38,313 bases of DNA from Clostridiales bacterium (lineage in GTDB: Bacteria > Bacillota > Sulfobacillia > Sulfobacillales > Sulfobacillaceae). Below are positions 1-38,313 of the stretch, piece by piece. The position numbers and the translations under genes were made by a program. The notes beneath the pieces are model-generated. The model saw only the letters and a program-made list of their open reading frames with translations, was not told where the DNA came from and ran no database searches. The DNA is taken from positions 1 to 38,313 of the forward strand of contig DAHXNH010000241.1 in NCBI GenBank assembly GCA_027365485.1, given 5' to 3'. Within the stretch, counting starts at the first letter, position 1. Each line of letters opens with the position of its first letter.

Positions 1-72
1 CGTCTCGATGGTATCTGGCTATGGATTCTTTCCTCCAGGACAACTAGGGGTTCTCCATCGCTTTACGTTTGC

Positions 73-177
73 TTAGGACTCGCGAAAAAATAACATGCAC
101 AAGTCCTAAATACAAACGACCGATCGCCAGCAGTTACTCGAACGAATCGTTCAACTTAATTTTTCGTGAGTCCTTAG
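73..177. repeat. Imperfect long inverted repeat upstream of the first gene
   Basis: The arm at 73-93 (TTAGGACTCGCGAAAAAATAA, one base over 20 if extended) is matched by the reverse complement of 156-177 with two or three mismatches. The roughly 60-base interior holds a second copy of the outer motif (AGTCCTAA, 102-109, complementary to TTAGGACT at 73-80) and a small dyad at 140-152 (GAACGAATCGTTC). No open reading frame of note lies inside. It could be a tiny non-autonomous mobile element (MITE-like) or a large transcribed hairpin ahead of the promoter at 221. Confidence 0.55.
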
Positions 178-220
178 AGTCCGATGCATCCGACCCCAAA
201 AATCACTGATTTATGAAAAT

Positions 221-246
221 TTGACATGCGGAAGCTGGGTTATAAT
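221..246 (+). promoter_or_regulatory. Putative promoter for the binding-protein/cyclase pair
   Basis: A perfect TTGACA (221-226) is followed by a perfect TATAAT (241-246). The spacer is only 14 bases, shorter than the 16-18 preferred by sigma-A enzyme, so strength is uncertain or an activator may be needed. It sits 50 bases before the chosen start of the first gene and is the only good candidate in this stretch. Confidence 0.5.
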
Positions 247-295
247 CAAAATCAGGAATATTTAATTGGATGCTTCGTTAGGATGGGTGAATGAG

Positions 296-1495
296 ATGAG
301 CGACCGCCTTCGCGTGTGGTTGATGGCATCGCAAACGTCGTGGCAATCTACCTTGAATCGCATTCTGACCGAGTATTGCGCGAGGCCAGGCGTCGAAATT
401 GAGTTGACTTGTGTATCTTGGAATCGAGCGTGGTCGTTGATTGTGGAATCGCTAAAGAATAATGCCTTGCCGGATGTGATCCAGGTGGGTTCGACGTGGC
501 TTTCGGGGCTGATCGGATTAAACGCGCTGGCCGGGATCGATCCCGCTGAGGCCCGTCAGCGGTTTGCCCCCATCGAAGATTATTCGCCGGTATTGTGGGA
601 CCGGGTGGTCCAACAGGAGCAGGCGTGGGCCGTCCCTTGGATGCAGGACTTTCGTTTGCTCTACTATCGACGAGATCTGGTCGAAGACTTGCCGGGATTT
701 TCGCAAGGCATTGAAAACTGGGCGCGCCTCTTGGATTTGTTTACGGCGGCATCGCCTTATGTTTTTCCTGGGCTTCCCGAACCCGTGCTGGTGCAGACGG
801 TGGCTTCTTGGGTATGGGCGATGGGAGGAGATTTCCCGCAAGGAAGAATGCGTCTAAGTGAAAATTGGGATAGGTTTATTGGCATTGAGGCCCTATATCG
901 CACCATTCAAAGAGGAGGGGTCGCTCAGGAATCGGCCGCCATGGGCGCAGGAGAAGTGAACCATTGGTTTTTTGGCCGTGGCCTGGGCGCGTGGTATTTG
1001 TCCCGGCCGATTTCCTTAGAAGAAATGGACTTGCGATACTGGGGCAATTCCGATAAGGCGAAAGCGTTGTTTGGCGTAGCGGCAATTCCCCTGGGGGCAA
1101 CATTGCCCTATTCCAGTTTTGTCGGCGGAAGCTTCTTAGCCGTCTCGAAAAGCGCCCGGCGTCCTGACCTGGCATGGGATTTAGTCGAACGACTGTCCGG
1201 TGTCGAGGCGCAAAGCGAGGTGTCGCAAAGCCTGTTGTCCTGGCCCGCCAGGCGGTCGGCGATACTGCCTGAGTTCGTGCCGCGCATCGACGCGACCTTG
1301 GTTCGTCTGGCGATGGAACGGGGACAGACCGAGCCTATGCTTCCCCATTGGCCCGTGTATGAGGCGGTTTTGGCGCGTCGGCTGGCCAATTTGTTTTCCA
1401 TGGCATGGGACGGGGTAGCGTGGAACCAAACGCGAGCCGAGCGCTCGGGCTTGGTTCGTGATTTTAACGACGTCGTATGGGTGACCAATTTGTGA
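296..1495 (+). CDS. Extracellular-solute-binding-like protein (family 1) lacking a signal peptide
   Basis: The protein has the layout of an ABC-transporter carbohydrate-binding protein: an N-terminal strand typical of the fold (RLRVWLMASQ), a DVIQVG segment near residue 70, an AVPWMQD segment near 110 where family members have their hinge and ligand loop, and an SKSARRPDLAWDLVERLS helix near 300. No hydrophobic signal sequence or lipobox Cys is present at any possible start, so it is probably cytoplasmic. The start at ATG 296 is preferred over TTG 266 because a GGATGGG-type site lies just upstream and the family fold begins there. No permease genes follow. The next gene, 15 bases after the stop codon, is a diguanylate cyclase, so a sensory role for the binding fold is plausible (inference). 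Confidence 0.8.
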   Translation: MSDRLRVWLMASQTSWQSTLNRILTEYCARPGVEIELTCVSWNRAWSLIVESLKNNALPDVIQVGSTWLSGLIGLNALAGIDPAEARQRFAPIEDYSPVLWDRVVQQEQAWAVPWMQDFRLLYYRRDLVEDLPGFSQGIENWARLLDLFTAASPYVFPGLPEPVLVQTVASWVWAMGGDFPQGRMRLSENWDRFIGIEALYRTIQRGGVAQESAAMGAGEVNHWFFGRGLGAWYLSRPISLEEMDLRYWGNSDKAKALFGVAAIPLGATLPYSSFVGGSFLAVSKSARRPDLAWDLVERLSGVEAQSEVSQSLLSWPARRSAILPEFVPRIDATLVRLAMERGQTEPMLPHWPVYEAVLARRLANLFSMAWDGVAWNQTRAERSGLVRDFNDVVWVTNL

Positions 1496-1513
1496 GGCGA
1501 AAGGACCCAGGTG

Positions 1514-2938
1514 ATGAGTGTGGCCAACTCAGGTGATTATAGCGATTGGCTCGATCTCTGCTATCGGTATGACGGCTCCTACCCGTTGTCTCTCCTCCAT
1601 CTTGAGTTAAGCGCCAAACTCTACGAAGTGGTCCGCGACCGATATCGGACGATGATGCTGCTGTTGACGGACGAGGACGAGAGCGCGATACACGGAGGAA
1701 TTCGAGCCGATTCGCGTGGGGTGACCTTGGTCGACGCGTGTATTGACTTAATCGACCACCAGGATTTGGATAGTTATGCGGGCGTGCGGGAAGCTTGTCG
1801 GACTCGACGGCCTCAGCTTGAGCCCAGTGCAGAGCAAGGCTTGGTATTGATTGACCTTCCCCTCATTAGCGGGAATCGGATCGTGGGCTGCCTGGAGTTG
1901 GAAACGACCACGCCCTCGAACGAGGTGATGCAATCACTGGAAGTGTCGGCTACGCCGCGTTTATTAGCGGGCGCGCTGCGGTTTGCAGAGACGGTTCGTC
2001 AATCCTTCTTAGAGCGGCGCTACCTGATGTGCAGCGTGAATATTCATCAGCACTATAAGAAGGATCTTAGTTCGGACCATATTTTGGATGCGGTGTGTTT
2101 TCATATTCAGACCACCTTAGAACTCGATCGCTGTTTAATCATGGGGGATACGAATCAAGGTTGGAGACGTTTTTGTTCGGGGTTGTCCTATGCCGAAGAA
2201 GGGCCTTCGGTGGTGGATCCTGAACCATGGTCGGCGCTTGCCCCCTATGAAGCGAAGATTGAGGGCACCGTGATCATGTTCCCGCTGCCGACCCGTGGGG
2301 GGCACACAGCGGTGGTAATCTTCGACAACTCGATTAGTCAGACTCGGTTTCGAGAACCAGAGATTCAGCAATTAGCCATGGTGCGAGATGCACTGGCGGT
2401 GTTGTGGGCATTCACCGAAGACTTGGAAGCCGAGCGCAATGCGGTGTCATCCGATGGGTTGACTGGCAGTTGGAACCGATCCTATGGAATTCGCTTCATC
2501 GCCGAGTGGCTGGAAAATTTACGCCAGGGAACGGACACCTTTGCCTTGCTCTTCATTGATGTGGATCGATTCAAAGATATTAACGACGGTTATGGTCACT
2601 TGATAGGAGACAGGACCCTTAAAGCACTGGTCGAGGGATTAACAACCATCGTGGGACGCCGCGGGGTGGTCATACGCTACGGCGGAGATGAATTTTTAGT
2701 AGCCTGTCCCCAAATGAATGCCAAAGAAGGGGAGCGCTTAGCTGAGTCTTTGGTGAAACTTAGTCCGTGGCCGACGGATCTCCCTCAGCCCAGCATTAGC
2801 GTGGGGCTCGCCTTGGGGCCGACGCACGGAGAGACCCCCGAGGATTTAATCGATAGTGCGGATCGGGCGATGTATCGTGCGAAACGCCGCGGGGGGAATC
2901 GCTGGCTTACGGCCACTCTCAAAGCCTCATGCGAGTGA
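1514..2938 (+). CDS. GAF-like sensor diguanylate cyclase (GGDEF)
   Basis: The C-terminal third is a complete GGDEF domain that makes cyclic di-GMP from two GTP: the FIDVDRFKDIND metal/substrate segment, the intact GGDEF signature (about residues 390-394) and the terminal ADRAMYRAKRRGGNR helix are all visible. The allosteric RxxD inhibitory site that normally precedes the signature is absent (the window there reads GRRGVVIR), so product inhibition through that site is unlikely. The first 300 residues resemble one or two GAF-type sensory domains without membrane segments, so the protein should be cytoplasmic. GTG 1511 and ATG 1514 are both possible starts behind an AAGGA site. It is in tandem with the binding-like protein and probably shares its transcript. 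Confidence 0.92.
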   Translation: MSVANSGDYSDWLDLCYRYDGSYPLSLLHLELSAKLYEVVRDRYRTMMLLLTDEDESAIHGGIRADSRGVTLVDACIDLIDHQDLDSYAGVREACRTRRPQLEPSAEQGLVLIDLPLISGNRIVGCLELETTTPSNEVMQSLEVSATPRLLAGALRFAETVRQSFLERRYLMCSVNIHQHYKKDLSSDHILDAVCFHIQTTLELDRCLIMGDTNQGWRRFCSGLSYAEEGPSVVDPEPWSALAPYEAKIEGTVIMFPLPTRGGHTAVVIFDNSISQTRFREPEIQQLAMVRDALAVLWAFTEDLEAERNAVSSDGLTGSWNRSYGIRFIAEWLENLRQGTDTFALLFIDVDRFKDINDGYGHLIGDRTLKALVEGLTTIVGRRGVVIRYGGDEFLVACPQMNAKEGERLAESLVKLSPWPTDLPQPSISVGLALGPTHGETPEDLIDSADRAMYRAKRRGGNRWLTATLKASCE

Positions 2939-3052
2939 TGGCTGGGATCGGCTGAGGACGAAAGGGCGGCGCGCATGCTTTCACGACCATCCCATCAGAA
3001 CGGTCGGAATGAAGAGCGTGCCGAGGAATTCGAGCCGTCGGCACGCGGTTCA

Positions 3053-3277
3053 TTAATGCTTTTTCTGATGACGAAAGGTTTTGCACGCAGTCTCCTGACA
3101 GGATTCGGCAGGAGTTTCACCGATATCGTCAACCACCAGGCTGGTCTGAGGGGCGTCAACGCCTTCTGGATAGCGTTCAACTGCCCGATTGCTGGTGATG
3201 AGGATGGTGTCGGCTGCGCAGTAGTTTTCCCTGGCCCAATAAAAACAGTTGTCCACGGTGCATCGAATAGTGGCCAT
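3053..3277 (-). CDS. DUF1540-type small cysteine-rich protein
   Basis: The 74-residue product starts MATIRCTVDNCFYWARENYC and carries a second cysteine cluster near its end (CQETACKTF). This pattern of paired Cys is that of DUF1540 proteins, small putative metal-binding proteins of Firmicutes with no established biochemical role. The open frame extends upstream to a GTG, but an AAGGGAG ribosome binding site lies inside that extension and supports the ATG at 3277. The gene lies on the strand opposite the cyclase and is followed on the same strand by nothing until the cyclase end. Confidence 0.82.
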   Translation of the reverse strand: MATIRCTVDNCFYWARENYCAADTILITSNRAVERYPEGVDAPQTSLVVDDIGETPAESCQETACKTFRHQKKH

Positions 3278-3330
3278 GATCCATCCACGCTCCCTTGTTT
3301 TTGCCACGCCTAGATCACCCGTGATATCGC

Positions 3331-3783
3331 TTAATCTAGAACCTTTACTTCCTCGGCGTGTTGATCCAAGATGTGCTTGGCTCGGCTGGTCTCGTTGGAG
3401 TGAACCAAGATCACCGCCTTGCCTTCTTGTACTTCCTTTTGCAGGTGTTCACTTTCGTGCTTGGGAATGCCCCAATCCACAAAGGCTCCGGCCAACCCGC
3501 CGAGCGCGGCTCCACTGAGCGTGGCGGCGATGGGGCCGGCGGCCAAGATGGGCCCGATACCGGGGATGGCTAAGAGTCCCGCGCTGGCTAGAAGACCTAC
3601 TCCGGCGCCGATGCCAGCCCCGGTCGCAGTGCCACTGGTTAAGTTGTGCATTTCGGTCTTGTGCGTCTTTGCGTCTTTAGCGACCATCGAGATCTCTTTT
3701 TCGGAAAATCCAGCCTTTCTTAACTCGCCAGCTGCGCGTTCCGCATCGTCCGAATTGCGAAACGTGGCGATCACCTTACCCAT
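3331..3783 (-). CDS. General stress protein 17M / YflT-like protein
   Basis: The 150-residue protein begins with a ferredoxin-like small domain (KVIATFRNSDDAERAAGELRK) characteristic of the YflT/GSP17M family, followed by a glycine- and alanine-rich stretch (about residues 50-100) that looks like a glycine-zipper membrane hairpin, and a C-terminal strand EGKAVILVHS. Bacillus YflT is part of the general stress regulon; the molecular function is not known. The ATG at 3783 has a GGAGGTGA site seven bases upstream, whereas the longer open frame has none, so the short form is chosen. Confidence 0.85.
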   Translation of the reverse strand: MGKVIATFRNSDDAERAAGELRKAGFSEKEISMVAKDAKTHKTEMHNLTSGTATGAGIGAGVGLLASAGLLAIPGIGPILAAGPIAATLSGAALGGLAGAFVDWGIPKHESEHLQKEVQEGKAVILVHSNETSRAKHILDQHAEEVKVLD

Positions 3784-4017
3784 AGATCGCTCACCTCCAT
3801 TCAAAGCATGGCCGTACACGCGTAAAATATGCATGAACTGACGGTGCATGGTAGACTCGAGGCATAAGATGGATTCGGACAGCGTCGTCAAGGAAGGCTT
3901 TCGGTGGTCATGGATGATTCCCGGAGATCTGGATTTTATGGCTGCTGTCGGAGCATTTTCCTGCTCGCAACATGGTGTCGGTGTAGGGGTTTATTACGAG
4001 GATGAGGAGCGGCAGCG

Positions 4018-4827
4018 ATGGGGTATCCTGAATCGTCAACACTGATTTGCCATCAAGAACATGGGGTCTTGACCTTGACCATGAATCGCGCGGAGGCACT
4101 CAATGCGTTGACTAGCGAAATGCTCACCGCGCTGATCGATGCGTTGATAACGGCAGAGTCTGACGATGAAGTGCGCGTAGTAGTATTGACCGGCAGTGGT
4201 CGAGGATTTTCCGCGGGACAAGATCTGGGCGAGTTAAATAATAAAGAAGGCCAATTTTCCGTAGAAACCCAACTGCGGCAGTATTATAGCCCCTTGATCC
4301 AGCGCTTAGCCGATTTCGCGAAGCCTACGATTGCTAAAATCAATGGCGTCGCTGCCGGGGCTGGGGCCGCCCTGGCGATGGCTGCCGATTTTAAACTGAT
4401 GGACCGGCGGGCTCGCTTCCATTTGGCGTTTTCTCAGATGGGCTTGGTGTTAGATTCTGGGGCCTCATATTTTTTGGTCCATGCCTTAGGTCGAACCCGC
4501 GCGCTAGAACTCGCGTTTTTTGGCGGTTCACTGTCTGCACAAGACGCCCTGGTCTTGGGCTTGGTCAACCAAATTGCTGAGCCCGGAGAATTGGATGGGC
4601 TTACTGACGAATGGGCCGAGCGTCTGGTGCTGGGGCCTCAGTTAGCCTTTCGCTTAATCAAACAGGCATTGCGTCAGGCGGAAGGAGCATCGCTTGCCGA
4701 AATTTTGGAATTGGAGACGGCGTTTCAGATTGAGGCTCAAGCCAGCCTGGATCACCAACGGGCTATCGACGCCTTTATGAACAAGCAGCCGAATCCGTTT
4801 GGCCGCCACGCCGACCCCGCAAAATGA
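4018..4827 (+). CDS. Enoyl-CoA hydratase/isomerase (PaaG-like crotonase)
   Basis: A full-length crotonase-fold protein (269 residues). The oxyanion-hole segments GRGFSAGQDL and GVAAGAGAALAMAADF are intact. The catalytic region reads LVLDSGASYFL, with Asp146 where PaaG-type ring-epoxide isomerases carry Asp, and without the Glu pair of classical enoyl-CoA hydratases. This points to an isomerase or PaaG-like activity on an acyl-CoA, but the substrate cannot be read from sequence. A GGATGAGGAG ribosome site precedes the ATG. No other phenylacetate or beta-oxidation genes are in the window, so pathway assignment stays open. Confidence 0.9.
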   Translation: MGYPESSTLICHQEHGVLTLTMNRAEALNALTSEMLTALIDALITAESDDEVRVVVLTGSGRGFSAGQDLGELNNKEGQFSVETQLRQYYSPLIQRLADFAKPTIAKINGVAAGAGAALAMAADFKLMDRRARFHLAFSQMGLVLDSGASYFLVHALGRTRALELAFFGGSLSAQDALVLGLVNQIAEPGELDGLTDEWAERLVLGPQLAFRLIKQALRQAEGASLAEILELETAFQIEAQASLDHQRAIDAFMNKQPNPFGRHADPAK

Positions 4828-4839
4828 GGTTGAACGCCG

Positions 4840-4897
4840 CCACCTTTGATGGAACCTGACGCCTGCTGATTCGAGAGGAACCCGAGGTGAAAGGTGG
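4840..4897. terminator. Inverted repeat between convergent genes
   Basis: CCACCTTT (4840-4847) is exactly complementary to AAAGGTGG (4890-4897), with 42 bases between. It lies between the 3' ends of the crotonase gene and the oppositely oriented propeller gene, where a bidirectional terminator is expected. There is no U-run, and a direct repeat GGTTGAAC surrounds it, so termination is only a guess. The rest of 4828-5087 shows nothing recognisable. Confidence 0.3.
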
Positions 4898-5087
4898 GAT
4901 ATCGGTTGAACCCGGCGCAAAAGACCAAGATTCCAAGGTTCCACCACTGGCTCGGGCATCGAGGTGTCTTTGTCGGCCTTGATACCCGAGGGATGATGGG
5001 GTAGGCGCCACTGAAAGGCTAGACACGTGAGTTGGCACGGTCGACGCCTAAATTCGGTCAACAAGAGCGCTATCCGCGTTGTTGCTG

Positions 5088-5951
5088 TCAGTCTGGCAGG
5101 AGGTAGCTGACAAAGGCAAAGCGGCGGCTATCTGGTGCCCAAGAGTTGACATTGAGCGTGCCTTGACCGCCCAAGAGCGTGGTCACCGTGCGCACCTCAC
5201 CGCCGTCAGAAGTCATCACATGCAAGCTGACTGGCTTATTGGGGGGGTGCTCGTCTGGGTTCACGTCGCCTTTTTGATAACTGAGAAAGGCCACCAAAGC
5301 CCCGTCAGGAGAGACGTGCGGGAACCAATTGTTGGCATCGGTGAACGTCATTTGCGTCGGGTTGGCCCCATCAGGATCCATCCGCCAAATCTGCATCAGG
5401 CCCGCACGGACCGAATTGAACCAAATATGCCGACCATCTGGGGCGTACTCCGGTCCGTCATCGAGGCCAGGCGTGTCGGTCAGTTTCACTTCCACTCCAC
5501 CGAGATGAGGGATGCGATAGATATCGTATTGACCTTGGCGTTCGCCGCAGTAGACAAGGTGTTGACCGTCTGGCGACCATCCATGAAGATAACTGGGACC
5601 GATTGGCGTCACCAGGACGGGATGGCCTCCTGCCAAAGGCAGAACATAGATCCTGGATTTGCCATCTTCGGCGGTGTGATGACTGACTGCGAGAAATTGG
5701 TTATCGGGAGACAAGGCATGGTCGTTGTTGCAACGAGAGACAAAGCTAGTCGAGATCGCGGTCAGTGTCCCTCGATCGATGTCAAAGGCGTACATCTGGC
5801 CCCGACTATTTACGATTAGCCGCCGGCCGTCTGAAGTCCAGTTGGGAGCCTCAATGTGGTCGTCGAAGGAGGCCAGGCGGGTACGTTCGCCGCTCTCGAC
5901 ATCGATCGTCTCTAAAACGCTGATAATCCGGTCTTGTTTGTTCACACTCAA
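5088..5951 (-). CDS. TolB-like (WD40/PD40) beta-propeller protein
   Basis: Repeated blade motifs of the PD40 type are visible in order: [75 protein letters not shown] and [14 protein letters not shown], which gives a six-bladed propeller of about 285 residues. Homologous propellers occur in TolB and in cytoplasmic proteins of unknown function; there is no signal peptide here. The start is uncertain: TTG at 5951 sits six bases after an AAAGAGGG site and GTG at 5945 is the alternative. The 53 upstream codons of open frame are basic, unlike the family and lie before the ribosome site, so they are excluded. Confidence 0.8.
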
Positions 5952-6797
5952 AGATATCCCTCTTTCCGAATGAAGCGAACGGGTATGTTGCTGACGCGCA
6001 TACGCATGATGAGACGACCCACTGAGGCAAGGACGTTTGGATCGGAGGGCGGAAGCTTTAGGGGCACGCCGGTCCTCGCAGAGATTCATTGGCCCTTTTG
6101 GAAAGGACAACCCACGATTATTGTACGGTAGATTGCAGGCAGGTTAAACCCACAAGAGAAAGTGGATCACAGATGCGAGTGGGTTGGCAGCCGTAAGGAT
6201 TGATGCGACCACGGCTGATGGGCGCCGTGCTATGATCAAATTGGGATCGAGGCTCGATTTAAACCGAGCGCTGGTGCGTTTTCTTGCAGTTTTAAGATCG
6301 GCGGTCACTGGGTGAAGAAGGTCGGGTTACTGTAAGAATCCCCCGAAGAAAACACCTAATTGCCACACTGTGCAAGGGTGCCTACGTTCTTCGATCCCGC
6401 GCTTTCGAAAACAAACCGAGGGGGTTTGTCTCTTGGGTTTTTCGGGGCCTGGGCCACGGACGGCCAATGATCGTCCAAAATATTTCGGAAGGTGCTTCTT
6501 ACCCTAAGGCGGTGGACCCGATGACTCAGCACAAAAGAGCCCACCTGCGGCGAATCGGATTACGTTGAAGGGCCGAGCAATAACGCTCTTTGGGGGGACG
6601 ATAGAGGCCAGATGCCAGCCGTTGGGCAGGCTCCTTTCTCGTCATCGCGGCTGACGGCAACGAATCCAGGCACTAGGTGAGTAGAGGCCGGAGTTGGCAG
6701 GGTGGTCCCCTTTCCGTCCGTGGATGATCCTGGGATAATCAGACGTATAAGGATGCTTAGATGCGATGACGGAATATCGATTTGAAAGGACGAGGTT
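5952..6797. other. Long intergenic region between divergent genes
   Basis: About 850 bases separate the starts of the propeller and topoisomerase genes. No convincing gene was found on either strand; the open frames present are short, lack ribosome sites and resemble nothing known. The only clear structure is a hairpin at 6411-6429 (ACAAACC, loop GAGGG, GGTTTGT), followed by CTCTTGGGTTTTTCGGGG. The sequence may be remnant DNA. Confidence 0.5.
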
Positions 6798-8954
6798 ATG
6801 CACTGTATCATGGCCGAAAAGCCGAGTGTCGCCCGCGAACTGGCCAATGTTTTAGGATCTGCGACGAAGCACGAGGGCTATTTGACCGTCGGCTCAAACT
6901 GGGTGATTACGTGGGGATTCGGTCATCTGGTCACCTTGGCGGATCCCGAACACTACAATCCTTTGTGGAAAACGTGGCGCCTGGAACAACTGCCCATGCT
7001 GCCAGAGGGATTCGACCTAGTGCCTGTTGCCAAGAGTGTATCTCAGTGGAAAATCGTTCGACGATGGCTGACCGATCCCTCGGTAGAGGACGTCATTTGT
7101 GCTACGGATGCTGACCGCGAAGGCGAGCTGATTTTCCGCTATTGCTATCGCCTCAGTGGTTCGACCAAGCCGGTTCGACGATTGTGGTTGTCGGAAACGA
7201 CAACGAGCGCGATGCAGACCGGATTTAAGACGATGAAACCTGGCAGTGCCTATGCTGCTTTGGGCGATGCTGCCGAAGCCAGAGCACAGGCTGATTGGCT
7301 GGTTGGTCTAAACGCCACCCGAGTGTTTACGCTCTGTTATGGCCGCGGCGGCCAAGGCGTGCTCTCGGTAGGTCGCGTGCAAACTCCAACGCTTCAATTA
7401 ATTGCCGAGCGTGATCAGGCGATTGCCGCTTTTCGACCGGAGCCGTATTGGCAGGTCGACGTAACGTTTAATGCGCCGCCTGGGCACTACGTCGCCCGCT
7501 GGACCAGCCAGACGGACGAGGCGATGGACCGATTGCCTCTACAGACGACAGCGGAAGACTTAGCGGCGAAGGTTCCCCGAGGGACCCCGGGTGTCATTAC
7601 GAACCTGGATGTGAAACGAGTTACCGTTCATCCTCCTAAATTATTTTCGCTCAATGACCTGCAGAAATTTTGCCATCGTCAACTAGGATTGACTGCGCAA
7701 CAAACCCTCGATAGTGCACAGAGGCTCTATGAGGCCCGGTTAACCAGTTATCCCCGAACGGATGCCCAGTTCCTCAGTCAGTCGGTGGCCGAGAGCCTGC
7801 CTAAGCGCATCAGTTTGTTGAGCAATCCCTATGGCACACTGGTCCAAGCCTTGCCGTCGCCTCTGATCACGAAGGCTTTAGTCAACGAGGCTAAAGTGGC
7901 GGCGGCCGGCCATCACGCCATTATTCCGACCGGGGAATCGGGGGAACGGCTTCACGGTACCGACGCGGCGGTCTATGATCTGATCGTACGCCGATTTTTC
8001 GCGGCCCTGCTGCCGGCGGGCCAGGATGCTCGCACTACGGTTACCACGGAAGCGGCGGGAGAGCGATTTGTTAGTCGTGGGACGACGGTGGTGCGTTCGG
8101 GATGGCGGGTAGCCTTAGAGGTGGCTAAAGACCCCGATGCGGCTGATGTCGAGGATCCTCCGGTGCTTATCCCCGCTGGCTTAAAAGTGGGCATGGCGGT
8201 GACCTCGGAAGGGGCGGAGGTCTTAAGTAAACAGACCAAAGCTCCGCCGGCGCTGAATGATGCCAGCATTTTAACGTTAATGGAAAAGTATGGCCTGGGA
8301 ACTCCTGCCACCAGAGCTCGGATTGTGGAGGTGTTGTTGAGCCGAGGCTACGTGACCCGGAAGAAGAAAAACGTAGTGAGCACCGACAAGGGACAAGCCC
8401 TTTTGAAAGTCGTCTTGCCCGACTTGAAGTCGCCCGACCTGACAGGCAAGTGGGAGGCACAACTCGAGAATATTGTGTCGGGCCAGGAACGTGCGGCTGA
8501 TTTTCTGGCGGCGATTCGTGATTACACGGACCACTTGATCACGGCAGTGCGTTCTGCGACAGCCGAATCCCATGGGGCTGGCACTGTCGCTTTGGCCGAG
8601 AATTCGTCTGCGGCCTTTTCCGCGTGGGGCCGCTGTCCTCAGTGCGCTCAAGGTGACGTCATTCAGAGCAAAAAAGGGTGGCAATGCTCGCGCTGGAAAG
8701 AGGGATGTAGCCTCATGATCTGGTCGACGGTGGCGAAGAAAAAGCTGACAACGGCCCAGGTGCGTCAACTTTTAGCGGGAAAACCCACCCGAGTGATTCG
8801 AGGATTTGAGTCTAAAGCAGGGAAGAAATTTGCCGCACGGCTAATCTTGCAGAGTGGCAAGGTGACCTTTCAATTTGAGTCCCAACCCTCGTCGACTAGC
8901 TCAATCGATAGCTCAGTCAAGGCCAAGGCTCCTCGAAAGAAGCGCTCTAGGTAG
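6798..8954 (+). CDS. topB: DNA topoisomerase III (type IA)
   Basis: A complete 718-residue type IA topoisomerase that relaxes and decatenates DNA by passing a single strand. The TOPRIM domain opens the protein (MAEKPSVARELANVLG) with the metal triad D104-x-D106-R-E108. The active-site tyrosine is Tyr318 in the SYPRTD motif, and the DNA-gate motif SVGRVQTPTL is also present. The C-terminus has a single zinc-ribbon-like module (CPQCAQG ... CSRWKEGC) and a topoisomerase C-terminal repeat, as in TopB of Firmicutes, rather than the multiple zinc fingers of TopA. It ends in a basic tail. A GGACGAGG site precedes the ATG. It stands alone, with a hairpin after the stop. Confidence 0.97.
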   Translation: MHCIMAEKPSVARELANVLGSATKHEGYLTVGSNWVITWGFGHLVTLADPEHYNPLWKTWRLEQLPMLPEGFDLVPVAKSVSQWKIVRRWLTDPSVEDVICATDADREGELIFRYCYRLSGSTKPVRRLWLSETTTSAMQTGFKTMKPGSAYAALGDAAEARAQADWLVGLNATRVFTLCYGRGGQGVLSVGRVQTPTLQLIAERDQAIAAFRPEPYWQVDVTFNAPPGHYVARWTSQTDEAMDRLPLQTTAEDLAAKVPRGTPGVITNLDVKRVTVHPPKLFSLNDLQKFCHRQLGLTAQQTLDSAQRLYEARLTSYPRTDAQFLSQSVAESLPKRISLLSNPYGTLVQALPSPLITKALVNEAKVAAAGHHAIIPTGESGERLHGTDAAVYDLIVRRFFAALLPAGQDARTTVTTEAAGERFVSRGTTVVRSGWRVALEVAKDPDAADVEDPPVLIPAGLKVGMAVTSEGAEVLSKQTKAPPALNDASILTLMEKYGLGTPATRARIVEVLLSRGYVTRKKKNVVSTDKGQALLKVVLPDLKSPDLTGKWEAQLENIVSGQERAADFLAAIRDYTDHLITAVRSATAESHGAGTVALAENSSAAFSAWGRCPQCAQGDVIQSKKGWQCSRWKEGCSLMIWSTVAKKKLTTAQVRQLLAGKPTRVIRGFESKAGKKFAARLILQSGKVTFQFESQPSSTSSIDSSVKAKAPRKKRSR

Positions 8955-9003
8955 CGGGTCCGTTGGATCGGAAAGGGCGATAACTACCACCGTAATCTAA
9001 TGA

Positions 9004-9028
9004 GGGGATCCAACGAGTGTGGATCCCC
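9004..9028 (+). terminator. Hairpin downstream of topB
   Basis: A perfect 8-bp stem (GGGGATCC, 9004-9011; GGATCCCC, 9021-9028) closes a nine-base loop 50 bases after the topB stop. It is followed by AAATGAAGG, not by a U-run, so it is a weak or processed terminator at best. A related element CGTTGGATC at 8961 could pair with GATCCAACG inside the hairpin as an alternative fold. The remainder of 9029-9374 shows no gene. Confidence 0.45.
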
Positions 9029-9374
9029 AAATGAAGGTGTGGCAATGACGCGGATGACCGTCCAGTAGGGATGAGGGACCCGGCCGGAATCTGGACGCAC
9101 CACCACCTATTCGTCCGTTATGAGATGAACGAAATGCCCTATACGAGTTGCTTTGCTTGCCACTGGAAATGATCTGGGGTTGGGTTCTAACCGTGCACCG
9201 ATCCAAGGTCTTCAGCGACAGTTCCGGCTGGCGCTCATGATTGCCCAGAGGTTCTTTCCTCCGAGGATTTGCCGGGCCACTGGGCTGGCGATTGCATTTC
9301 GCCCTGAAACCGCCCCCTGAGGCGTCCTATTTGTGGCCAAGGCGTCATATGGATGGCGACAAGGAGGGGTTGTG

Positions 9375-10397
9375 GTGGCCAGAATGTCGTGGCAAATGTG
9401 GCTCGTCGGATTTCTGGGAGTAACGATCGGAGCGGTGGCCGTCCTCGGTCTAACAGGCCGCCCTGCCGTGGGTTTCAATTGGCCAGTCCCCCAAATCGCT
9501 GGCCAGGCAAGACCGTCGGTTACCGTAGTGCTCAACTATCAAAAAGGCCATCTCAAGGGGATGGGCACAGGGGTTATCGTTAAAGCCGCGGGAGATATTG
9601 TGACCAACTATCATGTGGTGGCCCACGCTACCAGGGTCGGGGTCATCCTGTCCAACGGACGACGCTATACAGCGAGCGTGGTGGGAACCGACCCCCCCAC
9701 GGACTTAGCGGTGGTGCACATCGCCCATGCTGGTCTGCTCAAACCAATACGCTTTGCCCCATCCACTCGGGTGGTGCCCGGAGAATTGGCGGTCGCCATC
9801 GGCAATTCTCTCGGACTAACCTACAGTGTTACCGCCGGCGTCATTTCAGCGCCCGATCGAACGGTTGAGCGTGATGGTCAAATCTACCATTTGATTCAGA
9901 CTGACGCCGCCATCAACCCTGGGAACAGTGGGGGACCCCTGCTCAATACCAGGGGCCAACTTATCGGCATCAATTCGAGTAAAATTGCTCAGACCGGAGT
10001 GGAGGGCATTGGCTTCGCTATTCCCGACAGCGTGCTCAAGGCGGTCATCGCGCAGATTTTGAAGTATGGGCAGGTCCAAAGACCTTGGATTGGAGTGGCC
10101 GTAGATGGGACTCGATCGGGCAGTGCTGGACTCTTTGTAGTTCGTGTCGAACCAAAGAGCCCGGCCGCGAAAGCAGGACTTCGACCGGGAGACTTCATTG
10201 CCAAAGTCAACGGCCATCCAATGCATACTCTCACGCAATGGACTGACGTTATCGCTTCGAGTCGTATTGGGCAGTCGCTTTCGCTGACCCTCTGGCGGGG
10301 TTCGGACCAACTGGCGGTATCCCTGCGCCTCGGTGCTCGACCAGGATCCGAGGCGCAGGCAGTCTCGGGAACGTCATCGAGGGCACCGGACTTCTGA
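9375..10397 (+). CDS. Membrane-anchored trypsin-like serine protease with PDZ domain (HtrA/DegP type)
   Basis: Protein quality-control protease of the HtrA family. A single membrane segment lies near residues 6-27 (MWLVGFLGVTIGAVAVLGL), after which the protease domain should be outside the membrane. The catalytic triad is visible: His80 (TNYHVVAH), Asp110 (PTDLAVVHI) and Ser185 (GNSGGPLL). A PDZ domain follows (KSPAAKAGLRPGDFIAKVNG). The GTG at 9375 lies seven bases after a strong AAGGAGG (9361-9367); the longer frame starting at 9333 contains this site and is rejected. The protein is about 340 residues, normal for single-PDZ bacterial members. The stop codon abuts a decayed nuclease gene. 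Confidence 0.93.
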   Translation: MARMSWQMWLVGFLGVTIGAVAVLGLTGRPAVGFNWPVPQIAGQARPSVTVVLNYQKGHLKGMGTGVIVKAAGDIVTNYHVVAHATRVGVILSNGRRYTASVVGTDPPTDLAVVHIAHAGLLKPIRFAPSTRVVPGELAVAIGNSLGLTYSVTAGVISAPDRTVERDGQIYHLIQTDAAINPGNSGGPLLNTRGQLIGINSSKIAQTGVEGIGFAIPDSVLKAVIAQILKYGQVQRPWIGVAVDGTRSGSAGLFVVRVEPKSPAAKAGLRPGDFIAKVNGHPMHTLTQWTDVIASSRIGQSLSLTLWRGSDQLAVSLRLGARPGSEAQAVSGTSSRAPDF

Positions 10398-11300
10398 ATC
10401 AGACCAGTGCGCGATCGGCTGGGTCACGGTGCGCTGGCGTGGTATGGACTGGAGTTGCCAGCGATTACCGAGCCCCTGACGTCGGTATGGTCGGTCTTGA
10501 CCATTGAAAAACGCGAAGTCGACTCGGTGTAGCGCTTAGCCGACGGGACGATTTTGGATGGGGAGTTTGAAACTGACTCGGTGGGGCACAAGGGTCTCAA
10601 ACGGGTTCTTCGCGATGCCACGATCTTGGCGACGCACTACCACACCGCGGTCACGATGGTCGTAGTCCATCGGAAAGCGCACTCGGCTGCAGCCGGCCTG
10701 GATTTAGGGGTGGTCGCTCTGCGCTTGAATCACGTGTTTTTAGCCGAGCGCGATGGGCAAGCCGCCTTCAAGCGGCTCGAGGCCAGGGTAGGGCATCCTG
10801 AAACCTGGGAGTCGGCCGATTATTTGGACCTCGCATTTTGCCGTTTATGCACGATCCGACGCGGACGCAAGAGGAACGCGCACTCTGGGCGGCCCAGCTA
10901 GCAGGACAGTTGCCGGAGCCGATCAACCGCTATGCGACGGCGATGATCATTGGGCTTACCAGTACCTTTGTGGACCCTGAGGTGCTAGACTCATTGAAAG
11001 AGGGGGATCCGGATGAATCGCTTAGTCGAAGAATTGGAAGCCGAAGCCCTGCAGCGCGGTCTAGAACAAGGGATCGAAGATGGCTTAGAAAAGGGCCTAG
11101 AACAAGGCTTAGAACAAGGCCTAGAACAAGGGCGGGTCATGGTGAGGGAAATTTTGACCCAGAAATTTGGGCCTTTGCCGCAAGATGTTCTGGCCCGGGT
11201 GAAGCGATGCGAGGCGAAGCGCCTGTTGACCGACGTAGGACCGCGGTTAGTGTTGGCGCAAGGGCTCGACGAGGTCTCGCAGATTTTGCGGAATACCTAA
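10398..11300 (+). pseudogene. Rpn-family recombination-promoting nuclease/putative transposase, broken
   Basis: Joined fragments give a protein of the Rpn/PD-(D/E)XK putative transposase type: ALAWYGLELPAITEPL, then RLADGTILDGEFETDSV, then ADYLDLAF, then LPFMHDPTRTQEERALWA, and a C-terminal coil. Three lesions are seen: an in-frame TAG at 10530-10532, a one-base loss in a T run near 10840, and a one-base gain near 11010. The N-terminus is missing, because the frame runs back into the stop codon of the protease gene. The last part (ATG 11013 to 11300, 95 residues) is open and could still be translated. The family promotes recA-independent recombination in E. coli; here it is probably dead. Confidence 0.8.
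11058..11129 (+). repeat. Six 12-bp tandem repeats encoding GLEQ-type units
   Basis: Six consecutive 12-base units encode GLEQ-GIED-GLEK-GLEQ-GLEQ-GLEQ in the C-terminal part of the Rpn-type pseudogene. The last three are near identical in DNA. Such QGxEQG heptad-like tails are common at the C-terminus of this family and probably expand and contract by replication slippage. Confidence 0.85.
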
Positions 11301-11747
11301 AGAGAAGCGCTCCGCCTAGGTCCGAGATCCTCGCAGGATGGATGGCTTTCAGCGGCGTTATCAAATGCGCCCTAAAACCCCCTAGCGTTAGTCGTGGGAA
11401 GTGTCAAGGATTTGGATGTCAGAGAACGTTGCCGGGGGGCTTGCACCGCCTCTTTAGCGTAAACTGGTGCCACTTTGACTTATCGGTTCCCTGGCCAACA
11501 TGTGGCTGAGGGAACGGTGCAGGAGAAGAAACGACGCTTTATGGGGGGGCGCGAGTCGATCCGACCCGATCCGATCCCCTCGTTCTTGTGCTCATAGTTC
11601 ATCGCTAGAAATTGGTGCAACGCCTTCAATGAGCTTTGGGGATTGCCACTACGCGGGTTTCAGTGCGCAGAATCGGGATGTTGCACACTTATTGCCTAGT
11701 TTCCTAGAGCAATCAGAGGCGATGCGATGCGCATGTCATTGTCGTCT
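11301..11747. other. Intergenic stretch without recognisable genes
   Basis: No open frame here has a supporting ribosome site or family resemblance. A purine/pyrimidine-rich section (11560-11580, repeated CGATCC/GACCCGATCC words) is the only visible pattern. It lies between the Rpn remnant and the end of a reverse-strand gene and may be further decayed sequence. Confidence 0.4.
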
Positions 11748-12074
11748 TCATGCGATGGCATGCAACAGGTGGACATACCACGGAAGTCCAACCCCGTATA
11801 TCGCAAGGATCAGAACTAAAGAGACGGTTGAGAATAAAAGCCATTGGCTAATGTCCCACGCAAACTGGGGGCGCAGTGGCCACATTACCCAGAACAACGC
11901 GACACCGACGAGATTCGTAAGAGTAAGCGTGATAAGATCGGTATCGGGAAGGGAGGCTCCCATCCACGCCAAAGCCACAATCGTTGCGGAAGCGGTGAGA
12001 CTGCCTGCGCTGGCGCTTGTCCATCCCAAAGCCCCAACGACTATGCGCCCATCACTGACAGTCAATCGTCTCAT
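11748..12074 (-). CDS. Small integral membrane protein, unknown function
   Basis: A 108-residue protein with three likely membrane segments: about residues 22-40 (SLTASATIVALAWMGA), 47-66 (LITLTLTNLVGVALFWVMW) and 78-98 (WLLFSTVSLVLILAIYGVGL). I do not recognise the family. Translation is well supported: a perfect AAGGAGG lies seven bases before the ATG. It is transcribed divergently from rlmH, and its ribosome-binding region lies next to the rlmH promoter, so the two may share regulation. Confidence 0.65.
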   Translation of the reverse strand: MRRLTVSDGRIVVGALGWTSASAGSLTASATIVALAWMGASLPDTDLITLTLTNLVGVALFWVMWPLRPQFAWDISQWLLFSTVSLVLILAIYGVGLPWYVHLLHAIA

Positions 12075-12086
12075 GTACGGACCTCC

Positions 12087-12116
12087 TTGAGTTTGAATAG
12101 GACGGGACAGTATAAT
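12087..12116 (+). promoter_or_regulatory. Putative sigma-A promoter of rlmH
   Basis: TTGAGT (12087-12092), an 18-base spacer and a perfect TATAAT (12111-12116) lie 48 bases before the rlmH start. The promoter lies close to the start region of the divergent membrane-protein gene. Confidence 0.65.
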
Positions 12117-12163
12117 CTATGCGAACTGTTCGCGGGATATAGCGGGAATTTCGGGGAGGGCTT

Positions 12164-12637
12164 ATGGCGCGACTAATCTTGCTTACTGTAGGAGTGCCTT
12201 CCGAACCGGCTATCCGCGACTTAGTCAGCGCCTACATACGCCGCATGCGCCCACCCTTTTGGGAGATGGAGTGGCAGACGGTGAAAGAGGTGTCGTATCA
12301 ACGGGGCCAAGAAACCCAAGCCAAAATCAAAGAAGCCCAAAAACTCTTAAGTAAAATTCCGGAACACGCCCTCATGGTTTTGTTGGATGTTAAAGGCGTC
12401 CAATGGAGCACAGAAGCGCTTTTGGTTGCAGTGCGGAACTGGCGGGATAGCGGACGACAGGTAGTGTTTGTGGTGGGTGGAAGCCTTGGGGTGGATTCCA
12501 GTGTTTATCAGCGCGCGGACCAGCGCTGGTCCCTATCGAAGCTCACGTTTCCCCATGCGTTGGCCCAACTCTTAGTGGCTGAGCAAATCTATCGTCTAGC
12601 CACATTAGATTTGGGACATCCATATCATAAAGCTTAG
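12164..12637 (+). CDS. rlmH: 23S rRNA (pseudouridine1915-N3)-methyltransferase
   Basis: A 157-residue SPOUT-class methyltransferase that methylates pseudouridine 1915 in helix 69 of 23S rRNA on the assembled ribosome, using S-adenosylmethionine. The trefoil-knot SAM site FVVGGSLGVDSSVYQRAD and the C-terminal signature LTFPHALAQLLVAEQIYRL ending in PYHKA are intact. The length is typical of RlmH. A GGGGAGGG site lies very close to the ATG. It is probably expressed with the oxidoreductase that starts 26 bases downstream. Confidence 0.96.
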   Translation: MARLILLTVGVPSEPAIRDLVSAYIRRMRPPFWEMEWQTVKEVSYQRGQETQAKIKEAQKLLSKIPEHALMVLLDVKGVQWSTEALLVAVRNWRDSGRQVVFVVGGSLGVDSSVYQRADQRWSLSKLTFPHALAQLLVAEQIYRLATLDLGHPYHKA

Positions 12638-12663
12638 CGACGGTTCGATAGGAGTGATGGTAG

Positions 12664-13713
12664 ATGTTACAGTTGTTTGAACCATTTTCTTGGAAAGGGT
12701 TGCAGTTAAAAAACCGGATCATGATGTCGCCCATGTGCCAATATTCGGTGTGGGATCGCGACGGTCGCCCTAATGCTTGGCATCAGACGCATTACATCAG
12801 TCGGGCGGTAGGTGGGGTCGGGTTGGTTATGATCGAGATGACCGATGTCCTGCCTGACGGAAGAATTACCGTTGGCGATCTGGGTTTGTGGGATGACCGT
12901 CAAATAGGGGCGTATCAGGTGATTATTGATGAGATTCATCGATACGGAGCTAAGGCGGGGATACAAATTGCTCATGCCGGCCGAAAGGCCGAATCACCCG
13001 AGCTCAACCCTGTCGGGCCCTCAGCCATCGCTTTTTCGGATCGTTATCGGGTTCCCCACGCGTTGACCACGATGGAGGTGGAGGACGTCGTCGAAGCGTT
13101 TCACCGAGCCGCCAAACGGGCGGTTGAAGCCGGGGTCGATACGCTGGAGTTGCATGGCGCTCATGGATATCTGATTCACCAATTTTTGTCGCCGATCTCA
13201 AATCACCGCGACGATCGGTATGGAGAGAGAACGCGATTTGGCGTTGAAGTGGTTCAAGCCGTAAGAAGCGCGATTGGGCCGAACATGCCGCTTTGGATGC
13301 GCGTGTCAGCGGTCGAGTACGACCCGATAGGCTATGATTTGGCTGAGATGGTCCCTATGGCCCGTCTCTTTCACGACGCCGGAGTGGATGGCTTTGACGT
13401 CTCGTCAGGCGGGAATGACACCAAAGGGCCGACAAAGCTTTTCCCCGGATATCAGGTGGCTTATGCTTCGGAAATAAAGAGACGAGTTGGCGTTCCCGTC
13501 ATTGCCGTGGGAATGCTCCAGGACTATGCATTGGCGGAATCCGTTTTACAGCGTGGGGATGCGGACATCATTGCCGTGGGACGAGGACTGCTTAAGGACC
13601 CCTATTGGGCCAATTCTGCTGCCCAAGCGCTCGGAGACAGCGTTCAGGTGCCTGAGCAGTACTATCGGGCTTTCCCTCATGAATTCCTGTCGCGGTCTAT
13701 CGAGAGTGATTGA
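12664..13713 (+). CDS. namA: NADPH dehydrogenase, old yellow enzyme family (YqjM/NamA type)
   Basis: A flavin (FMN) enzyme that reduces activated C=C bonds of alpha,beta-unsaturated carbonyls and nitro compounds with NADPH, with a likely role in detoxification of electrophiles. The TIM barrel has the YqjM-specific features: Cys25 in the SPMCQYS motif that tunes the flavin, the His164/His167 pair in LHGAHGYL that binds the substrate carbonyl, and the FMN-binding GRGLLKDP near the end. The 349-residue length fits the short thermophilic-like YqjM class. A TAGGAGTGATGG site precedes the ATG. It sits just after rlmH. Confidence 0.94.
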   Translation: MLQLFEPFSWKGLQLKNRIMMSPMCQYSVWDRDGRPNAWHQTHYISRAVGGVGLVMIEMTDVLPDGRITVGDLGLWDDRQIGAYQVIIDEIHRYGAKAGIQIAHAGRKAESPELNPVGPSAIAFSDRYRVPHALTTMEVEDVVEAFHRAAKRAVEAGVDTLELHGAHGYLIHQFLSPISNHRDDRYGERTRFGVEVVQAVRSAIGPNMPLWMRVSAVEYDPIGYDLAEMVPMARLFHDAGVDGFDVSSGGNDTKGPTKLFPGYQVAYASEIKRRVGVPVIAVGMLQDYALAESVLQRGDADIIAVGRGLLKDPYWANSAAQALGDSVQVPEQYYRAFPHEFLSRSIESD

Positions 13714-13775
13714 TCAGGACTTGAGTGCAGCTCCAAAGGCTTTCACGTCAAAGTGTATTGAAGGAGGGGTAAGCG

Positions 13776-14114
13776 ATGGAGTTGCAAGAAATGCAAGAGC
13801 GGGTGGAAGCGTGGATTGGTCAATTTCAAGAAGGATACTTTCCCCCACCGATTATGATGCTGCGTTTGGCCGAAGAGGTAGGGGAATTAGCCCGAGAAAT
13901 TAATCATGTCTACGGCATGAAGCCTAAGCGCCAGGATGAGTCCGAGAGTTCAGTAGCGATGGAATTGGGCGATTGCCTCTTTGTGTTGGTCTCGTTAGCC
14001 AATTCATTAGCACTGGACTTAAATCACGTTTTTGAACAGGTGATGGAAAAATTCGAAATTCGCGATCATGATCGTTGGACTCGTAAAGATTCGGGATTCG
14101 CAGGCGACACGTAG
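13776..14114 (+). CDS. MazG-like nucleotide pyrophosphohydrolase
   Basis: A 112-residue all-alpha NTP-PPase. The metal-binding pattern of the MazG superfamily is visible: RLAEEVGELAREI (EExxE) and, later, MELGDCLFVLVSLAN (ExxD). It resembles small YpjD-type proteins of Bacillus, which are thought to hydrolyse (possibly damaged) nucleoside triphosphates. The intervening KPKRQDESE loop is short and charged. A GAAGGAGGGG site precedes the ATG at 13776. The next gene is convergent, 13 bases away. Confidence 0.9.
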   Translation: MELQEMQERVEAWIGQFQEGYFPPPIMMLRLAEEVGELAREINHVYGMKPKRQDESESSVAMELGDCLFVLVSLANSLALDLNHVFEQVMEKFEIRDHDRWTRKDSGFAGDT

Positions 14115-14127
14115 CGCGGCGAACGAT

Positions 14128-14721
14128 CTACGGTGCCAGCGTCAAATACGCCATGATCAGCATGATGAACACTTGAAAGATGCCTTGGACGGCCGCCATT
14201 CGGCGAGTGCGAAAGGTCCAGCGCCTCAACAAATCGTGATTGGGATTGGGCTTGGCCATCTCGCTTAGCATCTTAAGATTGGTGGGCAACATGACGCCAA
14301 GGCCGATGACGGTCAACACGATGGCCACCACACCCGCGGCCACGACCCAGGGGAAGAGGGCGCTATGGATTGTAGCAAACCCGTCGCGATGAGCTAAGAA
14401 CCATCCCGCCGTGGCTGTGGTAATGCCTAACACAGGCATATAAAGGAGCGTATTGGGAACCAGTCGCATCTGCACCATGCGTCGTTGTTGCGGCTCTAAA
14501 TGTTTCCAAACGGGGCCTAAAATAAATCCGAGAAAAATATCCGCTCCGGTCCATAGGCAACCGGACATGACGTGGCTCAAAAGTAGGAGATAGAGATTTT
14601 GCGTTGCCAAGGCCACACCCAAGGTAGCAGGCAATAGCAGAATCCACCACGTTAGATTTTTCCATGGGATGAGGGGCATGGATTCGTGGGTTGACGATAC
14701 TCCGGCATTTTGCAAGGGCAA
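14128..14721 (-). CDS. Multi-pass membrane protein, DUF2269-like
   Basis: A protein of about 197 residues with roughly five membrane helices (near residues 24-44, 46-68, 91-111, 124-148 and 175-195). The arrangement of a His and a Gly-rich helix in LSHVMSGCLWTGADIFLG is reminiscent of DUF2269/predicted haem-like integral membrane proteins, but I cannot name a function. The start is unsure: TTG 14721 has a GAGGT just two bases upstream; ATG 14679 is possible but has no ribosome site. It ends 13 bases from the mazG-like stop on the other strand. Confidence 0.7.
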   Translation of the reverse strand: MPLQNAGVSSTHESMPLIPWKNLTWWILLLPATLGVALATQNLYLLLLSHVMSGCLWTGADIFLGFILGPVWKHLEPQQRRMVQMRLVPNTLLYMPVLGITTATAGWFLAHRDGFATIHSALFPWVVAAGVVAIVLTVIGLGVMLPTNLKMLSEMAKPNPNHDLLRRWTFRTRRMAAVQGIFQVFIMLIMAYLTLAP

Positions 14722-14914
14722 TGCACCTCGACTCTAGTAAAAATGGATATTAGTCACATCCTTGGTGTATTTCTCTGTTCATGAGGAAATTCCTGGCGTG
14801 ATCACGCATTTGGATTTAAATTGTAGGTATCTGGCTATTGCCCCTGACTAGCCCGGGGTTCGTGCGGCATGCTTATGGCAAATGCGTGGAATACCGGGAC
14901 ATCGCCATAGGAAA

Positions 14915-14943
14915 TTCACATCGATGTATTATTGGTGTATAAT
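14915..14943 (+). promoter_or_regulatory. Strong sigma-A-type promoter of the ggt/2-oxoacid dehydrogenase unit
   Basis: TTCACA (14915-14920), a 17-base spacer and a perfect TATAAT (14938-14943). The -10 lies within a perfect 12-bp palindrome GTATAATTATAC (14937-14948), which could serve as an operator. It implies an untranslated leader of roughly 180 bases before the ggt start. Confidence 0.65.
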
Positions 14944-15084
14944 TATACGGTTGATTGATGGCGTTCGGTCCATGCGAGAGCCTCTAGTCGAGGTCATCCG
15001 CTGCTAATGAGCGCTGGTCCTTAGTTCTTGCCACGTGAATCTAAAAGGGGTAAGGTTAAAACGTTCTCGGGTGCGTGTCAAACC

Positions 15085-15102
15085 CGCCGCGTTAAAGCGG
15101 CG
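15085..15102 (+). promoter_or_regulatory. GC hairpin just before the ggt ribosome site
   Basis: CGCCGC (15085-15090) and GCGGCG (15097-15102) form a perfect 6-bp stem over the loop GTTAAA, about ten bases before the GGAGGAG ribosome binding site. It may insulate or control translation initiation. I see no match to a known riboswitch core in the 180-base leader. Confidence 0.45.
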
Positions 15103-15131
15103 TAGGCTTATTGGAGGAGTGGGCAGACTCG

Positions 15132-16751
15132 ATGGCAGAAGAGAGTAATTGGCTAACCTCGAATGTCTGGGCTCGCCGGGGAATGGTGTCTTCCGGGCAT
15201 CCCATGGCCAGCCAGGCAGGGTTAGAAGTTCTGCATCGAGGAGGCAACGCCGTGGATGCCGCGGTTGCGACGGCCTTGGCCACTGCAGTGGTGATGCCGA
15301 ATATGTGCGGTTTTGGCGGAGATGTGTATGCGCTCTACAGTGAGCCTGGGGGACAGGTGTTTGCTTTGGTAGGTAGCGGCGCGCTTCCCATGTCTTATGA
15401 CGAAGCGCGACTCACATCGACCATGGCGGATCGCCTCCCTCTGCGTGGACCTCAATCCGTGGCGGTTCCAGGCGCTCTCGATGCTTATCAGACGATGCAC
15501 GAACGCTTTGGTCGACTGAGTTGGGCCGATGTGATTTATCCTGCGCTGGGACTCGCACGCGATGGTTTCTTGGTCGACTCGGTCCTGGCGCAAGACCTTT
15601 TGGATAATCAAACTGAACTCGGCCGGGATGCTTCGGTGCGAGAGCGTTTCTTTTCGGACGGACGACCTTTGAGCGAAGGCAATCTCTTGTGCCAGCCGGA
15701 ACTAGCCGAATTGCTAGAAGCCATTTTAGAATCGGGGCGCTCTGTTTTGTATCAAGGTCCAATGGCCGAGGCAATCAGCCGCACGGTCAAAGCTGGCGGG
15801 GGGTTTCTTGACCGCGAGGATCTGAAAGCGCATCGCTCGCGATGGGAACGGCCGCTGGCCTTAAATATTGATCGCTACACGGTATGGGCATCCCCACTGC
15901 CGTCGGCGGGAGTGGTATTGTTGGAAGCGCTGGCTATGGTTGAGCGAGGCGGGTTTGACTCGGACTGGAGGAATCAACCGGAAAGAGTCCATCGAGTGAT
16001 CGAGGCTCTTCGTTGGAGCTTTTATGACAGGCGCGCACGACTGGGCGATCCTGATTTCGTGGATTTTCTAGCCGAGACGCTAATTGAACCTACACATATT
16101 GACCGCCGGTTAGCCTACTTGGGTGGCAACAAGGCGAAATTGCCCTTTTCTGCTCAAGATCCGGTCAGTGAAGGAGACACGACGTCGCTGGTCGCAGTGG
16201 ATGGCGACGGCGGAGCGGTAAGTTTGATTCACAGCTTGGGATTGGCTTTTGGATCAGGGGTCTACGTGCCGGCTGGTGGGTTTTTTCTTAATAATCGCGC
16301 AGGACGATCATTTAATCGGATTCCGGGACATCCTAATCAAGCACTACCCGGAAAACGACCCATGCACACGCTGAACACGTATTTGGTGCAGGAACATGGC
16401 AAGACCCTAATAGTCGGCAATACCCCAGGTGGGGATGGGCAACCGCAGTGGAACTTAACGATTTTAATGGACCTTTTATGGGGAGGACAAAGTCCCCGAG
16501 AGGCCTTGGCGAGGCCCCGGCTAACGGTGCTGCCAGGGACCGATATGCATACGCTGGCCGAATCTGAACGGGTGGTGCTGGAGTCGCGATTTAGTCCAAA
16601 AGTTTGGAGCGACCTCGCGCAGCGCGGACATGCGATCCAAGTGATTGGACCCTACGCCGGCGGGGGTTCTGCTCAAGTGATTCGACGCGTCGACGAAGGA
16701 TTTTTGGGCGCGTCAGACCCGCGAGGCATTGGACAGACCTTGGGATTTTAG
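15132..16751 (+). CDS. ggt: Gamma-glutamyltransferase-family protein
   Basis: An Ntn-hydrolase that cleaves gamma-glutamyl amides such as glutathione or poly-gamma-glutamate after self-processing into two subunits. The large-subunit motif HRGGNAVDAAVATALA is near the start, the processing site is GDTTSLVAVD with Thr350 as the predicted nucleophile of the small subunit, and the substrate motif GNTPGGDGQPQWN is near residue 430. There is no signal peptide, so it may be a cytoplasmic YwrD-like member. An in-frame TTG at 15111 is rejected because the GGAGGAG site (15113-15119) lies inside it; ATG 15132 is 12 bases behind the site, slightly long. It heads the unit with the E3 gene starting 33 bases later. 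Confidence 0.93.
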   Translation: MAEESNWLTSNVWARRGMVSSGHPMASQAGLEVLHRGGNAVDAAVATALATAVVMPNMCGFGGDVYALYSEPGGQVFALVGSGALPMSYDEARLTSTMADRLPLRGPQSVAVPGALDAYQTMHERFGRLSWADVIYPALGLARDGFLVDSVLAQDLLDNQTELGRDASVRERFFSDGRPLSEGNLLCQPELAELLEAILESGRSVLYQGPMAEAISRTVKAGGGFLDREDLKAHRSRWERPLALNIDRYTVWASPLPSAGVVLLEALAMVERGGFDSDWRNQPERVHRVIEALRWSFYDRRARLGDPDFVDFLAETLIEPTHIDRRLAYLGGNKAKLPFSAQDPVSEGDTTSLVAVDGDGGAVSLIHSLGLAFGSGVYVPAGGFFLNNRAGRSFNRIPGHPNQALPGKRPMHTLNTYLVQEHGKTLIVGNTPGGDGQPQWNLTILMDLLWGGQSPREALARPRLTVLPGTDMHTLAESERVVLESRFSPKVWSDLAQRGHAIQVIGPYAGGGSAQVIRRVDEGFLGASDPRGIGQTLGF

Positions 16752-16784
16752 TGGTTGAGGTAAGGTAGGTAGGAGGATAGCGAG

Positions 16785-18191
16785 ATGGCGGATACGAATC
16801 AATACGATGTGGTAATTCTCGGAGGCGGAACCGGAGGCTATGTGGCAGCCATTCGAGCGGCACAACTGGGTCTGAAGACGGCTGTGGTCGATAAGGCTAA
16901 GGTGGGGGGCACGTGTCTGCATCAGGGCTGTATTCCCACCAAGGCAATGCTACATACCGCTGAGTTGCTAGATACATTTCGTCACCGAGAGGATTTCGGA
17001 CTCAGTGGCGAAGTGGCTTTGGATTATCCCGGTGCGTTGGCCAAAAAGGACCGCGTGGTCAACCAATTGTACCGAGGGGTTCAGTTCTTGCTTAAGAAGA
17101 ACAAAGTCGACGTATATGATGGATTTGGTAGACTCACCGCTGCGACGACTGTGGAAGTATCTAAAGCGGACGGCAGCAAAACAGTATTGCAGGCCAAGGA
17201 CATCGTCCTAGCGACGGGTTCTGTGCCCCGAGGATTGCCTCATCTAGATTTTGACGGCAAGCGGATTATCAACTCCGATCACGTGTTAACTATGGCAGAG
17301 ATTCCGAAATCGATCTTGATTTTAGGTGGCGGCGCGATAGGTGTAGAGTTCGCCTCTATGTATAACGACTTCGGTAGTCACGTGACTTTGGTGGAAATGC
17401 TGCCGCATATTTTGCCCCAAGATGATCTGGAAGTGGCGCGAGAATTGACGCGTCTTTTGACAAAGCGGGGGATTAAGATTTACGCCGGTGCCAAGTTCCT
17501 TCTTGATCGCGTCGAGGTGGGAACAAAGGGCGTAAGCGGCGTTATTCAAACGGAAGATGGCAAAGAAAGCAAGGTGGATGGTGAGGCTCTGCTGGTGGCC
17601 GTGGGGCGGCGCCCGGTGAGTGAGGACTTAGGCCTCGAGACCGTAGGAGTTGCCTTGGACAGAGGCTTTGTCCGGGTGGATGACCATTATCGAACGAACG
17701 TGCCACATATTTATGCGATCGGCGATCTAATTGGGGGGTATTTGTTGGCCCATGTCGCTGCTCACGAAGGCATGATTGCGGTTGAAACGATTGCTGGTAA
17801 GGAGCCTGAGCTTTTAAATCCGAACCGAGTGCCGCGAGTGACCTATTGTCGACCAGAAGTTTCCTCCATGGGCTGGACCCAAGAAGAAGCTGAAAAAGCA
17901 GGATACAGCGTCAAAGTCGGCGTTTTCCCGTTTAAAGCCAATGGACGTTCGCTGATTTTGGGCGATGCTGAAGGGATGGTCAAGCTGGTCGCTGACGCCA
18001 AAACGGATGCTCTCTTAGGGGCGCATATTGTGGGACCAAATGCCTCGGAACTGATTAACGAGATGGCCTTAGCCAGATTTTTGGAAGGGACGGCATGGGA
18101 AGTGGGAGAAAGCGTGCATGCGCACCCCACCGTCTCGGAAGTGCTTCACGAAGCCGCTCTTGCCGTCGATGGCCATGCCATTCACATCTAA
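16785..18191 (+). CDS. lpdA: Dihydrolipoyl dehydrogenase (E3)
   Basis: The E3 flavoprotein reoxidises the dihydrolipoyl group of E2 and passes electrons to NAD+. The FAD fold GGGTGGYVAAIRAAQLGL is at the N-terminus, followed by the redox disulfide Cys44/Cys49 in GGTCLHQGCIPTKA, the NAD-binding ILGGGAIGVEFA near residue 180, and the C-terminal HAHPTVSEVLHEA with the base His. Length (468) is standard. A GTAGGAGG site is upstream. Its place ahead of E1alpha-E1beta-E2 indicates a dedicated 2-oxoacid dehydrogenase complex; the 166 bases between it and the next gene hold no clear gene. Confidence 0.96.
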   Translation: MADTNQYDVVILGGGTGGYVAAIRAAQLGLKTAVVDKAKVGGTCLHQGCIPTKAMLHTAELLDTFRHREDFGLSGEVALDYPGALAKKDRVVNQLYRGVQFLLKKNKVDVYDGFGRLTAATTVEVSKADGSKTVLQAKDIVLATGSVPRGLPHLDFDGKRIINSDHVLTMAEIPKSILILGGGAIGVEFASMYNDFGSHVTLVEMLPHILPQDDLEVARELTRLLTKRGIKIYAGAKFLLDRVEVGTKGVSGVIQTEDGKESKVDGEALLVAVGRRPVSEDLGLETVGVALDRGFVRVDDHYRTNVPHIYAIGDLIGGYLLAHVAAHEGMIAVETIAGKEPELLNPNRVPRVTYCRPEVSSMGWTQEEAEKAGYSVKVGVFPFKANGRSLILGDAEGMVKLVADAKTDALLGAHIVGPNASELINEMALARFLEGTAWEVGESVHAHPTVSEVLHEAALAVDGHAIHI

Positions 18192-18357
18192 CGCGAAGAC
18201 AGTATCCGAAGTACCGATAAGAGAGGTATGATTGCATGGTGTGGTCTCGAGATTTCGGTCAAGAGCTCAAAAGCATTAGAACGCGTGGTCGCCTAGGAAC
18301 GAGTGTTGGAGTGCCCTTGACGGCCATGGAACACGAACCTGAAAGGGGAGATTTCGG

Positions 18358-19344
18358 TTGCCGGATAGCGGTTTAACCCCCGAATTAATGAAGGAAATGT
18401 ACTACACGATGGCGCTTTCGCGAGCGCTGGACGACAGGCTTTGGGTCTTAAATCGGCAGGGGCGGGCACCGACCGTGTATTCGTCAAACGGTCATGAAGC
18501 GGCGCAAGTGGGTTCTGCGTTTGCCCTCAACCGCGGAGAGGACTGGATTGTTCCCTACTACCGTGACATGGCACTCGTATTGGCCTGGGGGATGACCCCG
18601 CGCGAGGTGCTGCTACACTTCTTTGCTAAGGCCGAAGATCCCAATTCTGGCGGCCGTCAGATGATGGCTCATTGGGGTTCGCATCGTTTGCACATTCTAA
18701 GCACGGGTGCGGTGGTGGCGACTCAGGATGCGCACGCAGCCGGCTTAGCATTGGCCTCGAAGATGTTAAAAGATGGTCGAGTATCCGTGGCTTATTTTGG
18801 TGAGGGTTCGACGAGCCAAGGCGAGTTTCACGAAGCCTTGAACTTTGCCGCAGTACACAAGTTGCCGGTCATCTTTTTCAACGAAAACAACGGCTATGCT
18901 ATTTCCGTTCCCCAGCGCAAGCAAATGGTCGTGCAGGACATCAGCGCCCATGCCGAGTCCTATGGCATGCCTGGAATTAGTGTCGATGGCAACGATCCCG
19001 TCAAGGTCTACGAAGTGACTAAGGCGGCGGCCGACCGCGCCCGCCGCGGCGAGGGTCCAACCCTAGTGGAGGCCAAAACTTACCGTTTTGTTCCGCATTC
19101 CAGCGACGACGACGACCGCGCCTATCGCACGCGAGAAGAAGTGCAAGAGCATAAGCAATTTGACCCGGTAGTGATGTTCGAAGCGCGCTTATTGGCGGAC
19201 AAAGTGATTACGGAAGCGGACAAAGCGGAGATAATGAAGAAAATTAAAGCCGTGGTGGACGATGCCACCACTTATGCCGATAAGGCTCCGCTGCCTGACG
19301 CCGACACGCTCGGCCTGTATGTGTATGGAGAGGACGGCAAGTAG
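18358..19344 (+). CDS. bkdAA: 2-oxoacid dehydrogenase E1 component, alpha subunit (branched-chain type)
   Basis: The thiamine-diphosphate-dependent E1 alpha chain decarboxylates a 2-oxoacid. The TPP/metal motif is GEGSTSQGEFHEALNF, ending in NENNGYAIS. Closer features favour branched-chain substrates: ADPNSGGRQM, GNDPVKVYEV and VPHSSDDDDRAYR, all as in the Bacillus BkdAA-type alpha chain, rather than pyruvate dehydrogenase. The start is TTG 18358, seven bases after an AAGGGGAG site; there is no better upstream ATG. Substrate could still be pyruvate, since annotation by similarity cannot separate the two reliably. Confidence 0.93.
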   Translation: MPDSGLTPELMKEMYYTMALSRALDDRLWVLNRQGRAPTVYSSNGHEAAQVGSAFALNRGEDWIVPYYRDMALVLAWGMTPREVLLHFFAKAEDPNSGGRQMMAHWGSHRLHILSTGAVVATQDAHAAGLALASKMLKDGRVSVAYFGEGSTSQGEFHEALNFAAVHKLPVIFFNENNGYAISVPQRKQMVVQDISAHAESYGMPGISVDGNDPVKVYEVTKAAADRARRGEGPTLVEAKTYRFVPHSSDDDDRAYRTREEVQEHKQFDPVVMFEARLLADKVITEADKAEIMKKIKAVVDDATTYADKAPLPDADTLGLYVYGEDGK

Positions 19345-19422
19345 CCGCATGGTTGGAGGATGTCCTGAAAACGTGCGAAGTCAAGGAGGGAAGGCCCGAC
19401 CGCAAGCGGTCAAGGGCGAGAT

Positions 19423-20406
19423 ATGGCGCAAATGACTTTTTTGGAAGCGATTCGCGAAACTCTGCGACAAGAACTGGCGCGGGATGAGCGTGTGATTATT
19501 TATGGGGAAGACGTCGGGGTGCGAGGTGGCGTTTTTCGAGTGACCGAAGGACTCCAAGCCGACTTTGGCGAGGCGCGGGTTATCGACTCGCCATTGGCTG
19601 AGGCGGCCATCGTCGGCACCGCTATTGGTGCGGCAGTCAATGGACTTCGGCCCATTCCAGAAATTCAGTTTGCTGATTTTATTTTTCCGGCGATTAACCA
19701 GATTGTCCAAGAAGCCGCGCGGATGCGATATCGGTCTAACAACGATTTTGAGGTACCGATTGTAATTCGCGCACCCTTTGGCGGTGGGGTTCGCGGCGGG
19801 CTTTACCACTCGCAGAGTGTTGAGGCGTTTTTTGGCCATGTCCCGGGGCTGAAAGTCGTCATTGCCTCGACGCCGTATGATGCCAAAGGGCTGTTGACCC
19901 AGGCGATTGCCGATCCCGATCCGGTGCTGTTCTTAGAGCATAAGGGCCTTTATCGGTCGATTAAAGGGGAAGTGCCCGAAGAACGCTATCTCATTCCCAT
20001 TGGAAAAGCGGACCGGAAGCGGGAAGGCAAAGACGTCAGCGTTATCGCCTACGGCCTAATGGCTAATCTGGCTCTGAAGGCAGCGGAGACGTTGGCCGGG
20101 GAAGGAATTTCCGTGGAAGTGATTGACTTGCGTTCGATTCGTCCGTTTGATAAGGCGGCCATCTTAGAGTCGGCCAAAAAGACGGGTAAGGTGTTGATTG
20201 TCCACGAGGACAACCTGACCGGTGGTTTCGGCGGCGAAATCAGTGCGGTGATTTCAGAAGAAGCGTTGTTCTATCTTGATGCACCCATCATGAGATTGAC
20301 CGGACCCGACGTACCGGCGATGGGATTTAGCCCTCCCTTAGAGCACGCCTTTATGATTACCGCGGATAAAATTGCTGATGCCGCGCGAAATTTGGCAAAG
20401 TTCTAG
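19423..20406 (+). CDS. bkdAB: 2-oxoacid dehydrogenase E1 component, beta subunit (branched-chain type)
   Basis: The E1 beta chain pairs with the alpha chain to form the active decarboxylase. Recognisable segments are YGEDVGVRGGVFRVT, SPLAEAAIVGTAIGAAVNG, QFADFIFPAINQI, FGGGVRGGLYHSQSVEAFFGH and VIDLRSIRPFD, with the C-terminal transketolase domain running to residue 327. All regions are in the expected order and no lesion is seen. The 78-base gap after E1alpha contains a GACCGC/GCGGTC dyad near 19400, which also places an AGGGCGAG site just before the ATG. Confidence 0.95.
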   Translation: MAQMTFLEAIRETLRQELARDERVIIYGEDVGVRGGVFRVTEGLQADFGEARVIDSPLAEAAIVGTAIGAAVNGLRPIPEIQFADFIFPAINQIVQEAARMRYRSNNDFEVPIVIRAPFGGGVRGGLYHSQSVEAFFGHVPGLKVVIASTPYDAKGLLTQAIADPDPVLFLEHKGLYRSIKGEVPEERYLIPIGKADRKREGKDVSVIAYGLMANLALKAAETLAGEGISVEVIDLRSIRPFDKAAILESAKKTGKVLIVHEDNLTGGFGGEISAVISEEALFYLDAPIMRLTGPDVPAMGFSPPLEHAFMITADKIADAARNLAKF

Positions 20407-20427
20407 GTAAGGAGAGGGGGAGAAATC

Positions 20428-21705
20428 GTGGCGCATACAGTCGTGATGCCCCAGTTAGGGGAATCCGTGACCGAAGGGACCATTGGCCAATGGCTCAAAA
20501 AAGTCGGTGACAGTATTGAAGAATACGAATCGCTGTTGGAGGTATTGACGGATAAGGTCAACGCCGAGGTGCCTTCACCGGTGGCGGGTACGCTGAGTCG
20601 GGTTTTGGTCGAAGAGGGTGCCGTGGTCGGGGTGGGTACACCGATTTGTGAGATCGCCGTGGAAGGTGAGGCCGAGAGTTCAGCGGAGGCCGCGCCCGAA
20701 CCGGTAGAGACCAAAACTCCAGAGCCTCAGGCGGACGTCGAGGCCAACGCTCAGCCAGCGGTTCCGAAGGAATCCGATGAGGGTCGCGGTCGGTATTCAC
20801 CTGCGGTTCGTCGACTGGCGTCTGAGAATGGCATCGATCCGTCAGGCCTCTCAGGCACGGGCTCGGGCGGGCGCGTAACTCGCAATGACGTTCTAAAGGC
20901 CGTGGACGAGGGGACTCGTCTGAGTCCGGTCGAGGCTCGGGAGCCCGTTTCTTCGGCTGCCAGTGTTGCAAGCGTACCCCAAGTGGCAGGAGCGTCGGCG
21001 AATATCGAAGACGGGGATGAGGTCGTTCAACTCTCTCAAGTCCGCAAGATGATTGCTGAACGTATGGTTCGATCCAAGATGACCGTGCCCCATGCGTGGC
21101 TCATGGTCGAAATTGATGTCAGCGGACTGGTTTCGTTAAGGAATCGTTTGAAGGAAGAGTTCAAGGCACGCGAAGGCGTTTCATTGACTTACCTGCCGTT
21201 TATGCTCAAGGCGGTCTCCGCGGCATTGCGTAAGATGCCCATGGTCAATGCTCAGTGGAACGGCGATTCCATCGTGATGAAGAAGCGGATTAATCTCGGG
21301 GTAGCCATGGCTACCGAACGCGGGTTGGTGGTGCCAGTGGTGAAAGATGCTGACCGATTGAGCATCATAGGATTGGCTCAGGCGACCCAAGACTTGGCCA
21401 AGCGTGCCCGGAGCGGGCGCTTAACGATGGCTGATTTGTCGCAAGGCACGTTCACGGTCGACAACACGGGTGCCGTAGGTACCGTGTTGACGTATCCGAT
21501 TATTAACGCCCCGGAAGCAGCGATTGTGACCATGGAGTCGGTGGTCAAGCGTCCGGTAGTCGTGGGCGACATGATTGCGGTCCGCTCGATGATGAATTGC
21601 TGTATTTCGTTTGATCATCGGGTCGTCGATGGAGCAGAAGCCGCGCAATTTTTAGGAGAGCTCAAAAAGACCTTAGAAGCGTATACGACCGATAGCACGT
21701 TGTAA
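20428..21705 (+). CDS. bkdB: 2-oxoacid dehydrogenase E2 component (dihydrolipoamide acyltransferase)
   Basis: The core acyltransferase of the complex. Domains in order: a lipoyl domain (residues 1-80) with the modified Lys43 in EVLTDKVNAEVPSP; a linker rich in E, A and P (80-118); the E3/E1-binding domain (about 122-163, RYSPAVRRLASENGID); another linker; and the catalytic domain with active-site His397 and Asp401 in FDHRVVDG. One lipoyl domain and 425 residues match branched-chain-type E2s. It follows E1beta by 21 bases. LipA and LipB downstream supply its cofactor. Confidence 0.95.
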   Translation: MAHTVVMPQLGESVTEGTIGQWLKKVGDSIEEYESLLEVLTDKVNAEVPSPVAGTLSRVLVEEGAVVGVGTPICEIAVEGEAESSAEAAPEPVETKTPEPQADVEANAQPAVPKESDEGRGRYSPAVRRLASENGIDPSGLSGTGSGGRVTRNDVLKAVDEGTRLSPVEAREPVSSAASVASVPQVAGASANIEDGDEVVQLSQVRKMIAERMVRSKMTVPHAWLMVEIDVSGLVSLRNRLKEEFKAREGVSLTYLPFMLKAVSAALRKMPMVNAQWNGDSIVMKKRINLGVAMATERGLVVPVVKDADRLSIIGLAQATQDLAKRARSGRLTMADLSQGTFTVDNTGAVGTVLTYPIINAPEAAIVTMESVVKRPVVVGDMIAVRSMMNCCISFDHRVVDGAEAAQFLGELKKTLEAYTTDSTL

Positions 21706-21744
21706 TTCGCCTGCGACTAAGCAGCCGAAGGGAGGTCGAACGAC

Positions 21745-22659
21745 ATGCAAGAGGACAGTGGTATTGTTATGTTAGAGCCCGGTCGGCGAGGAGCCCCTGG
21801 GCCTAAGGTTCCACCGTGGATTAAGGTGCGGCTTACTCAGGGTAAAAACTATACGGACCTGAAGGACTTAATGCGGTCGCAGACCTTGCACACGGTGTGC
21901 GAAGAGGCGTTGTGTCCAAACATTTACGAGTGCTGGGAGGCGCGCACGGCCACATTTCTCATTTTAGGGGATATCTGTACGCGAAACTGTGGGTTTTGTG
22001 CTATTACCACGGGTCGCCCTACCCATCTAGACCGCGAAGAGCCGGCCCGGGTGGCGGCCACGACAAAGCATATGGGTCTTCGACACGTCGTTTTGACGTC
22101 GGTCACTCGGGATGATCTCGCCGACGGCGGCGCCGAAATTTTTGCCGAAACCATTCGGGCAATTCGCCGTGAGGTGCCGGGATGTGGCGTAGAAGTCCTG
22201 ACGCCCGATCTGATGGGTAATTGGGAGGCGCTTTCGACCATTGTCGAGGCGCATCCAGATATTTTTAACCATAATACGGAAAGTGTTCCCCGATTGTATC
22301 CTCGAGTTCGCCCCAAGGCGCGCTATGAGCGGACGATGGAGTTGCTGCAGCGGGTAAAGCGTCAAGATCCGAGTATCATTACCAAATCCGGTATTATGGT
22401 TGGCTTCGGGGAAACTCGGGAAGAAATTCACCAAGTGTTCGCGGATCTTAGAAGTCACCAAGTGGATGTGCTTACGGTCGGCCAATACTTGCGACCCGAT
22501 CTCGACCATTTGCCGGTGGTGCGCTACTATCCCCCTGAAGAGTTTCTCGCCATCAAAGAAGAAGCTCAAGCCCTCGGATTCTTGCATGTGGAGTCGGGTC
22601 CTTTGGTGCGCAGTTCTTATCATGCTGCTTCCCAGGTCCCGACCGTGGCGCCTTCGTGA
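21745..22659 (+). CDS. lipA: Lipoyl synthase
   Basis: A radical-SAM enzyme that inserts two sulfur atoms into octanoyl-lysine on E2 to give the lipoyl group. The auxiliary iron-sulfur cluster is bound by C52-x4-C57-x5-C63 ([12 protein letters not shown]), the radical-SAM cluster by C78-x3-C82-x2-C85 (CTRNCGFC), and the C-terminal RSSYHA carries the serine ligand of the auxiliary cluster. The 304-residue length is typical. It is 39 bases after E2 and one base before lipB, which makes the unit a self-sufficient lipoylated complex. Confidence 0.97.
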
Positions 22660-22660
22660 C

Positions 22661-23359
22661 ATGGACCTGAGACTCGTGTGGTTGGTGGACCTTGGACGAA
22701 TGCCTTATCAAGAGGCCTGGACACTGCAACGAACGACGGCGGAGGCGGTTTTACGCCGAGGTTTGAATGAGGTGGTTTACTTGGTCGAGCATCCGGCGGT
22801 GTATACGATTGGCCGTGCGGCCCACGGCCAATCGAGTAATTTGCTGTGGGATGAGGCCAAGCTCACCAAAGAGGGTATCCAATTGTTTGAAGTGGACCGG
22901 GGCGGAGATATTACGTATCATGGCCCCGGTCAAGTGGTGGCCTATCCGATTTTAAATCTTGACCGGCCAGGCGATCGGGATTTGCACCGGTATTTGCGCG
23001 ATTTAGAAGAGGCCATCATTTTGACTCTGGCCGACTGGAACTTGGCGGCGGGAAGATTCCCCCCCAACACTGGGGTGTGGATCGGAGGCGAGAAGATCGC
23101 TGCGATTGGGGTAAAAGCTTCCCATTGGGTGACGCAGCATGGCCTGGCGTTGAATGTTCATCCGAATATGGATCACTTTAGCGGCATTATTCCCTGTGGA
23201 ATTCGCGACCATGGGGTGACGTCTATCGAGCAGCAGTTAGGTCATTCGCCTCCGTTGGCTGATGTCAAAGCCCAATTATCCTGCCATCTTTCCGAGGTTT
23301 TTCAGATCCGGTTGGAATCGCTTTCCCGGGCCGACTTGAGGGCCTTTTTGCAGCCGTAG
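22661..23359 (+). CDS. lipB: Octanoyl-[acyl-carrier-protein]:protein N-octanoyltransferase
   Basis: Transfers octanoate from acyl-carrier protein to the lipoyl domain, the step before LipA. The family signatures are GRGGDITYHGPGQ-like (DRGGDITYHGPGQ, residues 79-91), Lys152 in IGVKASHWVTQHGLALNV and the catalytic Cys179 in IIPCGIRDHGVTS. The ATG at 22661 begins one base after the lipA stop codon, and the much longer open frame upstream is only overlap with lipA. A 232-residue product is normal for LipB. Confidence 0.97.
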   Translation: MDLRLVWLVDLGRMPYQEAWTLQRTTAEAVLRRGLNEVVYLVEHPAVYTIGRAAHGQSSNLLWDEAKLTKEGIQLFEVDRGGDITYHGPGQVVAYPILNLDRPGDRDLHRYLRDLEEAIILTLADWNLAAGRFPPNTGVWIGGEKIAAIGVKASHWVTQHGLALNVHPNMDHFSGIIPCGIRDHGVTSIEQQLGHSPPLADVKAQLSCHLSEVFQIRLESLSRADLRAFLQP

Positions 23360-23446
23360 AAAGTAGCCTTCAAGATCATGGGGATCCTTTCATAATACGT
23401 GCGATGACCTTTCACAGTCGAATAGAGGGGCAGGTAGGATGCGGAT

Positions 23447-24160
23447 ATGATCAAAGCCACACGACACAGCGAGCGAGCGCATACGCCGCAAGCACGGTCT
23501 ATTCGAGAATTGGTGTTCGGTGTCAACGACGGGTTGGTTTCGGTGACGGGTATTGTGATGGGCGTGACGGCCTCTCGCTTGGCGGCGCATGATATCGTGA
23601 TCTCGGGCTTGTCGGCGGTCACGGCGGCCACCATTTCCATGGGGCTAGGCGCCTATTTGTCAACCGCGGCCCAAAATGAGTATTTTATGGCAGAGCGTAA
23701 ACGGGAAGAATATGAAGTGGACACCGTGCCCGATGAAGAACGGCGCGAAGTTGAAGCGATTTACCGTGGCCAGGGATTTACCTCGGAAGAAACCCAGAAA
23801 TTGACCGACCGATTGACCGGCGACAAGGATCGATGGATTGCTTTTATGATGCGCGAAGAGCTTGGTATCTTGTTGGATGCCCTGGACAGCCCTTGGCGCA
23901 ACGCGTGGGTGATGGCAGCCGCAGTCATTTTAGGCGCGATGCCCCCTATGGTCCCTTATTTGATTTGGACGAATACCCATACCGCGATGGTTTTGGCCAT
24001 TGTGCTAGCATTTAGTGCCGCCTTCACCTTAGGCGTGGTTAAGGCGCGGGTGGCCAAGGGCCATTCGTTGCGCAGTGGGTTGCAATTTGTGGCGGTGGCG
24101 GCAGCCGCGGTCATTGTGGGGATCGCCGCGGGCCATCTCTTTCGGCAGATCCTCAGATGA
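23447..24160 (+). CDS. VIT1/CCC1-family transporter
   Basis: A 237-residue membrane protein of the VIT1/CCC1 family, which moves Fe(II) or Mn(II). The signature of the first helix, LVFGVNDGLVSVTGIVMGV, is present, followed by the SMGLGAYLSTAAQNEYF segment of the second helix, a charged cytoplasmic metal-binding domain (about residues 85-145, EREEYE..EERREVEAIY) and three C-terminal helices. Proteins of this size are common in bacteria. A GTAGGATG site lies upstream of the ATG. The metal carried cannot be told from the sequence. Confidence 0.93.
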   Translation: MIKATRHSERAHTPQARSIRELVFGVNDGLVSVTGIVMGVTASRLAAHDIVISGLSAVTAATISMGLGAYLSTAAQNEYFMAERKREEYEVDTVPDEERREVEAIYRGQGFTSEETQKLTDRLTGDKDRWIAFMMREELGILLDALDSPWRNAWVMAAAVILGAMPPMVPYLIWTNTHTAMVLAIVLAFSAAFTLGVVKARVAKGHSLRSGLQFVAVAAAAVIVGIAAGHLFRQILR

Positions 24161-24339
24161 TCGACGAGAGATTTGAAAGCCTTTACGTGGCGGTTGTGGC
24201 TCAATACGGCCGGGATCTAGTCGCCGCCGGAGATATGGTGTTTAGCCCGGAGGCGAAGAGGTTGCCAGATGCCCTACGCATCCGGGCGCGCTTGGCCCGG
24301 GATGGTCAGAGAATTCACCGCGACAAACTCACGGATTAG
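24157..24339 (+). CDS. Small protein coupled to the VIT1-family gene, unknown
   Basis: A 60-residue frame whose ATG overlaps the transporter stop codon (ATGA), the classic arrangement for translational coupling. The product is charged (ERFESLYVAVVAQYGRD, then DALRIRARLARDGQRIHRD) with no membrane helix, and I do not recognise it. The last four bases overlap the end of the penicillin-binding protein gene on the other strand. Coding potential rests on position and composition only. Confidence 0.55.
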   Translation: MIDERFESLYVAVVAQYGRDLVAAGDMVFSPEAKRLPDALRIRARLARDGQRIHRDKLTD

Positions 24340-26438
24340 GGCACGAGCGATCGAATGAGGCCTTGGAGGATGTTGCCTAGGCTTTTGTCGGGCGAGGGAA
24401 CTGGGACCGGAGTCACCCCGCCGGTAGAAGAGAATGTCTCACCGGAACCACATCCGGGGCTGATGGAGACCGGAACGCGCCCGGGTAAAAACACTTCGCG
24501 ATACGTCGAACAGCAGCCGTTGGGCAACAGCCCGTCCCCGATGCACACGCTCTTCCATATCAGACCCGCAGGGGCAGGGAAGGTACGCTTGGGCCGGTTG
24601 GCCAGGGCAGCCGCCATAAAGTGGGCCCAAATGGGTCCTGCTCCGCGATCTCCGGTAAGTCCCAAAGGAGCGTAATTGTCGTTTCCCACCCACACGGCCG
24701 TGGCCAACTGCGGAGTATAGCCGACTAGCCAGGCATCGCGCTGAAAATTTGAGGTTCCGGTTTTGGCAGCCGCGGGTCGATTGATAATCGGCTCTAGGTC
24801 GTGGGCGGTGCCATTGGGGTTTAAAAGGGGTGCGTGAAACAATTGGGTGACGACGTAGGCTACTTGCGGGGTGAGCACTGGGGTCAAGTGCGGGGTATCG
24901 GTGAATACCACGCGTCCACTAGGATTGATCACTTTGAGCACGGCCATTGGGCGTACGCGCTTGCCGCCATTGGCAAGAGTGGATACTCCACGCGCCATTT
25001 CCATGGGTGTGACCCCGGAGGAACCAAGAGCCGTGGTTAAGTTATCTGCGAGCGGGGTGGTGATACCCATAGCATCAGCCGTCGCGATCATCGCTTTGGG
25101 CCCGACCGTATTCATCCATTTTACGGCACAAATATTGTCAGAGAGAGCGATGGCTCGGCGTATGACCAACCTTCCGTTATATACATAGCCATAGTTATTA
25201 GGCACGTAATACGTGCCGTTGCCATTGGGAAACCGAACCGGGGCTGATACTTGAGTGCTCGACGTGGGATAGCCGTCGTTAATCACCGTGGTGTATAGAT
25301 AGTACTTCATGGTAGAACCCGGCTGGCGGCGAGCATCAAGGGCGCGATTGAATTGGGTGCGGGCGTAGTTGTCACCGCCGACCAGGGCCCGAACGTATCC
25401 GTTTTGGGGATCGATGGCCACCAAGCCTGTCTCGGGCTCGGGTACGCCATGCACCAGCGACGTGGCGGGAAGATAGTTAGCTACGGTTCGATCGGCCGCC
25501 TGTTGCATCGGCCAATTGAGGGTGGTGGTAATCCGATAGCCTCCGGAGGCAAGATCTTTGGCCAGGGACGGATCCATTTGCGTCAGATCGTCTTCCACTA
25601 ATTGGGTGAAATACGGAGCTCGGTTGGCCAAGGCCATTCCCCCACTCAGATACAGCGGGGTGCGTTTGGCCCGAGCAGCCTCGAACGAGGTAATATACCC
25701 CAGTTGCTGCATCCGAGTTAATACCTGATTTCGGCGAGCGATGGCGGCCGCGGGGTGAAGGTAAGGATCGAAGTAGCTCGGCGCATTGACGACTCCGGCG
25801 AGTAGCGCCGACTCGGGTAAGGTGAGCGCTTTGGCACTGTGGCCGAAGTAGGTTTGACTGGCGGCTTCGATGCCATACGCTCCTTCACCAAAGTAGACGT
25901 CGTTGAGATACAGATCGATAATTTGGGGCGGGGTATAGGTAGTGGCCAGTTTCATCGAAATGAAAAACTCTACAATCTTTCTGCGAAACGTGCGGCGGTC
26001 GCTTAGATAGAGGTTTTTCGCCAATTGTTGGGTCAGCGTACTGCCACCCTGGAGGATTTGATGGTGCGTGATGTCGGTCAGTGCCGCGCGAAAGATTCCC
26101 ACTGGATCGAGTGCAGGCTCGATCCAAAACGTATCGTCTTCGATGGAAACCAGAGCGTTTTGCATAGTTTTCGGAATCGCGGAATAAGGAATCGGCATCC
26201 GATTTTGACGGCTATAGAGGACGTCAATTAACTGTCCGCCTTGGGCGTAAATCGTCGTGTCTGACGCCATGTGAGGGGTGGGCAAGGGCAGCCAGGTTAA
26301 TGGGAACAGTAAAATTCCTACGCCTAATACCATCACCGGTAGGCTGAGATAGGCGGTTCTTAAAAGCACCCGGCTAGCAAACTTCCGCATCCAACCAGGC
26401 GTATGAGCTGATTTTTTTCGATCCTTTCGTGATGGCAT
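24336..26438 (-). CDS. Bifunctional class A penicillin-binding protein (PBP1A type)
   Basis: Polymerises and cross-links peptidoglycan. The order is: basic cytoplasmic tail, one membrane anchor (residues 27-49), glycosyltransferase 51 domain with catalytic Glu100 (VSIEDDTFW) and GGSTLTQQLAKNLYL at 131-145, then the transpeptidase domain with SxxK (Ser375-Lys378, GSTMK), SxN (ALSDNICA) and KTG (AAKTGTSNFQ). The tail (CIGDGLLPNGCC..., proline-rich) has three Cys unlike the core. The start at ATG 26438 follows a GAGAGGAG site; the longer frame back to 26507 has none. Its 3' end overlaps the small coupled gene on the other strand by four bases. Confidence 0.95.
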   Translation of the reverse strand: MPSRKDRKKSAHTPGWMRKFASRVLLRTAYLSLPVMVLGVGILLFPLTWLPLPTPHMASDTTIYAQGGQLIDVLYSRQNRMPIPYSAIPKTMQNALVSIEDDTFWIEPALDPVGIFRAALTDITHHQILQGGSTLTQQLAKNLYLSDRRTFRRKIVEFFISMKLATTYTPPQIIDLYLNDVYFGEGAYGIEAASQTYFGHSAKALTLPESALLAGVVNAPSYFDPYLHPAAAIARRNQVLTRMQQLGYITSFEAARAKRTPLYLSGGMALANRAPYFTQLVEDDLTQMDPSLAKDLASGGYRITTTLNWPMQQAADRTVANYLPATSLVHGVPEPETGLVAIDPQNGYVRALVGGDNYARTQFNRALDARRQPGSTMKYYLYTTVINDGYPTSSTQVSAPVRFPNGNGTYYVPNNYGYVYNGRLVIRRAIALSDNICAVKWMNTVGPKAMIATADAMGITTPLADNLTTALGSSGVTPMEMARGVSTLANGGKRVRPMAVLKVINPSGRVVFTDTPHLTPVLTPQVAYVVTQLFHAPLLNPNGTAHDLEPIINRPAAAKTGTSNFQRDAWLVGYTPQLATAVWVGNDNYAPLGLTGDRGAGPIWAHFMAAALANRPKRTFPAPAGLIWKSVCIGDGLLPNGCCSTYREVFLPGRVPVSISPGCGSGETFSSTGGVTPVPVPSPDKSLGNILQGLIRSLVP

Positions 26439-26961
26439 CGATATTCTCCTCTCGGCCAGAGTCCCACCCCAGCTTTCTCCTAGTGTGGCCAAAGCCGTGA
26501 TGACCATGCGAGTGTAGGCGCATGGAGGGGAGACACCTTTTGGGTGCTTTGATTGCCAGTGCTGGTGCCTGATCTGGTGAATACCACGCAGGTTGTTTCT
26601 GTAAGATCTCGTGTATGCACCATAGGACTCTACTAGAGATCGATGAGGATGGTTGGAACCTCCCTAATTACCGTTTGAAACGGCATAAATCCCTCCTTAA
26701 TGCCCCATCCGTGCTTCTGGCCGAACACACGGTCGCGTATTCTGGCCTTTCGCGCGATTGCTACAGAACCCCCAACCCCTATTCGGCCCCGACGATGTGC
26801 GTTCGCCGCGCTGTACGGCGGATTCCAACACATTGTTGAGCGCCGTCTCCAATGCGGCGATGGCTTTTACTGTGGTGGGCATACACATCGATTCCTTTCC
26901 TAAGAATAGTGAAGTAGGTCTCTGTTCAGCGACAATGACGACTTTGGCATGATGAAATGCA
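26439..26961. other. Intergenic region upstream of the PBP gene
   Basis: No firm gene. One possible small reverse-strand frame (26697-26888, 63 residues, starting MCMPTTVKAIAALETALNNV) has a plausible GGAAAGGA site, and an overlapping frame continues in another phase (VFGQKHGWGIKEGF), as if a short gene had been frameshifted. I do not recognise a family. Confidence 0.3.
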
Positions 26962-27052
26962 TTGCGCCAACGGGAGTCGAACCCGCATGCCGAGGATCCG
27001 GTGGACGTAGCCACCGAGGGCCCTAGCGTCTTGCCAGTTAAATGACGGCGCT
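26962..27052 (-). tRNA. tRNA-like gene or pseudo-tRNA with an extended anticodon arm; isotype not assignable
   Basis: On the reverse strand the 91-base sequence has a 6-bp acceptor helix (GCGCCG with TGGCGC, one G.U), a D-loop with A14, G18-G19 and A21 and a three-pair D stem, and a perfect T arm (GCGGG, loop TTCGACT, CCCGT). Between D and T arms, where an anticodon arm of 17 bases is expected, there are about 36: a poor five-pair stem (CTAGG/CCTCG), then a perfect hairpin CGGTGG-CTACGT-CCACCG. No loop has U33 in the right place, position 1 and 72 do not pair, and no CCA is encoded. It could be a decayed tRNA with an insertion, or a non-canonical tRNA. Confidence 0.5.
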
Positions 27053-27178
27053 GTGTTTATTGAGCAGAGTGCAATCGTAGGGATCCCATAGGGGACTTGA
27101 CCTCGCCGTCCAACGCACCCTATTCCGCGTTCACGGAAGGTTCCTCCCATCCCAGCAATTAAGTCGGATCACACGAAA

Positions 27179-27199
27179 CCCCAGGCGGCCGACCTGGGG
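27179..27199 (-). terminator. Hairpin after hicB
   Basis: CCCCAGG (27179-27185) and CCTGGGG (27193-27199) make a perfect 7-bp stem over a seven-base loop. On the reverse strand it lies about 40 bases past the hicB stop and is followed by TTTCG, so it is a plausible weak terminator for the hicAB unit. Confidence 0.5.
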
Positions 27200-27237
27200 T
27201 AGTCAAGACGAAGGTGCAGAACAAGCATGACACTTCT

Positions 27238-27447
27238 TCAGACGACAACCGTATGGGCCGTCGTCTGTGGTTCGGGCCAGGGGGTACCATCCTGTGACAG
27301 TCCTTCCAAATGGAAGACCAAAGCCGCCCGAAATTCGTCCAGGGTCGCACCGATCGTTTGACCCGTAGCGATACACCCAGGGACGTCAGGCGAATACGCC
27401 GAATAATTCGATCCCGTTCGCTCAACAATGACCGTATACTGCTGCAT
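27238..27447 (-). CDS. hicB: HicB-family antitoxin
   Basis: A 69-residue protein with the RNase-H-like HicB fold: YTVIVERTGSNYSAYSPDVPGCIATGQT, then the ETLDEF-like helix TLDEFRAALVFHLEGL and a GTPWPEP end typical of HicB. It is short and has no C-terminal DNA-binding domain, as in many small HicBs. The ATG at 27450 or 27447 is preceded by AAGGAGG and overlaps the hicA stop codon. It should bind and neutralise the HicA endoribonuclease encoded just upstream on the same strand. Confidence 0.88.
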   Translation of the reverse strand: MQQYTVIVERTGSNYSAYSPDVPGCIATGQTIGATLDEFRAALVFHLEGLSQDGTPWPEPQTTAHTVVV

Positions 27448-27638
27448 CATCGTTCCTCCTTGCGCCATCCTGCTTGCCGTTGAATGCTGCGCCATGTACC
27501 CGGGGCAACCTCATCTTGAAGATGTCCTGCAACCGTCACCCGACCCGGTTTTGTCGAGTGTTTATATTGCCGATGACTACCAGGGGTGGCTACCAGCAGC
27601 CAATCGTCGGCTTCTAATGCATGCATGATATCCCGCAC
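27447..27638 (-). CDS. hicA: HicA-family mRNA interferase toxin
   Basis: A 63-residue HicA-type toxin that cleaves mRNA on translating or free RNA. The double-stranded RNA-binding-like fold is visible as RDIMHALEADDWLLVATPGSHRQYKH, with the conserved Gly-Ser-His (His22) expected to be catalytic, then GRVTVAGHLQDEVAPGTWRSIQRQAG. The start GTG 27638 lies behind only a weak GCGGGA, so the true start may be a nearby non-ATG codon. Gene order toxin-antitoxin, with overlapping ends, is canonical. It sits beside a tRNA-like sequence and an IS remnant. Confidence 0.87.
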   Translation of the reverse strand: MRDIMHALEADDWLLVATPGSHRQYKHSTKPGRVTVAGHLQDEVAPGTWRSIQRQAGWRKEER

Positions 27639-27660
27639 TTTTATCGTAAATCCCGCAGTT

Positions 27661-27683
27661 TCATGTTCATGACCTCTATTATA
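27661..27683 (-). promoter_or_regulatory. hicAB promoter -10 and candidate operator
   Basis: On the reverse strand a TATAAT (27678-27683) precedes hicA. Downstream of it is a perfect dyad, TCATGAACATGA (27661-27672, with two central bases), located between the -10 and the hicA start, as an autoregulatory operator would be. No good -35 is seen. Confidence 0.45.
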
Positions 27684-27942
27684 CCCTCCAAGAATGATTA
27701 CGCCGATCGCCACACCAATACCAAATGTCTACGCGAGCGTATGATGCGAGACAACAGTTGGCCATTACTTCACGATGCGAATAGCCGGATAACCAGTTCT
27801 GAACGGTTCGGTCGACGAACTGGCTCTCACGCACTTTCTGGTATTGATAATTGACGAAGTTGCGATAACGCGAACGGAAATGAGTGTGTATTGATTGTTT
27901 GCCGATGATAACATAGCGAAAATGGGATGCTCTATGAAAATA

Positions 27943-28020
27943 GCTCCCCCGTGGAAAGGAACGGGGGAGCGTTCGAAGCCGGGATGGCGTGGTGGACCAC
28001 GCCCGGTTCGCAGTCCATCC
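27943..28020 (-). terminator. Structured 3' region of the ISL3 remnant
   Basis: A perfect 10-bp hairpin (GCTCCCCCGT 27943-27952, ACGGGGGAGC 27961-27970) on the reverse strand is followed by TATTTTC, a plausible terminator for the transposase. Upstream of it is a nested stem (CCGGG 27979-27983 with CCCGG 28002-28006; CGTGGT 27988-27993 with ACCACG 27996-28001), and GGATGG (27982-27987) can instead pair with CCATCC (28015-28020), which gives two exclusive folds. Confidence 0.5.
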
Positions 28021-28062
28021 GGGAGAGGTGTTCAGGTGCCGTTGGCTTGGAGTGGAGTCCGC

Positions 28063-28963
28063 CTAGGCAGCCTCGGGATAAGGCTGCTGAGTAGGATCTA
28101 AATCATAGTAATACCAGGGGAGGGCGAAGAGCGCATTGAGGAGTTCCAGTCCTGCTCGTCCATACCCCCGTCGACGGACCATTTTGGTTTTGTTGTTAGT
28201 CCCCTCCATGGGGCCATTGCTAATGGCCGGATAGCGTAGGCAGTTTTTCACCGCCTCGATATCCTGTTTCAGTCCGGAGGCGAACTCCGCAATCGGTTCC
28301 GAGGCGTCGTCCTGATACGTCTGAATGAATCGGTCCAGGCCTGCCTCATCGCCGGTATCCCGAATCGTGGTAAAGGTGGATAGGCACGTCCGTAGCCGAG
28401 CCACAATCGGGAGCTTGGCTTCCAGCTCCGTATACCATTCAGCGCTCACGATCTTGCTGGGCTTCGAAACGAGGCGTGCGTATCAAAAATGATGGCGACC
28501 GTGGCGTCATCGTAGGCCGTCGTATTGATCCAGGGGGCGGGCACGGACGCCGTCTTTGGTGCTTTGAGGGTCGCACTCTCGACCGAGGCCAGGCCCGTTC
28601 GGGCCTGCAAGGCCGTCGCCCGTTCGTGCGCGACTTCCTGTATTAGGCGTCGATAGATGGAGCCCCGAGCAAATTGGACAAACGCGCCCCGGAGACGGCA
28701 AAGCCGTCCATGGGTTCCACAAAGGGGTAGACGGGACAATCCGGCTGGTCACCAATGTAGCGCGTGTTGGTCATCCTGTGATACACGGTCTTCCCATCCA
28801 ACGGAAAATCTTGCACCGTATGGTCGGTATACCGCTTGGCGGAGTGCCGACTCACGGTGTGGCAGACCGGGCACGTGGCCTGGTCCGACCGCGACCGCCA
28901 TTGAAAGTGCCAGCATTTTTCACCCCGTTCAACTTCCGTCAATCCCAAGTCACTCGGTATCAA
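28063..28963 (-). pseudogene. ISL3-family transposase, broken
   Basis: Three fragments on the reverse strand add up to an ISL3 transposase lacking its middle. The N-terminal zinc-ribbon fragment reads CPVCHTVSRHSAKRYTDHTV and YIGDQPDCPVYPFVEPMDGF; a one-base loss near 28680 then shifts to a helix FVQFARGSIYRRLIQEVA; and the C-terminal fragment (28063-28449) holds SNGPMEGTNNKTKMVRRRGYGRAG, the last catalytic block. The central D-containing region is missing. At about 300 codons it is much shorter than intact ISL3 transposases, so it cannot be active. Confidence 0.85.
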
Positions 28964-29594
28964 AAACCCCTACCAAAACTTCGCTAGCACCTCCATGAGT
29001 CGGGTGATGCTACTGAATCGACCGGCTAGTTCCGTCGCCTGGGTTCTAAAAAAGTCTTGCAATTGTTGGCTTAACCGTACGGAGTCCATAGCCATCCGTA
29101 TCCCCTTGATGACATTTCTTTTCAGGATAGTCCATCGCGTCGAGGATGTCCAGCGTATGATTTCGGTCATGTTTGCATCCAACCACCATCGGAAAAAATG
29201 ACTCTGTTTTCACTTTATGGTTACTGGGTCAATTCTTAATAAATAAAGTGCGTAAGAGCCGGAAAATCCTTAACCTGACAACATTGGGACCCACCCTACC
29301 GATTGTCTTGCCAAATCGGGTGAGGGAGTCCATTCGCGGGGGTGATTTCGGGCTCTCATAGGACGACTAAAGCCTCACCTCGTTCTTACCGTGTAACTCA
29401 ATGATCGAGGTGCGTTGATGTATCGGTCTCGGGTTTTCCCTAAGGCGATGGTGGCTATCTTCAAATGACCCCCTTCTTCCAAGATCGTCCGACATGGCGA
29501 TGTAATGTTCGTAGGAGTTGGCCCGAAGGCATTCAACCGGCTCGCATCCGCTTGGGTTTGAATTGCCATGGATCTATGTGGTTTCGAGCGGATT

Positions 29595-29603
29595 TGTTAT
29601 AAT
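29595..29603 (+). promoter_or_regulatory. Extended -10 promoter of the polyamine cluster
   Basis: TGTTATAAT (29595-29603) is an extended -10 element (TGnTATAAT). I see no matching -35 sequence. It lies 60 bases before the GTG start of the arginine decarboxylase gene, the first gene of the polyamine cluster. Confidence 0.5.
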
Positions 29604-29665
29604 CTCGTACGTATGCATGTCCCCAAAGCTCGGCTTATGCCGTTTGATAATTAAGGAGGGCTTCC

Positions 29666-30127
29666 GTGTTACCTATTCCCCGAAAATTCACCCTTTTAGC
29701 CGGATCGGCCGAAGGGCCGACGCGCTTAAATGCGTTTGACAATGCATTGCTGCGGGCTGGAATTGGCAACGTCAATCTGGTGCGGGTCAGCTCAATTTTG
29801 CCTCCGGGAGCGGTGGAGTATGACCAGTTGGAAATTGTTCCTGGATCGCTTATGCCCACTGCTTACGGGACGATTACTTCGGAGATCGTGGGCGAAGTAA
29901 TTTCCGCCGCTGTGGCCATCGCGATCGGCGAATCTGATCAATATGGAGTGATCATGGAGTTTTCTGGGCGGACCGACCGTAAGCAAGCGGAAGAAACGGT
30001 CTCTGAAATGGCACGCCAGGCTTTTTTTAGTCGCGATCGGCACCTGAAGAGGTTGTTGGTGCGCGGGTGCGAGCATCGAGTGGAACAAATTGGCTGCGCC
30101 TTCGCGGCTGTGGCGCTTTGGTATTAG
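29666..30127 (+). CDS. pdaD: Pyruvoyl-dependent arginine decarboxylase
   Basis: Decarboxylates arginine to agmatine using a pyruvoyl group made by self-cleavage of a serine proenzyme. The cleavage motif VRVSSILPP is intact, with the Ser42-Ser43 bond the expected site that generates the pyruvoyl on the second chain. The rest (GTITSEIVGEVISAAVAIAIG, then GVIMEFSG) matches the compact PvlArgDC fold of about 150-165 residues. The start is GTG 29666 behind AAGGAGGG. PvlArgDC is best known from archaea and from Chlamydia AaxB, so presence in this background may mean transfer. The product agmatine feeds the agmatinase encoded two genes on. Confidence 0.93.
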   Translation: MLPIPRKFTLLAGSAEGPTRLNAFDNALLRAGIGNVNLVRVSSILPPGAVEYDQLEIVPGSLMPTAYGTITSEIVGEVISAAVAIAIGESDQYGVIMEFSGRTDRKQAEETVSEMARQAFFSRDRHLKRLLVRGCEHRVEQIGCAFAAVALWY

Positions 30128-30173
30128 CGCACGGATTTGGCCTGGCAGAGCGTTAGTTGAGAGGAGATGCAAG

Positions 30174-30995
30174 TTGGACGTTTGGTTTACGGAAAATCAG
30201 ACCGCTTCGGTGCGCTTGGGGCTTAAGGTGCAATCCGTCTTGCACCAAGAGACCACCCCCTATCAAGAATTGGTCGTGGCCGAGACCGCGGCCTATGGAC
30301 GAATGTTGGTGCTTGACGGCGCGGTTCAGACGACGACGGTCGACGAGTTTGTGTATCATGAGATGATTACGCACGTGCCCTTGATGATTCATCCCCGGCC
30401 GAAAAAAATTGGAATCATTGGCGGCGGCGATGGTGGAGCGGTTCGCGAAGCGCTGAAACATCCCAGCATTGAATCAGTACACTTGATTGAAATTGATGCA
30501 CAAGTGGTGGCTGCTGCAAAGCGCTATTTCCCAGAGATTAGTATAGAGCTAGACAACCCCCGAGCTCATGTGCATTGTACGGACGGCATTGAATGGGTTC
30601 GTCAAGCACGTGATTTTGACGTGATGGTGGTGGATTCAACCGACCCCGTGGGACCAGCGACCGGCCTTTTTCAGGCGGAGTTTTATCAGGCGGTGGCAAG
30701 CGCATTGGGCGATGATGGAGTCATGGTGGCGCAGTCGGAATCACCCTATCTAGAGCCAGACGTGATCCAAATGGTGGTCCGAGGGATGCGATCGGCATTC
30801 CCCATCGTTCGACTCTATTTGGCCGCTATTCCCACCTATCCTAGTGGGTTTTGGTCCTTTACGCTGGGATCCAAGGGTCCGCTTCCGGGGCCAGCCGATG
30901 CTCAGCGGACGAACTTTGCCACTCGATATTGGACACCGGATGTGCATCAGGCTTGCTTCCAGTTGCCTAAGTTTGTGGAGGATCTCTTGTTGTGA
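30174..30995 (+). CDS. speE: Spermidine synthase (polyamine aminopropyltransferase)
   Basis: Adds an aminopropyl group from decarboxylated S-adenosylmethionine to putrescine. The methyltransferase-like site GIIGGGDGGAVREALKHP, the Asp of LIEIDAQVVAAAKRYFPE, and the catalytic VDSTDPVGPA (Asp154, Asp157) are all visible. The 273-residue length is normal. The start is TTG 30174, six or seven bases after GAGAGGAG; the earlier ATG in the long frame lies inside the decarboxylase gene and has no site. The stop codon overlaps the GTG of speB. No adenosylmethionine decarboxylase is present in this window, so it must be elsewhere. Confidence 0.95.
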   Translation: MDVWFTENQTASVRLGLKVQSVLHQETTPYQELVVAETAAYGRMLVLDGAVQTTTVDEFVYHEMITHVPLMIHPRPKKIGIIGGGDGGAVREALKHPSIESVHLIEIDAQVVAAAKRYFPEISIELDNPRAHVHCTDGIEWVRQARDFDVMVVDSTDPVGPATGLFQAEFYQAVASALGDDGVMVAQSESPYLEPDVIQMVVRGMRSAFPIVRLYLAAIPTYPSGFWSFTLGSKGPLPGPADAQRTNFATRYWTPDVHQACFQLPKFVEDLLL

Positions 30996-31855
30996 CCGAA
31001 TATTTTGTTGCCAAGAAGTTTCTCGGGATGACTGCTGCCGCAGTCGATGCTGAGTGGATCTATTTTGGCTTGCCTATGGACTTTACCGCATCGTTTCAAC
31101 CAGGCTCGCGCTTTGGCCCACCGAGAATTCGTGAGGCCTCCTATGGCCTGGAGACCTATTCCATACTCCTGGATCGAGACTTGGAAGATGTGTCGGTGGC
31201 AGACGTTGGAGACTTAGAGTTTGCCTTTGGTAATGTGTCTCAAGCTTTGACGCAAATTGGCGAAGCGGCGGAGAGCATCTTAGCCGAGGGAAAACGGTTT
31301 GTGGCCGTGGGCGGAGAGCACTTGGTTACGCTGCCTTTGATTCAAGCAGTGGCGGCTCATTATCCTGACTTGGTGGTCGTACACTGGGATGCCCACGCCG
31401 ACCTTCGTGATACCTATTTGGGGGAACGGTTGTCGCATGCTACCGTACTTCGCCGGGTGTCGGAGCTCTTGCGACCTGGTCACTTGTACCAATTTGGCAT
31501 TCGATCGGGAACGCGCGAGGAAATGGTCTATGCCAAAGAGAATACGCACCTGTATCCAGAAGCGGTGCTGGCTCCGCTGACGTCGGTCATCGAGGAACTG
31601 AAAGGGCGTCCTTTGTACGTTACCATTGACTTAGATGTAATCGACCCGGGATTTTTTCCTGGCACTGGGACCCCTGAACCCGGCGGAATCTCAGCTGCGG
31701 AAGCCTTTAGCGCACTCAGGCTGTTGGGCGGGCTGAATGTGGTGGGTATGGATTTCGTGGAAACCATGCCGTTACAAGATGTTTCGCAACGCACCGCGGT
31801 GCTGGCAGCCAAAATGATCCGCGATGCGCTCTTAACGGTCACCCGACCACGGTGA
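30992..31855 (+). CDS. speB: Agmatinase (ureohydrolase family)
   Basis: Hydrolyses agmatine to putrescine and urea in a Mn(II)-dependent reaction. The binuclear metal ligands are visible as His110 (GGEH), Asp133-His135-Asp137 (DAHAD) and Asp213-Asp215 (DLDVIDP). Nearby PGTGTPEPGG is the substrate-loop signature. The length of 287 fits bacterial agmatinases. The start is a GTG (GTGA overlap) sharing bases with the speE stop, so translation is coupled. With the pyruvoyl decarboxylase and SpeE it completes an arginine-agmatine-putrescine-spermidine route in one operon. Confidence 0.95.
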   Translation: MTEYFVAKKFLGMTAAAVDAEWIYFGLPMDFTASFQPGSRFGPPRIREASYGLETYSILLDRDLEDVSVADVGDLEFAFGNVSQALTQIGEAAESILAEGKRFVAVGGEHLVTLPLIQAVAAHYPDLVVVHWDAHADLRDTYLGERLSHATVLRRVSELLRPGHLYQFGIRSGTREEMVYAKENTHLYPEAVLAPLTSVIEELKGRPLYVTIDLDVIDPGFFPGTGTPEPGGISAAEAFSALRLLGGLNVVGMDFVETMPLQDVSQRTAVLAAKMIRDALLTVTRPR

Positions 31856-31874
31856 GAGAAGAAAGGAGGATATG

Positions 31875-33539
31875 ATGGATTCGCTTTGGGAGCAGGCCCG
31901 GCTAGAGATTAGGGCGGGATTACAAGTGGCACTCACTTCCCTCTCGGTGGATATGGCCCTAGAGAGGATCGAGGTAACTCCTCCCACCGAAGAAGGTCAT
32001 GGGGATTGGGTGACGAATCTTGCGTTTCGCTTGACGAAGCGTTTGGCGGGGTCACCGCCAAACATTGCCGCCCGGTTGGCGGAACATTTTCCTCAGTTGC
32101 CCTTGGTGCAGCGGATTGAGGTAGCAGGACCAGGATTTATCAACTTCTGGGTAGACTCGCAGTGGCTGGCTCAGGTCTTGGTCGAGGCGGTGAATAATCC
32201 TCAGGGCTTTGGTCGGCGCCCACCTATAGGGGAGCGTGTCTTGTTAGAGTTCGTCTCGGCCAATCCCACCGGGCCCCTCGTCGTGGTCAATGGCCGAGCG
32301 GCTGCCTGGGGCGATAGCCTGGCTCGACTGCTTACGATGGCGGGATATAGCGTAGACCGCGAATTTTATGTCAACGATGCCGGTATGCAAGTGGTCAAGC
32401 TGGGTCAAGCCATGGCCATTCGACTGGACGAGTTGCGTGGGTCGCCGTTGCCGGAGGTCTGGCCGGAAGGCGTCTATCCGGCAGAGTACGTTCGAGACTT
32501 GGCTCAAGCGTATGCTGCCTCTCATTCCCAGTGGGAAGCTTTAGTGGAAGATGTCACGGCCTGGCCTGAGCTCGGCGCATGGGCCGCTGAAATACTGAGA
32601 GCGCAGCAAGAAAAAGAACTGGAACGGTTCGGGGTGCGCTTTGACCGTTGGTTTTCTGAGAAGAGCCTTCGAGACGCAAAGCGACCAGATGCAGTGGTGC
32701 AGCAATTGGAAAGCCTTGACCTTTTGTATGACCAAGAAGGGGCGCGCTGGTTTCGTTCCACCCAGTTCGGTGATCAGAAAGATTACGTGGTGGTCAAGTC
32801 GGATGGGGGATACACGTACATCGTTCCCGATGCGGCCTATCATGTCGAGAAGTTTCAACGCGGTTATGATCATGTGATTGATTTGCTGGGACCCGATCAC
32901 CACGGCCATTTAAGCCGGATGCGGGCGATTATGGCGGGACTCGGCTATCGTGCAGAAACATTGGAGATCTTAATAATCCAAATGGTGCGTTTGCTTCGCG
33001 GGGGACAGCCGGTAAAGATGTCGAAGCGGGGAGGAACGTTCGTCACCTTGGCCGAACTGATGGATGAGGTGGAGGTGGATCCTGCACGCTGGTTTTTTGT
33101 CGAACGGTCGTCGGATACGCCGATGGACTTTGATTTAGACCTGGCCCAATTGAAGACTCAGGAGAACCCGGTGTATTACGTGCAATACGCGGGCGCACGC
33201 ATTCATAGCATCTTGCAGACTTATGAGGCCCGTTTCGCTGAGGATCCGGAGCCCTTTGACTCTCTCAAGTTGGTAGAGCCGTTAGAGCAGGCCCTGATTA
33301 GAGATGTGGCTAAGATGCCTTCAGTCATTCTGAGGGCAGCGGAGCAGCGTGCGCCGCAGGCGCTCTGTCGATACCTCACAGAAATAGCGACACATTTTCA
33401 CGCATTTTATCGACAACATCGTATTATGGAGGAAGCGCCTTCCCTCCGCCGGGCGCGCATAGAGTTGATTCGAGCGGTATTGATTGCGCTGAGCCAAGCC
33501 ATGGAGGTCATTGGTGTTAGTGTGCCGGAACGCATGTAA
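31875..33539 (+). CDS. argS: Arginyl-tRNA synthetase with an atypical HIGH motif
   Basis: Charges tRNA-Arg with arginine. The N-terminal additional domain is at residues 1-80, the catalytic core contains EFVSANPTGPL and the KMSKRGG loop is intact near residue 375, and the C-terminal anticodon-binding DALR domain ends in EVIGVSVPERM. The HIGH-equivalent site (expected HxGH after PTGPL) reads V136-V137-V138-N139, so both conserved histidines are missing. The overall length (554) and lack of frameshifts indicate a functional gene. ATG 31875 is preferred over 31872 because AAGGAGG is only two bases from the latter. It lies 19 bases after speB. Confidence 0.95.
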   Translation: MDSLWEQARLEIRAGLQVALTSLSVDMALERIEVTPPTEEGHGDWVTNLAFRLTKRLAGSPPNIAARLAEHFPQLPLVQRIEVAGPGFINFWVDSQWLAQVLVEAVNNPQGFGRRPPIGERVLLEFVSANPTGPLVVVNGRAAAWGDSLARLLTMAGYSVDREFYVNDAGMQVVKLGQAMAIRLDELRGSPLPEVWPEGVYPAEYVRDLAQAYAASHSQWEALVEDVTAWPELGAWAAEILRAQQEKELERFGVRFDRWFSEKSLRDAKRPDAVVQQLESLDLLYDQEGARWFRSTQFGDQKDYVVVKSDGGYTYIVPDAAYHVEKFQRGYDHVIDLLGPDHHGHLSRMRAIMAGLGYRAETLEILIIQMVRLLRGGQPVKMSKRGGTFVTLAELMDEVEVDPARWFFVERSSDTPMDFDLDLAQLKTQENPVYYVQYAGARIHSILQTYEARFAEDPEPFDSLKLVEPLEQALIRDVAKMPSVILRAAEQRAPQALCRYLTEIATHFHAFYRQHRIMEEAPSLRRARIELIRAVLIALSQAMEVIGVSVPERM

Positions 33540-33560
33540 TGCGGAGCGGGGAGGGCCCAG

Positions 33561-34646
33561 ATGAACGATTCATACCCAGCTGGAAAGGGGGCGTGGAGCA
33601 TGGATAGGTCGGGAGTCGACGCCATCCATCGTCTCTTGGAACACGAGGTCAACGAAAGATCTTTCCCCGGAGCGGTAGTCGGGGCGGCCAATCGCGAGAG
33701 CGTATGGTTCCGACAAAGTGTGGGCTATCGTCAGGTCACTCCAGAGCTCTGGCCGATGACGGTAAACACCCTGTTCGATCTAGCGTCATTGACCAAGGTG
33801 GTGGCGACGACCAGCTTGGTGTTTCGCGTCTTGGAGCGGGGACTTCTTCGTTTGGACGATTTGGTGTCACGATTTTTGCCGGCGGATTTTGGCAGTCTCA
33901 GACTGTTTCATCTTTTGACCCACACCAGCGGCCTTCCCGCTTGGATGGATTTGACCTCGTTTGATCCGACCATGCGCGATCTTCGCATTGGGGCTGTCGC
34001 CAGCGCTGACCGGATCTACCCGGCCGGTGATCAAGTACTGTATTCCGACCTCAACTTTGTCTTGCTCGGTCATATCTTAGAGAGCATCACCGGATTGGGA
34101 CTCGATCGGTTGTTTGCCGAAGAGGTTGGAGGGCCCCTCGGACTAGAGCATACCGGATTTCTCCCTAAGCCGTATCCAGAAATTGCGGCCACGGAAACAG
34201 ACGCTAATGGGATCCCTTTAGTGGGCGTGGTTCACGATGAGAACGCGCGGGCAGCAGGGGGTGTCCTCGGCCATGCCGGCCTGTTCGGGACGCTTGACGA
34301 CCTGTTGACTTTCGGACAAGCTTTGTTGCGCTATGGCGAAGGGCCAAAAACCCGCTGGCTCTCCCCGGCTTCGGTGAAGGCCTTGATGCGGCCAAGGACT
34401 TTAGGGATCCCCGGAGAACTCCGAGGCTACGGCTACCAAAAACCTCATCCGCTGTCTTCAGCGGGGGACTTGATGTCAGAGGCTGCAATTGGGCATACAG
34501 GCTTTACTGGAACCTCGTTGTGGGTAGATTTTGATTATGACGTGGTGATGGTCATGCTGACCAACCGCGTCCATTTTGGTCGCGCACTTAATGCGCCGGT
34601 CCGTCTTCGCCCTATCTTTCACAATATGGTCTTGGCGATGATCTAA
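33561..34646 (+). CDS. Serine hydrolase, beta-lactamase class C / PBP-like fold
   Basis: A 361-residue protein of the class C beta-lactamase/esterase superfamily. The active-site SxxK is visible as DLASLTKVVAT (Ser-Leu-Thr-Lys), the YxN motif as LYSDLNFVLLG (Tyr-Ser-Asp), and the third motif as HTGFTG in place of KTG. Such enzymes include D-aminopeptidases, esterases and lactamases; substrate is not deducible. No signal peptide is seen at ATG 33561, which has a GGGGAGGG site; ATG 33600 is a weaker alternative. It may be the last gene of the argS transcript. Confidence 0.9.
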   Translation: MNDSYPAGKGAWSMDRSGVDAIHRLLEHEVNERSFPGAVVGAANRESVWFRQSVGYRQVTPELWPMTVNTLFDLASLTKVVATTSLVFRVLERGLLRLDDLVSRFLPADFGSLRLFHLLTHTSGLPAWMDLTSFDPTMRDLRIGAVASADRIYPAGDQVLYSDLNFVLLGHILESITGLGLDRLFAEEVGGPLGLEHTGFLPKPYPEIAATETDANGIPLVGVVHDENARAAGGVLGHAGLFGTLDDLLTFGQALLRYGEGPKTRWLSPASVKALMRPRTLGIPGELRGYGYQKPHPLSSAGDLMSEAAIGHTGFTGTSLWVDFDYDVVMVMLTNRVHFGRALNAPVRLRPIFHNMVLAMI

Positions 34647-35094
34647 CCGGTCTTTGCTGCTAAGAGCGCGAGGAACACGGGAGTTCGATTGTATCCTGCT
34701 GATGAACCATGGCGTGGTCAACGATGCGATTTTGGACCTGGTCGAGTCGGGTAGCGGGTAGAGAGCTAACCGTTTAACTGCCATTGAGGATGCCTTGGTT
34801 GGAGGGCAAAGACTCTCCATTGTCCGTTGCGATTCATCCTCGGATGAACGAATCTGGTCCCCGCCATGAACCGATGGCAGCCCATCTTGGATTGAACAAA
34901 ACGGCGGCGCTTTTTACGGTGAAGAGGTCGGCCAGAACTTCCTCTCGTGGGGTTTTTCGCCATTGGACCATGGACCGGTCCACTAGCAGAATTCCGTTCG
35001 CCTCCTCCGAGAGCGTATTCTAAGCGTCAGCCTGGCAAGGTCGTGGGGTTAAGGTGGACCACCCTGGCCGTATAATACAAAGTACGCATGAGCC
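34647..35094. other. Intergenic region before the ISL3 end
   Basis: About 450 bases without a supported gene. A perfect TATAAT at 35071 precedes CGCATG but has no clear -35. The palindrome AGGTGGACCACC is at 35052-35063. The sequence up to 35094 does not match the ISL3 remnant upstream. Confidence 0.35.
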
Positions 35095-35223
35095 CATCGC
35101 GTCGAGGATGTTCAGCGTATGATTTCGGTCGTATTTGCATCGAACCGCTCTCGGGGAAGATCACTCTGTTTTTGCTTAATGGTTACTGGGTCAATTATTA
35201 ATACCAGAAAGTGCGTAAGAGCC
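35095..35223 (-). mobile_element. Solitary ISL3 end fragment
   Basis: This 129-base stretch is a diverged copy of the right end of the ISL3 remnant (29133-29260), starting with the shared CATCGCGTCGAGGATG and ending in AAAGTGCGTAAGAGCC (35208-35223), which is the terminal inverted repeat. No transposase lies inside it. The right side abuts the C-terminal part of an ISAs1 transposase frame, so the element seems to have inserted in, or been joined to, the ISAs1 copy. Confidence 0.75.
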
Positions 35224-35939
35224 GAATATTGGGCAGCTTCATCCGTCGGATCAAGCCGATGGCGACATTTCGCAGCGTTGCCATAACTTGTGGACCGCAT
35301 TCGGTCCGGATTTGGGACCGGCCTTCATCAAATGCCATGTTCCGGACGGCATGCAGGCGGGTTTCTGTGTCCCACCCAGTGCGCTCGCGCCTGCCCCCCG
35401 ATTTGCTGAGCTGGGGCCTTTTGCGGACGCAATCTCGTGACGCCGAAGACCATCTCATCGCGGGGATTTTCTCCCACGAGGTGGGTCACATGGCGGTCAA
35501 TGTGAAAGATCTGGCCCAAATCGGGCCAGTGTAGATAGGCATTGAGGACAGTCGAGGTGCGCACGGTCCGCTGCTCGATACGGCCATGCCCTTTATCGAG
35601 GGTGATGCTCGGAGGACTATAGTCGTCCAACTCGACGGCCAGCGCATCATCCTCCTGAAGGGAATTCTGGCTTAACCACTCATTGATGACGGCGTTGTCG
35701 GCATCGCCGTCTAGGCTTTGCAGGGCCCGACGGATGGTCGCCTCGCCGTACTGGGGACTATAAAGGTTGGTCCGCAGCGCTCGCGGTGTACTGGACTCAA
35801 GTCATGATTTCCAGTCGCTGATCGCGACATGGGAGATCCTCCCAGCGAGTACAGCGGCTAGGGCCAACAGCAGGACTTCCTCTAAGAGGAAACGAAAATT
35901 CCGCTGATGACGGGGATCAATCAGGATCGAGAGACGGCC
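35198..35939 (-). pseudogene. ISAs1-family transposase, broken
   Basis: On the reverse strand the N-terminal DDE_Tnp_1-associated block RLSILIDPRHQRNFRFLLEE and LALAAVLAGRISHVAISDW is at about 35805-35939. A frame interruption follows, then SPQYGEATIRRALQSLDG and INEWLSQNSLQED, a deletion joining ALAVELD to DYSPPS, and then DKGHGRIEQRTVRTSTVLNAY, the C-terminal catalytic block. A further shift near 35370 leads to RLHAVRNMAFDEGRSQIRT. The central catalytic part is lost, so it is inactive. The C-terminus reads into the ISL3 repeat. Confidence 0.85.
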
Positions 35940-36202
35940 GCGGAGGCCGGAAGGCCTGCCAGTTGAGTGTTTCCCGATCGATTCTGAAGAACCGTTGCCT
36001 CCGTCTGAGCCAGAGGTTCGTCCGGACGCTGAGCATCCCTGACTCCACCTCACCCGTAATTTTGCTGACAGACCTTCACTGGAACAGAGCGGTCGAAAAA
36101 TGTTCATTCCCTTAAAAAAGGCGTAAACACAAGGCTTTACTAGACTTTGACGAGGCCTTGCTGGCCGAACCATGACATGTTGCAGTGTCAGCAGACGATG
36201 GG

Positions 36203-36230
36203 TTAACATCGGAATCGGCTACGGTAATAT
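36203..36230 (+). promoter_or_regulatory. Putative promoter of the RiPP precursor gene
   Basis: TTAACA (36203-36208), a 16-base spacer and TAATAT (36225-36230) lie 22 bases before the start. Just upstream TGACA (36173-36177) and TGTCA (36186-36190) form an inverted repeat resembling the TGACATA half-sites of the dyad at 37717. Confidence 0.5.
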
Positions 36231-36252
36231 GAATAATTGGGGAGGTGAAACC

Positions 36253-36576
36253 ATGAGCGAATGGACTAAAGAAAAAATCGATCGCGTGATGAAATCCGTA
36301 CGGGAGCGTGCGGCCGAGGATAGATCGTTTCGAAAAGAGCTGTTAGCGCATCCGCATCAAGCCATCAAAGATGCGACTGGGGAAGTCGTTCCCGACTCGA
36401 TTCGGCTCCAACTAGTCGATCAAAGTGCCGCACATATCACGGTGGTGTTGCCACCAATAACTCAGGCGTCCGATGACGAGTTATCTGAACAGCAACTTGA
36501 GACGGTGGCGGGAGGAAAGATGAGCCAGCAAACCGCAGAATATATGAATAGTTGGTTCTCATGGTCTGTAAATTAG
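36253..36576 (+). CDS. NHLP-type (nitrile-hydratase-like leader) RiPP precursor peptide
   Basis: A 107-residue precursor of a ribosomally made, modified peptide. The N-terminal 70 residues show the nitrile hydratase alpha-like leader: a helix-rich start (IDRVMKSVRERAAEDRSF), LLAHPHQAIKDATGEVVPDSI and the strand AHITVVLPP. Then comes DDELSEQQLETVAGG, the double-glycine cleavage site (Gly87-Gly88) recognised by C39 peptidase/ABC exporters. The 19-residue core has no Cys, is rich in aromatic residues and ends WFSWSVN. The start ATG 36253 follows GGGGAGGTGA. No maturation enzyme, protease or exporter is in the window. A housekeeping nitrile hydratase is excluded: the metal-site Cys motif is absent. 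Confidence 0.88.
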   Translation: MSEWTKEKIDRVMKSVRERAAEDRSFRKELLAHPHQAIKDATGEVVPDSIRLQLVDQSAAHITVVLPPITQASDDELSEQQLETVAGGKMSQQTAEYMNSWFSWSVN

Positions 36577-36741
36577 TCATGCCGGGGAATGCCATATAGA
36601 CAAAAGCAGTACGAGGCTCGGAGCTTAGCCTTGATAGGAGGCTCTGAGGTTCACTGTTCTGTGGCTTTTATAGGGTGCCACTTTGTTCTCTGGCTAGCTG
36701 TTGCCCAGCTTTCGGAGGAATTGGATACTATTGGTTGCCGC

Positions 36742-36810
36742 CCCCACGCCTAAAGGCGGGAGATTCTTACGAGAACCCACTCATGTGAGCTTTACTTGCA
36801 AAGGGTTCTC
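36742..36810. repeat. Structured sequence resembling an IS200/IS605-type end
   Basis: CGCCTAAAGGCG (36747-36758) makes a short hairpin inside a C-rich/G-rich setting (CCCCCACGCC...GGCGGGAG) like the hairpins near IS200/IS605 ends. Next is GAGAACCC (36771-36778) complementary to GGGTTCTC (36803-36810) with a CTCA/TGAG dyad inside. No tnpA or tnpB gene is seen. The element type is inferred from appearance only. Confidence 0.4.
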
Positions 36811-37200
36811 CAAAATCCCCCGAGCCACTACCAGTACTCGAAGTATAGCTCGTCGCTCGACACCGAGTCTATGGTGACCGGTTAGATTCACGCATGCCGT
36901 GGTTCGCCAACCGGTTTACTTCTGGTCTTGCTGACGCGATATATTTTACCTCTCCCACGATTGCGGGAAACTACCGCCAATATATCCATCTTTATGAACT
37001 CGGTTTGGTCGCTCTCGCGATTGTTGTGACCATGGGCCAAAATGACGAGCTTGCAGACAGGTCCGCGGGGTACCACGTGAAGCTAGACTGAGTCGCTGGT
37101 CGCAAGAAAATGCTCGCGGCGAGTTAGAGGGCTGGGCACAGCAAACAAATGGGTCTAACTGCCCCACGGTAGTGTAGCGAATTGGACAGGTTGAAAATAT

Positions 37201-37485
37201 CTATGGATCCCGTGGCGTCAGCAATTCCAACAGGTCTCGTACTGCTTGTCCCCGTTGAGCGGGATGACGCATGGGCACTTCTGGATGAAGTTCATAGCGA
37301 TTTTTCCGCCCATCCCGAACACGGGTGAGGTATCCACTCTCTTCGAGATCACTCAGAATGCGTTGGACCGCGCGCTCGGTAATGCCAACGACCTCCGCAA
37401 TTTCCCGCGCAGTCAGACGCCCACCGTTATTGGCCAAGCAAAGCAGAACCTGAGAATGATTCGTGAGAAACGTCCATTTGCCCAT
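37201..37485 (-). CDS. Winged helix-turn-helix transcriptional regulator
   Basis: A 94-residue DNA-binding protein. The helix-turn-helix is LTAREIAEVVGITERAVQRILSDLEESGYL, followed by the wing TRVRDGRKNRYEL, the MarR/ArsR-like winged-helix arrangement. No ligand-binding domain is attached, so it is a minimal regulator. A full-length start with AAGGGGGA seven bases upstream supports ATG 37485. It points away from the promoter and dyad at 37717-37754, which could be its target (inference). Confidence 0.85.
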   Translation of the reverse strand: MGKWTFLTNHSQVLLCLANNGGRLTAREIAEVVGITERAVQRILSDLEESGYLTRVRDGRKNRYELHPEVPMRHPAQRGQAVRDLLELLTPRDP

Positions 37486-37716
37486 GGGGCGGGTCCCCCT
37501 TACTCCCAATCTGCGACGCTCATTTCATGATAAAACAACTTGAAGTTCGATGCATCTGCATCTTCGGGAAAGGCAAGGTCCCGTCAAAGTATTTGTCTTG
37601 CAGTGGCGGGTATTTGGCTTTGGTGTTGGAATGGAGGGGTGTTGGGGCAATACTGGCTGTAGTGGCAGCGAGGTCCGATGGTCTATGCGTGGAGATCATA
37701 GCCAAAGGCCCGTATC

Positions 37717-37754
37717 TATGTCATATTGACATACGACATAGATATCGCGATAAT
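37717..37754 (+). promoter_or_regulatory. Promoter overlapped by a perfect operator-like dyad
   Basis: TTGACA (37726-37731), a 17-base spacer and GATAAT (37749-37754) make a good sigma-A promoter reading forward. The -35 lies in a perfect dyad TATGTCA-TAT-TGACATA (37717-37733), followed by a third half-site GACATA (37735-37740). Binding there should block polymerase. The downstream gene is probably the DUF6671-like one at 38113, giving a long leader of about 350 bases, or an unrecognised small gene. Confidence 0.6.
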
Positions 37755-38112
37755 ATAGTTGTATTAAGCCCTCGTGGCCATCTCGGTGAGCGGTCGATCC
37801 TGAGATGGCTCGCCTAAGGGACTGGTGCGAAACTCGCCAATCTGTCTTTCGAACATCGCAACCGCGCGGGTTCCGGGGTTATCGATCCGTTCTTTTAGGA
37901 CTTCTCCACCAGTTCTCTAGGAGCTTGTCCGTTTATTCGACCGAGAGAAGCAATGTCTACAACAGATAGGGTATACATTCAATTGCTGCCCGCGTATGTT
38001 GTGGTTGCGCTGGCGTGGACTTGGATTTATGGCTTAGCTCCTACGCGGACGTTTCTTTTTGATAACTGTCTTGAGCACATCCTTGTTGTCGGAATAGAGG
38101 AGGGGATGCGAA

Positions 38113-38313
38113 ATGAGTGGAGAGCGGAATATTTCCCATCCCTATCAAGGCCGAACGGTCGTGCTTGCTACTAAACATCAGAAAGATCAGATGCTCGGAC
38201 CGCCTTTGCGCGCAGCCGTGGGACTTAAGATGCATGTGCCCGACGATCTAGATACAGATCTGCTGGGGACCTTTAGCGGCGAAGTGGAGCGTCAAGGTAC
38301 GCCACGGGAGGTG
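38113..38313 (+). CDS. DUF6671-like protein, 3' end cut by the window
   Basis: Only the first 67 codons are present. The sequence YQGRTVVLATKHQKDQML, then GPPLRAAVGLKMHVPD and DTDLLGTFSGEVERQGT, matches the start of the DUF6671 family as I recall it, whose function is unknown. A GAGGAGGGG site lies seven bases before the ATG. A forward 73-residue frame beginning at 37953 overlaps this start and ends inside it; its ending is a shadow. The rest of the gene lies past the window. Confidence 0.75.
   Translation, partial: MSGERNISHPYQGRTVVLATKHQKDQMLGPPLRAAVGLKMHVPDDLDTDLLGTFSGEVERQGTPREV

Follow-up and report, generated by a model that had tools for sequence, protein, structure and literature searches.

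The precursor gene and its surroundings

The window analysed here, the whole stretch of DNA under study, is the entire contig C202 (38313 bp) of a 4.93-Mb assembly that comprises 440 contigs and is 96% complete. An open reading frame on its forward strand at positions 36253–36576 encodes 107 aa plus stop, and the translation divides into a leader, MSEWTKEKIDRVMKSVRERAAEDRSFRKELLAHPHQAIKDATGEVVPDSIRLQLVDQSAAHITVVLPPITQASDDELSEQQLETVAGG, and a core, KMSQQTAEYMNSWFSWSVN. The TIGR03793 model (leader_NHLP) matches residues 12–88 of this protein with 59.0 bits (E 3e-16) against a curated cut-off of 50.9 bits, which confirms the NHLP-type RiPP precursor proposed for this interval by an earlier sequence-only reading, and weak matches to nitrile hydratase alpha are consistent with the same leader family. 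The nitrile-hydratase-like leader spans residues 1–88 (36253–36516) and ends in VAGG at residues 85–88, of which Gly87-Gly88 (36511–36516) is the presumed site of cleavage by a C39 peptidase. The core that follows (residues 89–107; 36517–36573) has 19 residues, is Cys-free, contains YMN and WFSW, and has a computed unmodified mass of 2323.00 Da; its first codon (36517–36519) specifies its only Lys, hereafter Lys1, the proposed site of acylation. Both the double-glycine site and the Cys-free core with its two aromatic motifs, as originally described, are thus borne out in the translation.

Upstream on the same strand lie a sequence that reads as a ribosome-binding site, GGGGAGGTG (36239–36247), with GGGGAGG about 7 nt 5' of the ATG, and a promoter-like pair, TTAACA-16-TAATAT (36203–36230), assigned by consensus match only (9/12). 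Within the window, no gene for NHLP-type export or modification was recognised, as the sequence-only reading had also noted, and because the window is a whole contig the DNA past its end is unreadable in the present assembly. Other features of the window include a HicA/HicB toxin-antitoxin pair on the reverse strand at 27238–27713 (PF07927, PF15919) and, on the same strand at 28063–28963, a broken ISL3-type transposase with PF01610 in one fragment.

Paralogous precursors and a single exporter

Three TIGR03793 matches exceed the cut-off genome-wide: the window gene and two genes on contig C93 (ORFs 9623–10009 and 12154–12570), the paralogues that the earlier reading had suggested seeking. Their identity to the window protein over the aligned stretch is 68% and 60%, and the leader ends of all three are near letter-identical, with VDQSAAH... 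and then S(D/E)DELSEQQLE(T/A)VAGGK. The C93 cores, KGMSGQEWSPIENIPIMPQQGQGPGVVIMPPNSISMPLSKG and KGGVTQGQFLSGLSDIGDVLNTVASPLGVFTGTAVGTAAHTA, are also Cys-free and begin with Lys, so that each of the three NHLP precursors of the genome has Lys immediately after GG, and are otherwise unrelated to the window core; the second resembles a Gly/Ala-rich class II-type peptide. Upstream of both C93 precursors are two shared blocks, TTGACGCTT and GCGTCGTTCCT, and in the DNA upstream of 9623 and 12181 an arrangement CGAGAAG...CTTCTCG could form a hairpin around the latter block just 5' of each gene. No 9-mer was found in common between the DNA upstream of the window gene and that upstream of the C93 precursors, and shared regulation of the three genes was rejected on this ground.

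The two C93 precursors are followed by a GNAT gene and by a full NHLM exporter set, consisting of HlyD (TIGR03794), NHLM ABC1 with a C39 domain (TIGR03796), and ABC2 (TIGR03797), so that the GNAT gene sits between the precursors and the exporter genes. The ABC1 protein scores 1087.6 bits against a TIGR03796 cut-off of 853.3, and a genome-wide search for C39 exporters, the follow-up originally proposed, returned it as the single C39 match, as is likewise the case in the genome of a congener (G001). Full-length NHLM ABC1 proteins above the cut-off occur in two of the 81 genomes searched (its own and 80 relatives), and these are the two carriers of the window precursor or its orthologue; strong matches to the precursor itself are confined to the same two genomes, with one further weak match (7e-4). 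This co-occurrence ties the leader to the exporter, with two congeners that are not independent of each other. Judging from these matches, the window precursor is very probably exported in trans by the C93 system, whose transporter would cut after Gly87-Gly88 and release a short peptide with a role most likely outside the cell. The earlier suggestion of action in trans thereby gains a set of partners on C93, namely two paralogues, the C39 exporter and an enzyme that is a candidate for modification, although the window gene, unlinked to the cluster and sharing no upstream 9-mer with its precursors, need not be expressed together with it.

Conservation in a congener

The congener carries the same NHLM/GNAT machinery, on a contig that is that of the MAG Bacillota bacterium FK_Sedi_B_Bin.94, and an intact, 89% identical orthologue of the window precursor in the same setting, next to the serine-hydrolase gene and with the other neighbours shared as well. 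Over residues 1–105, dN is 0.057 and dS 0.228 (ratio 0.25, NG86); for just the 17 aligned core codons the ratio is 0.31, the sample being too small to weigh. An intact orthologue at the same site, together with this ratio over residues 1–105, shows that the window ORF is not a chance reading frame. The congener core, KMSQQTAEYINSWLSWGK, is identical at 14 of the 17 aligned residues and keeps both W-X-S-W and Y-X-N, the latter as YIN in place of YMN. A block of about 270 bp upstream of the gene (35985–36252 in the window) is conserved as well, and between this block and the serine-hydrolase side the window species has about 1 kb of extra DNA (about 34.99–35.98 kb) that is absent from the congener; a Pfam search with one ORF of this segment (about 34990–35985) gave no match.

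The same comparison bears on whether the gene is a relic of a lost second cluster whose product is no longer matured. Such an origin would suit a gene that is unlinked to any machinery and has an insertion nearby, and would also suit the state of one cluster precursor in the congener, where the copy of the first C93 precursor (contig C235, about 350–630) is split over two frames through a frameshift or an assembly error. The window gene itself, however, is intact at one site in both species, with the dN/dS, the 14 identical core residues and the retained upstream block described above, and we therefore consider a relic improbable.

Searches for modification enzymes

Genome-wide searches for modification enzymes, likewise proposed by the earlier reading, found no match to LANC_like (PF05147), which together with a Cys-free core leaves the peptide outside the lanthipeptides, and no match to YcaO (PF02624), which places it outside the azole-containing (TOMM) peptides. 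Radical-SAM domains (PF04055) gave 13 matches, one of them a LipA-like ORF in the window itself (21745–22659), and ten were scanned against families, with an RlmN-like protein and a fragment left aside (a C285 protein and a sub-threshold C116 fragment). The ten comprise two MoaA-like proteins, MiaB, a HemW-like and an Rv2578c-like protein, LipA, a CofH/MqnC-like protein, a TIGR04053 radical-SAM/SPASM protein just over its cut-off, and two anaerobic sulfatase maturases over theirs; none of the ten passed a peptide-maturase or cyclophane cut-off.

The sequence-only reading had raised, as speculation, a radical-SAM cyclophane at YMN. A cyclophane or other ring at Y-X-N or between the aromatic residues, installed by an enzyme encoded elsewhere in the genome, could draw on the retention of Y-X-N and W-X-S-W in the congener and on the presence of the TIGR04053 protein and the two maturase-like proteins, but the latter pair exceed the sulfatase-maturase cut-off and fall far below every cyclophane cut-off, and a sulfatase encoded on C93 fits their presence. 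The triplet, changed to YIN in the congener, is moreover absent from both C93 precursors, and no radical-SAM gene lies near any of the three precursor genes. Ring formation of this kind is therefore very improbable, and the cyclophane, lanthionine and azole routes are all unsupported after these domain searches. Acylation by the tandem GNAT of the Lys that follows GG, a possibility that the sequence-only reading had not raised, is the better-supported modification.

The tandem GNAT and its relatives

The C93 GNAT contains two Acetyltransf_1 stretches (Pfam) and is thus of the tandem type. Its longest ORF covers 12590–13648, but the alignment with the congener begins only at about 12710 and relatives start at the position of the Met at 12809, which leaves the true start uncertain. 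A PDB sequence search returned no match, and the AlphaFold model is poor (mean pLDDT 54), so that its top Foldseek matches, tandem GNATs such as VipF and a clavulanate-pathway protein, count as weak support.

Relatives of this enzyme are rare: they occur in two other genomes among the 398 sampled in the phylum (loci L038 and L039) and at six loci in genome_contigs, which include these two and the congener. An NHLP precursor adjoins the GNAT at four of the five non-congener loci (L037, L038, L040 and L041), and at the fifth, L039, one lies at the contig edge a few kb away. Relatives accompanied by NHLP or Nif11 precursors are found in Clostridia, Pelotomaculum, Mesorhizobium and Shinella; on a Mesorhizobium plasmid the gene lies inside a Nif11/NHLM cluster and on a Shinella plasmid beside Nif11 and NHLP precursors, and these RiPP-linked GNATs are 25–29% identical to that of C93. 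The Shinella locus (L064, 4950–9159) holds two GNATs, the Nif11 and NHLP precursors, a radical-SAM gene and an NHLM transporter gene. In Microcoleus, an unannotated GG-type precursor is located about 3 kb upstream of the GNAT relative and an ABC-transporter-like ORF downstream. The relatives in Nostoc and Gloeothece are instead fused to TIGR03032 proteins, and each fusion is followed by a protein with a cadherin-like or Ig-like domain. NHLP cores of seven residues, GTKWDIG, GSSTKSF and HSAPKNF, are encoded at L037 (7243–7848), L038 and L034, where the precursor genes adjoin genes for a GNAT, an ACP, an NRPS-like adenylation protein, a PPTase-like protein and a KS-CLF-like protein.

Lys1 as the probable acceptor

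Lys directly follows GG also in the Microcoleus (VSGG/KGG) and Mesorhizobium (VGG/KHH) precursors. The first core residue is other than Lys at L037, L038, L040, L041 and in Shinella, and nearly all of those cores contain Lys elsewhere. In a comparison with seven unlinked NHLP cores from the phylum, any Lys in the core is present in 8/9 GNAT-linked and 2/7 unlinked precursors (Fisher p 0.035), and Lys1 in 4/11 and 0/7 (p 0.12), respectively; these counts are small, include related sequences and come from a test chosen after looking, and are suggestive only. NpuN, itself of the tandem GNAT type, acylates NpuA at Lys1, and a K1A substitution abolishes acylation (PMC13060382); its relatives are found with NHLP or Nif11 precursors, and a lanthionine synthetase is not always present (PMC13060382). 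By analogy with nostolysamide, we lean towards acylation of Lys1 in the window core.

The principal competing account is that of an unmodified double-glycine peptide, a bacteriocin or signal, whose leader serves for C93 NHLM export only and whose 19-mer acts as made; the GNAT would then serve only the C93 precursors, confer immunity or be unrelated. This would agree with a leader and GG site that are the only parts shared among the precursors, with the report that leader conservation is chiefly linked to the transporter (PMC2887384), with a window gene that stands alone with its own upstream DNA, and with the class II-type look of the second C93 core. It accounts less well for a Lys1 common to three otherwise unrelated cores and to GNAT-linked precursors in other phyla, or for GNAT relatives that track NHLP and Nif11 precursors, and we regard it as rather unlikely.

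A putative acyl cassette on contig C93

Beyond ABC2, contig C93 encodes a CHASE4/HAMP protein, a small family-less protein, an MFS-like protein and a MinD-like ATPase, followed by a double ketosynthase, an ACP, a FabG-like reductase (assigned by sequence), an amino acid:ACP ligase-like protein (147.6 bits, below the family cut-off of 357) and an SDR-like protein. The TAC active-site motif is retained, together with two His motifs, in the first ketosynthase domain; the second reads STGG in place of TAC, for which reason the protein is called KS-CLF-like. In two Clostridia MAGs a GNAT and an NHLP precursor are again accompanied by the double ketosynthase, the ACP and the SDR, at identities of 35–36%, 51% and 25%, respectively, which argues that the acyl cassette is part of the peptide system and not a chance neighbour. 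Assembly of the cispentacin type by the ketosynthase was considered and rejected, as the AmcF match (193 bits against a cut-off of 325) was one of many ketosynthase matches, with fabF scoring higher. That the acyl chain is built by C93's own cassette is plausible, if somewhat short of an even prospect; the KS-CLF-like fusion, the FabG-like reductase and the SDR may make the acyl group on the cluster ACP, and the start of the chain may run through the amino acid:ACP ligase-like protein.

In our preferred account, the window gene would be the unlinked one of three NHLP RiPP precursor genes served by machinery on contig C93, and the tandem-domain GNAT would probably attach an acyl group at the Lys1 side chain. 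As a whole, this account of an orphan precursor that acts in trans, is exported by the C93 system and is probably acylated at Lys1 is modestly favoured. The use of the C93 exporter by the window peptide, the acylation of Lys1, the nature of the chain and the biological role are the parts that we infer, and the occurrence of GNAT relatives partly in other contexts, such as TIGR03032 fusions, and of GNAT-linked precursors without Lys1 count against it. A more specific and more doubtful proposal is a RiPP-polyketide hybrid, in which Lys1 of all three NHLP peptides would receive a GNAT-joined chain made by the KS-CLF/ACP/FabG/SDR set from a carrier-bound amino acid starter, with one precursor encoded far off and matured in trans.

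Relation to known systems

The leader family, the GG site, the hypervariable core, the several precursors per genome and the three-gene NHLM exporter in the same genome are all shared with NHLP/NHLM systems (Haft, Basu and Mitchell, 2010; PMC2887384), for which precursors far from modification genes have already been described (PMC2887384). The present system differs from these in that no cyclodehydratase or LanM is found and the candidate modifier is a tandem GNAT. Selidamides and nostolysamides (NpuA/NpuN; kamptornamide, phaeornamide) likewise combine an NHLP or Nif11 leader, a tandem GNAT, a Lys as the first core residue and an ABC exporter (PMC13060382, PMC9505594), and the C93 GNAT, which resembles NpuN in domain type and context, may be its counterpart. 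Here, the tandem GNAT adjoins the C93 precursors and would act in trans on the window peptide, whose core has no Lys other than the proposed acceptor, Lys1. No lanthionine synthetase is found and the window precursor is unlinked, in contrast to the described clusters, although relatives without a lanthionine synthetase have been reported (PMC13060382, PMC9505594). A further difference is that C93 encodes its own KS-CLF/ACP/FabG/SDR/amino acid:ACP ligase set, whereas primary metabolism is described as the source of the fatty acids in the known selidamides and nostolysamides (PMC13060382, PMC9505594). Lipolanthines and goadvionins, which are N-terminally acylated class III-type lanthipeptides, offer a precedent in which a GNAT couples a ribosomally made peptide to a chain that a dedicated pathway supplies (PMC9505594, PMC13060382), as we propose for C93; by comparison, the system described here has an NHLP leader, no lanthionine enzyme that could be found, and a Lys side chain as the likely acceptor.

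The window peptide is thus a further member of a known precursor family, and the combination of NHLP precursors with a tandem GNAT and a KS-CLF-like cassette appears new in the literature examined. What had been a lone precursor can thereby be assigned, as one of its substrates, to a definable system for export and probable acylation, within a gene set where a GNAT appears to link NHLP peptides with a dedicated type II-like acyl pathway. If this is true, the organism would provide three natural cores with which the role of one leader in lipidation and export in trans could be tested.
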